Source of the DNA: Alkalicella caledoniensis
GTDB taxonomy: Bacteria > Bacillota > Proteinivoracia > Proteinivoracales > Proteinivoracaceae
Assembly (NCBI RefSeq): GCF_014467015.1
Contig: NZ_CP058559.1
Location: forward strand, 3,472,001 to 3,536,000
Reading direction: 5' to 3'
Length of the DNA: 64,000 nt
The notes below the pieces were generated by a model. That model did not search any database, was not told where the DNA came from, and saw nothing but the letters and a program-made list of their open reading frames with translations. How positions within the stretch are numbered: position 1 is the first letter of the stretch; the number at the start of each line of letters is the position of its first letter. Both the position numbers and the translations under genes were made by a program. This document shows positions 1-64,000 of this stretch, one piece after another.

Positions 1-75
1 TCTAAAGCTAATTGTTTTTAAAAATAACCTAAAAACCATGAAATCTATTGTAAAATTTTCTCCATAGTATATAAT
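1..75. repeat. Left copy of long direct repeat flanking IS1634-type element
   Basis: These 75 bases are identical to 2082-2156 on the far side of the transposase gene. The copy is cut by the window edge, so its full length is not visible. If the element's right end is near 2062, the duplicated target would be about 94 bp (2063-2156). IS1634-family elements are known for unusually long, variable target duplications, which fits. The repeat carries a copy of the promoter that serves the thiT riboswitch on the right side. Confidence 0.85.
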
Positions 76-102
76 CCCACGTTTGACACTTGATGATTAA
101 AA

Positions 103-143
103 AAAGCCTGTAATCCCTTGAAAATAAAGGGTTTGTAGGCTTT
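103..143 (-). terminator. Terminator of the IS transposase gene
   Basis: A 17-bp imperfect stem (103-119 with 127-143) has a seven-base loop. It lies just past the transposase stop codon in the direction of transcription and is followed on the minus strand by a U run. Confidence 0.65.
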
Positions 144-173
144 AATTTTTGTCAAAAAAGTGAATAATGTTTT

Positions 174-1916
174 TTACTTCTTTGTATCTTTTAGAATCTT
201 TTTCATCTTGCTTTTTGTTACAATTTGGTAGTCTGTGCGAAAGTCAAAGGCTTCATGTAAAGCATCGGTAAAATCGGTTCTAGTATATAAGGGCTCATAT
301 CCTTCTCCCTTAATTTCTTTGAAATTCATATCTCTTAATTCACTAATAATTTCATGACAGGTAAATTCCTCTTTAAGTCGCTTTTCTAGCATTCTATAGA
401 TGACTAAAGATATAAAGCATGTGCTGAAATGTGCTTCAATACGGTCATCTTTTTTTAAGAATACAGGTCTTGCTTTGAATTCACTTTTCATAATCCTAAA
501 GCATTCCTCGATTTCCCATCTCCTGTGATTTACCTTAATTATTTCAGGTACATCATCCTCAAGATTTGTACAAACTCCATAAAAACCATCAAAAGCTTCT
601 TCTTTTTGGATGATAGCTTGATCAATGCTGTATATTTCTTTCTTTGCAATTTCACCATCAGGAGTATAGCTCGTTTTATGAATAAATCTTTTGTAATCGT
701 TAGCATTACATTTCTTGATTTTTGTCGGGTTTGTATCTATAGTCTTTTGAGCACGTTCTATTTGTGAGTTGCGGATTTTGCGCTGATAATCCCTGTATTT
801 GATCGAATAAGTTACAATCAATCTTTGTTCAAAGCCATTTTCTTTGATCCAACGTTCTTTGAAATAGACCTTTGCACTTATTTTTGCTTTATCTTCAGGA
901 GTAGCCTTATCTATCATTTCATCGAGTTCAGAAATATCATAGTTTTTTTTGCTGCCTGGAAGTTTCCAGCCATCAGGATCAAGAGCCCATTTCTTCAGGT
1001 GTGCTTTTAATTTTTTAATAGATTGTGTGGTAATAAAAGCTCGACCATCCTTGTCGTTAAACTTTCGATTAGCTTCTGAAGCCAACCCAGCATCTGTGCA
1101 CACGATAAATTTAGAAAGCTCAAAATCAGAAACGATTTTCTTTTCCAATGGTTTTAGAGTCAGTTGCTCATTCATATTCCCCCTGTTAATGCTAAAAGCC
1201 AGAGGAATGCCATCCCCGTCCATGAATAGCCCCATTTGGACTATCGGGTTTGGTCTGTGTTCTTTTGACGGACCATACTGCTTTATACCATCTCCCTGCT
1301 CTATTTCAAAAAAGTAATTGGTGCAATCATAGTAAAGAACGCCGGTATTTCTTTTGGAGACCTTCAAGCTATTTTTGTACAAGGAGGACTGGATAAAGTC
1401 TGTCTCCTTAGCAAGAATTTCAAGAGCTCTGTATATTTGATGCAAATCATATTTGGGTTGTTCTATAAACTTTTTAGAAAGCTCATATGTAGCAAGTTTT
1501 GAAGAAGGGAAGATAATTCTACCGTAAATAAGCCTGGAAAGAATCGAGTCTAAATCAAAATCAAACTTATATTTTTGTGATATTTCCATACAAATCTTGT
1601 GTAGCCCAAGATCATGATATATTTTTTGCAGGAATAGGTAACCGCCGTTAAACAAGCGTGGTTCACCTTTATCAATAAGTTTTGAGGGGGAGTACTTTAC
1701 AAGAACTTCCCTTTTTTCTTCCTTTTCTTTTTTGTTAAGTTCTTCTACGTAATTTTTTGCCCATTCTATGGGATCTTGGTCGATTAATTTTTTTTCTAAA
1801 TCAGCAACGGTACCGAGCTTTTCAACAACTTTAGAAGAGCGCTTTCCATTTTCGTAAATAGACTTAACCACATATAAAGATGCGGCATTTTTTGAACTAA
1901 CAATTTGTAGTCTCAT
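174..1916 (-). CDS. IS1634-family transposase
   Basis: A 580-residue DDE transposase of the IS4 superfamily, IS1634 group. The N-terminal part (VVKSIYENGKRSSKVVEKLG) is the usual opening of these proteins. Candidate catalytic residues are the Asp in YYDCTNYFFE, the Asp in VCTDAGLAS and the Glu in the RRWEIEECFRIMK motif near the C terminus, the YREK-like signature of the superfamily. The length is normal and no frameshift is visible, so the enzyme is probably active. Start: ATG at 1916; the upstream minus-strand sequence carries an AGGGTGG stretch as a weak ribosome-binding site. Confidence 0.93.
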   Translation of the reverse strand: MRLQIVSSKNAASLYVVKSIYENGKRSSKVVEKLGTVADLEKKLIDQDPIEWAKNYVEELNKKEKEEKREVLVKYSPSKLIDKGEPRLFNGGYLFLQKIYHDLGLHKICMEISQKYKFDFDLDSILSRLIYGRIIFPSSKLATYELSKKFIEQPKYDLHQIYRALEILAKETDFIQSSLYKNSLKVSKRNTGVLYYDCTNYFFEIEQGDGIKQYGPSKEHRPNPIVQMGLFMDGDGIPLAFSINRGNMNEQLTLKPLEKKIVSDFELSKFIVCTDAGLASEANRKFNDKDGRAFITTQSIKKLKAHLKKWALDPDGWKLPGSKKNYDISELDEMIDKATPEDKAKISAKVYFKERWIKENGFEQRLIVTYSIKYRDYQRKIRNSQIERAQKTIDTNPTKIKKCNANDYKRFIHKTSYTPDGEIAKKEIYSIDQAIIQKEEAFDGFYGVCTNLEDDVPEIIKVNHRRWEIEECFRIMKSEFKARPVFLKKDDRIEAHFSTCFISLVIYRMLEKRLKEEFTCHEIISELRDMNFKEIKGEGYEPLYTRTDFTDALHEAFDFRTDYQIVTKSKMKKILKDTKK

Positions 1917-2006
1917 TTTTTTACACCACCCTTACAAACAACTACTTATATCATAACACATTGTTAAACATTGTGCACTAAAAATATGTAAAGTTTGACA
2001 AAAAAA

Positions 2007-2027
2007 TAAGCCTATATTAAGGCTTAC
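2007..2027. other. Hairpin inside the IS right end
   Basis: TAAGCCT and AAGGCTTA face each other across a short loop upstream of the transposase start. It may shield the transposase gene from outside transcription, as subterminal hairpins in insertion sequences often do. The role is inferred. Confidence 0.4.
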
Positions 2028-2081
2028 AAGAACTTTTCATCTATTCAACTGTCAAAGACCCGAGAAAATTGACAGTAAATT

Positions 2082-2156
2082 TCTAAAGCTAATTGTTTTT
2101 AAAAATAACCTAAAAACCATGAAATCTATTGTAAAATTTTCTCCATAGTATATAAT
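2082..2156. repeat. Right copy of the long direct repeat
   Basis: Identical to bases 1-75 over all 75 positions. It contains the -35 and -10 elements of the thiT promoter, so the insertion left the thiamine transporter with an intact promoter because the target was duplicated. Confidence 0.88.
2129..2156 (+). promoter_or_regulatory. Promoter of the thiT riboswitch transcript
   Basis: TTGTAA at 2129-2134 and TATAAT at 2151-2156 are separated by 16 bases, and the TPP aptamer begins about 30 bases downstream. This is a good sigma-A type match in the expected place. Confidence 0.65.
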
Positions 2157-2184
2157 TAAAGATAGAAAAAGTTAAAACATAAAG

Positions 2185-2274
2185 CCACTAGGGGAGCTAT
2201 TTTAAATAGCTGAGAAGATGATATGATTATCTGACCCTTTGAACCTGATCTGGTTAACACCAGCGTAGGGAAGT
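2185..2274 (+). promoter_or_regulatory. TPP (THI-box) riboswitch
   Basis: The conserved blocks of the thiamine pyrophosphate aptamer are all present in order: GGGGAGC, CTGAGA, GACCCTTTGAACCTGATCTG and the closing CAGCGTAGGGAAG. It lies upstream of a thiamine transporter gene. A terminator-like hairpin follows at 2304-2337, so control is probably by transcription attenuation: TPP binding would favour the terminator. Confidence 0.96.
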
Positions 2275-2303
2275 CGGTTTAGTATATAAATATGCTAAAT
2301 TAG

Positions 2304-2337
2304 CCGTCTTTCCCTTTTGTGGAAAAACGGTTTTTTG
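2304..2337 (+). terminator. Riboswitch-controlled terminator before thiT
   Basis: CCGTCTTTCC and GGAAAAACGG pair with one mismatch and are followed by TTTTTTG. The position between aptamer and coding start fits the expression platform of the TPP riboswitch. Confidence 0.7.
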
Positions 2338-2365
2338 TTTTGACAAAATATAAAGGAGGATTTTC

Positions 2366-3133
2366 ATGAATAGAAATCAAACAAAAATAGTTGTAGAAAC
2401 GGGAATTATGCTTGCTTTAGCATTTATCCTAAGTTATTTTCGTGTGGGTAAAATGCCACAAGGGGGATCTGTATCACTTCAAATGATTCCAATTTTTTTA
2501 ATTGCATTAAGGTGGGGTTTTAAACCAGGTATAATAGCAGGTGTAGCTTTTGGTTTATTGAAAATGCTTGGTCCAGATTTTTGGTTTGCTCACTATGCCC
2601 AAATATTTTTGGATTACATCTTAGCATTTGCTGTAATAGGGTTTGCAGGACTTTTTAGAAATAACTATATTGTTGGTATTATTTTAGCTGGATTTTTAAG
2701 ATTTTTCTCCCACTTCCTAGCTGGGTTTATATTCTTTGCTGAATATGCTCCCGATGGAATGCATCCCGTAATTTATTCACTTGGCTATAATGCTACTTAT
2801 ATGATTCCTGAGATAGTTCTAGTTATTTTAATTACACCTTTAGTAGTACAGAGACTAAAAAATATGCCAGTTCAAGATACAAAATTTGAAAGTATTGTTG
2901 CATTAGCCTTTGCGGTACCCCTTTTAACACTAACTGCATTTACAGGTAGATTTGATAGTGAAATATATCAACTTATAGCACAGATAGTAACAGTTTTTGC
3001 ATGGGTTGTAACACTACTACTTAGCTTGATGAAGATGACCAAAGAGCAAAACAATACTCCCTTAATAATTCTGATAAATACTCAAGTAGTAGTTATATTG
3101 GGATACCTTATTATAAACTACTTTTTGAACTAA
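2366..3133 (+). CDS. thiT: Thiamine transporter ThiT (ECF S-component)
   Basis: A hydrophobic membrane protein, the substrate-binding S-component that would take up thiamine together with a shared ECF energizing module encoded elsewhere. The family core is residues 1 to about 170: GKMPQGGSVSLQMIPIFLIA near residues 28-47 and the RWGFKPGIIAGVAFG stretch are typical of ThiT. At 255 residues it is longer than most ThiT proteins (about 180-200). The extra C-terminal 80 residues hold about three more predicted membrane segments. The TPP riboswitch upstream agrees with the function. Start: ATG at 2366 after AAAGGAGGA. The next gene but one in the same pathway, thiN, lies 580 bases downstream with its own promoter. 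Confidence 0.92.
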   Translation: MNRNQTKIVVETGIMLALAFILSYFRVGKMPQGGSVSLQMIPIFLIALRWGFKPGIIAGVAFGLLKMLGPDFWFAHYAQIFLDYILAFAVIGFAGLFRNNYIVGIILAGFLRFFSHFLAGFIFFAEYAPDGMHPVIYSLGYNATYMIPEIVLVILITPLVVQRLKNMPVQDTKFESIVALAFAVPLLTLTAFTGRFDSEIYQLIAQIVTVFAWVVTLLLSLMKMTKEQNNTPLIILINTQVVVILGYLIINYFLN

Positions 3134-3138
3134 TCCAT

Positions 3139-3175
3139 AAACTATAAGGCGCCCAACAAGGGCGCCTTATAGTTT
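3139..3175. terminator. Strong hairpin after thiT
   Basis: A perfect 16-bp stem with a five-base loop (3139-3154 with 3160-3175) lies six bases after the thiT stop codon. There is no clear T run, so it may end transcription less efficiently than a canonical terminator or protect the 3' end. Confidence 0.65.
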
Positions 3176-3306
3176 GTGATTTTAAATCAGCCGTGAAGAT
3201 AATTATTTTTAACTATCTGTGCTAAGAAAAAGTCTTTTGAATTTAGCTTTCAAATCTCTTTTAAAATCGGTGTTATAAGTGTCAGTATGTTTAAATTTAA
3301 ATGGCT

Positions 3307-3344
3307 ACAGAAACGTCGACTTATTGCTACATGCTGGGTCTTTA
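3307..3344. repeat. Degenerate 38-bp repeat, copy A
   Basis: About 31 of 38 positions match copy B at 3460-3497. The core ACATGCTGGGTCTTTA is the best conserved part. A third short copy of the core, AACATGCTGGGTC, lies at 3438-3450. Confidence 0.7.
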
Positions 3345-3459
3345 TTTTTTTGGTTTGGTCTAATTTTTTACCTTGGTATGTTTTCTACTGTGGGTATATT
3401 TTAAACCTTAGTTTAACAGAAACATGTCTAATAGGTAAACATGCTGGGTCAAGAGCTAA

Positions 3460-3497
3460 ACGGAAACGTCGTACTACTGCAACATGCTGGGTCTTTA
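3460..3497. repeat. Degenerate 38-bp repeat, copy B
   Basis: Direct repeat of 3307-3344, beginning with the shared GAAACGTCG block and ending with the ACATGCTGGGTCTTTA core. The role is unknown; the two copies are 153 bases apart. Confidence 0.7.
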
Positions 3498-3519
3498 AGG
3501 AGATAATTCTTACCGTAAA

Positions 3520-3582
3520 GCTAACTGCTAACTGCTAACTGCTAACTGCTAACTGCTAACTGCTAACTGCTAACTGCTAACT
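3520..3582. repeat. Heptanucleotide tandem array (GCTAACT) x 9
   Basis: Nine perfect copies of the seven-base unit GCTAACT are followed by a decayed unit GCGAATT. Perfect short tandem repeats of this kind change copy number by replication slippage, so the locus is likely variable between strains. Seven is not a multiple of three, so the array would shift frame if it were ever translated. Confidence 0.95.
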
Positions 3583-3657
3583 GCGAATTGCCATATGTTT
3601 AATCATTAAAATATACCCTGCATTTATACTGTTGTAAGATTGGTATCCATTTTATTG

Positions 3658-3685
3658 TTGAAAAAAATTATGTAGATGGTATAAT
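3658..3685 (+). promoter_or_regulatory. Promoter of thiN
   Basis: TTGAAA at 3658-3663 and TATAAT at 3680-3685 with 16 bases between, 26 bases before the thiN start codon. Confidence 0.6.
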
Positions 3686-3711
3686 TTGTATGAAAGCAAG
3701 GTGAAGAGATT

Positions 3712-4317
3712 ATGGCCATTTTGGTATTTTTAAATGGAGAGGTTCAAGTTGATAGTAAATTAATAAATGGAGAAGTAGTTGAGAAAGTCATAGCTGTAGA
3801 TGGTGGTTTAGACAAAATCCCAAGAGATTTAAAAGCTGAGCAGATTATTGGTGACTTAGATTCAGTACAGGGAAATTACCACGAAATAGATGTATTAAGA
3901 TTTCCCGCGAAAAAAAGCAAAAGTGATTTCGAACTTACCCTTGAGTATTTAACAGAAAACTACCGTAACAAAAAAATAATTATATATGGACTTACTGGTG
4001 GAAGAGTTGACCATCAACTATTTAACTTTTTTGTGCTAAAGGACCATATAAGTTATAATACATATATAGCAGATACAATAACGGAAACTATTTATTTTAT
4101 ACCTAAGGAGATAACCATCTCAGGTCATAAAGGAAGGACATTTTCTGTTTTCCCCTTGACACCAATAAGTGTGACTATAAAAGGTGCAAGCTACCCTTTA
4201 AAGGAAAAAGAATGTGATATGTATCAATCCTTAACTCTAAGTAATATAATCAAAGATCAAACCCTTCACGTAGAGTTACATCAGGGTATGGGAGCTGTGA
4301 TTATTAATAAAGACTAA
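3712..4317 (+). CDS. thiN: Thiamine pyrophosphokinase
   Basis: A 201-residue cytosolic enzyme that transfers pyrophosphate from ATP to thiamine to give thiamine pyrophosphate. Family motifs are visible in order: AVDGG (28-32), GDLDS (47-51), KSKSDFE (68-74) and GGRVDH (96-101), the acidic residues binding magnesium and ATP. Length is normal. In B. subtilis the gene also sits just upstream of spoVM and rpmB, so synteny agrees. With the upstream transporter it forms a salvage pair: uptake, then activation. Start: ATG at 3712 after AGGTGAAGAG. Confidence 0.92.
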   Translation: MAILVFLNGEVQVDSKLINGEVVEKVIAVDGGLDKIPRDLKAEQIIGDLDSVQGNYHEIDVLRFPAKKSKSDFELTLEYLTENYRNKKIIIYGLTGGRVDHQLFNFFVLKDHISYNTYIADTITETIYFIPKEITISGHKGRTFSVFPLTPISVTIKGASYPLKEKECDMYQSLTLSNIIKDQTLHVELHQGMGAVIINKD

Positions 4318-4413
4318 ATTAAATAAGATAATAGCTGCTATGCTTTCAATATTTGATATTGGCAGGTATTAAGGAAAAAATATACATAAGTTATGTGAGA
4401 GGTGTGAATAATT

Positions 4414-4965
4414 ATGAAAATTGGTGTTATTAGTGATACCCATGGTGTAGTGACAGTATGGGACAGAGTAATAGAGGAGTTTTTTACAGATGTTGATCTG
4501 ATTATTCACTGTGGTGATGTATTATATCATGGGCCAAGAAATCCTATAGTAGAAGGCTATAACCCTGCCCTTTTAGCCCAGAGAATTAATTCTTTACAAA
4601 CACCTATTGTTTTTAGCAAAGGGAACTGTGATGCTGAAGTAGATCAAATGGTACTAGATCACCCTTTGCAAAACCCATATACCATACTGATTGTTCAAGG
4701 GAAAAAAATACTCTCACACCACGGCCATACACTAAATTATCAAGAAAAAGTGAAATTAGCCCAAAAATACGGGATAGATATTTTTATAACCGGTCATACC
4801 CATATACCCGAAGTCTATAAAGAAGGGTCTACAATATTCTTAAACCCTGGGTCCCCATCACTACCTAAAGGGGATGGGCCCACAATAGCCATGATATATC
4901 CAGAAGGCATTGAAATTATAGATCTATTCACAAAAGATAAAGTTCAACAATACGCCATGAAGTAA
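4414..4965 (+). CDS. yfcE: YfcE/MJ0936-type metallophosphoesterase
   Basis: A 183-residue member of the calcineurin-like phosphodiesterase family. The two-metal site is complete: D8 and H10 in SDTHG, GD at 34-35, GNCD at 70-73, HGH at 103-105 and GHTH at 127-130. Proteins of this subfamily hydrolyse phosphodiesters in vitro and depend on manganese or similar metals; the physiological substrate is not known. Start: ATG at 4414 after AGAGGTG. It lies 96 bases after thiN and ends in its own terminator. Confidence 0.85.
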   Translation: MKIGVISDTHGVVTVWDRVIEEFFTDVDLIIHCGDVLYHGPRNPIVEGYNPALLAQRINSLQTPIVFSKGNCDAEVDQMVLDHPLQNPYTILIVQGKKILSHHGHTLNYQEKVKLAQKYGIDIFITGHTHIPEVYKEGSTIFLNPGSPSLPKGDGPTIAMIYPEGIEIIDLFTKDKVQQYAMK

Positions 4966-4973
4966 CATAAATA

Positions 4974-5015
4974 AATAACAAAAAAGAACTTTTGTTAAGT
5001 TCTTTTTTTGTTATT
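4974..5015 (+). terminator. Terminator after yfcE
   Basis: A 17-bp near-perfect stem rich in A and T on its outer side encloses a short loop, beginning nine bases after the yfcE stop codon. Confidence 0.7.
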
Positions 5016-5066
5016 TTTGCACATTTTTCGACTTTTAGAATATAATTTAGAATAGGAGGGAGGATT

Positions 5067-5231
5067 ATGGGTAGGAGAAATAAGTTTTCCTTAAATGCTA
5101 GAAAAATTATAGGTTTAATTTTAGCAGTGGCAGGAGCTTATATCCTTATAGATATAGTGCCAAGTTACCTATGGTGGATGTTTTTGGGTTTTGGTTTATT
5201 GGTTTCAGGTTGGCTGTTATTCAACTCATGA
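5067..5231 (+). CDS. Small membrane protein upstream of spoVM
   Basis: A 54-codon gene with a strong ribosome-binding site (AGGAGGGAGG, 5054-5063) before ATG at 5067. The product starts with a basic segment (MGRRNKFSLNARK), followed by two hydrophobic segments, about residues 14-28 and 33-51, separated by a PSYLWW turn, so it is probably an inner-membrane hairpin. It ends 13 bases before the spoVM start codon, suggesting co-translation. I do not recognise the family. A role in spore formation is only suggested by the neighbour. Confidence 0.75.
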   Translation: MGRRNKFSLNARKIIGLILAVAGAYILIDIVPSYLWWMFLGFGLLVSGWLLFNS

Positions 5232-5244
5232 GGGAGGGGTGACC

Positions 5245-5325
5245 TTGAAAATTTACGCATACAAGTTACCTAAATTTCTTAGTGCAATGGTAAAAGGGGT
5301 TATGAAGGTTTTTGGTAAAAAATAA
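5245..5325 (+). CDS. spoVM: Stage V sporulation protein SpoVM
   Basis: The 26-residue product closely matches SpoVM: MKIYAYKLPKF at the N terminus, then an amphipathic stretch and a basic end (GKK). SpoVM is the short amphipathic helix that recognises the convex forespore membrane and anchors the coat ATPase SpoIVA. The conserved KLPKF with its helix-bending proline is intact. The position directly before rpmB is the same as in B. subtilis. Start is TTG at 5245 after GGGAGGGGTG, which may limit its translation. It is too short for ordinary gene callers. Confidence 0.92.
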   Translation: MKIYAYKLPKFLSAMVKGVMKVFGKK

Positions 5326-5349
5326 AAAGCGCACAATTGTGCGCTTTTT
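5324..5349. terminator. Bidirectional terminator between spoVM and rpmB
   Basis: A perfect 26-base palindrome with A run, GCGCACAA core and T run overlaps the spoVM stop codon and ends ten bases from the rpmB stop. It can serve both converging genes. Confidence 0.88.
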
Positions 5350-5358
5350 ATACTCTGA

Positions 5359-5550
5359 TTAAAGAGCTCTTTGGATTTTACCAGCTTTTAGACAACGGGT
5401 ACAAATGCTTACCCTTTGAGGTGTACCATCAACGATTGCTTTAACTCTTTGAAGATTAGGAGACCAGCGTCTCTTAGTTTTTATGTTAGAATGGCTCACT
5501 TGTAAGCCTGTACGGCTAACTTTTTCACAAACCACACACTTTTTAGCCAT
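5359..5550 (-). CDS. rpmB: 50S ribosomal protein L28
   Basis: A 63-residue ribosomal protein of the large subunit. The sequence MAKKCVVCEK and the SICTRC motif carry four cysteines (C5, C8, C50, C53), so this is the zinc-binding (C+) form. It runs opposite to its neighbours, as in B. subtilis, and is preceded on the minus strand by two well-formed promoters. Start: ATG at 5550 with AAGGAGGTGG ahead of it. Confidence 0.97.
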   Translation of the reverse strand: MAKKCVVCEKVSRTGLQVSHSNIKTKRRWSPNLQRVKAIVDGTPQRVSICTRCLKAGKIQRAL

Positions 5551-5581
5551 TTAGAATCCACCTCCTTTATACAACATGAAT

Positions 5582-5610
5582 ATTTTAGCATACAAATTTT
5601 TAGATGGCAA
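5582..5610 (-). promoter_or_regulatory. rpmB promoter, proximal
   Basis: On the minus strand, TTGCCA (5605-5610) and TAAAAT (5582-5587) with exactly 17 bases between, about 30 bases before the rpmB start. Confidence 0.65.
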
Positions 5611-5658
5611 GGGATAACATTTATATTTTGTAAAATAAAGATGTTTATCATCCTTTAT

Positions 5659-5687
5659 ATTATACAAATTACATGTATAAATAGCAA
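5659..5687 (-). promoter_or_regulatory. rpmB promoter, distal
   Basis: On the minus strand, TTGCTA (5682-5687) and TATAAT (5659-5664) with 17 bases between. It is in tandem with the proximal promoter. Confidence 0.6.
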
Positions 5688-5780
5688 GTTACATAGGAAT
5701 ATTAGGATTTTCTTTTATTTTTTGTATAAATGTAGTAAAATAATAGAAAGCTAGATTTTAAAACTAAGGAGGTATTATTT

Positions 5781-6137
5781 ATGGAATTTACAACAGGGCT
5801 CGGTAATGTATCTATTCATAAAGATGTTATAGCCACCATCGCAGGCGTAGCGGCTGTTGAATGCTACGGATTAATAGGAATGTACTCTAGAAATAATGTG
5901 AAAGATGGGTTTACAGAGTTATTAGGAAGGGAAAACCTTAATAAAGGCGTTGAGATTAAAACTGTTGATGGTGAAGTTATCATAGACCTTTACATAGTTG
6001 TTAGTTACGGAACTAAAATAAATGAGGTCGCCTATAATATTATTGACAAAGTAAGATATACAGTTGAGAATATAACAGGACTAAGTGTGGGACATGTAAA
6101 TGTCAATGTTCAAGGAGTAAAGGTAATTAACAGTTAG
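5781..6137 (+). CDS. yloU: Asp23/Gls24-family protein YloU
   Basis: A 118-residue Asp23/Gls24 domain protein. It has the usual pattern: a beta strand followed by the small-residue helix VIATIAGVAAVECYGLIGMY and the central VDGEVIIDLYIVVSYG. Members are linked to envelope homeostasis, and in this conserved position the gene always precedes fakA, but the biochemical role is unknown. Start: ATG at 5781 after AAGGAGG. It ends 15 bases before fakA, so the two are an operon. Confidence 0.9.
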   Translation: MEFTTGLGNVSIHKDVIATIAGVAAVECYGLIGMYSRNNVKDGFTELLGRENLNKGVEIKTVDGEVIIDLYIVVSYGTKINEVAYNIIDKVRYTVENITGLSVGHVNVNVQGVKVINS

Positions 6138-6152
6138 AGGAGGAAAAATTTA

Positions 6153-7775
6153 ATGAACTTAAACGTGATAGATGGAAACTTGCTCAAAGAGTTGTTAATA
6201 GCAGGTGGCCATTCATTAGGCATGCATAAATCTGAAGTTGACAGCCTCAATGTTTTTCCAGTGCCCGATGGGGATACTGGTACTAATATGAACCTTACAA
6301 TGACATCTGCTGTCAACGAAGTTAAAAAAGTTACAGACAATAAAGCTAGCAGTATGGTAAAGGCTTTATCCTTAGGTTCTCTTATGGGTGCAAGGGGAAA
6401 CTCAGGTGTAATCTTATCCCAGCTATTCAGAGGATTTTCTAAGGTTTTAGAAAAAAAAGATACTTTTACACCAGTAGACTTTGCAAATGGTCTAAATGAG
6501 GGTGTTAAAACTGCATATAAGGCTGTTCTCAAGCCTGTAGAGGGGACTATTTTAACTGTATCTAAGGGGGCTGCAAAGGCAGCACTTATAGAGGCACAAA
6601 AGGGTGGTAACCTAGTAGAAGTTATTGAGAAAGCTCTAGAACAGGGTGAAAAGACCCTTAAGCAAACACCGGAAATGCTTCCTGTACTAAAACAAGCGGG
6701 AGTAGTTGATGCAGGTGGTAAAGGATTATTAGTGATTTACGAAGGTTGGCTTAAATATCTTAAAGGTGAAGAGATTACCTATACTAAAACTGATGAGAAC
6801 TTTGAAAGCTTTGTGGATGAACATCCAACTGACCCTAAGGATATTGAGTTTGCGTATTGCACTGAATTTATAATAACAGGTAATAACTTAGATCCTGACA
6901 AAGTAAGGGATGATTTAATTAAGTTTGGACTAAGTGATTCACTTCTTTCTGTGGGTACAGATGAAATGGTCAAGGTACATGTTCATACAAATAATCCAGG
7001 TAAGGCCCTTGAATATGGTGTTGGTTTAGGAAATCTTCAGGGAATAAAAATAGACAATATGCTTATTCAAAGTGAAAACTTTGGTAAAGATAAAGAAGAG
7101 ATAAAAGGTCCACAAAAAGATGTTGGAGTTGTGGCCGTGGCGTCAGGTGAAGGACTTAAAAATATCATGATGAGCATGGGAGTAGATCATGTGATAGAAG
7201 GTGGACAGACAATGAACCCTTCCACCGAAGATTTCTTGAAAGCTATTGAAAAGGTGAACGCAAAAAGTATAATATTATTACCAAATAACAGTAACATTAT
7301 TTTAGCCGCTGAACAGGCTGAAAAAATTGCCCCTATACCTGTGAAGGTAGTTAGGAGCAAAACTATTCCTCAGGGTATTGCGGCACTTTTAAACTATCAA
7401 AGTGAGGGTATTGATCTTGAACAACTACACTCAGTTATGCAAGATGCAATTTCTTCCGTTAAATCAGGTCAAGTTACTTTCGCTGTTCGTGATTCTAAGT
7501 ATGATAATCTAGATATAAAAGAAGGTAACATTTTAGGTATAGCTGAAAACAAAATAGAGGTTATAGGTGAAAATGTTACTGACACTACCCTTGAACTTTT
7601 AGAAAAACTTATTAATGATGATAGTGAAATAGTTACTTTATTTAGTGGTGTAGAAGTAACTACAGAACAAGGTGAGCAACTAGTAGAAATAATTTCAGAA
7701 AAATTTGATCATGTAGAAGTTGAACTTCATTCTGGCGGTCAGCCACTTTACTACTACCTCATTTCTGTAGAATAA
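6153..7775 (+). CDS. fakA: Fatty acid kinase subunit FakA (YloV)
   Basis: A 540-residue DhaL/DAK2-type kinase. With a DegV-type fatty-acid-binding partner (FakB) it phosphorylates exogenous fatty acids to acyl phosphates for PlsX/PlsY. The N-terminal DhaL domain (about 1-200) shows the metal-nucleotide motif PVPDGDTGTNM (residues 37-46) and ARGNSGVILSQ. The middle and C-terminal parts are the usual FakA-specific domains. Length is normal. A DegV gene begins 23 bases downstream, an evident partner. Start: ATG at 6153 after AGAGGAGG. Confidence 0.93.
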   Translation: MNLNVIDGNLLKELLIAGGHSLGMHKSEVDSLNVFPVPDGDTGTNMNLTMTSAVNEVKKVTDNKASSMVKALSLGSLMGARGNSGVILSQLFRGFSKVLEKKDTFTPVDFANGLNEGVKTAYKAVLKPVEGTILTVSKGAAKAALIEAQKGGNLVEVIEKALEQGEKTLKQTPEMLPVLKQAGVVDAGGKGLLVIYEGWLKYLKGEEITYTKTDENFESFVDEHPTDPKDIEFAYCTEFIITGNNLDPDKVRDDLIKFGLSDSLLSVGTDEMVKVHVHTNNPGKALEYGVGLGNLQGIKIDNMLIQSENFGKDKEEIKGPQKDVGVVAVASGEGLKNIMMSMGVDHVIEGGQTMNPSTEDFLKAIEKVNAKSIILLPNNSNIILAAEQAEKIAPIPVKVVRSKTIPQGIAALLNYQSEGIDLEQLHSVMQDAISSVKSGQVTFAVRDSKYDNLDIKEGNILGIAENKIEVIGENVTDTTLELLEKLINDDSEIVTLFSGVEVTTEQGEQLVEIISEKFDHVEVELHSGGQPLYYYLISVE

Positions 7776-7797
7776 CACCCTAAAGAGGGGGATGAAA

Positions 7798-8640
7798 ATG
7801 GGTAATATCGTTATTGTAACAGACAGTACAGCAGATCTACCTTTAGGCTTAGCTGAAGAACTAAATGTTCATATCATACCACTTAAGATACAAGTTGGTT
7901 CAGTAGCCTATAAAGATGGTGTGGATTTCTCCATAGATGAATACTGTAGAAAAAGTAAAGAGGGCTGTAAAGATATTAGCACAAGCCAACCTTCTCCGGC
8001 AGAATTTATGGAATTATACCAAGAGTTGGGGAAAGAATATAATATAATTATTTCAATCCACATATCATCAAAGCTCAGTGGTACAGTTTCATCTGCAAGT
8101 ATTGCTACTACCATGTTAGGAGAGGGCTATGACATAACTGTAATTGACTCGAAACTAGCATCCATGGCCTTAGGAGCACTTGTAGTTGAAGCAGGGAAAG
8201 CATGCAAAGAAGGTTATGGAAAAGAAGAAATCATTAATATTATTAATAAAAAAAGAGAACAAATAAATGGATTTCTACTAAGTGAGAGTGATCAGCTCTT
8301 CAGCACACTTTTAAATGTTCAGTTAGATGATGAAGATAAGGATAACTTTAAGATATTTACCTTTAACCAAGACCAAGGAACATTTTCATTAGTAGAAGGC
8401 CATAGGAATAAATTAAAAGCAATAAACTCCCTTCTGAATTTAGCAATTTCTGGGTTAGAACAAGATAAAAGATATAAGATTGCAATAACACATTGTGACA
8501 ACTTAGAAGATGCCATAAAGCTTAGGGATTTGCTATCGGACTCAGTTTCATATGATGAACTAATAATTTCCGAAACTAGCTCGGTAGTTGGTGCTAATAT
8601 AGGTTTAGGTTCAGTAGGTATAATAGTATACCCAGTATAG
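7798..8640 (+). CDS. DegV/FakB-family fatty-acid-binding protein
   Basis: A 280-residue DegV-fold protein. It opens with IVIVTDSTADLP, the family signature that forms the fatty-acid head-group site, followed by DGVDF and SQPSPAEF. The interior SIHISSKLSGTVSSA loop is also typical. As the neighbour of fakA it is probably a FakB subunit that presents a fatty acid for phosphorylation. An in-frame ATG six bases earlier (7792) sits too close to the AGAGGGGG ribosome-binding site, so I choose 7798. A second DegV protein is at 22668; they are divergent paralogues. Confidence 0.9.
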   Translation: MGNIVIVTDSTADLPLGLAEELNVHIIPLKIQVGSVAYKDGVDFSIDEYCRKSKEGCKDISTSQPSPAEFMELYQELGKEYNIIISIHISSKLSGTVSSASIATTMLGEGYDITVIDSKLASMALGALVVEAGKACKEGYGKEEIINIINKKREQINGFLLSESDQLFSTLLNVQLDDEDKDNFKIFTFNQDQGTFSLVEGHRNKLKAINSLLNLAISGLEQDKRYKIAITHCDNLEDAIKLRDLLSDSVSYDELIISETSSVVGANIGLGSVGIIVYPV

Positions 8641-8662
8641 ACGTAATAGGAGGTCCAGGAAA

Positions 8663-9322
8663 ATGAGTGTATTTGATATTATAGGCCCGGTGATGATCGG
8701 GCCTTCTAGTTCACATACTGCTGGCGCAGTCAGATTGGGAAAAATGGCTAAAACCATAGCCAATGACGAAATTGTACACTGTGACATTTTTTTATATGGA
8801 TCATTTGCAAAGACCTATAAAGGCCATGGCACTGATCTCGCATTAATTGCAGGCCTTCTTGGCTTTAGTGCTGATGACGAAAGAATAAAAAACTCTTTCA
8901 GTATCGCGAGGGAACGTCAGATAACCTACCGCTTTATCGAAAGCAATAAGAAAGGGTATCACCCTAATACAGTAGAATTTCATATACAAACTGTAAAAGG
9001 TGAAAGAATTCGGGTTGTTGGAGTTTCTATTGGTGGGGGTAATATTATAGTAACTGAAATCGACAACTTTAAAGTTAAGTTACCTGGGACATTCTTTACT
9101 TTGATTATCCCACATAGGGACAAGTATGGAATAATTTCTAAGATAACTGGCAAGGTGGCAGAAGACAAAGCTAATATAGCATATATGCGTGTTATACGAG
9201 AAGAAAAAGGTGTCAGTGCACTGATGGTTCTAGAAACTGATCATGAAGTTTCTCCTAATTGCATCGAAAACATTAAAAACCTAGAAGAAGTCATAAAAGT
9301 TTCTTTTATTAAACCTATTTAG
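8663..9322 (+). CDS. sdaAB: L-serine dehydratase, beta subunit
   Basis: A 219-residue subunit of the iron-sulfur L-serine ammonia-lyase, which converts serine to pyruvate and ammonia. The GPSSSHTAG motif (13-21) is diagnostic. An ACT domain occupies about residues 148-219 (FTLIIPHRDKYGIISKITG) and probably senses an amino acid. The catalytic alpha subunit follows 11 bases downstream. Start: ATG at 8663 after AGGAGG. Order fakA-degV-sdaAB-sdaAA-recG matches B. subtilis apart from the inserted degV. Confidence 0.95.
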   Translation: MSVFDIIGPVMIGPSSSHTAGAVRLGKMAKTIANDEIVHCDIFLYGSFAKTYKGHGTDLALIAGLLGFSADDERIKNSFSIARERQITYRFIESNKKGYHPNTVEFHIQTVKGERIRVVGVSIGGGNIIVTEIDNFKVKLPGTFFTLIIPHRDKYGIISKITGKVAEDKANIAYMRVIREEKGVSALMVLETDHEVSPNCIENIKNLEEVIKVSFIKPI

Positions 9323-9333
9323 GGGGAGTACTT

Positions 9334-10194
9334 GTGGATACACTACTAGAGATAGTTACTCAGGCAAATACGAAAAAATGCAAGGTTTCAGATATTATCA
9401 TAGAAGTAGAAGCTAAGCGCGCTGATAAGAGTGTAGAAGAAGTTATTGCTCAAATGGAACAATACTGGCAAATTATGAAAGACGGGATTAAAAAGGGACT
9501 ATCGCCTGACGTTAAATCAGTATCTGGTTTAACTGGAGGAGACGCTAGAAAATATTATAACAATAACAAAGGATTATTAGGTACTACATCAATGAAAGCA
9601 GTAGCTTATGCTATGGCCATGGCTGAAGTCAATGCATCTATGGGTAAGATTGTAGCAACACCTACTGCTGGATCTTGTGGGATTTTACCAGGTGTTTTAC
9701 TTGCTATTTCAGAAGAGAGAGATATAGAAGATGAAAATATTGTCAAAGCTCTTTTTACAGCTGCTTCTGTAGGAACCATAATAGCTAAAAAGGGGACTGT
9801 AGCAGGTGCTGAAGGGGGATGTCAGGCTGAATGTGGCAGTGCAGCAGCCATGGCGGCAGCAGCTGTAGTTGAACTGTTAGGTGGTTCCCTTGAAGATATG
9901 TTACACGCAGTGGCCATATCACTTAAAAATATAATGGGTTTAGTATGTGACCCCGTGGCAGGGCTAGTAGAAGTGCCTTGCATCAAAAGAAATGGTGGTT
10001 GTGCTACCATGGCAATGATGGCTTCTGACATGGCTTTAGCAGGTGTTAGGAGTGTAATTCCTGCAGATGAAGTTATTGTAGCCATGGCAGAAGTGGGAGA
10101 GATGATGCCTGTGGAGTTAAAGGAAACATCTATGGCAGGGCTTGCTAATACTCCTACAGCGAGAAATATTGAGGAAAAGCTGGGAGGAAACTAA
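9334..10194 (+). CDS. sdaAA: L-serine dehydratase, alpha subunit
   Basis: A 286-residue catalytic subunit of the [4Fe-4S] serine dehydratase. Conserved cysteines are at 115 (TAGSCG), 163 and 167 (GCQAECG), 205 (LVCDPVAG), 216 and 223; several of these are the cluster ligands in the family. Oxygen sensitivity of this enzyme class suits an anaerobe. Start: GTG at 9334 after GGGGGAG. The stop codon lies one base before the recG start codon, so the two are coupled. Confidence 0.95.
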   Translation: MDTLLEIVTQANTKKCKVSDIIIEVEAKRADKSVEEVIAQMEQYWQIMKDGIKKGLSPDVKSVSGLTGGDARKYYNNNKGLLGTTSMKAVAYAMAMAEVNASMGKIVATPTAGSCGILPGVLLAISEERDIEDENIVKALFTAASVGTIIAKKGTVAGAEGGCQAECGSAAAMAAAAVVELLGGSLEDMLHAVAISLKNIMGLVCDPVAGLVEVPCIKRNGGCATMAMMASDMALAGVRSVIPADEVIVAMAEVGEMMPVELKETSMAGLANTPTARNIEEKLGGN

Positions 10195-10195
10195 A

Positions 10196-12229
10196 ATGTT
10201 GAAAAGGGATATTCAGTTTTTAAAAGGTGTAGGTCCCCAAAGGGCAAAACTTTTCAAAAAACTTGGGGTTGAAACAGTGGAAGATTTGTTGTTTTTTATA
10301 CCTAGGGATTTACAAAGGATAACAAACGCTAATTCCCTTACAAACTTACAAGATAAAGAAAAAGTATCCCTTGAAGGACAAATAGTGGAGACTCCCTTTT
10401 TAAAAAAAGTTCGGAACAATCTAAGCTTTATAAATACAACCATATCAACAGGAAACGGGCGGGTTAAAATAGTAATATTTAACCGCCCGTATCTATTAAA
10501 TAAACTTAAAGTTAATAGTTTTGTTGCCATTGAAGGTGTTTATAATAATCAGTACAAGCAAATAACTGTATCAGACCTTAAATTCCCTAGTTCAAAATCT
10601 GTAGCAATAAATGAAAAAACTCCTGAGAGTAAATATGTTCCTGTTTATAACTCAACAGAAGAACTAAGCCAAAAAATAATAAGGCAAACAATTTTTGCTG
10701 CACTAACCACAATTAAAAATATAGATGATTCTTTACCAGAAGAATTTAGATTAAGGTTTGGACTACACTCACTGTCTGAGAGTATTAGGGGTATTCATTT
10801 GCCTGTCAGTGAACAACACTGGCATAAATGTAAAAACAGATTTATTTTCGAAGAGTTGACTGTTTTTCAAACTGCAATGTTATATTCAAAGCAATTGGCC
10901 CATAACGAAATAGGTATACAACAATACATAGATAATAGGACTGTTGAAGGCTTTATAAACAATCTTAAGTTTTCCCTTACAGATGATCAGAAAAAAGTTA
11001 TAGGAGATATTTTAAGGGATATGGGCAGTCAAAGATCTATGAATAGACTTGTTCAAGGGGATGTGGGAAGTGGTAAAACCATAGTAGCCACTGTAGCCCT
11101 GCTAGTGGCAGCTTTAAGTGGTGGTCAGGGTGTATTGCTCGCACCAACAGAAATACTGGCAGAACAGCATTATAAGAACTTATACCCGATTTTTAAAGAA
11201 CATAAAATTGAAGTTGTGATTCTTACTTCATCCACTAAGGATAAAGAAAAAATATATATGAAGATCCAAGGGGGAGAAAGTCAAGTTGTTATTGGTACCC
11301 ATGCTGTCCTCCAGCAAAATGTAGAGTATAAAAATCTATCTCTGATAGTTACAGATGAGCAGCACAGGTTTGGGGTAAAGCAAAGGGCAGCCCTTCGAGC
11401 AAAAGGTAAACACCCTGATGTACTTGTAATGTCTGCCACACCCATACCTAGAACCCTTTCACAGGTCTTATACGGTGATTTAGATGTTTCTATGATTAAA
11501 CAGATGCCCATGGGCAGAAAACCTATTTTGACATACAGTGTGTCGCCTCAATCTAGGGAAAAAGTATATGAGTTTATAATCAAAGAACTAAAGCAAGGTA
11601 AGCAGGGCTATATTATATGTCCACTTATTGAAGAATCTGAAAAGGTAACTGGGGAAAGTGCCATAACTTATCACAGTAATGTTAGTAAAATTTTTGACAA
11701 ATACAAGGTTGGACTTCTACACGGTCAAATGAAACAAGAAGAAAAAGATCAGGCAATGCTCAAATTTAAAGAAGGATACTTTAATATGCTAGTTTCAACC
11801 ACCGTAGTTGAGGTAGGTGTCGATGTCCCTAATGCCACGGTTATTGTCATAGAAAATGCAGAGAAATTCGGTCTTGCTCAATTGCATCAGTTAAGGGGTA
11901 GGGTGGGACGTAGCTCTTTACAAAGTTATTGTATCTTAATTTGTCACTCAAACAGCGAGACTGCAAAAAAAAGAATGGGTATTATGACATCAACAACAGA
12001 CGGCTTTAGAATTTCAGAAGAAGATCTTAAACTAAGGGGTCCAGGAGAATTTTTTGGGATAAGGCAACACGGATTACCTGAGTTTAAGTATTTCAATTTA
12101 TTAAATGACTTAAGCCAAGTAAGTAAAGGAAAAGAGGCTGCTGAGTTTTTGATATCTAAATTACAAGATGAAAGATATGCTCATATATTTAGCAAGATAA
12201 GCGATTTTTACCACAATTACTTAAATTAA
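10196..12229 (+). CDS. recG: ATP-dependent DNA helicase RecG
   Basis: A 677-residue fork-reversal and branch-migration helicase. N-terminal wedge (OB) domain about 50-150; helicase motifs follow: Walker A GDVGSGKT (288-295), DEQH (388-391), SATPIPRT, and QLRGRVGRS near the C terminus. Length is normal for the family. The frame is open from 10142, but the true start is ATG at 10196 because it follows GGGAGGAAAC and aligns with the family start; the upstream part overlaps sdaAA. It ends in a terminator. Confidence 0.96.
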   Translation: MLKRDIQFLKGVGPQRAKLFKKLGVETVEDLLFFIPRDLQRITNANSLTNLQDKEKVSLEGQIVETPFLKKVRNNLSFINTTISTGNGRVKIVIFNRPYLLNKLKVNSFVAIEGVYNNQYKQITVSDLKFPSSKSVAINEKTPESKYVPVYNSTEELSQKIIRQTIFAALTTIKNIDDSLPEEFRLRFGLHSLSESIRGIHLPVSEQHWHKCKNRFIFEELTVFQTAMLYSKQLAHNEIGIQQYIDNRTVEGFINNLKFSLTDDQKKVIGDILRDMGSQRSMNRLVQGDVGSGKTIVATVALLVAALSGGQGVLLAPTEILAEQHYKNLYPIFKEHKIEVVILTSSTKDKEKIYMKIQGGESQVVIGTHAVLQQNVEYKNLSLIVTDEQHRFGVKQRAALRAKGKHPDVLVMSATPIPRTLSQVLYGDLDVSMIKQMPMGRKPILTYSVSPQSREKVYEFIIKELKQGKQGYIICPLIEESEKVTGESAITYHSNVSKIFDKYKVGLLHGQMKQEEKDQAMLKFKEGYFNMLVSTTVVEVGVDVPNATVIVIENAEKFGLAQLHQLRGRVGRSSLQSYCILICHSNSETAKKRMGIMTSTTDGFRISEEDLKLRGPGEFFGIRQHGLPEFKYFNLLNDLSQVSKGKEAAEFLISKLQDERYAHIFSKISDFYHNYLN

Positions 12230-12264
12230 AAAAGGGAATCCTAAAATAAGGGATTTCCTTTTTT
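12228..12264 (+). terminator. Terminator after recG
   Basis: AAAAAAGGGAATCCT pairs with AGGGATTTCCTTTTTT, ending in a T run directly after the recG stop codon. Confidence 0.8.
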
Positions 12265-12323
12265 CTTATTTTATTCATTTTGCATCCAGTTCATGAAGTT
12301 TCCTCTACAGGAAATACCTTCTA

Positions 12324-12353
12324 GCATATAAGGAAATCAAACGTGTAATACTA
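12324..12353 (+). promoter_or_regulatory. Forespore (sigma-G-type) promoter of the SASP gene
   Basis: GCATA at 12324-12328 and AATACTA at 12347-12353 with an 18-base spacer fit the known sigma-G pattern (GNATR and CATNNTA) except for the first -10 base. The location before an alpha/beta SASP gene is what this regulon predicts. Confidence 0.55.
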
Positions 12354-12386
12354 GAAATACAACAGCAAAAAGGAGGTGAAACACAA

Positions 12387-12611
12387 ATGGCAAGACGTAG
12401 TAGACGTAATAGACGCACTGTGGTTCCTCAAGCTGAGCAGGTACTAGATCGCTACAAATACGAAGTTGCTTCTGAATTAGGTTTAGCTAACCAAATTCAA
12501 ACTGGTGGGTGGAACAACCTTACTACCAGAGAAGTAGGTCAAATCGGTGGTCAAATGGTTAAAAGAATGATTCAAGACGCTGAACAACAACTTCAAGGTA
12601 AAAAATTCTAA
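12387..12611 (+). CDS. Alpha/beta-type small acid-soluble spore protein
   Basis: A 74-residue SASP that coats spore DNA and protects it from UV and chemicals. Both conserved helices are visible: YKYEVASELGL near residues 25-35 and the GQIGGQMVKRMI block near 54-65. The EVASEL stretch corresponds to the site cut by the germination protease GPR. The N terminus is unusually arginine-rich (MARRSRRNRR). Start: ATG at 12387 after AAAGGAGGTG. A second SASP gene follows 54 bases later. Confidence 0.95.
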   Translation: MARRSRRNRRTVVPQAEQVLDRYKYEVASELGLANQIQTGGWNNLTTREVGQIGGQMVKRMIQDAEQQLQGKKF

Positions 12612-12665
12612 TTTAAGCTAATTTAAATTAAAGAAATATAATAAACAATAGGAGGTGCCTAAATA

Positions 12666-12929
12666 GTGGATACTATTAACAATGCTAACCAAACTGAAAG
12701 ACAACAAGGTTTCTCTGAGCAACAAATATTAGTTCCTCAAGCTGAGCAAGCTCTAGATAACCTAAAAAATGAAATCGCTTCTGAGCTTGGATTAACCCAA
12801 AAAATCCAATCTGTTGGTTATGCCAACATGTCTCCTTATGAAGTAGGTCAAATTGGTGGTCAAATGGTTAAGAGAATGATCGAGATGGTTGAATCTCAAA
12901 TGGCTAACACCAATAACCCACAAAGATAA
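12666..12929 (+). CDS. Alpha/beta-type small acid-soluble spore protein
   Basis: An 87-residue paralogue of the preceding SASP. It retains the LKNEIASELGL and GQIGGQMVKRMI blocks but has an acidic and glutamine-rich N terminus instead of the arginine-rich one. GTG at 12666 after AGGAGGTG is the start. No separate forespore promoter is obvious, so it may be co-transcribed with the first gene. A terminator follows. Confidence 0.94.
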   Translation: MDTINNANQTERQQGFSEQQILVPQAEQALDNLKNEIASELGLTQKIQSVGYANMSPYEVGQIGGQMVKRMIEMVESQMANTNNPQR

Positions 12930-12953
12930 CAACAAAATATAAAAAACCATATA

Positions 12954-12989
12954 AATCAAAGGATGCTTTTCGAAGCATCCTTTTTGATT
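12954..12989 (+). terminator. Terminator after the SASP pair
   Basis: AATCAAAGGATGCTT and AAGCATCCTTTTTGATT form a nearly perfect stem with a TTCG loop and a T-rich 3' arm. Confidence 0.88.
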
Positions 12990-13010
12990 ATTTAATTAAT
13001 ATAAAAAAAT

Positions 13011-13134
13011 ACCGGCGGTGGGGGCCGCCGGTCTGGGAGAGGAGAAACCGGAGGAAGAGTTATGGGGAAATGGTTAATTTTTTGCTGCAAAGATTGGTGT
13101 GTTTGGGGATTGAATCCTTGCTGCATCTCCGGTT
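13011..13134 (+). ncRNA. Candidate structured RNA, strand and ends uncertain
   Basis: A G+C-rich island in an AT-rich intergenic region. A perfect 8-bp hairpin (13011-13018 with 13025-13032) has a G-rich loop. A second perfect 8-bp pairing, AACCGGAG (13046-13053) with CTCCGGTT (13127-13134), would close a domain of about 90 bases. No open reading frame with a ribosome-binding site is present. No promoter or terminator is clear on either side. I cannot place it in a known RNA family by eye; the strand is assigned from the neighbouring genes only. Confidence 0.45.
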
Positions 13135-13202
13135 CATTATATATCTTGTCTAATATTTGAGATTTTATACAAAAAAATATAAAAAATTGCTAAATGACCA
13201 AT

Positions 13203-13231
13203 TTGCTGGTAAAGTACTATTATGTTAAAAT
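13203..13231 (+). promoter_or_regulatory. Promoter of rsmD-coaD
   Basis: TTGCTG (13203-13208) and TAAAAT (13226-13231) with a 17-base spacer, 27 bases before the rsmD start codon. Confidence 0.6.
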
Positions 13232-13257
13232 TACCAAGTAAGGTCAGGTGATGAAAA

Positions 13258-13800
13258 ATGCGTGTTATAGCTGGAGAAAAAAAAGGGTTTCCATTAAAAG
13301 CGCCCAAAGGAAGTAATACGAGACCAACCTCAGATAAAATCAAAGGTTCAATTTTTAATATGATTAGCAATAACATGAATTTTAATGGTAAAAAAGCCAT
13401 TGATTGTTTTGCAGGCAGTGGTGGCCTTGGAATCGAGTTTTTAAGTCGAGGTGGTGAATTTTGCTTATTTGTTGAGCAAAATAGTCAGTCTTATAAAACT
13501 ATACATGAAAACATAGAAAAGACCTCTTATGGCAATAAATCAAAATTAGTAAAAGGAAATGTTTTTTCCATATTAGATAATGAAAGGTTTGACTTATTTC
13601 TTATTGATCCACCTTATAATAAAGGTATTGCTCAAAGGACCATTGATATGGTAACAGATGAGGACTTATTAAATGAGGGCGGACTAATTGTTGTGGAAAC
13701 AGATTCTAAAGAATCCGTTAAATTTAGTGAGGATTACTTTGTACTTAAAGCAGAAAAGAGCTATGGGGACACCAAAATAACAATATTATCAAGGAGTTGA
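13258..13800 (+). CDS. rsmD: 16S rRNA (guanine(966)-N2)-methyltransferase
   Basis: A 180-residue SAM-dependent methyltransferase that modifies G966 (E. coli numbering) of 16S rRNA. SAM-binding [10 protein letters not shown] (49-58) and the catalytic DPPY (117-120) are present. [10 protein letters not shown] at the start is the family signature. It overlaps or abuts coaD, its usual partner (ylbH-ylbI in B. subtilis). Start: ATG at 13258 after AGGTCAGGTG. Confidence 0.94.
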
Positions 13801-13805
13801 TTTAT

Positions 13806-14285
13806 GTGGCTAAGGCAGTTTATCCAGGAAGCTTTGATCCAATAACAAATGGTCACTTAGATATTATAAAAAGGGCTAGTGAGATTTTTGACGAAGTTAT
13901 CGTTGCAGTTGCTACAAACTCTAGTAAAGAACCGCTTTTTTCCATAGAAGTAAGAATAGAAATTATAAAAAGAGTTATAGATCAATTTCCCAACGTTAGG
14001 GTTAGTACTTTTAATGGACTACTAGTAGAATATTGTACTGAGCAAAAAGCGAATGTAATAATTAAAGGTCTACGGGCAGTTTCCGATTTTGAATATGAAT
14101 TTCAAATGGCCTCCATAAACAAAAAGTTAGGAGACCATATCGAAACATTATTTATGATGACTAACACTAAGTACTCCTACCTCAGTTCAAGCCTTGTTAA
14201 AGAGATAGCAAACCTAAAAGGGGATATTGATGATTTAGTTCCCCCTGAAGTGTTGCCCCTATTAGCGGAAAAATTTAACCTTTAA
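13806..14285 (+). CDS. coaD: Phosphopantetheine adenylyltransferase
   Basis: A 159-residue enzyme that makes dephospho-CoA from 4'-phosphopantetheine and ATP, the penultimate step of CoA synthesis. The nucleotidyltransferase motifs [12 protein letters not shown] (6-17) and the C-terminal [12 protein letters not shown] are intact. The frame is open from a TTG at 13797, but GTG at 13806 is better spaced from AAGGAG (13791-13796) and gives the conserved N terminus. Its 3' end overlaps the convergent ylbJ by 11 bases. Confidence 0.95.
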
Positions 14286-15498
14286 CGGAGAACCAAACGA
14301 GTTTAATTGACTTATACACAAATATAAGTACAACTATTGCTAGGCATAATATAATGGGAATAAAAATCAAGGTCATCCTTGTCATAATAAAAGCTAGAGA
14401 AAGATTAGGTTGCTGACTTAAAAAAGCAGGAACTGCTTGGGGAAGAACGTTTATAATACCGAATTTCACTAGCAAGAAGGTGTAAATTGCGGCTAATACA
14501 CCGTGTAGTACTCTCGCACATATAAAGGGCTTGATACTTAGATCAGTATCACTGACCATGCTAGCAACCTGTGCAATGACAGAAATTCCACTAAAGGCAA
14601 TTATAAAACTTACAGCAACTAATTGGGATAGGGCTGAAACGTCGGCTAAGGCAGCCTGCTGGCTACCAATATCAACCTCGAAAATTCCACTTATGTACGC
14701 AACAATTAAATCAAAGGTAACACCTAGAGGTGCTAGAAATTTAAGTAAGCCACTTGCTATTAAACCTATAAAACCAACTTTGATCAATATTTTAATTAAA
14801 ACAGAGAATATTATTATAAAACCGCCAATTGTCAGCATAGTGTTAATGGCATTTTTTACAGCATCACCCATAAGCTGACCAATGGGTCTGCCATCGTCTT
14901 CTTTTGCCTTTTTTAAGCTAATAAGGGCTCTAAGTAAGATGTTCTGTTTCCTAGATGATTTTTCCGTATAGTCAGAACGGTCATTTCTTTTATAAAACGC
15001 CATTACTATACCCACGGTAATACAAGATAAATAATGGGCAGCGGCTATCAAAACTCCATATTCAACCCTAGAAAACATCCCAACTGCCACAGCACCGAAC
15101 ATGAACAGAGGATCAGCAGTATTTGCAAATGACATTAATCTTTCACCCTCTGTTTTATTACATAAATTTTGCCGGCGTAATCTACCAGTTAGAATGGATC
15201 CAATGGGGAAACCTGAAGCTAAACCCACAGCCATAACGAATGAGCCAGACCCTGGAACATTAAATACAGGTCTCATTATAGGCTCTAACAACACACCCAT
15301 AAAATGAACAACTCCCATGCCAATTAGCAACTCTGCAGCTATAAAAAAAGGGAGTAGAGCAGGGAAAACAACATTAAACCACAGATTTAATCCTTCCTTT
15401 GCAGCACTAAATGCGTCTTCTGGGAATAAAACCATAGAAACTGCCAAGAATATTGTACTAAAAGCCCCTAAATAAATAAGAGTATCCTTCTTAATCAT
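14275..15498 (-). CDS. ylbJ: Sporulation integral membrane protein YlbJ
   Basis: A 407-residue multi-pass membrane protein with two nucleoside-recognition (Gate) domains. In B. subtilis YlbJ is a sigma-E-dependent protein needed for normal spore formation. Typical features are [17 protein letters not shown] near the N terminus and [15 protein letters not shown]. About nine to ten hydrophobic segments are visible. The open frame starts 27 bases earlier (15525), but ATG at 15498 follows AGGAGAGG and gives the family start MIKKDTL. It is transcribed against its neighbours. Confidence 0.9.
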
Positions 15499-15634
15499 TA
15501 TACATCCTCTCCTATATTTTAGCATCTCTTCTAATGATATTATGATTAAGTGATAAGTATGCCTTAACTATTTTAGGTGATTGAGAATAAAAACTATTTT
15601 TGGCCCATAATTTAAATGTGTAGGTGATGTGATA

Positions 15635-16435
15635 ATGAAAGGGAAAAAAGTTGGTCTTGCTTTAGGTGCAGGTTCTGCTAGAGGTTTAGCCCATATAGGT
15701 GTGCTTAAAGTTTTAGAAAAACATAATATTAAGGTTGATTATATTGCAGGAACAAGTATAGGTGCATTGGTAGGGAGTTTATATGCCGTAGGCATACCAG
15801 CCAATATGTTAGAAAAGCTAGCACACAATTTGAGTACTTCTTCTTGGGTTGATTTGACTATTCCTAGAAAGGGTCTTGTTTCAGGTGAAAGGGTACAAGA
15901 GGTTATTAGACTACTAACCAAGGGATGTACCTTTGAAGAATGTAAAACACCCCTTAAAGTTGTGGCCACAGATATAGAAAATGGTGAGAAGGTAATCATA
16001 GACACGGGACCCATTTACAAAGGTGTCCGGGCTAGTATAAGCATACCTGGGATCTTTACTCCTGTTGAATATCTAAATAAGCTACTTGTTGATGGGGCAG
16101 TTACTGATAGAATACCTTCATCCATAGTTCGGCAAATGGGAGCAGACATTGTAATTGCTGTTGATGTTAACACATTTAAGCCAGCTATTAATGTTAATAA
16201 TATATTTGATGTTTTGTTACAGACCTTTGACATTATGGAACGAGAAGTACTGAAGTTTCGGACGGTAGATGCTGACGTACTTGTAAAACCTGATGTGAAG
16301 GAAATTGGTTCTTTGCAATTTACCAAAGTAAGCGAAGGAATTTTTGCTGGGGTAGAGGCCATGGAAAGGGAAATTGAAAAAGTTAAATGTTTGATTGAAA
16401 TGGGGGAGGATAATGAAAACAAGATTAATATTTAA
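15635..16435 (+). CDS. Patatin-like phospholipase (YlbK/RssA type)
   Basis: A 266-residue serine hydrolase of the patatin family. The oxyanion-hole motif GAGSARG (11-17), the nucleophile elbow GTSIG (39-43, Ser41) and the catalytic Asp in DGAVTD (D153) are all present, so it should be active on lipid acyl esters; the substrate is unknown. ATG at 15635 is preferred over a GTG six bases upstream because of spacing to AGGTG. It overlaps ylbL by 23 bases, so the two are coupled. Confidence 0.9.
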   Translation: MKGKKVGLALGAGSARGLAHIGVLKVLEKHNIKVDYIAGTSIGALVGSLYAVGIPANMLEKLAHNLSTSSWVDLTIPRKGLVSGERVQEVIRLLTKGCTFEECKTPLKVVATDIENGEKVIIDTGPIYKGVRASISIPGIFTPVEYLNKLLVDGAVTDRIPSSIVRQMGADIVIAVDVNTFKPAINVNNIFDVLLQTFDIMEREVLKFRTVDADVLVKPDVKEIGSLQFTKVSEGIFAGVEAMEREIEKVKCLIEMGEDNENKINI

Positions 16436-17408
16436 GAAAGTACTCATTGGGCTAGTTATTGTTTCTTTTCTTTTAGGACTAGTTTTTTTAGATACTGGAT
16501 ATTTAACTATACAACCAGGATCCGCAGTTCTCATAGAAGAACTTATAGAAATAGATGAATTTCCACCTAAAGAAGGAGATCTTTACTTATTGACCGTGAG
16601 TCAACAAAAGGCGTCACCCCTTCTGTACATGTTTGCATCTATGAATCAAAAGGTGGATTTAGTAAAAAGGGAAGCCGTCATACCACCAGACATGGATTTA
16701 GATGAGTACTATCAACTATCCATAGATATGATGAATAATAGCCAATTAAAGGCTAAGTATGTGGCTCTGACTAACGCTAAAATTGATGCGGATATTACAT
16801 CAGAGGGAGTGTTAGTTGAAAAGGTACTCGAAAGGGGTAGTGCATATGGCTACTTGCTAGAAGGTGACCTTATAACAAAAATAAACAATGAGAATGTTTA
16901 TTTTGATGAACAAGTTATAAATAATATAAGAACAAATGAAATAGGGAGCAATGTAAATATAACAGTCATAAGAGAAAAAGAGGAATTATCCCTTTTAGTG
17001 CCCATTGGTGAAAGTGAAACTGTTCGTGGGACACCAGCCTTGGGTATAATGGTCCGTAATAAGGCATTAAACTTAACTTCTCCCATTGATATTAGTATAA
17101 GTACCCGTAATATAGGTGGTCCCTCAGCGGGCATGATGTTTGTTTTAGAAATATATAACAGGCTTACAGAAGGTGATATAACAGGTGGTTTAAAAATTGC
17201 CGGTACAGGGGAAATCTTGTGGGATGGATCTATTGGTCCTATTGGTGGAATGAAACAAAAAGTTTTTGCTGCAGAAAAAGAAGGAGCAAGTATACTGTTT
17301 TGTCCTGAAGAGAATTTCGATGAAGCTGTTTTATATGCCACACAGATAGAGGTAGTTAAGGTCTCACACTTTAAAGAAGTTATAGATTACTTAAACAATA
17401 AAAATTAA
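16413..17408 (+). CDS. ylbL: PDZ-Lon-type membrane serine protease YlbL
   Basis: A 331-residue membrane-anchored protease. One N-terminal membrane segment (about 7-26), a PDZ domain (about 125-195) and a Lon-type catalytic domain (about 210-331). The Ser-Lys dyad is Ser238 in GGPSAGM and Lys281 in GGMKQK. In B. subtilis YlbL works in the clearance of a DNA-damage checkpoint inhibitor, but its targets here are unknown. Start: ATG at 16413 after GGGGGAGGA, inside the upstream gene. Confidence 0.92.
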   Translation: MKTRLIFKKVLIGLVIVSFLLGLVFLDTGYLTIQPGSAVLIEELIEIDEFPPKEGDLYLLTVSQQKASPLLYMFASMNQKVDLVKREAVIPPDMDLDEYYQLSIDMMNNSQLKAKYVALTNAKIDADITSEGVLVEKVLERGSAYGYLLEGDLITKINNENVYFDEQVINNIRTNEIGSNVNITVIREKEELSLLVPIGESETVRGTPALGIMVRNKALNLTSPIDISISTRNIGGPSAGMMFVLEIYNRLTEGDITGGLKIAGTGEILWDGSIGPIGGMKQKVFAAEKEGASILFCPEENFDEAVLYATQIEVVKVSHFKEVIDYLNNKN

Positions 17409-17442
17409 GGGAAGGTGGAATACTCCACCCTCCCTTAATTTT
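17403..17442. terminator. Bidirectional terminator between ylbL and tmcAL
   Basis: AATTAAGGGA-A-GGTGGA pairs with TCCACC-C-TCCCTTAATT around a four-base loop, between the ends of two convergent genes and with A/T runs on both sides. Confidence 0.88.
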
Positions 17443-18658
17443 TTAGTAAAATAGCCTCTTGTAAATACTCCAGCTGTTGTACATGCTTTTTGTAAAAGAA
17501 ACTTGAATAAATGTTAGTAGCCCGTACCTCAAACTCTAGTAGCTCCTTTTCTAAACTACCATAGCTAAACCCTTGTATGAGTTTATTGAAGTTAAGTGAG
17601 TATGGTACACTGCTATGTTTTTTTATATCCTTTAACAAATCAATGCCCCTAGCTGAACAGCCCAGAATCCGTAAGTAACTACCAGGGTGTTGATTTGATT
17701 TTTCAATTAGCTCAGAATTTAAACCTAAGATAAACTGCATGGCCAACCTTGAAACACGACTTTTGGAATATCTCTTTGAACTAACTGAAAGTAAAAAGCT
17801 GTCTATATCTTCATTGTGTTTACATGCACTAAAGAACCTATTTTCTAGGCCAACTTCCATGCGATGTAGTTTTTTTAGCTCTGAAATCCCCTGGCGATAA
17901 ATTAGGTTGAAGAAAAAGTTAGACATATCACTGATATTTCCTGGTTTTTGTACAGAGCGTAGAGATCTGCTTAGAATATCCATACTTATTTTAGGCATGT
18001 ATTTAGAAATTTTAACTAAGTTTTGTTCATTAGCTTTTATGTATGGCCTTAGTGCTGTGGCACTGGCTATGTTATGGTTTGGCAATTGGGTGTTATTGTA
18101 ATCATTTTTGATTCTTTTGATAGTACTAACTTTTAAGTTTAAATCATGCTTTATCAAGTTTTTAATGTATTCCAAACCTAGTATATTGTTTGAACCATTT
18201 AAGATGTCTGGATTATTTACAAGGTTACTTAATGCTTCGTTATAACTCACGCCGGTTTTAAGATGTTCTCTTATTTTCTGCGGGTCTTTCTCTAAAGCTA
18301 AAAGATCACGGGCGGTGTCTATAAGTGATGAAGCATCTCCAACTTCTGAGCCAAAGACTATATCAGTAACAATACCACTGTTAGCCAAAAGATGCACTGC
18401 TCCTAAAGCAAAACCTTCAGCGCTTTGAATAGCAAAACAAGTAGGTAATTCAATAACTACATCAACACCACAGTTTAATGCTATTACGCTGCGAGTCCAC
18501 TTGTTTACAACTGAAGGCTCTCCCCGTTGTACAAAATTACCACTCATAACACCAACAACAAATTCACATCCGGTAATTTCTTTAGCCTTTTGTATGTGAT
18601 AAAAGTGACCATTGTGAAATGGATTGTATTCTATAATAATGCCTAAAACTTTCTTCAT
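17435..18658 (-). CDS. tmcAL: tRNA(Met) cytidine acetate ligase
   Basis: A 407-residue enzyme (YlbM family) that forms N4-acetylcytidine at the wobble position of elongator tRNA(Met), using acetate and ATP. The nucleotidyltransferase-like start MKKVLGIIIEYNPFHNGH (1-18) and SGNFVQRGEP are diagnostic. Neighbouring ackA also handles acetate, but I infer no regulatory link. Start: ATG at 18658, minus strand, after a GGGGGTAAG ribosome-binding site. Synteny (ylbL-ylbM-ylbN) agrees. Confidence 0.94.
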   Translation of the reverse strand: MKKVLGIIIEYNPFHNGHFYHIQKAKEITGCEFVVGVMSGNFVQRGEPSVVNKWTRSVIALNCGVDVVIELPTCFAIQSAEGFALGAVHLLANSGIVTDIVFGSEVGDASSLIDTARDLLALEKDPQKIREHLKTGVSYNEALSNLVNNPDILNGSNNILGLEYIKNLIKHDLNLKVSTIKRIKNDYNNTQLPNHNIASATALRPYIKANEQNLVKISKYMPKISMDILSRSLRSVQKPGNISDMSNFFFNLIYRQGISELKKLHRMEVGLENRFFSACKHNEDIDSFLLSVSSKRYSKSRVSRLAMQFILGLNSELIEKSNQHPGSYLRILGCSARGIDLLKDIKKHSSVPYSLNFNKLIQGFSYGSLEKELLEFEVRATNIYSSFFYKKHVQQLEYLQEAILLKN

Positions 18659-18838
18659 AACTTACCCCCTATTAGCAGCTTTATCTAAAAAATAGCTAAA
18701 CATATTAAAAAAAACTCTTTAGATTAAATTATAGCATAAAAAATACTATTAACTAAAATAATAGAAAATGAAAATATAAGTATAGTAGGGTTTATGATTT
18801 TTTTGTTGTTATAATAAAATAAATTTATCTGTAAACCC

Positions 18839-18867
18839 TTGCAAAACCACTGTATAAAGTCTAAAAT
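18839..18867 (+). promoter_or_regulatory. Promoter of ackA
   Basis: TTGCAA (18839-18844) and TAAAAT (18862-18867) with 17 bases between, about 40 bases before the ackA start codon. Confidence 0.55.
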
Positions 18868-18909
18868 AAGAATGGGATTGTTGTTATAATTATAAAGGAG
18901 GTAACTGTT

Positions 18910-20103
18910 TTGAAAATTTTAGTTGTAAATTGTGGAAGTTCATCTCTAAAATATCAATTAGTTGATATGAATGGAGAGCAAGTATTAGCAAAAGGTTTAG
19001 TAGAGAGGATTGGGCTTGATGGCTCCCTTTTAGTACATGAAAAAGGTGACGAGGACAAAGTCAAATTACCAAACGAGATTCCTAACCATAAAATAGCTAT
19101 AGGTCTAGTAATTGACACTTTGGTAGATCCAAACTTGGGTGTACTATCAGATATTAAGGAGATTGAAGCAGTTGGTCACCGCGTTGTTCATGCTGGTGAA
19201 GAGTTTGCAGGTTCAGTTTTAATTACAGACGCAGTAATGAATGCACTAAACAAATGTATTGAATTAGCACCACTACATAACCCACCAAACATTATGGGAA
19301 TTGAAGCTTGTGCTGAAGTACTACCAGGTGTTAAACAAGTAGGTGTATTTGATACAGCTTTCCATCAAACTATGCCAAAGAAATCTTTCCTTTACGGATT
19401 GCCATATGAGGCTTATGAAAACCACTCTGTTAGAAGATATGGTTTCCATGGTACTTCCCATAAATATGTTGCTCAAGAAGCAGCTAAAATGCTTGGAAAA
19501 GATATTGCAGACCTGAAAATTATAACATGCCACTTAGGCAATGGTGCCAGTGTTGCGGCAATAGATGGTGGAATTTCAGTGGACACCTCCATGGGCTTTA
19601 CACCTCTAGAAGGTTTAGTTATGGGAACAAGATGTGGAGATATAGATCCAGCAATAATTCCTTTTATTATGAACAAAGAGGGATTAGATATAAATGGAGT
19701 AAATGATTACCTTAACAAAAAATCAGGTGTTTTAGGAATATCAGGTGTTAGCAGTGACTTTAGGGATATCGAAAACGCAGCAGGACAAGGTAACGAAAGA
19801 GCTCAGCTTGCTTTAGATATTTTTGCTCAAAGGGTCAAGAAATATATTGGTGCATACGCCGCTGTTTTAGGTGGAGTTGACGCAGTTGTATTTACTGCAG
19901 GTCTTGGTGAAAACTCTCCAGAAACTAGAGAAACTGTGTTAGCTGATTTTGAATTTTTAGGTATTGAAATTGACACTGCTAAAAATAAAGTACGTGGAAA
20001 AGCTACTAACTTCTCAAAAGATGGAAGTAAGGTTCAAGCATTAGTAATTCCTACAAATGAAGAATTAATGATTGCAAGGGATACTCAAAGTATCGTAAAA
20101 TAA
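18910..20103 (+). CDS. ackA: Acetate kinase
   Basis: A 397-residue ASKHA-fold kinase that interconverts acetyl phosphate and acetate with ATP formation, the energy-yielding end of acetate fermentation. [15 protein letters not shown] at the N terminus, [24 protein letters not shown] and GNGASV are all family motifs; length is standard. Start: TTG at 18910 after AAAGGAGG. The usual partner pta is not adjacent. It sits between tmcAL and yceD, where B. subtilis has no such gene. Confidence 0.97.
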
Positions 20104-20131
20104 CTGTTATTTCTGCTAGGATAATAAATGC

Positions 20132-20160
20132 TTGACTTTTGGGTAATACTGATATAAAAT
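20132..20160 (+). promoter_or_regulatory. Promoter of yceD-rpmF
   Basis: TTGACT (20132-20137) and TAAAAT (20155-20160) with a 17-base spacer, 13 bases before the yceD start. Confidence 0.6.
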
Positions 20161-20173
20161 TGAGGGTGATTTT

Positions 20174-20695
20174 GTGAATGAAAATATTGCTCCAATAATC
20201 AATCTTGGGGATATCAACAAATGTCCAAAACAGAAAAAACAGTATAGTTTCTTATTAGATCAAACTGATATACCACTGGATTTGCCAGGGGTGAAATTAG
20301 ATGGTCCAGTTACGGCTGACTTAACTGTTCAGAATTCTGATGGTATATTTGAACTTTTTGGCCAACTATCAGCTAAACTTAAATTAAATTGTGGAAGATG
20401 TTTAGTAGAAATAATTAAAGACGTCGATTACCATATGTCTGAAAAATTTATAGTTGGAAAAAACCAAAAACATGATGACGAAGATATTATTGTATTAGAG
20501 AAGGAGCAGTTAAATCTTTTAGATTATATTGCAGAGGGTATAGAATTTGCAATTGATTCTAAAGTGGTTTGCAAAGAGGACTGTTTAGGTCTATGTCCAG
20601 GTTGTGGATGTGACTTAAATAAAGGGAGCTGTACGTGTGATCTTGAAAACATAGATCCTAGAATGGCAGTTTTGAAGAACCTACTTAAAAAGTAG
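20174..20695 (+). CDS. yceD: YceD/DUF177-family protein
   Basis: A 173-residue DUF177 protein, the conserved partner of rpmF (YlbN in B. subtilis). Members have been linked to 23S rRNA synthesis or accumulation, and the molecular action is not settled. A CGRC pair (C73, C76) and a C-terminal cysteine cluster (VCKEDCLGLCPGCGCD) suggest metal binding. Start: GTG at 20174 after GAGGGTG. rpmF follows 31 bases downstream. Confidence 0.88.
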   Translation: MNENIAPIINLGDINKCPKQKKQYSFLLDQTDIPLDLPGVKLDGPVTADLTVQNSDGIFELFGQLSAKLKLNCGRCLVEIIKDVDYHMSEKFIVGKNQKHDDEDIIVLEKEQLNLLDYIAEGIEFAIDSKVVCKEDCLGLCPGCGCDLNKGSCTCDLENIDPRMAVLKNLLKK

Positions 20696-20726
20696 CCTTG
20701 ATGTTTATTGAGGGAGGTGGATATAA

Positions 20727-20900
20727 ATGGCAGTACCTAAAAGAAGACATTCCAAAGCTCGTCAAGCTAAGAGAAGAGCTAACTGGAAACTAGAATTACC
20801 ATCAAGTATGGCATGTCCACAATGTCATCAACCAAAATTACCACATAGAGTTTGCCCAGAATGTGGTCATTACAAAGGTAAACAAGTAGTTGCGAAATAA
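20727..20900 (+). CDS. rpmF: 50S ribosomal protein L32
   Basis: A 57-residue large-subunit protein read directly from the sequence. It begins MAVPKRRHSKARQAKRRA and contains CPQC and CPEC pairs, so it is the zinc-binding form. Start: ATG at 20727 after GGGAGGTGG. The yceD-rpmF pair is conserved across bacteria. A terminator overlaps its stop codon. Confidence 0.97.
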   Translation: MAVPKRRHSKARQAKRRANWKLELPSSMACPQCHQPKLPHRVCPECGHYKGKQVVAK

Positions 20901-20930
20901 AAAAAGTGGGGGGGTTCCCCTGCTTTTTTT
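20899..20930 (+). terminator. Terminator after rpmF
   Basis: A G-run/C-run stem (GTGGGG with CCCCTGC) flanked by an A run and a seven-T tail directly after the rpmF stop. Confidence 0.8.
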
Positions 20931-20992
20931 ATATGCTTTTTGAGGGTTATGCAGTTACGCCTTAAATATTTTATTAAAATGTAATTATTTGC

Positions 20993-21021
20993 TTGCATAT
21001 CTTACCATTCTTAATTATAAT
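20993..21021 (+). promoter_or_regulatory. Promoter of the fapR-plsX operon
   Basis: TTGCAT (20993-20998) and TATAAT (21016-21021) with a 17-base spacer. The expected transcription start, near 21028, falls inside the palindrome proposed as the FapR operator. Confidence 0.65.
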
Positions 21022-21024
21022 TGT

Positions 21025-21045
21025 TATTAGTAGGTACTAGTACAT
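21025..21045. promoter_or_regulatory. Probable FapR operator
   Basis: TATTAGTAGGTACTAGTAC is an imperfect palindrome that, read on the other strand, contains TAGTACCTACTAA and resembles the FapR consensus (TTAGTACCTNNTACTAA) with one base missing from the centre. It overlaps the start of transcription of fapR itself, and FapR autorepression through such a site is known in Bacillus. Confidence 0.55.
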
Positions 21046-21071
21046 GGTTTTATTAACGGGAGGGAATACTT

Positions 21072-21638
21072 GTGGCAAGGGGTAATAAAAATAAAAAACA
21101 GCGTCATCAAGACCTTTTGAAGATAATAGAAGAGAATCCATTTCTTACAGATGAGAAACTTGCAGAAAATTTTAAGGTCTCCATTCAGACAATACGCCTT
21201 GATAGATTAGAACTAGGCATTGCCGAACTTAGGGAAAGAACTAGAACTATGGCTCAGGATGCATATTCAGACCTTAAATCCATAGATCAGCAAGAACTCA
21301 TTGGCGATTTGTTATCCATAGACCTTGGGAAAAGAGCAATTTCAATATTGCAGACAACTGATCAAATGATCTTCCAAAAAAATCAGATTGTCAGAGGCCA
21401 TTACATATTTGGGCAAGCTAACTCTTTAGCAGTTGCAGTGATTGATGCTAGGACAGCACTGACAAAAGAGGCCCACGTTAAATATTTGAAACCCGTTTAC
21501 GAAGGGGAAAGACTTGTGGCTGTAGCAGATGTTATAGAGCAATCAGGAGATAAATTTACTGTAGAAGTAAAAACTACCAGTGAAGGTAAGACTGTTTTTC
21601 AAGGTAAATTCACAGTGGTGGTTATAGGGGAGGTATAA
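21072..21638 (+). CDS. fapR: Fatty acid and phospholipid synthesis repressor FapR
   Basis: A 188-residue transcription factor: an N-terminal helix-turn-helix (about 1-60; DEKLAENFKVSIQTIRLDR) and a C-terminal hot-dog domain that binds malonyl-CoA, which releases the repressor from DNA. Length and domain order are standard. GTG at 21072 after GGGAGGG is the start. plsX follows two bases downstream. Retention of a malonyl-CoA sensor implies that the cell makes malonyl-CoA, though fabD and fabG are not in this cluster. Confidence 0.94.
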   Translation: MARGNKNKKQRHQDLLKIIEENPFLTDEKLAENFKVSIQTIRLDRLELGIAELRERTRTMAQDAYSDLKSIDQQELIGDLLSIDLGKRAISILQTTDQMIFQKNQIVRGHYIFGQANSLAVAVIDARTALTKEAHVKYLKPVYEGERLVAVADVIEQSGDKFTVEVKTTSEGKTVFQGKFTVVVIGEV

Positions 21639-21640
21639 AA

Positions 21641-22648
21641 ATGGAAAATGTGAAAATAGCTTTGGATGTTATGGGTGGAGATAATGCTCCATATTCCATA
21701 ATTGACGGTGGACTTGATGCATTGAAGGAAGATAATGAAATTTACATATTTTTTGTAGGACCTAAGGAAACCATCGAAGAACATATAGCATCAAAGAATT
21801 TTTCCGGTATTTCTGGGAGGTATGAGATAATTGATGCCCAGGACGTAATAACAAATGATGACAAACCAGTGGAAGCTGTGAGAGTCAAGAAAGAATCTTC
21901 ATTGGTTAAAGCTGTCACTTTAGTAAAATCAGGTTTAGCTGACTCTGTTGTAACTGCAGGAAACACAGGCGCCTTTATGGCTGCTGGATTCTTTGTTTTA
22001 GGCCGAATCAAAGGTATTTCTAGGCCAGCATTGGCTCCTATATTCCCAGCACAAGGTGGTAGACATACAGTCGTATTAGACATAGGTGCAAATATGGATG
22101 CAACTAGTGAAAATTTAGTTCAATATGCTAAAATGGGCAGTATTTACGCAGAAGCTGTATTTAGGATAGAGAAACCTAAGGTAGGACTATTAAACATTGG
22201 AGTTGAAGAAGGGAAAGGAAATGAAGTAACTAAAGCTGCCTATGAATTACTGAAAAATGAAACAGATATAAACTTTATCGGTAATGTTGAAGCAAGGGAA
22301 GTGCCCATGGGTGCAGCTGACGTAATAGTTTGTGATGGTTTTGTGGGGAATGTTATGCTTAAATTCATGGAAGGGTTGGCATCTTCTATTTTTTCTACCC
22401 TAAAAGAAGAGCTAACAGCAGGATTTTTTAGAAAACTAGGAGCTCTAACCCTAAAACCTGCTTTCAATGGTTTTAAGAAAAAGATGGACTACTCAGAACA
22501 CGGAGGAGCACCACTTTTAGGTGTTAAAGGTGCATGTGTTAAGAGCCATGGCTCCTCAGATGCAAAGGCAATAAAAAATGCTATTTTAAAACAAGGAAAG
22601 GGGATGGTAAAAGAAGGAGTGCTAAAGAAGTTTAATAAAGGCATATAA
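21641..22648 (+). CDS. plsX: Phosphate acyltransferase PlsX
   Basis: A 335-residue enzyme that interconverts acyl-ACP and acyl phosphate, joining fatty acid synthesis or the Fak pathway to the first step of phospholipid assembly. MGGDNAP at the N terminus, VTAGNTGA and DIGANMD are typical. Start: ATG at 21641 after GGGGAGG overlapping the end of fapR. In B. subtilis fabD and fabG come next; here a DegV gene follows instead. Confidence 0.95.
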   Translation: MENVKIALDVMGGDNAPYSIIDGGLDALKEDNEIYIFFVGPKETIEEHIASKNFSGISGRYEIIDAQDVITNDDKPVEAVRVKKESSLVKAVTLVKSGLADSVVTAGNTGAFMAAGFFVLGRIKGISRPALAPIFPAQGGRHTVVLDIGANMDATSENLVQYAKMGSIYAEAVFRIEKPKVGLLNIGVEEGKGNEVTKAAYELLKNETDINFIGNVEAREVPMGAADVIVCDGFVGNVMLKFMEGLASSIFSTLKEELTAGFFRKLGALTLKPAFNGFKKKMDYSEHGGAPLLGVKGACVKSHGSSDAKAIKNAILKQGKGMVKEGVLKKFNKGI

Positions 22649-22667
22649 TAAAAAAGGAGAGATATAT

Positions 22668-23522
22668 ATGGCAATTAAACTGGTAGTTGATAGTACAGCT
22701 GATTTATCTCAAGAGATCATTGACAGGTATGACATTCAAGTTGTACCACTTAATGTTCACTTCGGTGAAGAGCTATATAAAGACGGTGTTGACTTAAATA
22801 CAGAAACTTTTTTTGAGAAACTAAAGGGTTCAAAGGTTATGCCTAGAACATCCCAACCATCTCCAGGAGATTTTCACAAAATTTACACATCCTTATTAGC
22901 AGAAGGTCACTCTGTAATCTCTATCCATATTTCTGCTAACTTAAGTGGAACTTATCAGTCGGCCACCATTGCTAAAAACATGCTTTCTGATGCTGATATT
23001 ACGATTATTGATTCTAAATCTGCGTCCCTAGGTCTAGGCCTTATTGCCTATCAATGCGCAAAACTTATTGAAGAAGGTGAAAAAGATACTAGGACCATTA
23101 CTGCACTTATTAATAATATTATTGAGGATCAAATAATCTATTTCGGTGTTGATACACTGGAGTTTCTACAAAAAAATGGTAGAATCGGCAAGGCTTCAGC
23201 ACTTATTGGAACATTGCTTAATGTAAAACCAATTTTAACACTAAATGAAGAAGGTATTGTAGCACCTGCTGGAAAGGTCCGTGGGAAAAATAAAGTTATA
23301 CCATATTTAGTTGATAAAGCAGTTGAAAAGTTTGGTAATGAAGAGGTAAATATTGCAATAGCCCATGCTTTATCTGAAGATCAAAGGGATGCTCTTTTGA
23401 GTACAGCTAAGGAAAAATTAAATGTAGTGGACGTCTTAGAAGGAAATATAGGTAGTGTAATAGGCACAAATGCAGGGCCAGGTGTAATCGCTATAGTTGT
23501 ACATAAAAGAAGTGCCATTTAG
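22668..23522 (+). CDS. DegV/FakB-family fatty-acid-binding protein (second)
   Basis: A 284-residue DegV-fold protein with KLVVDSTADLSQ at the N terminus, the KDGVDL turn, TSQPSPGDF and SIHISANLSGTYQSA. Its place directly after plsX, 19 bases downstream, suggests that it supplies or carries the fatty acid exchanged with PlsX. It occupies the position of fabD and fabG in B. subtilis. It is a divergent paralogue of the DegV protein at 7798, and possibly differs in fatty-acid preference. Start: ATG at 22668 after AAAGGAGAG. Confidence 0.9.
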   Translation: MAIKLVVDSTADLSQEIIDRYDIQVVPLNVHFGEELYKDGVDLNTETFFEKLKGSKVMPRTSQPSPGDFHKIYTSLLAEGHSVISIHISANLSGTYQSATIAKNMLSDADITIIDSKSASLGLGLIAYQCAKLIEEGEKDTRTITALINNIIEDQIIYFGVDTLEFLQKNGRIGKASALIGTLLNVKPILTLNEEGIVAPAGKVRGKNKVIPYLVDKAVEKFGNEEVNIAIAHALSEDQRDALLSTAKEKLNVVDVLEGNIGSVIGTNAGPGVIAIVVHKRSAI

Positions 23523-23656
23523 CATCTTAAGGGAACATAGATTTTCCCTTGAAAACCTGTTTATACAGGAGTGGAACCTTCTTACTGTTTAACAAACTCA
23601 GTCAACAATGCTTTTAGTACAAAAGATAAAACTTTGAGAAAAAATTTTTTAATTAC

Positions 23657-23685
23657 TTGAAAACTAAAGGTGAAATATGTAAAAT
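23657..23685 (+). promoter_or_regulatory. Promoter of acpP
   Basis: TTGAAA (23657-23662) and TAAAAT (23680-23685) with a 17-base spacer. It gives acpP its own transcript. The preceding 130 bases hold two short hairpins (AAGGGAA/TTCCCTT and CCTGT/ACAGG) and no gene. Confidence 0.6.
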
Positions 23686-23708
23686 GAATGGGAAAGGAGG
23701 TGGCAAGT

Positions 23709-23942
23709 ATGAATGTATTCGATAAAGTTAAGAAAATTGTAGTTGAACATACCAGTGTTAGCGAAGATTCAGTAACATTAGAAGCGAGCTTTCAAGATGA
23801 TCTAGACCTAGACTCCCTTGATATCATGGATTTACTTATGGTATTAGAAGAAGAATTTGACGTGCAAATACCAGACGAAGAACTACAGAAAATGAAAACT
23901 GTAGGTGATGTAGTTAGCTATATCAGTGAAAATATAGAATAA
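23709..23942 (+). CDS. acpP: Acyl carrier protein
   Basis: A 77-residue acidic carrier protein. The phosphopantetheine attachment site is Ser36 in DLDSLD. Start: ATG at 23709 after AAAGGAGGTGGC; an upstream in-frame ATG at 23688 has no good ribosome-binding site. It lies between the second DegV gene and rnc, as in the plsX-fabD-fabG-acpP-rnc order but without the two fab genes. Confidence 0.97.
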   Translation: MNVFDKVKKIVVEHTSVSEDSVTLEASFQDDLDLDSLDIMDLLMVLEEEFDVQIPDEELQKMKTVGDVVSYISENIE

Positions 23943-23944
23943 GG

Positions 23945-23982
23945 GTAAGCCCCGTATCAATAATGGCACGGGGCTTATTTTT
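23945..23982 (+). terminator. Terminator after acpP
   Basis: TAAGCCCCG pairs with CGGGGCTTA, followed by a T-rich tail, three bases after the acpP stop. Confidence 0.85.
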
Positions 23983-23999
23983 AAAATGGAGTGACAATT

Positions 24000-24689
24000 A
24001 TGTTAAAAATAGAGAATTTACTAACCGCATACAGCATTCCCTTTTCAAGAAAACAAAGATTTGTTCAAGCGTTTACTCATACGTCTTATGCATTTGAAAA
24101 AAATTTAGGGCTAAAGGGGCATAATGAACGCTTAGAATTTTTAGGTGATGCAGTGCTAGAACTTATAATAAGTAAATATCTGTACTCTTTTACCACAGAG
24201 ATAACAGAGGGTGAAATGACCAGACTCAGAGCCCAAATAGTATGTGAACAGTCTTTGGTGAAAGCAGCAAAACGCTTGAATTTTGGTGAGTACTTACTGC
24301 TAGGAAAAGGGGAAGAAAAAACTGGTGGTAGGAAAAAACCATCTATTCTTGCTGATACTTTTGAAGCTTTTGTTGGTGCACTTTACTTAGAAATAGGATT
24401 TGATAGCTGTTACGACATTGTTGTGGATATACTGAAAACGGAGATTAACGAGGCATTTATAAAAGGTGAAACAGACTACAAAACTCAGTTACAAGAGTAT
24501 GTCCAGAAAAATGGCGTAAATCAGTTGCAATATAAGGTTGTAAAAGAAACAGGTCCAGACCATGAAAAGGAGTTTACCACTTCCGTATACTTAGATGGAC
24601 AAATAATAGGATCTGGGGTAGGTAAGAGCAAAAAACAAGCAGAACAATCGGCTGCACAAAAAGCTTTAGAGAAATTCATAGACAATTAA
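24000..24689 (+). CDS. rnc: Ribonuclease III
   Basis: A 229-residue double-strand-specific endonuclease that processes rRNA precursors and other duplex RNA. The catalytic signature HNERLEFLGDAVLE lies at residues 41-54, and a double-stranded RNA-binding domain at about 155-229 (DYKTQLQEYVQKNG onward). ATG at 24000 after GGAG is preferred over GTG at 23991. smc follows, as in B. subtilis. Confidence 0.96.
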   Translation: MLKIENLLTAYSIPFSRKQRFVQAFTHTSYAFEKNLGLKGHNERLEFLGDAVLELIISKYLYSFTTEITEGEMTRLRAQIVCEQSLVKAAKRLNFGEYLLLGKGEEKTGGRKKPSILADTFEAFVGALYLEIGFDSCYDIVVDILKTEINEAFIKGETDYKTQLQEYVQKNGVNQLQYKVVKETGPDHEKEFTTSVYLDGQIIGSGVGKSKKQAEQSAAQKALEKFIDN

Positions 24690-24691
24690 CT

Positions 24692-24720
24692 TTTAGCGGA
24701 GAGAACTTCTCTCCGCTAAA
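24692..24720 (+). terminator. Hairpin after rnc
   Basis: A perfect 12-bp stem (24692-24703 with 24709-24720) starts three bases after the rnc stop. The T content downstream is moderate, so termination may be partial; TACAAT at about 24750 offers a -10 element for smc. Confidence 0.7.
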
Positions 24721-24784
24721 TATTTATTTAAATTTTATAAAAGTGATGGTACAATATACCCATGACAGGAAGGTAGGGGTTATA

Positions 24785-27700
24785 ATGTTTTTAAAAAAAA
24801 TTGAACTTAATGGATTTAAATCTTTCGCTAATAAAACAGAGTTTGATATAAATAAAGGCATTACTGCTGTAGTGGGGCCAAACGGTAGTGGAAAAAGTAA
24901 TATTATCGACGGTATCAAATGGGTTTTAGGGGAGCAAAGTGCCAAAACCCTTAGAGGCGCAAAAATGGAAGATGTAATTTTTGCTGGATCCGATAGTAAG
25001 AGACAAAAAAACTATGCTGAGGTTTCCTTAACCTTTGACAATAACGATAAAAAACTAAACTTAGACTACTCTGAGATAACCATAACTAGAAGAATATTTA
25101 GAGATGGAGAAAGTGAATATTTTATTAACAAGACTAATTGCCGTCTAAAGGACATACATGAGCTTTTTATGGATACTGGTATAGGGCGGGAAGCATATTC
25201 TATAATAAGCCAGGGCCAGGTAGAAGAAGTGTTAAGTAGTAGACCTGAAGAAAAGAGGATAATTTTCGAAGAAGCTGCTGGAATTGTTAAATATAAAAAT
25301 AAAAAGAAAGAAAGTTTGAAAAAACTTGAGGAAACAGAACAGAATCTTACAAGGGTAGATGATATCCTTTATCAACATGAACAGGACATGCCCCAAGTTA
25401 AGGAACAGGCAGAAAAGGCAAAGAAGTACAAAGATCTCAAGGATAAGCTTAAAGGGCTAGAAGTGTCTTTAGTATTAAATAAAATTGAATCATTAGAAAA
25501 GCAATACGAAGATGCTGGTAGTCAGATTAGCCTTTATAAAAATCAACAAAATGACATATTTCGAGCCTTTGAACTAACTGAAGAAAACCATCAGCAGATA
25601 ATCCTTGAATCTAAACAAATTGATGATCAACTCAATAGGTTGAGAAATGAAGAAATTGACCTTCTAAAAAACCTTGAAGAGTCTAAATATACAATCCAAC
25701 TGAATACACAACAAATAGAAGATGGTAAAAGAAGAATAGAGGCTATGGGTTTTGAATGTGCTGAGATTGAAAATGAAATATCGGAAAATGAAAAGCAAAA
25801 CAGTACATTAGATGTTAAATTAAATGAAGCTCAATTGAGTTTGAGTTCCGAAAAAGAGTCACTACATAATAAAGAAAATAATATTAACATTCTCATTGAA
25901 GAAATAGATACGAGAAAAAAAGAGATAGATGAGCTTAAAGAAAAGGTTATTGATATCTTAAATGAAACAGCTACATTGAGAAATGAAATTAAAAATCTTG
26001 AGGCAAATGTTCAAAGGCTTGAAGGGAGCATTGAGAAAAAGGATAGGGAAGAACAAGCCCTTATACTTAGAAAATCCACTATTCAACTTAAGCTAGATGA
26101 TTATAACAATAAGATAAATGATTTAAACGGTAAAATAAAAGACAAAGAAAACACTTTAGTAGTGCTTAACGCTTCTACAAAAAAACTTTTATCTGATATC
26201 ACCCAGAGAAAATCTGTTAAAGAAAGTAAACTCTCTAACATAAATGAACTAAGTTCAAAGATAAAGGCATTAAATCATTTAGAAGCTTCCTTTGCAGGTT
26301 ATAATATTGGACCTAAAGAAGTATTAAAGAAATACCAGAAAAATCCTAACCTAAAAGGCTCTGTAGCACAACTAATTACAGTTCCAGATTATTTAGCAGG
26401 AGCCATTGAGATAGCACTGGGTAGTAGTTTGCAATATATAGTTGTAGAAGATGACATTTTCGCATCTCAAGCTGTTGATTACCTTAAATCTAACAAGTTA
26501 GGCAGGGCTACTTTCTTACCACTTAACACAGTAAAAGGAAGTACTATAGATGTAAATATAGATAAGGGTGTTATAGGAGTGGCCTCTAAACTAATTGATT
26601 TTAATCCTATATACTCTGGTATAATAAACTTTTTGTTAGGAAGAATTATAATAGTTGATAATATAAAAAATGGCCTTACTCTAGCAAGAACTCTTAATTA
26701 TAAGTATAGAATAGTATCATTAGATGGAGAGGTAATAAATGCAGGAGGTTCTATAACTGGCGGTAAATACAGTACAAAATCAACAGGGCTCCTGCAAAGA
26801 AGTGTAGAAATCGAGCAACTTAAAAAAGACTGTGATACACATCAAGACCAATACAAAATAATAACACAGGAACTTTCTTTCCTTGAAGAAGAATATAACA
26901 ATACTCTAAAAATCAGTAAAGACAATGAAATCATACTAAATAAAATGAGGGAAGAGTCAAGGGACCTAAATCAACAGATTTTACTAAATAAACAAGAAAT
27001 AAAAGGTATTCAAGAGCATATTGATTTACTAGAACAGGAAAAAAAGTATGTGAACAATGAAAGAACCAGTATACTTGATAACATACAACGAAATAATATT
27101 TTGCTAGAAGAGAAAAAAACACAGCAAAGTAGCCTAAGTAACCAAATCACTAAACTAAACAATTTGAACACAAATAAAATTGATGACTACGAATCATTAA
27201 AATCAAAGGCTGTAAGTAAGCAAATAACCATAGTTTCTTTAGAACAAGAAATTCAATCCCTTAAAAAACAAAAAGTTATAATTCAACAAGGGTACAAAAG
27301 AAACACAGAAAAACTCAAGACTAACTTAGGGCAAATGGAAAAGCTAAACATTGACCTGAAAGAAAAAGAATCTGTTTCACAAAAAGCTAAATCTAAACAA
27401 ATGGAATTAGAAGAAAGAAAAATACTTCAAAGCCAAAAACAAAAGAAATATCAATCAATCAAAACTGAAATTGAAGAAAAACTTAGTATATCTAGCAATA
27501 AGATCAAAGATCTTACTGAGAGTAAAGAGCATCTTATTTCAAAAATTAATAATTTCAACCTAAAAAAATCTAAAATACTAATGGAGTTGGATGGCTGTAC
27601 AGAAAAACTCCTTAGCGAATACTTTTTAACTGTAGGAGAAGCTAAAGATTCATATAGCAGCTCTTTGGTGGTCAATGAACGGGATTGTCAAAAACAGGTT

Positions 27701-28351
27701 AACATTCTAAGGGAAGACCTAAAAGGTATAGGAGAGGTTAATTTAGGGGCCATTGAAGAATACAATCGCGTAACTCAGAAAATGGATTTTTTACAGCAGC
27801 AAAAGGATGATCTTAACAAAGCTAAACTTGACCTTAAAAAGATAATTTTTGAAATGGACAAACAAATGGCCACACAATTTGAATCGTCCTTCGAAAGGAT
27901 TAAAGAAAGCTTTAGTGAGGTCTTTAAAAAACTGTTCAACGGTGGAAGGGGATATTTAAGACTTACTGAACCAGATAATATCCTAGAAAGTGGCGTAGAG
28001 ATTTTCGCTCAACCTCCTGGGAAAAAGCTGCAGTCCATGATGCTGTTATCTGGTGGGGAGAAGGCTTTGACAGCCATCGCTTTATTATTTGCAATTCTTA
28101 TAACCAAACCTTCACCTTTTTGTGTATTAGATGAGATAGAGGCCTCACTAGATGAAGCCAATGTTGACAGATTTGGTGCATATCTAAAGGAGATGGCTAC
28201 TGAGAGTCAGTTCATTGTAGTAACACACAGAAAAGGTACCATGGAAAGTGCGGATATACTATATGGAATTACCATGGAGGAATTTGGTATTTCTAAGCAG
28301 ATATCAGTTAATCTTAATAATGATAATGAAAACAGTAAAAAGGTGGGGTAG
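24785..28351 (+). CDS. smc: Chromosome partition protein Smc
   Basis: A 1188-residue structural maintenance of chromosomes ATPase. Walker A GPNGSGKSN at 31-39; long coiled coils on both sides of a hinge (about 510-650); near the C terminus the signature LLSGGEKAL and Walker B FCVLDEIEASLDEAN. It folds and segregates the chromosome with ScpA and ScpB. Length is standard. The frame is open 42 bases upstream, but ATG at 24785 gives the conserved start MFLKKIELNGFKSF and follows GGAAGGTAGGGG. Confidence 0.97.
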   Translation: MFLKKIELNGFKSFANKTEFDINKGITAVVGPNGSGKSNIIDGIKWVLGEQSAKTLRGAKMEDVIFAGSDSKRQKNYAEVSLTFDNNDKKLNLDYSEITITRRIFRDGESEYFINKTNCRLKDIHELFMDTGIGREAYSIISQGQVEEVLSSRPEEKRIIFEEAAGIVKYKNKKKESLKKLEETEQNLTRVDDILYQHEQDMPQVKEQAEKAKKYKDLKDKLKGLEVSLVLNKIESLEKQYEDAGSQISLYKNQQNDIFRAFELTEENHQQIILESKQIDDQLNRLRNEEIDLLKNLEESKYTIQLNTQQIEDGKRRIEAMGFECAEIENEISENEKQNSTLDVKLNEAQLSLSSEKESLHNKENNINILIEEIDTRKKEIDELKEKVIDILNETATLRNEIKNLEANVQRLEGSIEKKDREEQALILRKSTIQLKLDDYNNKINDLNGKIKDKENTLVVLNASTKKLLSDITQRKSVKESKLSNINELSSKIKALNHLEASFAGYNIGPKEVLKKYQKNPNLKGSVAQLITVPDYLAGAIEIALGSSLQYIVVEDDIFASQAVDYLKSNKLGRATFLPLNTVKGSTIDVNIDKGVIGVASKLIDFNPIYSGIINFLLGRIIIVDNIKNGLTLARTLNYKYRIVSLDGEVINAGGSITGGKYSTKSTGLLQRSVEIEQLKKDCDTHQDQYKIITQELSFLEEEYNNTLKISKDNEIILNKMREESRDLNQQILLNKQEIKGIQEHIDLLEQEKKYVNNERTSILDNIQRNNILLEEKKTQQSSLSNQITKLNNLNTNKIDDYESLKSKAVSKQITIVSLEQEIQSLKKQKVIIQQGYKRNTEKLKTNLGQMEKLNIDLKEKESVSQKAKSKQMELEERKILQSQKQKKYQSIKTEIEEKLSISSNKIKDLTESKEHLISKINNFNLKKSKILMELDGCTEKLLSEYFLTVGEAKDSYSSSLVVNERDCQKQVNILREDLKGIGEVNLGAIEEYNRVTQKMDFLQQQKDDLNKAKLDLKKIIFEMDKQMATQFESSFERIKESFSEVFKKLFNGGRGYLRLTEPDNILESGVEIFAQPPGKKLQSMMLLSGGEKALTAIALLFAILITKPSPFCVLDEIEASLDEANVDRFGAYLKEMATESQFIVVTHRKGTMESADILYGITMEEFGISKQISVNLNNDNENSKKVG

Positions 28352-28353
28352 CA

Positions 28354-29265
28354 ATGTCATTACTTAATAAACTAAAAACAAGTTTAAATAAGACTAGAAC
28401 TAACTTAATAGGAGGTATTGATAGGGTATTAACATCTTTTAAAAAGCCTGACGAAGAATTCTTCGAAGAGATGGAAGATGTACTTTTATCAGCAGATGTA
28501 GGTATAAAAACAACTATGGAACTAATAGATGAGCTACGAGATCATTGTAAAAACAATAAAATACTCTCTGCTGATGACATAAAAGATTTTTTCAAAAAGA
28601 ACCTTGCTGAACACTTTTCATCACAAAATAATGAGTTGTCAGTGGCAGAAGGTGGTCCTACTGTTATCTTGGTTTGTGGAGTGAATGGAGTTGGAAAAAC
28701 AACAACCATTGGTAAATTAACTAATGTGTTAAAAGCAGATGGTAAAAAAGTACTTTTAGTAGCAGCAGATACATTCAGAGCAGCAGCAATTGAGCAGTTG
28801 AAGATATGGGGCGAAAGAAACAAGGTAGATGTCATAAGCCATCAAATGGGTAGTGACCCCAGCGCGGTGATATTTGATGGAATGCAAGCGGCCAAGTCGA
28901 GAAAAGTTGACTATGTAATCTGTGATACTGCAGGTAGATTACACTCAAAAGTTAATTTGATGGAAGAACTTAAGAAAATCAAGAGAGTAATACAAAAGGA
29001 AATTCCAAATGGGCCACATGAAAGCTTGCTAGTTCTTGATGGCACAACAGGTCAAAATGCTATTATGCAGGCAAATGCCTTTAAAGAGGCCACAGACTTA
29101 ACAGGTGTTGTTCTGACAAAGCTTGATGGAACGGCAAAAGGCGGCATCGTAATAGCAATCAATAGAGAATTAAACATCCCCATTAAATATATTGGCATAG
29201 GGGAACAGATAGATGATCTTAAACCCTTTAACGGCTCGGAGTTTGCCGATGCCTTATTTGACTAA
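28354..29265 (+). CDS. ftsY: Signal recognition particle receptor FtsY
   Basis: A 303-residue SRP GTPase that docks SRP-bound ribosomes at the membrane. NG domain: G1 GVNGVGKTT (109-117), DTAGR, TTGQNA and TKLDGTAKG. There is no long acidic N-terminal extension, as usual in Firmicutes. Two bases separate it from smc. Start: ATG at 28354 after AAGGTGGGG. Confidence 0.96.
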   Translation: MSLLNKLKTSLNKTRTNLIGGIDRVLTSFKKPDEEFFEEMEDVLLSADVGIKTTMELIDELRDHCKNNKILSADDIKDFFKKNLAEHFSSQNNELSVAEGGPTVILVCGVNGVGKTTTIGKLTNVLKADGKKVLLVAADTFRAAAIEQLKIWGERNKVDVISHQMGSDPSAVIFDGMQAAKSRKVDYVICDTAGRLHSKVNLMEELKKIKRVIQKEIPNGPHESLLVLDGTTGQNAIMQANAFKEATDLTGVVLTKLDGTAKGGIVIAINRELNIPIKYIGIGEQIDDLKPFNGSEFADALFD

Positions 29266-29285
29266 TTCTTTGTGGAGGTTTTACT

Positions 29286-29813
29286 ATGGATGCTTTGATT
29301 TTACAGTGTAAATTAGGAGATATAGACGCTTTTAATAGGCTCATTGAGGACTATAAGGATATTGCGTTGAAAATGGCAATCCAACTAACAGGCAGTATCC
29401 ATGAAGCAGAAGATATAATTCAAGAAGCGTTTATTAAAGTCTATAAGCACATAAAGAATTTTAATGGAGAGTGTAGTTTTACAACATGGCTGTATCAAAT
29501 CATCTTAAATTTATATAGAGATAGCTGCAAAAAAGCTAACAAACTATCTACAATTTCTATGGAAAAAATTTATGACAAGATTATGAATATACAGTGTCCA
29601 TCCCTTGATTTTGAATTAAAAGAAATAAGGGAGAGTATCTCGCAAAATATCAACAATCTACCTGATTTGACCCAAAAAGCAATATTATTAAAGGATTACT
29701 ACGGGTTTTCATACCAAGAAATCTCTAATATGCTAGAATGCTCCATAGATTCTGTTAAGACAAGGTTATATAGGGGAAGAAAATTTTTACAAGAGAATTT
29801 TCACTGGAGTTGA
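29286..29813 (+). CDS. ECF-type RNA polymerase sigma factor
   Basis: A 175-residue sigma-70 factor with only regions 2 and 4. Region 2 is about residues 10-75 (HEAEDIIQEAFIKVYKHI) and region 4 about 115-170 (GFSYQEISNMLECSIDSVKTRLYRGRKFL). It lies 20 bases after ftsY with GTGGAGG before ATG at 29286. No anti-sigma factor gene is adjacent, which is unusual for the ECF class. It is not part of this cluster in B. subtilis. Target promoters cannot be deduced from the window. Confidence 0.9.
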   Translation: MDALILQCKLGDIDAFNRLIEDYKDIALKMAIQLTGSIHEAEDIIQEAFIKVYKHIKNFNGECSFTTWLYQIILNLYRDSCKKANKLSTISMEKIYDKIMNIQCPSLDFELKEIRESISQNINNLPDLTQKAILLKDYYGFSYQEISNMLECSIDSVKTRLYRGRKFLQENFHWS

Positions 29814-29831
29814 TTTTGTATCTTGGAACAT

Positions 29832-29863
29832 AAAAAAGTGGCTAATATACCAGCCACTTTTTT
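29832..29863. terminator. Bidirectional terminator after the sigma gene
   Basis: AAAAAAGTGGCT and AGCCACTTTTTT form a perfect 12-bp stem with an eight-base loop. It sits between the sigma gene and the minus-strand 34-codon gene and suits both. Confidence 0.88.
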
Positions 29864-29870
29864 ATAATAA

Positions 29871-29975
29871 TTATTTGTCTTTGTTCTCTTTTTTCTTGAT
29901 GTGTATTCCAAGTTCTTGAGCTACTTCCTCTTGGAATTTTTGGGAGTTCAATAAGTCATTTAGATTTTTCTTCAT
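29871..29975 (-). CDS. 34-residue SASP-like microprotein
   Basis: A 34-codon frame on the minus strand with a near-perfect ribosome-binding site (AAGGAGGTGAC) eight bases or so ahead of ATG at 29975. The product (MKKNLNDLLNSQKFQEEVAQ onward) ends in a lysine-rich tail. Its middle, KFQEEVAQELGI, resembles the first conserved helix of the two SASPs here (YKYEVASELGL, LKNEIASELGL), but the second SASP block is missing. It ends at a shared bidirectional terminator. I infer a real small gene; a spore role is only a hypothesis. Confidence 0.65.
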   Translation of the reverse strand: MKKNLNDLLNSQKFQEEVAQELGIHIKKKENKDK

Positions 29976-30196
29976 GAATTGTCACCTCCTTAATTTTATT
30001 ATCTGTAAAAAACCAACTATAAATGTTGATAATACTTTCCATGTATCAGAAAGCCTTTTTAGCTGTCTCTTTTCAGAAGCAAAAATAAGTTTTCAAGGTT
30101 TTATAGCAACTTAGGATATAAGTTTTGGTGGATAGAATTCATACTGTTGGGTGTTATGGTGTTTTTGGTTGAATAAAGGTTTTTACCATAAAAAAC
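29976..30196. other. Spacer before ylxM
   Basis: About 220 bases between two divergent genes. Apart from the promoter of ylxM-ffh at its end I see no gene, clear hairpin or repeat. The minus-strand part must hold the promoter of the 34-codon gene, but I could not identify one with confidence. Confidence 0.5.
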
Positions 30197-30225
30197 TTGA
30201 CAAGCTTTAGAGTTTATATTAAAAT
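30197..30225 (+). promoter_or_regulatory. Promoter of ylxM-ffh
   Basis: TTGACA (30197-30202) and TAAAAT (30220-30225) with a 17-base spacer, a strong sigma-A match about 41 bases before ylxM. Confidence 0.75.
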
Positions 30226-30266
30226 CAGACTGTAAAGTAAAAATACTTAACAGGGGTGATTTGGAA

Positions 30267-30596
30267 ATGTTGGATAAAGTCACTCATTTAAATGATCTAT
30301 ATGATATATATGGGCAGCTGTTGACACAAAAGCAGCAGCATATATTTCAAATGTATTATCAAGATGACTTGTCACTAGGTGAAATAGCAGAGCAGGTAAA
30401 CACTAGTAGACAGGCTGTGTATGACAACCTTAAGAGAGTAGCAAACATACTAGAAAGCTATGAAACAAAGCTTAACTTATATAAAAAAGATAAAGATCTA
30501 AGCAAAATTTTAGACAGGCTAGAAGAAAGTATAGGTAGTAAGAACATTGAAAAATCAAAAGAGCTAATTACTCTTTTAAAACAGAATCTGGGGTGA
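30267..30596 (+). CDS. ylxM: YlxM (UPF0122) SRP-associated helix-turn-helix protein
   Basis: A 109-residue all-helical protein with a sigma-region-4-like helix-turn-helix (LGEIAEQVNTSRQAVYDNLKR). It belongs to the YlxM family, which is always found with ffh and has been reported to affect SRP function in related bacteria. The stop codon lies four bases before the ffh start. ATG at 30267 is better spaced from AGGGGTG than the TTG at 30261. Confidence 0.92.
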   Translation: MLDKVTHLNDLYDIYGQLLTQKQQHIFQMYYQDDLSLGEIAEQVNTSRQAVYDNLKRVANILESYETKLNLYKKDKDLSKILDRLEESIGSKNIEKSKELITLLKQNLG

Positions 30597-30600
30597 TAAA

Positions 30601-31923
30601 ATGTTTCAAAACCTTTCTGATAAACTGCAAGATGTATTTAAAAAGCTAAAAGGAAAAGGAAAACTAACAGAAGCTGATATCAAAGAAGCCATGAGGGAAG
30701 TTAGAATAGCCTTACTAGAGGCAGATGTCAACTTTCAGGTGGTTAAAGATTTTGTAAATAAAGTCCGTGAGAAAAGTGTTGGTAGTGAGATTTTAGAAAG
30801 CTTAACTCCTGGACAACATGTTATAAAGATTGTAAGGGATGAACTTCAAGCCCTAATGGGTGGTATTAAAAGCGATATCGTTTTAGCTAAATCTCCATCA
30901 ACTATTATGCTTGTGGGTTTACAAGGTGCTGGTAAAACTACCATGGCTGCTAAGCTGGCACTAAAATACAAAAACCGAAAGCCGCTGTTAGTAGCTGCAG
31001 ATATATACCGTCCAGCTGCTATTAAACAATTAGAAGTTTTAGGACAACAACTAGGGGCTGAAGTTTTTAAACTTGGCGATAAGGTCTCACCTGTTGATAT
31101 TTGTAAAGCAGGTTTAGAACATGCTAAGAAAAACGGTTTTGATTTGGTTATTTTCGATACAGCTGGTCGCTTGCACATAGATGAGCAACTCATGGAAGAA
31201 CTAGAAGGTATTAAAAAATCTGCCAACCCAGATGAAGTATTGTTAGTGGTTGATGCCATGACTGGTCAAGATGCAGTTAATGTGGCCAAGTCATTTAATG
31301 AGAGATTAGATATAACAGGAGTAATTTTAACTAAGTTTGACGGAGACACCAGAGGTGGAGCAGCACTATCTATTAAAGCTGTTACAGGTAAACCCATTAA
31401 ACTTGTTGGTAAAGGTGAAAAAATTGAAGATTTAGATGTATTTCATCCAGACAGAATGGCCTCAAGAATACTGGGGATGGGTGATGTTTTATCACTGATT
31501 GAAAGAGCTGAGGAAGCCGTTGATGTTGAAAAAGCTAAAGAATGGCAAAAAAAGCTACAAACCCAGCAATTTACATTGGATGACTTTGTAGAGCAGCTAC
31601 AACAAATTAAGAAGATGGGCCCTATGGACCAAATACTTGGCATGATTCCTGGTATGGGTGGGAAGATGAAAGGTCTTTCTGTTGATGAAAAAGAATTTGT
31701 AAAAATAGAAGCTATCATTAGCTCTATGACCAAAAAAGAGCGTATTACTCCAAGTATTATAAATGGAAGTAGAAGAAAAAGAATAGCTATGGGTTCAGGT
31801 ACTAAAATTCAAGATGTAAATAGACTTTTAAAACAATTTGAGCAGATGCAAAAGATGATGAAGCAATTTAGCTCTATGGAAAAAAGCATGAAAAAAGGTA
31901 AGAAACCCTTTCCCTTTTTCTAA
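30601..31923 (+). CDS. ffh: Signal recognition particle protein Ffh
   Basis: A 440-residue SRP GTPase that binds signal sequences and 4.5S/6S RNA. N domain 1-95, G domain with GLQGAGKTT (106-114), DTAGR and TKFDGDTRGG, then the methionine-rich M domain from about 300 with MIPGMGG and the RNA-binding SRRKRIAMGSGT. Start: ATG at 30601 after GGGGTG. Partner receptor ftsY is upstream. Confidence 0.97.
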   Translation: MFQNLSDKLQDVFKKLKGKGKLTEADIKEAMREVRIALLEADVNFQVVKDFVNKVREKSVGSEILESLTPGQHVIKIVRDELQALMGGIKSDIVLAKSPSTIMLVGLQGAGKTTMAAKLALKYKNRKPLLVAADIYRPAAIKQLEVLGQQLGAEVFKLGDKVSPVDICKAGLEHAKKNGFDLVIFDTAGRLHIDEQLMEELEGIKKSANPDEVLLVVDAMTGQDAVNVAKSFNERLDITGVILTKFDGDTRGGAALSIKAVTGKPIKLVGKGEKIEDLDVFHPDRMASRILGMGDVLSLIERAEEAVDVEKAKEWQKKLQTQQFTLDDFVEQLQQIKKMGPMDQILGMIPGMGGKMKGLSVDEKEFVKIEAIISSMTKKERITPSIINGSRRKRIAMGSGTKIQDVNRLLKQFEQMQKMMKQFSSMEKSMKKGKKPFPFF

Positions 31924-31960
31924 ATAGTATTTTTTATATAATGTAAAGGAGGTGAATTAC

Positions 31961-32209
31961 ATGGCAGTTAAAATTCGTTTAAGAAGAATGGGTTCTAAAA
32001 AAAGACCATTCTACAGAGTAGTTGTTGCTGATTCCCGTTCTCCAAGAGACGGTCGTTTCATAGAAGAGATTGGTTACTATAACCCAATTTCAGAGCCAGC
32101 TGAAGTTAAAATTGACGTAGAAAAGGCTCAAGAATGGTTAGGAAAAGGAGCACAGCCTTCTGACACCGTGAAGTCTTTACTTAAAAACGCCGGTGCTCTA
32201 GAGAAATAG
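31961..32209 (+). CDS. rpsP: 30S ribosomal protein S16
   Basis: An 82-residue small-subunit protein; [19 protein letters not shown] at the N terminus is diagnostic. Start: ATG at 31961 after AAAGGAGGTG; the nine earlier bases of open frame are not used. It begins the conserved rpsP-khpA-rimM-trmD-rplS block. Confidence 0.97.
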
Positions 32210-32235
32210 ACCCTAAGTAAAAGGAGGTCTTTATC

Positions 32236-32466
32236 GTGAAAGAGCTAGTGGAATTTTTAGCCAAATCATTGGTAGATAATCCAGAGCAAGTTGTGGTCAC
32301 CCAAAGACAAAGGGAAAAGACCATGGTACTTGAGTTAAAGGTTGCCCAAGAAGATATGGGCAAGGTTATCGGTAAAAGTGGTAAAATAGCCAAGGCAATG
32401 AGAACAGTAGTTAATGCTGCCGCAGCAAGAAATAATGTAGATGTAGTAGTAGACATTTTGGGTTAG
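32236..32466 (+). CDS. khpA: KH-domain RNA-binding protein KhpA
   Basis: A 76-residue single KH-domain protein (YlqC). The GKVIGKSGKIAKAMR loop carries the GXXG RNA-contact motif. In Firmicutes KhpA pairs with KhpB and affects small-RNA stability and cell-wall growth. Start: GTG at 32236 after AAGGAGG. A hairpin follows. Confidence 0.94.
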   Translation: MKELVEFLAKSLVDNPEQVVVTQRQREKTMVLELKVAQEDMGKVIGKSGKIAKAMRTVVNAAAARNNVDVVVDILG

Positions 32467-32482
32467 AGTTTATCTCTAACCC
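32460..32482 (+). terminator. Hairpin after khpA
   Basis: GGGTTAGAG and CTCTAACCC form a perfect 9-bp stem that overlaps the khpA stop codon. No long T run follows, so it may be an attenuator or mRNA-processing site inside the operon. Confidence 0.6.
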
Positions 32483-32519
32483 TTAAATTCAATTACCGTT
32501 GGATTGGAGTGGCAAGAAA

Positions 32520-33014
32520 ATGGAACAGAAAATAAAAGTAGGAAAAATAACATCAACCCACGGAGTAAGAGGAGAAGTAAAGATATACCCACTATCTGAC
32601 ATTTCAACTAGATTTGAAAAAGGCAGTGACTTGATCCTTGGAAATTTAAAACTGACTATAGAAAAAAGCAGACCCCATAAAAACATGTTTATAATTAAGT
32701 TTAAGGGTTATGATAATATAAATGATATTTTGGAATTTGTAGGTAACTACCTTGAAATTAATAAGAGGGATGTTGCACCACTTCCTGAAGGTCAATACTA
32801 CTTATTTGATATAATTGACTGCGAGGTCTATACAGATGATGATGTGTACATAGGTAAAGTGGAATCTGTTATAGAAACTGGCAGTAACGATGTATATGTA
32901 ATAAAAAACGGGTCTAAAGAAGTCCTTATACCCGCTATACGCCAAGTTGTTTCTAAGGTAGATATTGATAATAAGAAAATAACAATCACGCCTTTAGAGG
33001 GGTTATTAGAATGA
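32520..33014 (+). CDS. rimM: 16S rRNA processing protein RimM
   Basis: A 164-residue 30S maturation factor with an N-terminal RimM barrel (GKITSTHGVRGEVKIYP) and a C-terminal PRC-barrel (YYLFDIIDCEVYTDDD). ATG at 32520 fits the family start better than the in-frame ATG at 32499. It overlaps trmD by four bases, indicating coupled translation. Confidence 0.95.
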   Translation: MEQKIKVGKITSTHGVRGEVKIYPLSDISTRFEKGSDLILGNLKLTIEKSRPHKNMFIIKFKGYDNINDILEFVGNYLEINKRDVAPLPEGQYYLFDIIDCEVYTDDDVYIGKVESVIETGSNDVYVIKNGSKEVLIPAIRQVVSKVDIDNKKITITPLEGLLE

Positions 33015-33730
33015 TAATAGATATTTTAACTATTTTCCCTGAAATGTTTGAAGGTCCTTTTGGAAATAGCATTTTAAAAAGGGCTCAAGAAAATGGAATT
33101 GTGAATATTGCTTTACATGATATAAGGGATTATAGTAATAATAAACATAAAAAGGTAGATGATTACCCATATGGTGGCGGTGCGGGAATGGTTATGAAAC
33201 CGGAACCTTTCTTTGAAGCTTTCAAGCACATTGATTATAATGACGAAACTGAGATTATCCTACTAACACCTCAAGGGGAGCCATTTAACCAAGAAATTGC
33301 AAATGACCTTGTTAAGAAGAAACATTTAGTATTTTTATGTGGTCACTATGAAGGTATAGACTACAGGGTACAGGAGCATTTTGTGACAAAAGAGGTATCC
33401 CTTGGTGATTTTGTCCTTACAGGTGGCGAACTACCTGCCATGGTTATCACTGATGCTGTGGTGAGACTAATCCCTGGTAGTATAGGTAAGGAAGAGTCCT
33501 TTTTAAATGATTCTTTTCAAAATGGTTTGCTAGAGCACCCACACTATACACGTCCCCAAGAAATACATGGGTACAAAGTTCCTGATGTACTTTTATCTGG
33601 AAATCACCAGGAGATAGAAAAGTGGCGTACTGAGAAATCCTATGAAATCACTGTAAATAAACGCCCAGATTTGATTAAAAATATACCAGAAGACACCCTA
33701 AAAAAAATAAAAAAAGTTTGTAAAGAATAA
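33011..33730 (+). CDS. trmD: tRNA (guanine(37)-N1)-methyltransferase
   Basis: A 239-residue SPOUT methyltransferase that makes m1G37 and prevents frameshifting. The knot motifs TPQGEPF, LCGHYEGIDYRV and SLGDFVLTGGELPAM are intact, as is GGGAGMVMKPEP. Start: ATG at 33011 overlapping rimM by four bases. The -35 box of the rplS promoter overlaps its 3' end. Confidence 0.97.
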   Translation: MIIDILTIFPEMFEGPFGNSILKRAQENGIVNIALHDIRDYSNNKHKKVDDYPYGGGAGMVMKPEPFFEAFKHIDYNDETEIILLTPQGEPFNQEIANDLVKKKHLVFLCGHYEGIDYRVQEHFVTKEVSLGDFVLTGGELPAMVITDAVVRLIPGSIGKEESFLNDSFQNGLLEHPHYTRPQEIHGYKVPDVLLSGNHQEIEKWRTEKSYEITVNKRPDLIKNIPEDTLKKIKKVCKE

Positions 33731-33746
33731 AAAAATGTGTTACAAT
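33718..33746 (+). promoter_or_regulatory. Promoter of rplS
   Basis: TTGTAA (33718-33723) and TACAAT (33741-33746) with a 17-base spacer, overlapping the end of trmD. Confidence 0.65.
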
Positions 33747-33752
33747 ATATTG

Positions 33753-33806
33753 GGTATTACGGGCGGTCCTCTACTGGTTTTATAAGTAAGAACGTCTATG
33801 TTGGAA
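33753..33806 (+). promoter_or_regulatory. Candidate L19 leader
   Basis: The 60-base untranslated stretch between the rplS promoter and its ribosome-binding site contains GGGCGGTCCTCTACT and a later GAACGTCTATGTTGG. A structured autoregulatory leader is known before rplS in Firmicutes, and the CGGTCCTCT block agrees with my memory of it. I could not fold or search it. Confidence 0.45.
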
Positions 33807-33819
33807 GGAGGGAATAGCC

Positions 33820-34164
33820 ATGGAATTAATTAAACTAATTGAGCAAGAAAACATGAAATCAGACATTCCTCAATTTAAAGCTGGTGATACTGTAAAGGTT
33901 CACGTTAAGGTTGTGGAAGGTACTAGAGAAAGAATCCAGCTTTTTGAAGGCGTTGTAATCAAACGTAAAGGTAGTGGTGTTAGAGAAACCTTTACTGTTA
34001 GAAGAATTTCTTACGGCGTAGGAGTAGAGAGAACTTTTCCAATCCACTCTCCAAAAGTTGATAAGATCGAAGTTATGCGTATCGGTAAAGTTAGAAGAGC
34101 TAAGCTATACTACTTACGTAATCTTACCGGTAAGGCAGCTAGAATCCAAGAAATCAGAAAGTAA
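33820..34164 (+). CDS. rplS: 50S ribosomal protein L19
   Basis: A 114-residue large-subunit protein near the 30S interface. [20 protein letters not shown] and the C-terminal [17 protein letters not shown] are diagnostic. Start: ATG at 33820 after GGAAGGAGGG. It has its own promoter and leader, and a terminator. Confidence 0.98.
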
Positions 34165-34170
34165 CAGTAT

Positions 34171-34202
34171 AAAAAGGGGCTGTGGTTATCAGCCCTTTTT
34201 TT
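34171..34202 (+). terminator. Terminator after rplS
   Basis: AAAAAGGGGCT pairs with AGCCCTTTTTTT (one bulge) and is followed by more T residues. Confidence 0.85.
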
Positions 34203-34236
34203 ATATATTGGAATATTTCATCCATTATATAAAAAA

Positions 34237-34277
34237 AGGGTGTTGCTAAGACTTTTTGAAGTCCAGGGATTCACCCT
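34237..34277 (+). other. Hairpin before the first signal peptidase gene
   Basis: AGGGTG (34237-34242) pairs with CACCCT (34272-34277), enclosing an inner GACTT/AAGTC stem with a TTTG loop. It lies about 60 bases before the signal peptidase start and may be a leader element; the role is unknown. Confidence 0.35.
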
Positions 34278-34339
34278 GTCTATTTAGTAAGATAAACGCC
34301 TATTGCTTCTTTTTAATACCATAAAAAATGGTGACAATT

Positions 34340-34792
34340 ATGAAAAAAATTATTGAGATAGCTGAAATTCTTATACTGGTATTGGTAATAACTTTTGTCC
34401 TTAATACATATGTTTTTTCTCTTTTTAGGGTTTATGGGATATCCATGGAGCCTACTTTACAAGAAAGTGATCTGCTCCTTGTGAAAAAATGGGGAACAAT
34501 AAAAAAAGGTGATATTATTGTTTTTTATGAATCAAATCAAGGAATTAACCTAGTTAAAAGGGTTGTGGGTGTGCCCGGTGATAAAGTACAAAGCGATGGG
34601 GATAATATAATAATCAATGATAAAGAGATAGTACAGCATAAAAGTGATGAATTTAGTTTTACATTGATGAATGATGAATACTATTTAATAGGTGATAACT
34701 TTATGTTAAGTGAAGATAGTAGAGAATTTGGACCCGTTAAAAAAGACTTCATACTAGGGACTGTACTAATAAGGATATGGCCCATCTTTTGA
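34340..34792 (+). CDS. Signal peptidase I (first of two)
   Basis: A 150-residue type I signal peptidase that removes signal peptides from exported proteins. One N-terminal membrane segment (about 5-28), nucleophile Ser35 in GISMEP, general base Lys73 in LVKRVVGVPGD, and the late GDN and SREFGPV boxes. It is short even for Firmicute SipS-type enzymes. ATG at 34340 is preferred to 34328; the ribosome-binding site GGTG is weak. A second signal peptidase follows 15 bases downstream. Confidence 0.92.
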   Translation: MKKIIEIAEILILVLVITFVLNTYVFSLFRVYGISMEPTLQESDLLLVKKWGTIKKGDIIVFYESNQGINLVKRVVGVPGDKVQSDGDNIIINDKEIVQHKSDEFSFTLMNDEYYLIGDNFMLSEDSREFGPVKKDFILGTVLIRIWPIF

Positions 34793-34807
34793 TAAGGGAG
34801 TGTATGT

Positions 34808-35320
34808 ATGAAAGAGTTGAAGGAATGGATTAAATCCATTGTAATAGCTATTATTTTAGCCTTAATTATCCGAGGTTTTGTTATGGAAAGCTTTATTGTT
34901 GATGGTAGTTCTATGCTACCAACTTTTACGGATAATGAACGGGTCTTAGTAAATAAATTTGTTTATAGGTTTAGAGAGCCTAGGCACGGAGAAATCGTTG
35001 TTTTTCCATTCCCTAATGAAGAAGATAAGATTTTAATAAAGCGGGTTATTGGTGAACCAGGGGATAAAGTAGAAATTATCTCTGAGCAGCTATACTTAAA
35101 TGATCAACTTGTTGATGAGGGGTATATATTACATGATTCTGCTGGTAAAGATTTTGGACCAGTGTGGGTTCCCGAAGGCTATGTCCTTCTTTTAGGGGAC
35201 AATCGCAATAATAGTCATGACAGTAGAGATCCTGAGGTAGGATTTATAGATATAGATGATATAAGAGGCAAAACATTCATGAGGTATTGGCCCATATCTA
35301 AAATTAGATATTTTAAATAG
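34808..35320 (+). CDS. Signal peptidase I (second of two)
   Basis: A 170-residue paralogue with membrane segment about 8-24, nucleophile Ser35 in DGSSMLPT, base Lys79 in LIKRVIGEPGD, and GDNRNNSHDSRD. It has a fuller second domain than the first enzyme. Start: ATG at 34808 after AAGGGAG. rbgA follows 17 bases downstream. In B. subtilis this spot carries no tandem pair of signal peptidases. Confidence 0.95.
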   Translation: MKELKEWIKSIVIAIILALIIRGFVMESFIVDGSSMLPTFTDNERVLVNKFVYRFREPRHGEIVVFPFPNEEDKILIKRVIGEPGDKVEIISEQLYLNDQLVDEGYILHDSAGKDFGPVWVPEGYVLLLGDNRNNSHDSRDPEVGFIDIDDIRGKTFMRYWPISKIRYFK

Positions 35321-35337
35321 TAAAAGGAGTTGAGTTT

Positions 35338-36183
35338 ATGCAATATCAGTGGTACCCAGGTCATATGGTGAAAGCCAAAAGGCTTATTAAAGAAAATTTA
35401 AAACTTGTTGATGTGGTATTAGAATTAACTGATGGAAGGATTCCCCTAAGTAGCAGAAACCCTGATATTGACGAGATTATTGGAAGTAAACCTAGAATAA
35501 TCCTATTATCCAAGTCTGATTTAGCTGACAAAACTAAGACAGATCAATGGATTAAACATTTTTCTAGGCTAGGACATAAATGTGTGGAAGTAGACTTAAT
35601 CAAAGGAACTGGCCTTAAGAAAGTACTCTCTTATGCAAAGGATATCGGAACAGAAAAACATAAGAACCAACTATTAAAAGGAAGGCTTGTAAGACCAACT
35701 CGTATGATGATTTTGGGTATACCCAATGTTGGTAAATCAACGCTAATAAATAAAATATCCAATCGTAGTGCAGCAAAAACCGGTGATAAGCCCGGAGTGA
35801 CAAAGATAAAACAATGGATAAAAACTCAAAATAACTTAGAAATGCTGGACACACCAGGGGTTTTATGGCCAAAGTTTGAGGATGAGACTGTTGGCTTTAA
35901 ACTAGCTGTAACAGGTGCCATTAAAGACGAAATAGTAAATACAGAAGATATGGCATATAGACTTATTCAGTACTTATTTGAAAATTACCCAGGGTTACTT
36001 AACACAAGGTACCAAGTTGAAGAAAACCTTGCACCACCAGAATATTTACAGGCCCTTTCTGATAAAAGAGGTTTTTTACTACAAGGCAGTGTAGTGGATT
36101 ACATGAAGGGTGCAGAGGTTTTAATTAAAGAATTCAGGCAAGGAAGATTAGGGAGAATAACCCTAGACGACCCACAAAAATAG
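35338..36183 (+). CDS. rbgA: Ribosome biogenesis GTPase RbgA (YlqF)
   Basis: A 281-residue circularly permuted GTPase needed for late 50S assembly (uL6 and uL16 stages). The permutation is visible: the G4 motif SKSD (58-61) precedes G1 GIPNVGKS (127-134) and the DTPGVLWP G3 motif. WYPGHMVKAKR at the start is diagnostic. Start: ATG at 35338 after AAAAGGAG. Confidence 0.96.
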   Translation: MQYQWYPGHMVKAKRLIKENLKLVDVVLELTDGRIPLSSRNPDIDEIIGSKPRIILLSKSDLADKTKTDQWIKHFSRLGHKCVEVDLIKGTGLKKVLSYAKDIGTEKHKNQLLKGRLVRPTRMMILGIPNVGKSTLINKISNRSAAKTGDKPGVTKIKQWIKTQNNLEMLDTPGVLWPKFEDETVGFKLAVTGAIKDEIVNTEDMAYRLIQYLFENYPGLLNTRYQVEENLAPPEYLQALSDKRGFLLQGSVVDYMKGAEVLIKEFRQGRLGRITLDDPQK

Positions 36184-36204
36184 GAGCCCCCGGGCTCTTT
36201 TTTT
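36183..36204 (+). terminator. Terminator after rbgA
   Basis: GAGCCC and GGGCTC separated by two bases and followed by seven T, immediately after the rbgA stop. Confidence 0.8.
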
Positions 36205-36274
36205 AGTTTTTCTCCATATAGTAGCAGGATTTTCCCTGATAAAAATAGAATTATTTATATAGAGGTGAGGCACG

Positions 36275-37036
36275 ATGTTTGAACAGATGACAATAAAACA
36301 AGTTGAAAATAACATAAATAAAATGGAGAAAAACTATGAGTTAGTTAATGCTCTACGGGCAGATGGGCGTAGTGGCCTTGTTAGTCTAGCTGGTAGAGTG
36401 GAGACGCAGATAAAGAAAATGGAGCATTTTTATAGGCTGTGGTGCTACGAAAAAGAGTATTGGCAGCAAAGTCTACTTGTAGCTGGCCTTGATGAAGCAG
36501 GTAGAGGCCCTTTAGCAGGGCCTGTGGTTTCAGCTGCAGTTGTTTTTGATAATATTCCAGAGTTGTTCGGTATAAACGACTCTAAAAAACTATCAGAACA
36601 AGACCGTAATGAACTATATGGTAAGATAAAGGAGCAGGCCAAATATTACTCCATAGGTGTAGCTGATAATACTGTTATCGATAAAATAAATATCCTACAA
36701 GCCACAAAGACATCAATGATAAATGCAGTTAAAGGTATTGATGCATCACTGGGTATGTTGCTAATTGACGGTAATTTTACAATAGATCTACCACTACCTC
36801 AAAGACCAATTGTAAAAGGGGATAGCAAGGTTGGATCAATAGGAGCTGCATCTATTTTGGCTAAAGTATATAGAGATGAATACATGTATAAGCTTCATGA
36901 AAAATATCCCATGTACAATTTCTCTAAAAATAAAGGTTATCCTACAGAAGAACATTTATGGGCTATCAGAAAATATGGTCCATCCCCTATTCATAGACTA
37001 ACCTTTAGAGGGGTCAAGGAGGATACTTATGCGTAG
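36275..37036 (+). CDS. rnhB: Ribonuclease HII
   Basis: A 253-residue enzyme that removes ribonucleotides from DNA. The catalytic core starts at VAGLDEAGRGPLAGP (69-83; Asp73 and Glu74) and includes IDGNFTI and the KGDSKVGSIGAASI block. An N-terminal extension of about 65 residues is typical for Firmicute RnhB. Start: ATG at 36275 after AGAGGTGAGG. It overlaps the HD-GYP gene by eight bases. Confidence 0.95.
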   Translation: MFEQMTIKQVENNINKMEKNYELVNALRADGRSGLVSLAGRVETQIKKMEHFYRLWCYEKEYWQQSLLVAGLDEAGRGPLAGPVVSAAVVFDNIPELFGINDSKKLSEQDRNELYGKIKEQAKYYSIGVADNTVIDKINILQATKTSMINAVKGIDASLGMLLIDGNFTIDLPLPQRPIVKGDSKVGSIGAASILAKVYRDEYMYKLHEKYPMYNFSKNKGYPTEEHLWAIRKYGPSPIHRLTFRGVKEDTYA

Positions 37037-38108
37037 AGTGGCAGTTAACTACTTAAAAGAGGGCGATATTGTTGCATATCCTGTCAAAAATTCTGACGGG
37101 CAAATTCTACTAACACAGGGTACTTCTCTAAACAGTAACCTAATTGGAAAATTAGCTCATTTAGGTATACATGCCGTTTATATACAAGATGATTCACTGC
37201 CTTCAATGAGTATTAATCAAATAATTCAAGAGAGCACTAGGAAAGAATCTATAGATGCAATTAAAAAACTGATGCTTCAAAATACCATCAAAAACGAGGT
37301 TGAAAAAATAAGTAAAGAAAGTATAGATATTAGAAGGTTAACCAATGTTGTCAATATGCTTGTGGAAGAACTGATGATTAGTGGAGAAACCTTATCTAGC
37401 TTTGCAGAAATTAGAATGTTAGATAGTTATACTTACAATCATAGTGTGGACGTGTGCATTTATTCACTTATTTTAGGTCACAAGCTAAAGTATACGAGAA
37501 CCCAGTTGTTTGAGCTGGGCTTAGGTGCATTATTACATGATGTGGGAAAATCTAAAGTACCTCTAAATGTTATAAACAAGCCTGATGTTTTATCAAAAGA
37601 TGAGTATGAAAAAATTAAAGAGCACCCTGTTCTAGGTTATGAAATTCTAAGATTAAATCCCAATATACCACTTCTTTCTGCACATGTGGCGTTGCAACAT
37701 CACGAGAGGTATAATGGTAGTGGCTATCCAAGGAAGATTAGTAGAGATAGTATACATCCATACGGATACATAGTGGGAATTGCAGACATGTTTGATGCAC
37801 TGACATCAGAGAAGCTCTATCGACCGAAATTTACTTTTAAAGAAGCCATAGAAATTCTTATATCTACTAAGAATACACTCTTTCCTTCCCATTATATTGA
37901 TGCATTTTTACAGTGCTTGGCTTTGTATCCAAATGGATATAGGGTGAAATTAAATACAGGAGACTTAGCTGTGGTTATCGGTCAAGGTACTACGCCCCTT
38001 ACACCTATTCTAAAACCTGTTGATAATGATATAACAACTGATGCTTATGAGTTAATTGACTTAGAAGATAATCGAGAAATATATATTGAGGACATAGTTT
38101 ATGAATAA
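37029..38108 (+). CDS. HD-GYP domain protein, probable cyclic-di-GMP phosphodiesterase
   Basis: A 359-residue protein with an HD-GYP domain in about residues 120-300. The metal site residues HD (170-171 in LLHDVGK) and the extended HHERYNGSGYP (224-234) that defines HD-GYP are intact, so it probably hydrolyses cyclic di-GMP or a related dinucleotide. The N-terminal 110 residues are a separate domain without a clear sensor motif, and no membrane segment is present. Start: ATG at 37029 after AAGGAGGA, overlapping rnhB by eight bases; it also overlaps yraN by eight, so translation of all three is coupled. Confidence 0.88.
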   Translation: MRRVAVNYLKEGDIVAYPVKNSDGQILLTQGTSLNSNLIGKLAHLGIHAVYIQDDSLPSMSINQIIQESTRKESIDAIKKLMLQNTIKNEVEKISKESIDIRRLTNVVNMLVEELMISGETLSSFAEIRMLDSYTYNHSVDVCIYSLILGHKLKYTRTQLFELGLGALLHDVGKSKVPLNVINKPDVLSKDEYEKIKEHPVLGYEILRLNPNIPLLSAHVALQHHERYNGSGYPRKISRDSIHPYGYIVGIADMFDALTSEKLYRPKFTFKEAIEILISTKNTLFPSHYIDAFLQCLALYPNGYRVKLNTGDLAVVIGQGTTPLTPILKPVDNDITTDAYELIDLEDNREIYIEDIVYE

Positions 38109-38454
38109 TAAAGAACTGGGGCAAATTGGTGAAAATATAGCTATTGACTATCTTCTAAAACAAGGGCTACAACTAAAGGAACAAAATTTTCGTTGTCCCT
38201 TAGGAGAAATAGATATAATTTTAACGGATAAAAAAACCTTAGTTTTCTGTGAAGTCAAAACAAGGGCTGACCTTGAATTTGGAAACCCAATGGACTTTAT
38301 AACTAAGCATAAACTATCTAGAATCGAAAGAGTAGGTACATATTATATGATGATGAACAACATAGCTCAATGGGAATGTAGAATAGATGCTGTAGGAATA
38401 CACTTTGAAAACCATCTACCTAAGATAAGATGGATAAAAAACTGTACTTTTTAA
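38101..38454 (+). CDS. yraN: UPF0102 protein YraN
   Basis: A 117-residue predicted PD-(D/E)XK-fold nuclease of the UPF0102 family. LGQIGENIAIDYLLKQG, FRCPLGEIDIILTD and FCEVKTR are the conserved blocks. The family commonly follows rnhB and precedes comM in bacteria; here comM lies 3.7 kb away because an IS1182-type element and two minus-strand genes lie between. Function unknown. Confidence 0.92.
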   Translation: MNNKELGQIGENIAIDYLLKQGLQLKEQNFRCPLGEIDIILTDKKTLVFCEVKTRADLEFGNPMDFITKHKLSRIERVGTYYMMMNNIAQWECRIDAVGIHFENHLPKIRWIKNCTF

Positions 38455-38460
38455 GGTAAA

Positions 38461-38487
38461 AAAATAGCGCCTTTAGAGGCTATTTCA
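38461..38487. repeat. Hairpin copy left of the IS1182-type element
   Basis: AATAGCGCCTTTAGAGGCTATT is a degenerate copy of the terminator-like hairpin at 40417-40443. It lies just after the yraN stop. The two copies flank the insertion element; this one lacks the symmetric GC pair and ends in fewer T. Confidence 0.6.
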
Positions 38488-38661
38488 GCTTGTAGACAAA
38501 CCTAAGACAAAGTCATTGACCCAAGTGGCATATTAAAAAGCAGCACAATTAATTCGAGGAGATAGACTTAAGAGCTGAATAGCTAAACGGAAGAAGGGGC
38601 GAGAAACAGGACGTCAGACTGTGTGAGAATTAAACAATAATATATGTCTAAAATGCCTACA

Positions 38662-38683
38662 AAGTACTGTAAATACAGTACTT
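38662..38683. other. Palindrome in the transposase promoter region
   Basis: AAGTACTGT-AAAT-ACAGTACTT, 9-bp perfect arms, just upstream of TATAAT at about 38699. It could be an operator or attenuator for the transposase. Confidence 0.45.
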
Positions 38684-38737
38684 TTCCCTTTTTCTGTAGT
38701 ATAATTAAGTTATAGAATATCGGAGAGGGGATTTTAA

Positions 38738-40237
38738 ATGTCATTTATACAAGGTACAGATAGAAAGCAAAAAACAATGTTTCCTGACTGCATAGAAGAT
38801 TACATAGGTGAGGATAATCCCGTTAGGGTAATTGATGAATACGTAAAACTGGTCAATATGAGTGCATTCACTAAATCAAAGGAACACCGCAGAGGTGCAC
38901 CAGGATATCATCCCTCTGTTTTATTGAAGTTATATCTATATGGGTATGTAAATGGCATAAGATCATCTAGAAAGCTAGAAACAGAATCTCACAGGAATAT
39001 AGAAGTGGTTTGGCTATTACAAAAACTAAAACCTGATTTTAAAACAATAGCTGATTTCAGGAAAGAAAATAAAACTCAGCTAAAACAAGTTTTCAAGGAT
39101 TTTACTAAGTTGTGTAAGGATCTCAAACTATTAGGCGAGGAATTCATAGCAATAGATGGGACTAAAATTCAAGCTAATAATTCAAAGAAGAATAATTTCT
39201 CAAAGAAAAAAATACAAAGACACAAACAATATATCGAAGATAAGGTTAATTCCTATCTAGATTTGTTAGAAAGCAGTGACAAAGACGATTCACCTAAACT
39301 TAAGTATACACCTGAAGAAATTCAGCAAAAAATTGAAAAACTCAAGGAGCGTAAAATTAAATTTGAAGAGTTGGAAAAAAAACTACAGGATAGCGAAAGT
39401 AATGAAATATCTACAGTTGACGAAGATGCTAGGCTTATGGACAACAAAAACAATGGTGTTACTGTAGCATATAACATACAAACAGCTGTAGACTCTAAGC
39501 ATAGTATTATAGTGGCATATGATGTTACAAACAATCCCGCAGATCAAGGTAATCTAAATTCACTTGCAGAAAAGGCTAAAGATATATTTGGAAAAAGGAA
39601 ACTTGAAGTAGCAGCAGATAAAGGCTATTACCAAGCAGACGACCTTATGAAATGTGAGAGAAACGAAACAACAGTCTATTTGCCAAAACAGTCGTATTCT
39701 AACGCCACAGGAGACAAAGATTTCTACGGAGATAAATTTACTTATGTGCCTGAAAAAGACTTATATATTTGTCCTTTGGGCCATGAATTACGCAGAATAA
39801 ACCACAAATCAAAAGAACCAAAAAGAATAAAATATAGAAACTACGATGCCTGTAAAAACTGTGAATCAAAAAGCAAATGCACCACTGCAGCCAAAGGCAG
39901 GATAATAAATCGGTCACCTAACCAAGATTTTTTGGATACTATAGATGCTAGAACAGAAGCAAATATGGACAAATACCTACAAAGGCAGATGATTGTTGAG
40001 CATCCTTATGGAACCATCAAAAGGACAATGAATGCTGGGTATTTTTTAACAAGAGGGATGGATTCTGTAACTACAGAGACAGCCCTAGTTTTGCTAGCCT
40101 ATAATTTTAAAAGAGTAATAAATATTATAGGAGTGAAAGAACTACTAAGGATATTAGTAGCTCTTAGACCCACTTTATCATTGTATTTTTATATGTTTAA
40201 GTCATATTGCACCAAAAGACAGGAAATTTACGGCTAA
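38738..40237 (+). CDS. IS1182-family transposase
   Basis: A 499-residue DDE transposase. The N-terminal domain (SFIQGTDRKQKTMFPDCIED and the RGAPGYHPSVLLKLYLYGY block) is typical of IS1182. The DDE residues are the Asp in FIAIDGTKIQANN, the Asp in VAADKGYYQAD and a Glu in VEHPYGTIKRTMN. A cysteine cluster (DACKNCESKSKC) lies in the inserted zinc-binding region. No frameshift or truncation. Start: ATG at 38738 after GAGAGGGG. Confidence 0.95.
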   Translation: MSFIQGTDRKQKTMFPDCIEDYIGEDNPVRVIDEYVKLVNMSAFTKSKEHRRGAPGYHPSVLLKLYLYGYVNGIRSSRKLETESHRNIEVVWLLQKLKPDFKTIADFRKENKTQLKQVFKDFTKLCKDLKLLGEEFIAIDGTKIQANNSKKNNFSKKKIQRHKQYIEDKVNSYLDLLESSDKDDSPKLKYTPEEIQQKIEKLKERKIKFEELEKKLQDSESNEISTVDEDARLMDNKNNGVTVAYNIQTAVDSKHSIIVAYDVTNNPADQGNLNSLAEKAKDIFGKRKLEVAADKGYYQADDLMKCERNETTVYLPKQSYSNATGDKDFYGDKFTYVPEKDLYICPLGHELRRINHKSKEPKRIKYRNYDACKNCESKSKCTTAAKGRIINRSPNQDFLDTIDARTEANMDKYLQRQMIVEHPYGTIKRTMNAGYFLTRGMDSVTTETALVLLAYNFKRVINIIGVKELLRILVALRPTLSLYFYMFKSYCTKRQEIYG

Positions 40238-40416
40238 TCTTTGAGTTTTTAGAGATTAGCCACACAGTCTGACGTTTCGAGAGCTCCACTGAACCATGGA
40301 CGGTGAATTGGAGCGGTACCCTTCTGGAGTTTAGATAGAAGCCTTAAGTCTCGACGGAGAATTTTGTGCAGCGTTTAATATGCGACATTCCTAATAAATG
40401 ACTTTGTCATCAGTCT

Positions 40417-40443
40417 AAAATAGCGCCCTTAGAGGCGCTATTT
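40417..40443. terminator. Terminator-like hairpin right of the IS1182-type element
   Basis: AAAATAGCGCC and GGCGCTATTTT form an 11-bp perfect stem with a short loop. It could end transcripts of the minus-strand gene at 40445 or of the IS. Confidence 0.75.
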
Positions 40444-40444
40444 T

Positions 40445-40708
40445 TCACATCTTATATAAAAACCATTTACACGTTGCTATTTCGTATTTTAACTCATACA
40501 ATTTTTCAATACCATGGACTATACTTTGACATCTGTAAATTAGCATGTTGTTACCTGCTAGCCTTTCTTTATCTGAAGATATAACCTTACCCACCTTAAC
40601 GACAGTATATGAGCCATCTTTTTGTAAAAGTCTGTATTTTAGAGGGTGAGGAACACCATCTTGGGTAAACCACACGATCATTTCTATGGGAGTCATTAAA
40701 ACTTTCAA
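40445..40708 (-). CDS. Small protein of unknown function next to dinB
   Basis: An 87-residue product with strand-rich composition and no membrane segment (MKVLMTPIEMIVWFTQDGVP at the start; YELKYEIATCKWFLYKM at the end). TTG at 40708 follows TAGGTGGTG on the minus strand; an internal ATG four codons later is an alternative. It lies 36 bases after dinB on the same strand, so it may be in the same LexA-controlled transcript. I do not recognise a characterised family. Confidence 0.7.
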   Translation of the reverse strand: MKVLMTPIEMIVWFTQDGVPHPLKYRLLQKDGSYTVVKVGKVISSDKERLAGNNMLIYRCQSIVHGIEKLYELKYEIATCKWFLYKM

Positions 40709-40744
40709 AAAATCACCACCTATTTTTCACAAACTCTTTTTTGA

Positions 40745-41995
40745 TTATAAAATACTGGACATCATGGGGTAATCATCTTCCCTGATTACTCCACCTTGCT
40801 GTGGACTAAAACCAGAATGTAGGAAAGAGGAACGAACAATGGAAGTGTTCCCATACCTTAGTCTGATATCATCAACGGCTTTATCTAAGGTTTTATATGG
40901 AAAAGGATCAGGTTCAAATAAAGATAGCTGATGAAAATCACTTTCTATAAGCTTTGTTAAATGTATACCCATATGCCTAATGGGTTCACCTTTCCATGCT
41001 TTTACAAAAAGCTCTTTCGCCTTCTCAAAAACAATTTTAGTACAATTAGTGGCATGGGGAAGTGTTCCCTGATGGGAGTATGAAACAAAGGAACTATTTT
41101 TCAAGGAGACACTTATAACTGTGGCGTGAAGCTCAGAACGCCTTAACCTTGTACAAACGGTTTCCGTTAATGCTAATAGTACTTTAAAACTATCTTCTAG
41201 GTCTAAAAGATCAAAAGAGATAGTGGTGGAATTGCCTAAACCTTTCATGAGCACCCCTTCATTACGTACAGGTGAATCTTCCTTGCCATTTGCATAATTC
41301 CATACTAATAAACCGTGACTTTTTAAAAAGCCATACAAAAACTGGGGATCTGTTTGAGCTAGCTCGCCAATTGAATGTATATTTTTACTTTGAAGCTTTT
41401 CCGCAGTTTTAGACCCAACCATAAACAACTCTCCCACAGCTAGAGGCCACATTTTTTTGGGAATTTCCTCTGGAAAAAGTGTATGAACTTTATCTGGTTT
41501 TTCAAATTCAGAAGCCATTTTAGCTAAAAGTTTGTTTGATCCTATACCAATATTGACAGTAAAACCCAGGGTATTTTTGATTTCTTCTCTAATTTTTTCT
41601 GCAGCCTGTAATGGAGTTCCAAAGTGTTTATCCATATTGGTATAGTCCAAAAAAAGTTCATCAATTGAAAAAAATTGTATTAAAGGGGAGTACTTAGACA
41701 ATAAATTGCCCATAGCTTCGCTACATTGCATGTAAAGATTGTACCTTGGTGGAGCTACTACAAGCTGTGGACATTTGAGTCTTGCAGAAAATAGTGTTTC
41801 TCCAGTTTTAATGTTGTATTTTTTTGCGGGGATTGATTTTGCTAAGACTATACCGTTTCTCTTTTTTTCGTTTCCACCTATAACAGCAGGGATATCCCTC
41901 AGATCCACAGAAGCTCCCTGCTGCAATGCATAGACAGCTTCCCAAGAAAGATAGGCGGAATTAACATCAATATGAAAAATAACTTTTTCAGCCAT
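40745..41995 (-). CDS. dinB: Y-family DNA polymerase (DinB/Pol IV type)
   Basis: A 416-residue translesion polymerase. FHIDVNSAYLSWEAV near the N terminus and SIDELFLDYT carry the acidic catalytic residues; a helix-hairpin-helix thumb and the little-finger domain follow. The start is ATG at 41995 after GGAGGTGAG; the frame is open further upstream across the promoter and is not used there. Two LexA-type boxes sit in the promoter, so it should be induced by DNA damage. Confidence 0.93.
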   Translation of the reverse strand: MAEKVIFHIDVNSAYLSWEAVYALQQGASVDLRDIPAVIGGNEKKRNGIVLAKSIPAKKYNIKTGETLFSARLKCPQLVVAPPRYNLYMQCSEAMGNLLSKYSPLIQFFSIDELFLDYTNMDKHFGTPLQAAEKIREEIKNTLGFTVNIGIGSNKLLAKMASEFEKPDKVHTLFPEEIPKKMWPLAVGELFMVGSKTAEKLQSKNIHSIGELAQTDPQFLYGFLKSHGLLVWNYANGKEDSPVRNEGVLMKGLGNSTTISFDLLDLEDSFKVLLALTETVCTRLRRSELHATVISVSLKNSSFVSYSHQGTLPHATNCTKIVFEKAKELFVKAWKGEPIRHMGIHLTKLIESDFHQLSLFEPDPFPYKTLDKAVDDIRLRYGNTSIVRSSFLHSGFSPQQGGVIREDDYPMMSSIL

Positions 41996-42013
41996 AAAAC
42001 TCACCTCCAACAT

Positions 42014-42043
42014 ATTATAATACAAACATATGTTCTGTGTAAA
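42014..42043 (-). promoter_or_regulatory. Promoter of dinB
   Basis: On the minus strand TTTACA (42038-42043) and TATAAT (42014-42019) with 18 bases between. A LexA-type box fills the spacer. Confidence 0.65.
42023..42036. promoter_or_regulatory. LexA box 1
   Basis: AGAACATATGTTTG on the minus strand matches the Gram-positive LexA consensus (CGAACRNRYGTTYG) at 13 of 14 positions and lies between the -35 and -10 of dinB. Confidence 0.75.
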
Positions 42044-42049
42044 GTTTTT

Positions 42050-42063
42050 AGCACATATGTTTG
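42050..42063. promoter_or_regulatory. LexA box 2
   Basis: AGCACATATGTTTG matches the LexA consensus at 12 of 14 positions, just upstream of the -35 region. The two boxes are oriented as an inverted pair. Confidence 0.55.
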
Positions 42064-42187
42064 TAAGGAAGTTTTTGGTTTTTTCATAAATGCTACCTAA
42101 ATGCAGATTTAAAGAAATTTTTCCAAAAAAAAGGAAGTTGACGAAATTTGTAGAATAATTCAATAAGTCATGCTTGGGGGTGTATAA

Positions 42188-43723
42188 ATGTTAGCAATTG
42201 CAAAGAGTTGTGGCGTGCTAGGACTAGATGGAAATATTATTGAGGTGGAAGTAAATATATCCAAAGGGTTTCCATCCTTTGAGATAGTTGGACTACCTGA
42301 CACTGCTGTAAGGGAAGCAAAAGAAAGGGTTAAGGCAGCAGTTTTTAATTCAGGGTATAAATTTCCCTCTAACAAAATCATCGTAAACCTAGCTCCAGCA
42401 GATATAAAAAAAGAAGGGGCCATTTATGATTTGCCCATTGCCTTAGGGATACTAGCCGCAGATAATCAATGGCCAAAACAGTATTTAGAAAATATAGTGA
42501 CATGTGGTGAACTTTCCTTAGATGGGAGAGTAAGGGAGATAAACGGCATTTTACCCATGGCTGTACATTTAAAGGAAAAAGAACAAAAGAAGTTTATGGT
42601 TCCTTTTAACAATAAAGAGGAAGGTGCCCTTGTAAAGGGGGTGGAAATTTACCCAGTTAGTACATTAAAAGAAGCAGTGGACCATATATTAAACATAAAA
42701 AAACTAGCTGCCTTTAAAGGAAGCTTAGGTGGGAGTCAAGGACAAGGGGAAAATTTAGGTGATTTTAGTGAAGTTAAAGGTCAAAAGGCAGTAAAAAGAG
42801 CTATGGAAATCGCTGCAGCAGGGGGGCATAATCTCCTGCTAATAGGCCCACCTGGAACAGGAAAATCAATGCTTGCTAAAAGATTTGCAAGTATTTTACC
42901 ACCACTTACATATGACGAAACATTGGAAGTTTCGAAGATTTTTAGTGTGGCAGGACTGCTGAGAAAAACAGGACTTTTTAGCAAAAGGCCTTTTAGAGCA
43001 CCACACCATACAGTATCATATGGAGGACTAGTTGGAGGAGGAAGGATTCCCAAACCTGGGGAGATAAGCTTAGCTCACAAAGGTGTGCTATTTTTAGATG
43101 AACTACCTGAATTTTCCCGGGATGTATTAGAAGTACTAAGACAACCCTTAGAAGATAGGGAAATAGTTATATCTAGGGTAAGTGGATCAATAAAATACCC
43201 AGCTGACTTTATCCTTGTGTCCTCCATGAATCCATGTCCTTGCGGATTCTACAATTCTCCAACAACTCAGTGTAGTTGTTCCCTTAGTAAAGTAGACAAA
43301 TATCGGGGTAAGATATCAGGACCTCTTTTAGATAGATTAGATATACATATAGAAGTTCCCGCAGTAAAATTTAATGAGTTAATGGGAGATGATATAAAAG
43401 AAGAGAGCTCAGAGGATATTTTAAAAAGGGTAATAAAAGCTAGAGAAATACAGTTTGATAGATATAAAGATAATGATAGTATAGATTATAATAGTAGGCT
43501 TTCGGGTAAAATTTTAAAAAGCTGCTGTAATTTGGATGGGGAAAGTAAGGCTCTACTGGAAACGGCTTTCAATAACCTAGGCTTAAGTGCTAGGGCATAT
43601 GACAAGATATTAAAAGTTGCTAGAACAATTGCAGACCTAGAAGGTAGTGAAAACATACAAATGAACCATGTGGCAGAAGCCATACAATACAGAAGTTTAG
43701 ATAGTAACTACTGGAATAGATAA
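42188..43723 (+). CDS. comM: YifB/ComM-family Mg-chelatase-like AAA+ ATPase
   Basis: A 511-residue hexameric helicase-like ATPase; in naturally competent bacteria ComM drives branch migration during recombination. N-terminal Lon-like domain with IVGLPDTAVREAKERVKAA, Walker A GPPGTGKSM, the KPGEISLAHKGVLFLDELPE Walker B region, and a C-terminal Mg-chelatase domain. CPCGF carries a possible zinc site. Start: ATG at 42188 after GGGGGTG. dprA is also in the window, so DNA uptake is possible. Confidence 0.93.
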   Translation: MLAIAKSCGVLGLDGNIIEVEVNISKGFPSFEIVGLPDTAVREAKERVKAAVFNSGYKFPSNKIIVNLAPADIKKEGAIYDLPIALGILAADNQWPKQYLENIVTCGELSLDGRVREINGILPMAVHLKEKEQKKFMVPFNNKEEGALVKGVEIYPVSTLKEAVDHILNIKKLAAFKGSLGGSQGQGENLGDFSEVKGQKAVKRAMEIAAAGGHNLLLIGPPGTGKSMLAKRFASILPPLTYDETLEVSKIFSVAGLLRKTGLFSKRPFRAPHHTVSYGGLVGGGRIPKPGEISLAHKGVLFLDELPEFSRDVLEVLRQPLEDREIVISRVSGSIKYPADFILVSSMNPCPCGFYNSPTTQCSCSLSKVDKYRGKISGPLLDRLDIHIEVPAVKFNELMGDDIKEESSEDILKRVIKAREIQFDRYKDNDSIDYNSRLSGKILKSCCNLDGESKALLETAFNNLGLSARAYDKILKVARTIADLEGSENIQMNHVAEAIQYRSLDSNYWNR

Positions 43724-43756
43724 AAAGCCTATACAAATACTTAGGAGGGAAGTCTT

Positions 43757-44326
43757 TTGATTAAAAGGAGCTTGGAATTTGCAAGACAGCTAATACTTGA
43801 TAGTTTACAAGATGGAGATGTAGCTATTGATGGTACAGCAGGGAACGGAAATGACACATTGCTACTAGCCAAAGGGGTAGGAGATAAAGGGAAAGTTTTT
43901 GCTTTTGACATTCAAAAAGAAGCCCTTGAAAATACATATCAGAGGTTAATCAAACATAACTTAGAACATAGGGTTGTTTTAGTAAACACTGGACACGAAA
44001 ACATAAAAGAGCATGTTACAGATAAAGTATCTGCAATTATGTTTAATTTTGGATACCTTCCCGGTGGAGATCATGGAATTGTTACTAAACTAGAATCAAC
44101 CATTCCCGCAATAGAGCAAGGGTTAGAGTTACTTAAAGAAAATGGAGTAATGTCCCTTATGCTTTATCCAGGTCATTATGGTGGGAAATGGGAGACAGAT
44201 GGGGTTTTAACACTGGTTAAAAATCTAAATCAAAAAATGTATACAGTACTTCATTATAATTTTATAAATCTCCAAAATTTCCCTCCACAACTTTTGGTAA
44301 TCCAGAAAAAGAAGAATGGTATATAA
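43757..44326 (+). CDS. mnmM: MnmM/YtqB-type SAM-dependent methyltransferase
   Basis: A 189-residue class I methyltransferase with SAM motif DGTAGNGNDT near residues 27-36 and the family segments MFNFGYLPGGDH and YPGHYGGKWE. The B. subtilis member converts nm5-type to mnm5-type uridine at tRNA position 34. That role here is inferred from family alone. Start: TTG at 43757 after AGGAGGGA. Confidence 0.82.
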   Translation: MIKRSLEFARQLILDSLQDGDVAIDGTAGNGNDTLLLAKGVGDKGKVFAFDIQKEALENTYQRLIKHNLEHRVVLVNTGHENIKEHVTDKVSAIMFNFGYLPGGDHGIVTKLESTIPAIEQGLELLKENGVMSLMLYPGHYGGKWETDGVLTLVKNLNQKMYTVLHYNFINLQNFPPQLLVIQKKKNGI

Positions 44327-44395
44327 CAAAAAAAAAAATCACCGACCTGTTATATAATACGTAGAATGTATTAAAACAATGGGAAGGTGATATGT

Positions 44396-44671
44396 ATGTT
44401 TATAAACTTTAAAGTGATTGATAGTATTTCACTAAAACCCATTAAGGGTTTTAAGATTAAAGTAGAATGTAAAAACTTTGACTCTCAGCATATTGGAGAT
44501 GGTGATATACTAGTGGGTCTCCCAAAGACCTGTCAAACAATCAACCTAACAATAGATGCGCCACTATACAAAAATATAACCTATAATTTAGATACACGTG
44601 AAATTAACAAAAACCTTGTTGTTGGATTAGAGTTTATTGATGTTTTTGAGGAAGAAGTTGTAACTGCCTAA
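44396..44671 (+). CDS. Hypothetical beta-rich protein upstream of pgsA
   Basis: A 91-residue soluble-looking product beginning MFINFKVIDSISLKPIKGFK. The alternating pattern and the SLKPIKGFKIKVE and GDGDILVGLP turns look like a small beta-sandwich (transthyretin or carboxypeptidase-regulatory type), but I cannot assign a family. Start: ATG at 44396 after AAGGTG; TATAAT at about 44352 may be a -10. It ends 11 bases before pgsA, so it is likely in the same operon. Confidence 0.65.
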   Translation: MFINFKVIDSISLKPIKGFKIKVECKNFDSQHIGDGDILVGLPKTCQTINLTIDAPLYKNITYNLDTREINKNLVVGLEFIDVFEEEVVTA

Positions 44672-44682
44672 GGGGGGATAGT

Positions 44683-45213
44683 ATGAATTTGCCAAATGTG
44701 TTAACTAGTATAAGACTTTTATTGGTACCTATTTATATTAGCTTTCTTCCCAATGTGGTAAATAAACTTTTTTTCTCTTTGGTTATACTAGCACTAGGTG
44801 GATTTCTCGATATAGCCGATGGTTATATCGCTAGAAAATACAATCTCATTACAGACTTTGGCAAAATGATGGATCCACTAGCCGATAAGTTATTACTGAT
44901 AACAATTGCTGGGGGCCTTTGGTTAAATGGTTATATACCCTTTTGGATATTAGTATTTATGGCTATTCGGGAAGGAGTAATGATAGCTGGAGGCGCCATT
45001 AGCTATTTATATAAAAAAATAGCCATTCCCGCAAACGCTTTAGGTAAAATAAATACCTGTTATATATACCTGCTGATTATTAGCTATATTTTACAGTGGG
45101 AGATAAGGAGTCTTCTAGCCCGTGGATTTGTACTACTTGTTCTTGTAACCACAATAGTATATTCAAATATATTTATAAACAAATTATTTGATAAAAAAAC
45201 AATGGTAAATTAA
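44683..45213 (+). CDS. pgsA: CDP-diacylglycerol--glycerol-3-phosphate 3-phosphatidyltransferase
   Basis: A 176-residue membrane enzyme that makes phosphatidylglycerol phosphate. The CDP-alcohol phosphotransferase motif DG-x2-AR-x8-G-x3-D-x3-D is complete in DGYIARKYNLITDFGKMMD and the following PLAD. Several hydrophobic segments surround it. Start: ATG at 44683 after AAGGGGGGA. It connects the acyl-phosphate pathway earlier in the window to anionic phospholipids. Confidence 0.95.
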   Translation: MNLPNVLTSIRLLLVPIYISFLPNVVNKLFFSLVILALGGFLDIADGYIARKYNLITDFGKMMDPLADKLLLITIAGGLWLNGYIPFWILVFMAIREGVMIAGGAISYLYKKIAIPANALGKINTCYIYLLIISYILQWEIRSLLARGFVLLVLVTTIVYSNIFINKLFDKKTMVN

Positions 45214-45234
45214 AGGGATTTTTAATTTGATTGT

Positions 45235-45297
45235 CGAAATAATTAAAATACGCCTTGACCTAGGAAAGGCTAGAGCCTTTCCTAAAACTTTATTTCG
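45235..45297 (+). other. Hairpin structure between pgsA and the M42 genes
   Basis: A perfect 10-bp stem TAGGAAAGGC/GCCTTTCCTA with a TAGA loop (45261-45284) lies inside an outer pairing CGAAATAA (45235-45242) with TTATTTCG (45290-45297). It may be the pgsA terminator or a leader element of the M42 operon. The flanking 200 bases hold no gene. Confidence 0.5.
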
Positions 45298-45415
45298 CAG
45301 CTATAAGACAGACGGTGATAGTAGATAGCGAAAGCAACTAACCAACTGTTTTATAATAATAGGCAGTAAAATTACAAAACATATAGGTAATTCATCTAAA
45401 AGGAGGTTTATATAC

Positions 45416-46465
45416 TTGGATATTAAGGATTTTCTACAAGTTATAACACAAATGCCTGGGGTATCAGGCTATGAACAAAAAGTAGGATTAAAAATCAATG
45501 AGTACTTCCAAAGTTTATGTGATGAATCCAAAATAGACAAGCTTGGAAACGTCATAGGTCTTAAAAAGGGAAGTGGTAACGGCCCTAAAATAATGTTAGC
45601 AGGTCATATGGACGAAATTGGACTGATGATAACAAAGATTGAAAAAGGTGGTTTTTTGCGATTTACTCAAGTGGGGGGGATCGATCCAAGAACACTACCT
45701 GCACAGGAAGTTACTATCTACGGTACAGAAGAAATTTACGGTATAATAGGTGCAAAACCTCCACATCTAACTGAACCCCATGAAAGAAATAAAGCAATGA
45801 AGATGTATGATCTTTTTATTGACACTGGTCTAACTGAGGAAGAGGTTAAAGAAAAAGTATCCGTTGGAGATATAGCCATTGTAAATAGAAATTTTATGGA
45901 ACTATCAAATGGATATGTAGCTGCTAAGGCCCTTGACGATCGGGCGGGAGTTGCTGTAATTATGGAATGCTTAAAAGAGTTAAAGAAGCTAGTACATACT
46001 GCTGATGTTTATGCCGTTGCAACTGTTCAAGAAGAAGTTGGACTTAGGGGAGCTATGGTTAGTAGTTATGGTATAGTCCCTGACATAGGTATAGCCATAG
46101 ATGTTTGTTTTGGGGACATGCCAGGAGTCAGTGAAGAAAATAGTTCAAAACTAGATGGTGGACCAGCCCTAGCCATGGGACCTAACATACACCCTAAGGT
46201 TTTTGAAGGTCTAAAAAACACTGCAGGAGAGTGGAATATTCCAATTCAGCTAGAAACGGCACCAGGACACTCTGGAACAGATGCAGGTGCTATTCAAATA
46301 GCTAGGGGCGGCATAGCCACAGCTGTTGTTTCACTTCCAGAAAGATATATGCATACATCTGTAGAAACCCTATCATTAGGAGACATTAAAAAAGCAGGAA
46401 GGCTACTAGCCCTTTATATTGCTAGTCTCGATAAAAAGGGATTGGAGGGATTAATATGCTATTAG
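45416..46465 (+). CDS. M42-family aminopeptidase (first of three)
   Basis: A 349-residue dinuclear metallopeptidase of the M42 (glutamyl aminopeptidase or FrvX) family; such enzymes form tetrahedral dodecamers and trim peptides. Metal and catalytic residues are present: AGHMDEIG, LDDRAGV, TVQEEVGLRGA, DVCFGDM and the late HTSVE histidine. Start: TTG at 45416 after AGGAGG. It overlaps the second gene by ten bases. Confidence 0.93.
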   Translation: MDIKDFLQVITQMPGVSGYEQKVGLKINEYFQSLCDESKIDKLGNVIGLKKGSGNGPKIMLAGHMDEIGLMITKIEKGGFLRFTQVGGIDPRTLPAQEVTIYGTEEIYGIIGAKPPHLTEPHERNKAMKMYDLFIDTGLTEEEVKEKVSVGDIAIVNRNFMELSNGYVAAKALDDRAGVAVIMECLKELKKLVHTADVYAVATVQEEVGLRGAMVSSYGIVPDIGIAIDVCFGDMPGVSEENSSKLDGGPALAMGPNIHPKVFEGLKNTAGEWNIPIQLETAPGHSGTDAGAIQIARGGIATAVVSLPERYMHTSVETLSLGDIKKAGRLLALYIASLDKKGLEGLICY

Positions 46466-47484
46466 AAAAACTTTCTAATGCCCACGGTGTAGCTGGTAAT
46501 GAAATCGGGGTAGCAAAGCTACTTAAAGAATTACTTGCGGAACATGTAGATGAATTTCAAACAGATTATTTGGGTAATTTGATAGCCATAAAAGGTAAAG
46601 ACAAACCAGGTCCTAAAGTAATGATAGCTGCTCATATGGATGAAGTAGGATTGATGATCACTTCAATTGAACGAAACGGCTTACTTAAGTTTAGACCTGT
46701 TGGTGGTGTGGACCCTAGGGTTTTGGTCTCAAAACCCGTTCGCATAGGAGATAACCTTGTAAAAGGAGTTATCGGGGCAAAACCTATCCACTTACAAAGA
46801 CCTAACGAAAGGGAAGTAGCATTAGGATTTGACCAGCTTTTCATAGATATTGGAGCTAAGTCAGATGATGATGCAAAAAAACAAGTAAAATTAGGGGATT
46901 ACTGCTCCTTTGAAACAGAATTTAAAAAAATAAATGATACCCTGTGTAAAGGAAAATCCTTTGATGATAGAGTGGGATGTGCATTATTAGCAGACATCTT
47001 AAAGGAAGATTACCCATTTCCCCTTTACGGAGTATTTACAGTACAAGAGGAAGTAGGTTTAAGGGGAGCAACGGTAGCTGCATATACAGTAAACCCAGAT
47101 CTAGCCATTGTTCTAGAAGGAACCTCAGCATCTGATGTACCTGAAAGTGAAGAACATCGTTTTTCCACTCGATTAGGTGGCGGACCTGCATTATCAATTA
47201 TTGACGCATCAATTATAGTTCAAAAAAATCTTTTAAAGGCTGTTGTAAAAATAGCAGAGAAAAACGAAATCAAATATCAGTATCGTCAAACATCTGTTGG
47301 AGGAAATGATGCAGGAAAGATTCATTTGACAAGAGAAGGTATAGACACTTTTACCATCTCAGTTCCCTGTAGATACATCCATTCACCTGTTTCATTTATG
47401 AACATAGAGGACTTTAATTCCACTAGGAAACTTATGGGATATATTTTAAAAGAGATTGGCGAAGCTAAGGGAGGTTTAATATAA
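46456..47484 (+). CDS. M42-family aminopeptidase (second of three)
   Basis: A 342-residue paralogue with AAHMDEVG, FDDRVG, TVQEEVGLRGA and a final CRYIHSPVS histidine motif. At the position where the first and third enzymes have Asp (DVCFGDM, DVTAVGD) it has Glu (LEGTSASD), a permitted metal-ligand variant that may change specificity. Start: ATG at 46456 after TTGGAGGG. The third gene starts right after its stop. Confidence 0.93.
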   Translation: MLLEKLSNAHGVAGNEIGVAKLLKELLAEHVDEFQTDYLGNLIAIKGKDKPGPKVMIAAHMDEVGLMITSIERNGLLKFRPVGGVDPRVLVSKPVRIGDNLVKGVIGAKPIHLQRPNEREVALGFDQLFIDIGAKSDDDAKKQVKLGDYCSFETEFKKINDTLCKGKSFDDRVGCALLADILKEDYPFPLYGVFTVQEEVGLRGATVAAYTVNPDLAIVLEGTSASDVPESEEHRFSTRLGGGPALSIIDASIIVQKNLLKAVVKIAEKNEIKYQYRQTSVGGNDAGKIHLTREGIDTFTISVPCRYIHSPVSFMNIEDFNSTRKLMGYILKEIGEAKGGLI

Positions 47485-48468
47485 ATGGAGTTATTAAAAA
47501 AACTATCTGAGAAATTTGGACCATCGGGACATGAAAAGCCAGTGGCAGACTTTATTATAGAACAAGTGAAACCCCACTGTGACGATGTATTCACTGATAA
47601 ACTTGGCAATGTAATTGCATACAAAAAAGGTAAGTCCGATAAAAAAATCATGTATGCTGGACACATGGACGAAATCGGTTTGCTAATTACTTATATTGAA
47701 AAAGAAGGATTTCTAAGATTTACCAATATAGGTGGTGTATCACCATATGTACTATTAGGTCAAAGAGTTCAACTTGACTGTGGCGCCATAGGCGTTGTTT
47801 CCAGCGAAAAACTAGATGACATATCAAAACTTAAACTAGAAAAAATGTATATAGATATTGGTGTGAATACTAAAGAAGAAGCTGAGGAAAAAATATCCAT
47901 AGGAGAAGTGGCTGTCATTAAAAGAGATTTCTTCCTTAATGGGGATAAAGCAGTGGGAAAAGCTTTAGATGATAGAGCAGGATGTTGGGTGCTTATAGAA
48001 GCCCTTAAAGAAATTGAAAATCCCGAACATAATCTTTATTTTGTATTTACAGTACAAGAAGAGGTTGGCTTAAGGGGGGCAAAAACTGCTGCGTATAGAA
48101 TCGATCCAGACTTAGCTATAGCAGTGGATGTAACAGCTGTGGGGGATACACCTAACTCACACAGAATGGCTGTAGAACTAGGAAAAGGGCCCGCCATAAA
48201 AGTGAAAGACCTATCAATCATGGTTCACCCTGTTGTTAAAAATATGTTAGTACAAAAAGCAAAATCTTTAAGAATTCCATACCAACTGGAAGTACTAGAG
48301 TTCGGTGGAACTGACTCTGGGGCAATACATGTATCCAGAGAAGGTGTATGGGCTGGAGTAGTATCAATTCCTTGCCGTTATATCCACACACCATCAGAAA
48401 TGGTGAGTAAATCGGACTTAGAAAACGCAGTAAAATTAATAGTAGCATCAACTGAGTTTGAGTTTTAA
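47485..48468 (+). CDS. M42-family aminopeptidase (third of three)
   Basis: A 327-residue paralogue, the shortest of the three. AGHMDEIG, LDDRAGC, TVQEEVGLRGA, VDVTAVGDTP and CRYIHTPSE carry the metal and catalytic residues. The apical PDZ-like domain insert is present but shorter. Start: ATG at 47485 one base after the previous stop; GGGAGG lies inside the upstream gene. All three may act as separate specificities or as mixed oligomers. Confidence 0.93.
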   Translation: MELLKKLSEKFGPSGHEKPVADFIIEQVKPHCDDVFTDKLGNVIAYKKGKSDKKIMYAGHMDEIGLLITYIEKEGFLRFTNIGGVSPYVLLGQRVQLDCGAIGVVSSEKLDDISKLKLEKMYIDIGVNTKEEAEEKISIGEVAVIKRDFFLNGDKAVGKALDDRAGCWVLIEALKEIENPEHNLYFVFTVQEEVGLRGAKTAAYRIDPDLAIAVDVTAVGDTPNSHRMAVELGKGPAIKVKDLSIMVHPVVKNMLVQKAKSLRIPYQLEVLEFGGTDSGAIHVSREGVWAGVVSIPCRYIHTPSEMVSKSDLENAVKLIVASTEFEF

Positions 48469-48555
48469 AAATAGACTTATTAGTTAATATAGTTGCCTGT
48501 TGTTAGAAGAGGATTACTTTAGATGCTAGTCAAAACATTAATAGCAGACAATACA

Positions 48556-48580
48556 AAAGCCACGCGCTCCGCGTGGCTTT
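48556..48580 (+). terminator. Terminator after the M42 operon
   Basis: AAAGCCACGC and GCGTGGCTTT form a perfect 10-bp stem with a five-base loop. It may also serve the convergent gene ending at 48624. Confidence 0.8.
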
Positions 48581-48623
48581 AACTAACAACTACATACTAA
48601 TAATTGATTCCATTAGCCCTTAC

Positions 48624-49109
48624 TTAGTACCCAATTATAGTTAAGGAATCTAAATGGTCTAGCATATGGACGCTGTTATTTATAATCCTTTGATATGTTA
48701 TTTCAAAAGTATTTTCTACTTTGGACTTTGAATATTTGATTATGGGAACCATAATTATACCGTGCTTTATTTCCTTGGACTCTAACTGTTTAAATAAAGC
48801 TAACCACACCTTGCTATATAAGTTGCTTTTCTCTATTTCGATACCTATTTTTTCGTGAGGATGGTAGAAATCAACCTCGAATAGACTCCCCTTTTTAAAT
48901 AAAGGATAGGTATCGTTTGTCACAGAATGCATAAAGCCCAACTGACCTAAATCTTTTTTTAATAATAGTTCTATTTTCTTGCTTTTTTCATTCTTGGTAT
49001 CTCGCAAATGAATGATTTTGTCTTTATGCTTTGCCAAAACTGTATTTAGTTGGTATAATTTATTTTTAGATAAATTATTGTCGCGTATCTGATATGTTTT
49101 AGGATACAT
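48624..49109 (-). CDS. Hypothetical protein with PD-(D/E)XK-like motif
   Basis: A 161-residue soluble protein without a recognised name. The central FEVDFYHPHEKIGIEIEKS has the spaced acidic residues E78/D80 and E91-x-E93-K94 of the restriction-endonuclease-like fold, and VWLALFKQLE with KHGIIMVP follows as in BglII-like relatives. It may therefore bind or cut DNA, but no restriction or toxin partner is adjacent. Start: ATG at 49109, divergent from mgsA, only 33 bases apart. Confidence 0.7.
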   Translation of the reverse strand: MYPKTYQIRDNNLSKNKLYQLNTVLAKHKDKIIHLRDTKNEKSKKIELLLKKDLGQLGFMHSVTNDTYPLFKKGSLFEVDFYHPHEKIGIEIEKSNLYSKVWLALFKQLESKEIKHGIIMVPIIKYSKSKVENTFEITYQRIINNSVHMLDHLDSLTIIGY

Positions 49110-49142
49110 TAATATTCACCTGACTTAGGAGGATTGGTATTT

Positions 49143-49532
49143 ATGAATATTGCATTAGTTGCCCACGATAGGAAAAAGGAGTCAATGATTAATTTCTGTA
49201 TAGCTTACAAAGATATATTTGCCAAAAACACACTTTTTGCCACAGGGACTACTGGTACTAAAATAATGGAAGCTACAGGTTTAACAATACATAGATTTTT
49301 ATCGGGCCCATTAGGTGGAGATCAGCAAATTGGTGCAAAGATTGCTGAAGACAATATGGATTTAGTTATTTTTTTTAGGGACCCCTTAATGGCTCAACCC
49401 CACGAGCCTGATATAACAGCCCTTTTAAGATTGTGTGATGTTCACAATATACCTGTGGCTACAAATATGGCTACTGCAGAGGTTTTGCTTAAAGGTTTGC
49501 AAAGGGGAGATCTAAACTGGAGACTAAAATAA
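49143..49532 (+). CDS. mgsA: Methylglyoxal synthase
   Basis: A 129-residue enzyme that converts dihydroxyacetone phosphate to methylglyoxal and phosphate, a bypass of lower glycolysis. [27 protein letters not shown] with catalytic Asp60 and the PHEPDI loop with its histidine are present. ATG at 49143 is well spaced from AGGAGG; a TTG nine bases earlier is too close. Length is standard for Firmicutes. Confidence 0.95.
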
Positions 49533-49718
49533 GAAGCATCTTATAATAGTATTCCGAGAAAATGTATTTAATAATCATATGGTTAATTTAACAATCACAT
49601 TATAGTCTAAAAAAATAGATATACCAAGTCAGATTTGGGGAAAATATAGTGAAATCATATAATTAATTACATAGCTATACGAAAATGAGTATTTTTTAAA
49701 AACGGAAGGCGGGAAAGT
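49533..49718. other. Spacer before argS
   Basis: AT-rich and without hairpins of note. I looked for a T-box, common before aminoacyl-tRNA synthetase genes in Firmicutes, and saw none of its conserved blocks. Confidence 0.55.
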
Positions 49719-51422
49719 ATGGAAAAATACAAAAATATTATCTGTGAGATATTAGAGCAAAAGGTAGGCTTACCTAAAGAGGAGACCCTTTCGCTCATTG
49801 AACAGCCAGATAAGAAGGGCTATGGTGACTTAGCTTTTCCAACATTTGTTCTAGCAAAAACTTTAAAGAAAGCTCCACCTATTATTGCTAGTGAACTGGT
49901 TAAAACCATAGAAACACCACAAGAATTTAGTAAGATTGAGAGTGTAGGACCATATATTAATTTTTACATTAACTCTGAGAAGTTGATGGAGCATACCATA
50001 TCAGAAATAAAAGAAAAAGGCGACCTTTACGGAAGTTCTGACCTAGGAGAAGGAAAAACTGTTATTATAGATTTTTCTTCACCTAATATAGCAAAACCCT
50101 TTGGTATAGGGCATTTAAGAACTACGGTAATAGGAAATAGTCTCTATAAAATACATAAATTTTTGGGATATAATGTAGTGGGCATCAATCACATAGGTGA
50201 TTGGGGAACTCAATTTGGCAAAGTCATAGTAGCATTTGATAAATGGGGAGACTCTAACAGACTTAAAAACGAAAAAGAACCTGTAAAATACCTATATGAG
50301 CTATATGTAAAATTTCATGAAGAGGCTGAAAAAGACCCCAGTCTTGACGATGAAGCACGGGCTACTTTCAAAGACCTTGAAAATGGCGATGAAGATAAAA
50401 TGGCAAAGTGGGCCATGTTTAAAGAAATTAGCTTAAATGAACTTAAAAGAATTTACAAAATTTTAGGTGTGGAATTTGACAGTTACAACGGGGAACAGTT
50501 TTATAACGATCTTATCCCTGAAACCATAGAAACACTGATCAGTAAAGGGATTACGGAAATTAGTGAAGGGGCATTGATAGTAAATCTTGAAAAATTTGAT
50601 ATGCCACCAGTACTGCTTAGGAAAAAAGATGGTGCAACATTATATGCTACAAGGGATGTATGTGCAGCTATTTATAGATACGAACAATATAAATTTGATA
50701 AAATGCTTTATGTAGTGGGAGCAGAACAATCATTACATTTTAAACAGATATTTAAAACATTAGCAATCGCAGGATTTGAATACAGTGATAAATGTGAGCA
50801 TGTACCCTTTGGCCTATTTAGGTTTCAAGAAGGTAAGATGTCCACTCGAAAAGGTAATCTGATATTTTTAGATGACGTAATTAAAAATGCTATTGACTTA
50901 ACAAAAGAAATCATTGAACAAAAAAACCCAAACTTAGCTAACAAAGAAGATGTTAGTAGACAAGTAGCCATAGGGGCTATAATATTCGGAGATCTAACAA
51001 ACGATAGAATTAAAAACGTTATCTTCGACTGGGAAAAAATTCTTGATTTCAATGGTGAGACTGCTCCATATGTGCAATACTCACACGCCCGTATTTCTAG
51101 TATTATTCGTAAAAGCGAAGCCAATGAAGTTAGCCCAGACTACTCATTATTAAATACAGAATACGAGGAGGCATTAGCTAAAAAGCTAGCCCAATTCCCA
51201 GATATAGTCAAGGAAAGTATTGATGGCTATAGACCGTCTGTTATAGCAAGATACCTGATAACAGTGTCAAGGGAATTTAATAGGTTTTACCATAACTGTC
51301 CTATAAATAAAGAGGAAAATGAAAGTATAAGCAAGGGACGATTATTACTTTCCCAAGCTACAGCACAGATAATTAAAAATGGTCTACGACTACTTGGGAT
51401 AGATGCACCAGAAGAAATGTAG
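49719..51422 (+). CDS. argS: Arginyl-tRNA synthetase
   Basis: A 567-residue class I synthetase that charges tRNA(Arg). The HIGH-like motif GIGHLRTT follows SSPNIAKPF, and the KMS loop is GKMSTRKGN. N-terminal Arg-S domain and C-terminal DALR anticodon domain are both present. Start: ATG at 49719 after GAAGGCGGG. Confidence 0.96.
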   Translation: MEKYKNIICEILEQKVGLPKEETLSLIEQPDKKGYGDLAFPTFVLAKTLKKAPPIIASELVKTIETPQEFSKIESVGPYINFYINSEKLMEHTISEIKEKGDLYGSSDLGEGKTVIIDFSSPNIAKPFGIGHLRTTVIGNSLYKIHKFLGYNVVGINHIGDWGTQFGKVIVAFDKWGDSNRLKNEKEPVKYLYELYVKFHEEAEKDPSLDDEARATFKDLENGDEDKMAKWAMFKEISLNELKRIYKILGVEFDSYNGEQFYNDLIPETIETLISKGITEISEGALIVNLEKFDMPPVLLRKKDGATLYATRDVCAAIYRYEQYKFDKMLYVVGAEQSLHFKQIFKTLAIAGFEYSDKCEHVPFGLFRFQEGKMSTRKGNLIFLDDVIKNAIDLTKEIIEQKNPNLANKEDVSRQVAIGAIIFGDLTNDRIKNVIFDWEKILDFNGETAPYVQYSHARISSIIRKSEANEVSPDYSLLNTEYEEALAKKLAQFPDIVKESIDGYRPSVIARYLITVSREFNRFYHNCPINKEENESISKGRLLLSQATAQIIKNGLRLLGIDAPEEM

Positions 51423-51482
51423 ATTATCATAAATATAGGAATCCGAGAGATTCTGTGTTATAATAAATTAGGAGGTGGTAGT

Positions 51483-52721
51483 ATGTCAGAGTTTGAAAAA
51501 GATAACAGGGACGTATCACTTAAAAGAGCTGCAGAACTTAAATCTAGAATTCAAGATTACTTAGATGTAAAAGACACGATCCCAGTAGGTTACAAAATAC
51601 AAGATGAATATAACCTACAAAAAGAAAAACTTTTAGAAATACTAGGGGGAACACCGGAGGATTGGGACAACTGGAAATGGCAAATTAAAAACAGAATAAA
51701 TGACGTTAATATACTTGCGCAAATTATTGATCTAACTGACCAAGAGGTAGAAGATATTAAAAGAGCAGGGGCAGAAAACAGATGGGCTATCTCTCCATAT
51801 TATGCTGCACTAATGTCAAAAACTGATCCTAATTGTCCTGTTAGATTACAGTCCATACCCCAGCTTGCTGAAGTACTAGACGATTCTGGACATTCAGACC
51901 CAATGGGAGAGAAGTTTACGAACCCAGCGGAGGGGATAACTAGAAGGTACCCAGACAGATTAATAATTAATGTTACTAACCAATGTGCAATGTACTGTAG
52001 ACATTGCCAAAGGCGTAGGAATATAGGGGAAATAGATAAAAATATCCCTAAAAGTCATCTGCAAGAGGCTGTGGATTACATTAGAGCTAATCCGGAGATC
52101 CGCGATGTTCTTATAACTGGTGGAGACTCCTTAATGCTTGCTGATAGTACATTGGACTGGCTATTGGGAGAGCTAAATAGTATCGAACATGTGGAAATTA
52201 AAAGACTTGGCACTAGGGCATTGGTAACAATTCCACAGAGAATCACTCAAGAGTTATGTGATATATTAGATAGGCACGCGCCTGTTTATTTAAACACACA
52301 GTTTAATCATTCAAAAGAGATTACCTCAGAAGTGAAAAAAGCTACTAATATGCTGGCAAAAGCAGGAGTGGTTATGGGCAACCAAGCAGTACTTTTAAAT
52401 CATATCAATAACGATGCCCATGTTATGAAAAAATTAAATCATGAATTGTTAAAAGTTAGAATTAGGCCATACTATATCTTCCATGCCAAAAGTGTACAAG
52501 GTACTTCACACTTCATGACTAAATTAGAAGATGGCCTTGAAATCATGGAAAAATTAAGGGGATATACCAGTGGATTAGCTATACCTACTTATATAGTTAA
52601 TGCACCAAAAGGTTATGGAAAAACCCCTATGCTTCCTAACTACTTATTAGAACAAGAGAATGATCATATAAAAATTAGAACTTGGGAAAACAGAGAAATG
52701 GTTTATAAATACGAAGATTAA
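51483..52721 (+). CDS. eam: Radical SAM glutamate 2,3-aminomutase (KamA family)
   Basis: A 412-residue radical SAM and PLP enzyme of the lysine 2,3-aminomutase family. The iron-sulfur motif CAMYCRHC gives C168, C172 and C175; PLP lysine is K380 in GYGKTPMLPN. The two aspartates that bind the lysine side chain in true KamA are replaced by Lys336 (FHAKS) and Asn373 (IVNAPKG), the substitution known for glutamate 2,3-aminomutase. It therefore should make beta-glutamate, a compatible solute. Start: ATG at 51483 after AGGAGGTGG. A terminator follows. Confidence 0.88.
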   Translation: MSEFEKDNRDVSLKRAAELKSRIQDYLDVKDTIPVGYKIQDEYNLQKEKLLEILGGTPEDWDNWKWQIKNRINDVNILAQIIDLTDQEVEDIKRAGAENRWAISPYYAALMSKTDPNCPVRLQSIPQLAEVLDDSGHSDPMGEKFTNPAEGITRRYPDRLIINVTNQCAMYCRHCQRRRNIGEIDKNIPKSHLQEAVDYIRANPEIRDVLITGGDSLMLADSTLDWLLGELNSIEHVEIKRLGTRALVTIPQRITQELCDILDRHAPVYLNTQFNHSKEITSEVKKATNMLAKAGVVMGNQAVLLNHINNDAHVMKKLNHELLKVRIRPYYIFHAKSVQGTSHFMTKLEDGLEIMEKLRGYTSGLAIPTYIVNAPKGYGKTPMLPNYLLEQENDHIKIRTWENREMVYKYED

Positions 52722-52746
52722 AAAAGTGGCTTACGCCACTTTTTTT
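52720..52746 (+). terminator. Terminator after the aminomutase gene
   Basis: AAAAAAGTGGC and GCCACTTTTTT form a perfect stem around TTAC, overlapping the stop codon. Confidence 0.88.
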
Positions 52747-52798
52747 ATTTTTGTATTCAATTATTTCTTTGAAAACGAAACTAATAATTATTAAACTT

Positions 52799-52827
52799 TT
52801 GCAGGAATTATGAATAAATAGTAGAAT
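52799..52827 (+). promoter_or_regulatory. Promoter of dprA
   Basis: TTGCAG (52799-52804) and TAGAAT (52822-52827) with a 17-base spacer, 24 bases before the dprA start. Confidence 0.6.
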
Positions 52828-52851
52828 TTACCTTAAGGAGGGGGGAAGGAT

Positions 52852-53955
52852 ATGAATCAAAAGGAACAACTTATGCTTCTTTTATGTTATGTACCAGGCA
52901 TCGGAGGCAGGAAGACTGACTATGTTTTAAACCTAGTTTCTTCCGTAGAAGAGCTTAAGGAAAAGTACGACCAGGTATGTACAAATTTAAAGCTAGAAAA
53001 AAGTATAGTGCAAAATTTCAGAATAATTATGAATAATTTTAACATAGAGGAAACTATACTTAAATATAAAGAAAAAAATGTCATGATAATAACAAAGGAA
53101 AATAACCTATATCCCCAAAGCCTTAAAGAAATATATGATCCACCACCAGTGCTATTTTGTAAAGGTAACATAGAACTATTTCAAAATAATACACTGGCCA
53201 TAGTTGGAGCTAGGAAAGCCACATGGTATGGGAAGAATATAGCTAAAGAAATGGGTGAATACCTAAGTGTAAGTGGTTTTACAGTAGCTAGTGGGATGGC
53301 AAGGGGAATAGATGCCAGTGCACATACTGGAGCACTTAGAGGTAAAGGAAGCTCCATTGGAGTATTAGGCTGCGGATTAGACATAATTTACCCTAGGCAA
53401 AATCAAGAGATATACTCAACAATGGAGGAAAATGGACTCCTAATAAGTGCATATCCCTTAGGAACTCAGCCTGTGGCTGCCCATTTTCCAGCTAGAAATA
53501 GAATAATAAGTGGTCTTTCTAAAGGGGTAATAGTGGTTGAGGCTGAAGAAAGAAGTGGCGCTCTAATAACCGCTGACTTCGCAATGGAACAAGGAAGAGA
53601 TGTATTTGCAGTACCAGGCAATATAAATAGCATGCTAAGTCGAGGAACAAATAAATTAATCAGAGAGGGGGCAATAGCTGTAACAAGCTACCCTGATATT
53701 TTAGAAGAATACAACTTTCAAAGTCAAAGAAGTGAAGGGAAAAATGTTATTTCAGATGTTATAAACTTATCAGATGTGGAAGAAAATATTCTTAAGAATT
53801 TACAAGGACAAATGGTATCGTTAGAATATCTACTACTAACCACAGGGATAGGTATTTCAGAACTTTTAGCTAATCTTATTACACTAGAGATAAAAGGGCT
53901 CATTAAAAAAGCAGGAAATCAAATGTATCAGCCCTTGGGAAAAGTTGACTTTTAG
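52852..53955 (+). CDS. dprA: DNA processing protein DprA
   Basis: A 367-residue Rossmann-fold protein that loads RecA onto incoming single-stranded DNA. The core includes AIVGARKATWYGKNIA, SGMARGIDASAHTGAL, GVLGCGLDIIYP and RNRIISGLS; a C-terminal winged-helix domain (about 300-367) is present. It precedes topA as in most Firmicutes. Start: ATG at 52852 after GGAGGGGGG. Confidence 0.95.
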   Translation: MNQKEQLMLLLCYVPGIGGRKTDYVLNLVSSVEELKEKYDQVCTNLKLEKSIVQNFRIIMNNFNIEETILKYKEKNVMIITKENNLYPQSLKEIYDPPPVLFCKGNIELFQNNTLAIVGARKATWYGKNIAKEMGEYLSVSGFTVASGMARGIDASAHTGALRGKGSSIGVLGCGLDIIYPRQNQEIYSTMEENGLLISAYPLGTQPVAAHFPARNRIISGLSKGVIVVEAEERSGALITADFAMEQGRDVFAVPGNINSMLSRGTNKLIREGAIAVTSYPDILEEYNFQSQRSEGKNVISDVINLSDVEENILKNLQGQMVSLEYLLLTTGIGISELLANLITLEIKGLIKKAGNQMYQPLGKVDF

Positions 53956-54001
53956 CTAAAAATTACATAAAATGAGGAAGTCACTTTTTAGGAGGTTTTT
54001 T

Positions 54002-56074
54002 ATGAATTTAGTAATAGTGGAATCACCATCAAAAGCAAAAACAATAAACAAATTCCTTGGTAAAAATTACAAGGTTGATGCATCAATGGGCCATATAATT
54101 GATTTGCCAAAGAGTCAACTGGGAGTAGACTTAGAAAACTTTGAAGTAAAATATATAACTATACGTGGTAAGGGTAAAATACTACAAGAACTTAAAAAAG
54201 CTGGGAATAAGGCTAGTAAAATATATCTCGCAACAGACCCTGATAGGGAAGGGGAAGCAATTTCTTGGCACCTAGCAAATAGCCTAGGTATAGATGGCAC
54301 ACAACAGTGTCGAGTTGTTTTTAATGAGATTACTAAAAATGCCATAAAAGATGCTTTTAAAAAGCCACGCCCTATAGATAAGCAATTAGTTGATGCACAA
54401 CAAGCTAGAAGGATATTAGATAGAATCGTGGGTTACAAAATTAGCCCTATACTATGGAGGAAAGTTAAAAAAGGATTAAGTGCTGGTAGGGTTCAATCGG
54501 TAGCTGTAAGATTGATTGTTGATAGGGAAAGGGAAATTAATGAATTTATCCCTAAGGAATACTGGTCTTTACAGGTTGAATTAAATAGCAAAGATAAAGA
54601 TATTCTTTTGCCAAAGCTAATTACATACAAGGGTGAAAAAATAGAAATATCCACTGAATCAGAAATAAATAATGTAATTTCTCAGCTTGATAAGGGTGAA
54701 TTTACAGTAAGTAACGTTAAAACGTCGGAAAGACAAAAACATCCTGCACCACCATTTACCACAAGTAATTTACAACAAGAAGCAGCTAGAAAACTTAATT
54801 TTACACCTAAGAAAACAATGATGGTTGCACAACAATTATACGAGGGAATAAAATTAGGTAAAAAAGGTTCAGTTGGTCTAGTTACTTACATAAGAACTGA
54901 CTCCACTAGATTATCCGATGATTTTATCACCAGTTTAAGGGATATGATAGATTCTCAATATGGTACGAAGTATCTTCATAAAGAAATTCGTGCATTTAAA
55001 AATAAGAAAAATGCCCAAGAGGCCCATGAAGCCATTAGACCTACAGAAATAACAAACGACCCTGAGTCCATAAAAGAATTTCTATCAAAAGAGCAATACA
55101 AGCTTTATAAACTTATATGGTTAAGAACCATTGCATCACAGATGGCCTCGGCAGTTTATAATGTACTGACAATTGATATAAAAAATGGTGATTATGTATT
55201 TAGGCAAACGGGTTCTACAATTAAGTTCACTGGTTTTACCGAAGTATACTTAGAAGGTAAAGACGAAATAGAAGAAGAGGAACAAATTTTCAAAGGTAAT
55301 GTTTCCCAAGGAGAATTACTTAAACTCTTAAATTACCATCCAAAACAACATTTCACGCAGCCTCCTCCAAGATTTTCAGAGGCAATGTTAGTAAAGGTCC
55401 TTGAAGAAAAAGGGATAGGCAGGCCAAGTACCTATGCACCCATAATAGATACAATCTCTGCCAGGGGTTATGTAATAAAGGATAAGAAGGTATTTATACC
55501 AACAGAACTAGGGGAAATAGTGACAGATTTGATGCTAGAGCACTTCCCGCAGATAGTAGACATATCCTTTACAGCTGAGATGGAGGACAAATTAGATAAA
55601 GTGGAAGAAGGGGAAACCTCATGGGAAGATCTTTTAAAAGATTTTTATAAAACATTTAAGATTGACCTAGAAAAAGCTGAAGAAAATATCCCCCAGGTGG
55701 AAATAAAGGATGTTGAAAGTGACGTTGTATGCGAGAAATGTGGAAGAAATATGGTATACAAGCTTGGGCGCTTTGGGAAGTTCTTAGCTTGCCCAGGATT
55801 TCCAGAATGCAGAAATACAAAAGCGTTAGTGGAAGAATTGGATATCCAATGTCCTAAGTGTAAAAAAGGAAAAGTGGTTATTAGAAAAACAAAAAAAGGA
55901 AGAAAGTTCTTCGGCTGTTCCACCTATCCTGATTGCGAATTCCAATCATGGGATCAACCAATTGGAGAGCAGTGTCCAAATTGTAACGAATTTTTAGTGG
56001 AAAAAGGTAGAGAAAACAATAAAAAAATTATCTGTAGTGATTCAAAATGTGGCTATGTAAAAGACAGGAGTTGA
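54002..56074 (+). CDS. topA: DNA topoisomerase I
   Basis: A 690-residue type IA topoisomerase that relaxes negative supercoils. TOPRIM domain at the N terminus ([25 protein letters not shown] with the metal acidic residues), active-site Tyr296 in [11 protein letters not shown], and three C-terminal four-cysteine zinc elements (starting CEKCG, CPKC, CPNC). ATG at 54002 after AGGAGG is the conserved start; the open frame begins earlier. trmFO follows four bases downstream. Confidence 0.97.
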
Positions 56075-56078
56075 AAAA

Positions 56079-57365
56079 GTGGATAAAGTAATTGTAATCG
56101 GAGCAGGATTAGCAGGATGCGAATGTGCTTGGCAATTAGCTAATAATAACTATCAAGTTGATTTATATGAAATGAGGCCTAAAAAAAGTACACCGGCGCA
56201 CCATAGTGATTTATTTGGAGAGCTGGTCTGCAGTAATTCATTGAGGGCAGCAAGTCCTACAAATGCAGTGGGACTATTAAAGGAAGAATTAAGACAATTA
56301 AACTCTCTTTTAATAGAGTGTGCAGATAAAACAAAGGTTCCTGCTGGTGGAGCCCTTGCAGTTGATCGTACTCTATTTGGTGAAGAAATAACAGCACGGA
56401 TTAAGTCTCATCCTAACATAACGGTTATAAATGAAGAAGTTAAAAATTTAGACTTTGATACCAAAGTTGTTGTAGCCAGCGGCCCCCTTACGTCAGGTGA
56501 ATTGGCTGAAACAATAAAACAACTTACTGGAAGCGAATATCTTTACTTCTACGACGCAGCAGCACCTATTGTAACAAAGGAATCGATAAATATGGATGTA
56601 GCCTTTCACGCATCTCGATATGGGAAAGGTGAAGGAGAGTATGTCAATTGTCCCATGACAAAGGAACAGTATACTACTTTTTACTCAGAACTTGTCAGGG
56701 CAGAAGTAGTACCAGTTAAGGAATTTGAGAAGGAGATTTATTTTGAAGGATGTATGCCTGTGGAGGAAATGGCTAGAAGGGGTGAACAGACTTTAACCTT
56801 TGGGCCATTGAAACCAGTGGGCTTAGAAGATCCTATTACAAACGAAAGATACCACGCAGTTGTTCAGTTGAGACAAGACAATAAAGAAGGAACTTTATAT
56901 AATTTAGTAGGATTTCAAACCCATCTAAAGTGGGGAGAGCAAAAACGTATCTTTAGTATGATACCTGGGTTAGAAAATGCTGAGTTTGTTAGATTCGGGG
57001 TAATGCATAGAAACACCTACATAAATTCGCCAGAAGTTTTAAATGACAAGCTACAACTAAAAAGTAACCCTAAGATATCTTTCGCAGGACAAATAACTGG
57101 CTCAGAAGGATATGTAGAAGCAATGGCTACTGGAATGGCAGCGGCATATGGTATCATCCATGACAAAGCTTTTCCCAGGGAAACAGCCATAGGCTCATTA
57201 GTCAATTATGTATCAGAAAGCTCTAGTAAAAACTTTCAACCTATGAACATAAATTTCGGTCTATTTATACCACCGGAAAAGAAAATACGTGACAAAAAAC
57301 AAAAATATGAGTACTATAAGGATAGAGCCCTAGATACAATTATAAATTTTATGAAAAATATATAA
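56079..57365 (+). CDS. trmFO: Methylenetetrahydrofolate--tRNA-(uracil-5-)-methyltransferase
   Basis: A 428-residue FAD enzyme that forms m5U54 in tRNA with methylene-THF as carbon donor. The FAD site [10 protein letters not shown] is at the N terminus; [17 protein letters not shown] and [12 protein letters not shown] are diagnostic. Start: GTG at 56079 after CAGGAG. Order topA-trmFO-xerC is the same as in B. subtilis. Confidence 0.97.
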
Positions 57366-57373
57366 TATTTGTC

Positions 57374-57402
57374 TTGCTAAATAAAAATACCTTTGCTATT
57401 AT
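57374..57402 (+). promoter_or_regulatory. Promoter of xerC
   Basis: TTGCTA (57374-57379) and TATTAT (57397-57402) with a 17-base spacer, 18 bases before xerC. Confidence 0.55.
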
Positions 57403-57420
57403 ATTAAAGGTGGGGATTCC

Positions 57421-58380
57421 ATGGAGAAATTAGATAGATTAGTAGAGGATTTCTTACAATCTTACGCTGTAGAAAAAAATTGCTCCCATCATACCATTAC
57501 AAATTACAAAGCAGATCTTGTACAATTCCAATTATTTTTAGCACAAAATCACAGAGAAAATCTTAGCATTATATATCAAGACCTAGAAGAAGACTCAACT
57601 GAAGAGCAAAAAAGTGGAGACTCGACGCAGCTAAAAGATCATTTAATAATCAGAAGATATTTAGCATACTTACAAGGTTGTAATTACGCAAAAAAAACCA
57701 TAACTAGAAAACTTTCTACCATAAGGTCATTTTACAGGTTCTTAACTAAATTTAACTATTTAGAAAATAACCCCATATCAAAAATTCACACACCGAAAAG
57801 CGAAAAAAAACTGCCAAAGTTTTTGTATAAAGATCAGATGAAAGATTTGATAGAAAGCCCAGACTTGACAGACAAATTAGGTTTAAGAGATAGGGCAATA
57901 ATGGAACTTTTATATTCATCTGGCATTAGGGTAAGTGAACTAGTAGGTATCCAACTAAAAGACCTGCAATTATCAAGAGGTCTTATTTTAGTTACTGGTA
58001 AGGGTAGTAAAGAAAGATATGTGCCTATAGGTAGTATTGCTTGTGATTATATAATTCGCTACATTGACTTATCTCGTGGGACATTAACTAAAAATAAAAA
58101 ACATTCATATCTATTTGTCAATAAATTTGGAGATGCTATTACTGATAGAAGTGTGAGAAGAATTATAGATAAATATATGCATATAGCATCCATTAAACTC
58201 AAGATTTCTCCACATACTTTCAGACACACATTTGCTACACATTTACTAGACAACGGAGCTGATTTAAGGGCTGTGCAAGAAATGTTAGGCCATGTAAATA
58301 TTAAAACTACACAAATCTATACCCACATAACCAAAGACAAACTAAAAAATATTTACATGTCCACACATCCACGAGCTTAA
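57421..58380 (+). CDS. xerC: Tyrosine recombinase XerC
   Basis: A 319-residue tyrosine recombinase for chromosome dimer resolution at dif. N-terminal SAM-like DNA-binding domain 1 to about 125, including an acidic, serine-rich insert near 54-70 (LEEDSTEEQKSGDSTQ). Catalytic residues: Arg in SGIRVSEL, Lys in GKGSKERY, HTFRHTFA, His in LGHVN and Tyr in TQIYTH. Start: ATG at 57421 after AAGGTGGGG. The usual hslV-hslU pair does not follow; codY comes next. Confidence 0.94.
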   Translation: MEKLDRLVEDFLQSYAVEKNCSHHTITNYKADLVQFQLFLAQNHRENLSIIYQDLEEDSTEEQKSGDSTQLKDHLIIRRYLAYLQGCNYAKKTITRKLSTIRSFYRFLTKFNYLENNPISKIHTPKSEKKLPKFLYKDQMKDLIESPDLTDKLGLRDRAIMELLYSSGIRVSELVGIQLKDLQLSRGLILVTGKGSKERYVPIGSIACDYIIRYIDLSRGTLTKNKKHSYLFVNKFGDAITDRSVRRIIDKYMHIASIKLKISPHTFRHTFATHLLDNGADLRAVQEMLGHVNIKTTQIYTHITKDKLKNIYMSTHPRA

Positions 58381-58446
58381 AAATAAGCTGCTTTACTACA
58401 TCATGAAAAAGACATAATTTAAAACACAGAAATAGGAGGAAAAGAA

Positions 58447-59226
58447 ATGAAAGAATTACTAAGCAAGACAAGAAGGATTAATAAACTTTTACAAAGAAAC
58501 AATGGACAAACAGTTGACTTTAGTGAGATGGCCGAGGTATTGAAGGATATTATCTCTGCTAATGTATATGTAGCAAGCAGAAAAGGGAAAATCCTAGGCT
58601 CTGCTACTGTAAAGGATTTTGAATGTGAGATAATGAAAAGTGAAGTTCTACCTACAGGTAAATTCCCTGAGGAGTATAACGAACAACTTTTAAAGGTATC
58701 TGAAACATCGCAAAATATTAAAGCAAAAAATATTTGTGTTTTCGGCAGTGAAGAAAAATGCCTTTTTGAGAACAACATTACAACTATTGTTCCCATAATA
58801 GGAAGTGGAGAAAGACTGGGGACTCTAGTTTTAGCAAGATTTGCAGATGAGTTTTTAGATCAAGACTTAATCCTAGCTGAATACGGTGCTGCTGTTGTGG
58901 GAATGGAAATAATCAGAGCTAAAACAACAGAGGTTGAGGAAGAAGCAAGGAATAAAGCTATTGTTCAACTTGCAATCGGAACATTATCATACTCTGAGCT
59001 TGAGGCAATTGAACATATCTTTGAAGAACTAAATGGGACCGAAGGCCTACTAGTAGCAAGTAAAGTGGCTGATAGAGTTGGAATTACTCGTTCTGTGATA
59101 GTTAATGCATTAAGAAAATTTGAAAGTGCTGGTGTAATTGAGTCCCGTTCATTGGGAATGAAAGGTACTTACATTAAAATCAAAAATGAGAAATTATTGG
59201 AAGAACTGAAAAAATTAAGAAGCTAA
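58447..59226 (+). CDS. codY: GTP-sensing pleiotropic repressor CodY
   Basis: A 259-residue nutrient regulator. N-terminal GAF domain (about 1-155) binds branched-chain amino acids, and the C-terminal winged helix (about 200-259; [20 protein letters not shown]) binds DNA. Length and both domains are standard. Start: ATG at 58447 after AGGAGGA. It precedes the flagellar operon as in B. subtilis and ends at a terminator. Confidence 0.97.
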
Positions 59227-59243
59227 ATATCTCGAACCGTTTG

Positions 59244-59269
59244 AAAGAGGGGGTTTTACCCCTCTTTTT
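59244..59269 (+). terminator. Terminator after codY
   Basis: AAAGAGGGG and CCCCTCTTT form a 9-bp perfect stem followed by T residues, separating codY from the flagellar operon. Confidence 0.85.
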
Positions 59270-59386
59270 CTTTTGTGTAAGACTAAAGTATTAATAGTTT
59301 ATATGTGAGAAAAAAGAAGGATTTTGACGTAAAAACTCGAATAATAAATAGATGGAAAAACGAGATCTATTTTAAGAGGTGGAAAA

Positions 59387-59800
59387 ATGAGTAATTTATT
59401 TTCAAGTACTATCTACAATGTATTGGAAAAGTCCATTGATGGGGCAACACTGAGGCACCAAGTACTATCTAATAACATGGCAAACATTGATACACCAGGA
59501 TTTAAACGTAGTGATGTAGAATTTAAGTCTGTTCTTAGACAGACCCTTAACGAACAAGGTATAAAGGGAAACTTAACTCACAACAAACACATCCCCATTG
59601 GAAGAAGGAATCTCGACAAACTATCGGCCACTGTAATAAGAGATAACAGCACATCCATGAGGCCCGATGGTAATAATGTGGATGTAGAGCTAGAGAGTGC
59701 GGAAATGGCGAAAAACACACTTTACCACTCTGCTATGACTCAACAGTTGACAGCTAAATATAACACACTAAAATCCGTAATTAACGAAGGGAGGAGATAA
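59387..59800 (+). CDS. flgB: Flagellar basal-body rod protein FlgB
   Basis: A 137-residue proximal rod protein. RHQVLSNNMANIDTPGFKRSD is the family's N-terminal motif. First gene of the fla/che-type operon; no clearly better promoter than TTGACG at 59325 could be found. Start: ATG at 59387 after AAGAGGTGG. flgC begins two bases after the stop. Confidence 0.95.
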   Translation: MSNLFSSTIYNVLEKSIDGATLRHQVLSNNMANIDTPGFKRSDVEFKSVLRQTLNEQGIKGNLTHNKHIPIGRRNLDKLSATVIRDNSTSMRPDGNNVDVELESAEMAKNTLYHSAMTQQLTAKYNTLKSVINEGRR

Positions 59801-59802
59801 AT

Positions 59803-60246
59803 ATGTCCTTATTTAACACTATAAACACCAGTGCATCTGGTCTGACCGCACAACGTTTAAAGCTAGATGTGATATCAGAAAACATAGCTAATGTAAATAC
59901 AACTAGGACAAGCTCTGGAGACCCATATCGTAAGAAAAACGTTGTCCTTGCAGCAAGGGACACAGATAATTTTGATAAATTTTTTAAAAGTAGTCTGTTA
60001 AAAAAAAGTAACACCCAAAAAGGTGTGAAAGCTGTGGCCATCGTTGAGGATGAAAGCCCTTTTTTAGAAGTATATCAGCCTGGACACCCTGATGCCGATG
60101 AAAATGGCATAGTTAGGATGCCAAATGTAGAGATAGTTGAGGAAATGGTTAATATGATTTCCGCAAGTCGTGCTTATGAAGCTAACATAACAGCACTTAA
60201 CAACACGAAATCGATGATTCTAAAGTCCTTAGAAATTGGTAGATAG
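59803..60246 (+). CDS. flgC: Flagellar basal-body rod protein FlgC
   Basis: A 147-residue rod protein. GLTAQRLKLDVISENIANVN at the N terminus and the C-terminal MVNMISASRAYEANITALN helix are typical. Start: ATG at 59803, with GGGAGGAG in the end of flgB. fliE follows 14 bases downstream. Confidence 0.96.
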   Translation: MSLFNTINTSASGLTAQRLKLDVISENIANVNTTRTSSGDPYRKKNVVLAARDTDNFDKFFKSSLLKKSNTQKGVKAVAIVEDESPFLEVYQPGHPDADENGIVRMPNVEIVEEMVNMISASRAYEANITALNNTKSMILKSLEIGR

Positions 60247-60260
60247 GAGGCATTTAATAT

Positions 60261-60545
60261 ATGATACAAAGAATTGGTAGTAACTTACCTTTAAGTCAAG
60301 TGCAAAACGTAGCATCTGAACAAAAGACAGGTTTTGGTGAATACTTAAAAAATGCCTTGAATGAAGTTAATAGACTAGAAATTGAGGCTGACTCTCTTAC
60401 TAAGAAGCTAGCTGCTGGAGAAGACATAGATGTACATACGGTGATGATTGCTACAGAAAAAGCAAGTATTGCCTTACAGCTAACAATGCAAGTGAGAAAT
60501 AAAGCTGTTGAAGCATATAACGAAATAATGCGTATGCAGGTTTAG
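60261..60545 (+). CDS. fliE: Flagellar hook-basal body complex protein FliE
   Basis: A 94-residue protein that links the MS ring to the rod. The C-terminal block DIDVHTVMIATEKASIALQL is diagnostic. Start: ATG at 60261 after TAGGAGG. Confidence 0.95.
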   Translation: MIQRIGSNLPLSQVQNVASEQKTGFGEYLKNALNEVNRLEIEADSLTKKLAAGEDIDVHTVMIATEKASIALQLTMQVRNKAVEAYNEIMRMQV

Positions 60546-60578
60546 TAGCTATGCTTTTTAGATATAAGGGGTGAAGTA

Positions 60579-62081
60579 ATGAATGTACTAAGTGGAGAGC
60601 TGGTTGAAAAGTTTAAAAATTCTTGGACTGAAAAGCCAGGCACAGAAAAAGTTAAGATTATAGCTGCAATGTTTTTTTTATTGACAACTTTAACCATGTT
60701 ATCTTTGTTGCTTTTAAGCTCTGATATGGAAACAGTATTTACAAACTTAAACAATCAAGACATAGCAGAAATATCCATGAAGCTTAGGGAAAGAAATATT
60801 GATTTTAAAGTTGTAGACGACGGAACTGGTCTTCAAGTGAATAAAGACAAGGCTGATGAAGTTAGGATGTATATGGCGAGCCTTCAGCTTCCCAAAAACT
60901 CCGGGGTCATTGGATATGAGTTGTTAGAAAACATAAGCCGTTTTGCACCTGAATCAGAAAGGCAAATGCTCTACCTCCAAGCTTTACAAGGTGAAATCAA
61001 AAGGAACATAGAACTATTTGAGGAAGTAAACTCAGCACAAGTTATAATAACTATGCCTAAGGATTCTATCTATGTACGTGACAGAGAGCCTGCTAAAGCA
61101 GCGGTGACAGTGTTTTTACAACAGGGTGTTCGCCTAAGCCAAAATCAGATTATGGGAATCAAGCACTTAGTTGCCCACAGTGTTGAAAGCTTAGATGCCA
61201 GTGATGTTTTTTTAACAGATCAAAACATGAGACCTCTAGATGGTGACTCTTTCAGTGATGACCAATTCCTAACTGACAACATGAGGAAAAACATGCAGTT
61301 ACAAGAAGAATTTCAAACTAACCTTGAGCAAAGCTTAACTTCTTTGTTAGAAATCTATTATGGTGAGGTGGCAGTTAAGGTAAACGCTGAGCTTAACTTT
61401 GATCGACTAGTGAGGGAGACTCAACTATTCGACCCACTGACCAATGGTGAGAGAATAATAAGAAGTATGGAAGTGTTAGAGGAAATGTATAGAAATACTG
61501 GGGACTATAACCCTGCAGATGGGGAAGTCCCATACTATCCAGGGTTAGACGATAACTCCAGTGAGGCCGAAAGAAGGCAAGAGATAATTAACTATGAAAT
61601 CAATCAAGTAAAGGAACACTTAGTTGTGGCGCCAGGTGCGGTTAAAAGATTATCAGTTGCAGTTATGGTGAACCAAGAGCTAAATGAACAAGAAAAAACT
61701 GCAATCAATGATTTCGTTGCAGTGGCGTCTGGTTTAGATACAATCAACAGGATGGATCAAATAAGTATAATAGGTGGAGTTTTTGCGGCTCCTTCGGAAC
61801 AACCAGATGGTGATGCAACTGTGGAAATCAAATTACCATGGTTAACTCGCGATGTTGCACTAATACTAGGTAGTCTTTTCGGTTCTATAATTATATTTGG
61901 ATTATTTTTGACCCGCAAGAAAAAGGAATACCAAATACCTCCTATAGCTGCCACAACAGATCCTAATCCAGACATTGACTTGAATCTACACAAAGACAAA
62001 GCGGATACACTTAAGAAACTTGCAAAAAGCAATCCTGAAGGTTTTAGCAAAGTGTTGAAAACTTGGTTAGCGGAAGAATAG
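60579..62081 (+). CDS. fliF: Flagellar MS-ring protein FliF
   Basis: A 500-residue MS-ring protein with two membrane segments (about 26-48 and 425-448). Between them lie the ring-building motifs, including RQMLYLQALQGEI and the YYGEVAVKVNAELNFD region; the C-terminal tail binds FliG. Start: ATG at 60579 after AAGGGGTG. Confidence 0.96.
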   Translation: MNVLSGELVEKFKNSWTEKPGTEKVKIIAAMFFLLTTLTMLSLLLLSSDMETVFTNLNNQDIAEISMKLRERNIDFKVVDDGTGLQVNKDKADEVRMYMASLQLPKNSGVIGYELLENISRFAPESERQMLYLQALQGEIKRNIELFEEVNSAQVIITMPKDSIYVRDREPAKAAVTVFLQQGVRLSQNQIMGIKHLVAHSVESLDASDVFLTDQNMRPLDGDSFSDDQFLTDNMRKNMQLQEEFQTNLEQSLTSLLEIYYGEVAVKVNAELNFDRLVRETQLFDPLTNGERIIRSMEVLEEMYRNTGDYNPADGEVPYYPGLDDNSSEAERRQEIINYEINQVKEHLVVAPGAVKRLSVAVMVNQELNEQEKTAINDFVAVASGLDTINRMDQISIIGGVFAAPSEQPDGDATVEIKLPWLTRDVALILGSLFGSIIIFGLFLTRKKKEYQIPPIAATTDPNPDIDLNLHKDKADTLKKLAKSNPEGFSKVLKTWLAEE

Positions 62082-62093
62082 GGGTGATTTCAT

Positions 62094-63104
62094 ATGTCAA
62101 AAAACTCAATATCAGGAAAGAAAAAAGCTGCTGTTCTCCTTATAAGCTTAGGACCGGAGATTTCGGCAGAGGTTTTTAAACATCTTTCAGATGACGAAAT
62201 AGAACAACTAACCCTTGAAATCGCTAACGCTCGTAAAATTTCTAACGATGAAAGGGAACATATATTAGAAGAGTTTCAAGAGCTTTGTGTGGCACAGGAG
62301 TTTATCACACAAGGTGGTATTGATTACGCAAAAGACGTACTAGAAAGGGCCCTAGGGAACCAGAAGGCCCTAGACATAATAGGAAGGTTAACAGCATCTT
62401 TACAGGTAAAACCCTTTGATTTTGTAAGAAAGGCTGATCCACAGCAATTATTAAACTATTTAGCTAATGAGCATCCGCAGACAATTGCATTAGTGTTATC
62501 CTTTCTACAACCTGAGCAAAGTGGTATCATTCTCTCGGGACTAGCCCCTGAAATACAAAGTGAAATAGTTAAGAGAATTGCAGTTATGGATAGAACTTCT
62601 CCAGAAATTATAAGAGAGGTAGAGGGAGTACTAGAACAAAAACTTTCTTCCCTATCAAACCAAGACTATACCAGTGCAGGTGGTATAGATGTCATAGTAG
62701 ATATAATCAACCGCGTTGATAGAAGTACTGAAAAAACAATATTTGAGAATTTAGAGGTTGATGACCCAGAACTAGCAGAGGATATAAGACGTAAGATGTT
62801 CGTATTTGAAGATGTAATAAGCCTTGATGATAGATCTATTCAAAAGGTTATTAAAGAAGTCAACAACCAAGAGCTTTCCTTATCACTTAAAGTGGCATCA
62901 GAAGAGGTTTCAAATAAAATCTTTAAGAATATGTCTAAGCGTCAAGCTGAACTAATTCAAGAGGAAATGGAATTTATGGGCCCTGTTCGCCTAAGGGATA
63001 TTGAAGAAGCTCAACAGAAAATTGTTAACTTAATAAGAAGGCTCGAAGATACTGGTGAGATAATTATAGCTAGAGGCGGCGGGGGAGATGAAATAATTGT
63101 CTAA
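62094..63104 (+). CDS. fliG: Flagellar motor switch protein FliG
   Basis: A 336-residue rotor protein. FliG_N binds FliF, the middle domain carries the EHPQTIALVLSFL motif that contacts FliM, and the C-terminal domain has the charged helix (ISLDDRSIQKVIKEV) that interacts with the stator. Start: ATG at 62094 after GGGGTG. fliH overlaps it by eight bases. Confidence 0.97.
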   Translation: MSKNSISGKKKAAVLLISLGPEISAEVFKHLSDDEIEQLTLEIANARKISNDEREHILEEFQELCVAQEFITQGGIDYAKDVLERALGNQKALDIIGRLTASLQVKPFDFVRKADPQQLLNYLANEHPQTIALVLSFLQPEQSGIILSGLAPEIQSEIVKRIAVMDRTSPEIIREVEGVLEQKLSSLSNQDYTSAGGIDVIVDIINRVDRSTEKTIFENLEVDDPELAEDIRRKMFVFEDVISLDDRSIQKVIKEVNNQELSLSLKVASEEVSNKIFKNMSKRQAELIQEEMEFMGPVRLRDIEEAQQKIVNLIRRLEDTGEIIIARGGGGDEIIV

Positions 63105-63795
63105 AATTATTAAGGGTAACCAAGCCAGAGCCATGGACTATAGAAAAATAGAAGCTGTTAAACTGCCAGTATTTGATGATAACTCACTTCAAGAATATCA
63201 AACATTAGAATTAACATTATCCCCAGAAGAGATCTTAGAAACCGCTAAAAACGAACAAAAAAAAATAATAAAACAAGCTAAAGAAGAAGCAGAACAACTT
63301 AAAAGACTCGCATCAGAGCAAGGGTTTCAACAGGGGTTTCAAGAGGGCATGAAATCTGCAAAAGAGGACCAAGAAAAACTGCAGCAGGAATTTATAAACA
63401 GGTTTAGAGAACTTGAATCAGAATTCAATAATAAACAATGCAAGTTAAAAAATGAGGCTGCTAAAGATGTTACAGAAATAGCACTTTATATAGCCCAAAA
63501 ACTTGTGGGTGACCTGTTAAATGATAAGCAAGATTTGATTGTAGAAATTTATAAATTATTACTACCCCTTGTCACAGATAAAAAAATTAGAGAAATAAAA
63601 GTTAACTCAACGGATTTTGATATAATTCAAGACTACTTGAAGTTTACAAATAAATCGGAAGTAATCCCATTGACCGTGGCTGATGAGTTAGACCCGAAAA
63701 CTATTTATATAGATACAGAACAAGGCTATATAATGAAAAACCTTAATAGAGAACTAGAGGAATTAGTTGGTGAATTGAGGAGTATTTATGGCTAG
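63097..63795 (+). CDS. fliH: Flagellar assembly protein FliH
   Basis: A 232-residue regulator of the FliI export ATPase. A charged coiled coil (about 40-120; KKIIKQAKEEAEQLKRLASE) precedes a conserved C-terminal domain with DVTEIALYIAQKLVG. TTG at 63097 is the start, inside fliG. It overlaps fliI by eight bases. Confidence 0.9.
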   Translation: MSKIIKGNQARAMDYRKIEAVKLPVFDDNSLQEYQTLELTLSPEEILETAKNEQKKIIKQAKEEAEQLKRLASEQGFQQGFQEGMKSAKEDQEKLQQEFINRFRELESEFNNKQCKLKNEAAKDVTEIALYIAQKLVGDLLNDKQDLIVEIYKLLLPLVTDKKIREIKVNSTDFDIIQDYLKFTNKSEVIPLTVADELDPKTIYIDTEQGYIMKNLNRELEELVGELRSIYG

Positions 63796-64000
63796 ACTAC
63801 TAAATACAAATCATATTAAAAACATAATTGATAGTTGTAACTTACAAAGACCCACGGGAAAAATCCAAGAAATTACAGGCCTAACTATCAAATGCGAAGG
63901 TCCGTGGGGCAACATAGGAGACACTTGTATAGTCCGTAGTTCAAAGGGAAATGAGATTTTCGGGGAAATAGTGGGTTTTCAGCACAATACGACAGTTGTC
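63788..64000 (+). CDS. fliI: Flagellum-specific ATP synthase FliI (partial)
   Basis: The first 71 codons of the flagellar export ATPase, cut by the window edge. The product begins MARLLNTNHIKNIIDS, and GKIQEITGLTIKCEG with GEIVGF is the N-terminal beta-barrel of the F1-like family. The Walker motifs lie beyond the edge. The ATG at 63788 overlaps fliH by eight bases, and order fliH-fliI is universal. Confidence 0.93.
   Translation, partial: MARLLNTNHIKNIIDSCNLQRPTGKIQEITGLTIKCEGPWGNIGDTCIVRSSKGNEIFGEIVGFQHNTTVV

Follow-up and report, generated by a model that had tools for sequence, protein, structure and literature searches.

CsfG is a small RNA (sRNA) reportedly described in Bacillus subtilis by Marchais et al. 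in 2011. According to passages of PMC3574147, B. subtilis csfG lies between ylbG and ylbH, and a northern blot failed to detect the plus-strand "ylbH leader" but did detect an RNA from the reverse strand, which is CsfG. A plus-strand leader of rsmD (ylbH) is already refuted for B. subtilis. The same excerpts state that CsfG co-precipitates with B. subtilis Hfq, that its level is modestly lower in the absence of hfq, and that the Hfq-bound CsfG peak spans 136 nt. The available sections of PMC8216469 and PMC4409812 place CsfG under the control of sigma-F and sigma-G, and liken its C-rich regions to those of RoxS and FsrA.

What CsfG does is described inconsistently in these sources. In the text available from PMC8216469, PMC4409812 and PMC9147052 it has no known target, whereas PMC12456014, as excerpted, says that it regulates sporulation mRNAs and gives the 2011 paper as its source. 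Among the other excerpted papers, a B. licheniformis transcriptome includes CsfG (PMC3871023), PMC10267692 has it in its reference list alone, and PMC4342826 and PMC3766115 still enter it as the ylbH motif. The labels are also in conflict: CsfG is segment S547 in the available part of PMC8216469, whereas CsfG and S547 (a Bvs196 homolog) are separate in that of PMC9147052, and one of the two labels seems to be wrong.

Here, we analyzed a G+C island at positions 13011-13134 of the window (the whole stretch of 64,000 nucleotides from Alkalicella caledoniensis), which a sequence-only reading had proposed to be a structured RNA element. The island is as unusual as that reading held: the window has a G+C content of 0.35 and the island one of 0.53, a value equalled by 0.06% of 6388 stepped 124-base stretches of the window, and no open reading frame of at least 50 amino acids overlaps it. 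Positions 13011-13060 reach 70% G+C, with 1 of 12790 stepped 50-base stretches as high, a count that may include the island itself. The island and its core occur in a single copy in the genome. Phage and plasmid collections gave no match, and a mobile element was rejected as an explanation.

The Rfam search that had been suggested as a check, taken with the published northern blots, identified the element as an already described RNA, CsfG, rather than a novel one. Over this stretch the top match is to RF00516, the "ylbH leader", on the plus strand at 13001-13090 (48.7 bits, E 1.8e-9), which falls short of the gathering score of 50; in the whole window, the sole match at Rfam gathering scores is a TPP riboswitch at 2180-2288 on the plus strand (90.5 bits). 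The raiA motif, which is likewise a structured RNA of Firmicutes and had been raised as a possible identity, is not one of the 17 matches that Rfam gave for 12930-13260 at E<=10. The other matches (SpF39, Bp1_738, STnc100 and others) were set aside as they are below their cut-offs and lie over the SASP terminator or reflect chance. The window element shares its locus and sequence with RF00516, but Rfam models that family on the opposite strand as a cis-regulatory leader, whereas csfG of the window is a predicted minus-strand sRNA. Homology to CsfG and the assignment to the minus strand are, taken jointly, nearly certain. The island is thus a previously unannotated member of the already described CsfG sRNA, with a rearranged fold, and it was left unannotated here because the Rfam model lies on the opposite strand and the score is just below the cut-off. 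On the sequence evidence, it is likely to be csfG as a stand-alone sRNA gene, running on the minus strand from about 13135 to 13003 and divergent from rsmD. The promoter was used to place the 5' end (near 13135), and the terminator to place the 3' end. The features of the locus are as follows.

13166-13170, minus strand: -35-like GTATA of the predicted sigma-F/sigma-G-type csfG promoter, from sequence
13142-13148, minus strand: -10-like CAAGATA, 17 nt from the -35
13003-13135, minus strand: csfG, predicted sRNA of about 133 nt, from the RF00516 match on the opposite strand, the core and the minus-strand fold
13127-13135, minus strand: 5' arm of the long-range stem P1, GAACCGGAG, pairing with 13045-13053
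13083-13125, minus strand: internal hairpin P2, UGC-A-GCAAGGAUU ... AAUCUUUGC-A-GCA, in 5/5 family members
13064-13070, minus strand: UUUCCCC, the first of three C/U-rich stretches, invariant in 5/5 family members
13036-13059, minus strand: 24-nt core CUCUUCCUCCGGUUUCUCCUCUCC, comprising C/U-rich stretches two and three and the 3' arm of P1 (13045-13053)
13003-13032, minus strand: intrinsic terminator, an 8-bp G+C hairpin (13032-13011) followed by one A and a run of seven U
13258-13800, plus strand: divergent neighbor, an open reading frame that we take to be rsmD (ylbH) by homology
12387-12929: two tandem SASP-like genes, presumably of the alpha/beta type
12958-12983: terminator-like hairpin of the SASP genes, just before the csfG 3' end

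The predicted sRNA agrees with B. subtilis CsfG in its place beside rsmD (ylbH) on the reverse strand, in its C/U-rich stretches, and in having a sigma-F/G-type promoter, the P1 stem and a terminator. Both pairings noted in the sequence-only reading exist: 13011-13018 pairs perfectly with 13025-13032, and 13046-13053 pairs perfectly with 13127-13134. The first of these hairpins, read on the minus strand, is the intrinsic terminator of the sRNA. Across loci, the 130 nt on the 3' side of the core hold a terminator-like hairpin in 57/71 cases, compared with 4.9 in shuffles and 37/71 for the same stretches in the opposite reading. The second pairing is P1, which is closed by CUCCGGUUU within the core and whose 5' arm GAACCGGAG is invariant in 5/5 family sequences. 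The partner stretch of P1 is likewise paired in the Bacillales-type alignment. The three C/U-rich stretches, UUUCCCC, CUCUUCCUCC and UCUCCUCUCCC, are largely unpaired in the predicted fold, and the purine-rich "loops" that had been described on the plus strand turn out to be the complement of these stretches. UCCCCA is invariant in 36/36 Bacillales-type sequences.

Several lines of structural evidence distinguish between the two strands. The proposal of a structured RNA holds, but for the other strand: on the plus strand, where it had been read, the fold of the island is ordinary (z -1.5, with 19/200 shuffles equally good), whereas on the minus strand it is strong (z -5.7, 0/200). Among 58 sequences, the CsfG strand folds better in 43 and does not in 15 (mean z -4.9 vs -4.0). 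Within the family of the window, drift that destroys the pairings was not seen, as all 8/8 pairs of 13046-13053 with 13127-13134 are unchanged in the 5 family sequences, which also makes them uninformative on covariation. The predicted helices of the family contain three one-sided changes (two of them in P2), and 3/3 replace A-U by G-U when read on the minus strand; as plus-strand helices would be left with A-C mismatches by these changes, they support the minus strand. A strand-blind scan for stems across 58 sequences gives weak support in the same direction (G-U 75 vs A-C 56, flanks 171 vs 224; p 0.006, uncorrected for kinship).

The covariation that had been asked for is found in a Bacillales-type alignment (n=36), in which the homologous stem and a 5' hairpin covary. 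With the structure of a single member, L037, as reference, 94% of cells are paired, and both-side changes affect 8 pairs and 33 cells, compared with 3.4 and 9.5 in shuffles (0/500 as high) and 8-18 cells in slid versions of the same structure. The covariation is mainly within the 5' hairpin. Changes in this structure give G-U 68 times and A-C 4 times, or 32 vs 4 once an always-G-U pair (36 cells) is removed.

Transcription from the minus strand is also suggested by the upstream DNA. Sites were judged against the sigma-F and sigma-G consensus sequences. The promoter of the window, GTATA-N17-CAAGATA, scores 9.0, a score that about 7.6% of shuffled upstream stretches reach (5.38/71). A -35-like G[TA]ATA occurs at the same place in 5/5 family members, and the -10 is less canonical in the four relatives of the window. 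A sigma-F/G-type site is present on the CsfG strand in 60/70 core loci when scanned to the end of the stretch (58/70 in an earlier scan), whereas the reverse strand has one in 7/70 and dinucleotide shuffles give 5.4; L028 and L104 are too short for this test, and L145, with its core at the locus edge, was left out. Strict patterns find sigma-G sites in 18/70 loci (0.39 expected) and sigma-F sites in 14/70 (0.06 expected), with 0 on the reverse strand. Since the score was set after reading the upstream DNA of L002-L031, the cleaner test is that from L032 onward, and 38/44 named loci whose upstream DNA was unseen at scoring pass. The promoter is modest in the window alone, but strong across loci. 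On the plus strand, a sigma-G-like GAATC-N18-CATTATA in the 13110-13139 region points towards rsmD and scores equal to the minus-strand site. We rejected it as a promoter, as its -35 is lost in the 4 relatives; it is probably due to chance, because CATTATA overlaps the csfG start region.

How widely is the csfG core retained? It is exact in the window, in 4/4 family relatives and in many other genomes, and it occurs with up to 3 mismatches in 34/61 related genomes (reversed-pattern control 0/61) and in 95/199 genomes of the phylum (control 2/199). RF00516 itself matches 37/61 related genomes at E<=0.01 and exceeds its cut-off in 1/61, so that the Rfam threshold misses most copies; our results thus correct both strand and type for a family still entered as "ylbH leader" by annotation pipelines. 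At E<=1e-60, 174/199 genomes have a SigG-family match and 25 do not, five of the latter (G176, G181, G191, G194 and G203) being assigned by absence from the match table; such a match may be SigF or SigG, and the curated SigG cut-off is passed by 160/199. The core is present in 95/174 genomes with a SigG-like match and in 0/25 without (p 1.9e-8, uncorrected for kinship), and in the first set of 61 genomes, 0/7 below the SigG cut-off carry it. The csfG core is therefore restricted to genomes that encode forespore sigma factors, and it is missing, as searched with up to 3 mismatches, from 79/174 of those with a SigG-like match. A core that is near-invariant in 95/199 genomes and absent without SigG makes the function of CsfG easier to approach by comparative work.

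Around this core, the fold differs between clades. Bacillales-type CsfG has a 5' hairpin, followed by P1 extended by an inner helix, GAAGA.../...UCUUC. The family of the window has neither the 5' hairpin nor the inner helix, and instead carries P2 inside P1, a hairpin confined to this family among the sequences examined. Six clostridial sequences have GAAGAGCUU/AAGCUCUUC, which the family of the window also lacks. As the C/U-rich core stays constant while its folding partners are swapped, we infer that the core sequence is itself under selection, through something that it pairs with or binds.

Two accounts of the island other than an sRNA have to be weighed. It could be a plus-strand 5' leader of rsmD (a cis-regulator or orphan riboswitch), as Rfam types RF00516, in keeping with the fit of the Rfam model to the plus strand and with the position of the element upstream of rsmD in 65/73 loci. 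However, the plus-strand fold is no better than shuffles, U7 follows the hairpin on the minus strand only, and the promoter-like sites, G-U changes and covariation point to the minus strand; together with the B. subtilis northern, in which plus-strand RNA was not seen (PMC3574147, as excerpted), this makes a leader very improbable. Alternatively, there may be no RNA at all, and the island may be a G+C-rich repeat or a bidirectional terminator in the gap between the SASP genes and rsmD, where the SASP operon has a terminal hairpin of its own at 12958-12983. This is scarcely credible for an element with only one genomic copy, whose sequence, promoter, structure and place are all deeply conserved.

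For the minus-strand sRNA, promoter type and the B. subtilis literature lead us to propose that csfG would be transcribed in the forespore during sporulation, by sigma-F and then by sigma-G, and such forespore control is very likely. Folded CsfG would then expose its three C/U-rich stretches, UUUCCCC, CUCUUCCUCC and UCUCCUCUCCC, which could pair with the purine-rich ribosome-binding sites of mRNAs and thereby block translation or alter mRNA stability. It may do so with Hfq, whose gene is present in the genome of the window, in the manner of the C-rich regions of RoxS and FsrA. RoxS/RsaE and FsrA likewise combine unpaired C-rich stretches with a proposed pairing at ribosome-binding sites (PMC8216469 and PMC4409812, as excerpted), but their loci and regulators differ from those of CsfG, and we do not claim the likeness as homology. 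We slightly favor a role of CsfG as a forespore antisense RNA at ribosome-binding sites. Since the core is near-invariant, whatever CsfG pairs with should also be constant. A pattern search for a start-codon-linked complement gave hits in 2/5 family genomes at 4 unlike places, which is unconvincing, and among the 69 open reading frame starts of the window, none stands out as a target by duplex energy (best z -2.9), with the two SASP genes ranking 12th and 55th.

CsfG could instead meet something more general than a few mRNAs. As an anti-Shine-Dalgarno decoy, its core would imitate the way in which the 16S rRNA tail binds purines, and would damp the translation of many forespore mRNAs at a time rather than that of few targets; a C/U-rich core that is near-invariant across the phylum as its pairing partners change does suggest that it meets something constant, and its pairing energy with the 69 starts tracks the strength of the ribosome-binding site (r 0.44). 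Yet this uncontrolled correlation is one that any C/U-rich sequence should give, and specific long matches are possible beyond the window, so we regard the decoy as unlikely. We are just as doubtful of the wider picture, in which CsfG would be a general anti-Shine-Dalgarno element that shifts forespore translation and would rank, from Bacillus to deep clostridial lines, with the RNAs most widely retained in endospore-forming bacteria, with a near-frozen core and clade-swapped folding partners. It is more doubtful still that the constant core titrates an RNA-binding protein, be it Hfq or another. Usual Hfq sites are less extensively conserved than 24 nt, which speaks against such a protein-binding RNA, although Hfq is encoded in the genome of the window. 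The Hfq co-precipitation and the modest drop without hfq would fit protein binding, but Hfq is found with many RNAs in B. subtilis (PMC3574147, as excerpted).

The neighborhood of csfG is conserved to differing degrees. Our scan of 145 loci gave 73 core matches; the window is included as L004, its duplicate L001 was excluded, and L015 and L039, both 58017 in length, are apparently one contig, so that some counts take one genome twice. Upstream of the core and divergent from it, 65/73 loci have a match to the RsmD of the window, several others being cut by locus ends, and 52/73 have a match to CoaD. SASP-like genes follow csfG in 13/73 loci; in the window the two converge, because the terminator-like hairpin of the SASP genes sits just before the csfG 3' end. 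YlbG (DUF2129), encoded by the second neighbor of csfG in Bacillus, has no match in the genome of the window, and thus cannot be needed for CsfG in this lineage; a single sentence in the available part of PMC3814617 describes YlbG as possibly linked to CsfG. L037 (core at 7337, reverse strand) is the sole locus with an RsmD match downstream on the same strand, reflecting either an inversion or a different methylase. Two core copies occur in each of two genomes, G060 (C4:227414 and C18:244191) and G117 (C122 and C147), through either csfG duplication or assembly error or contamination.
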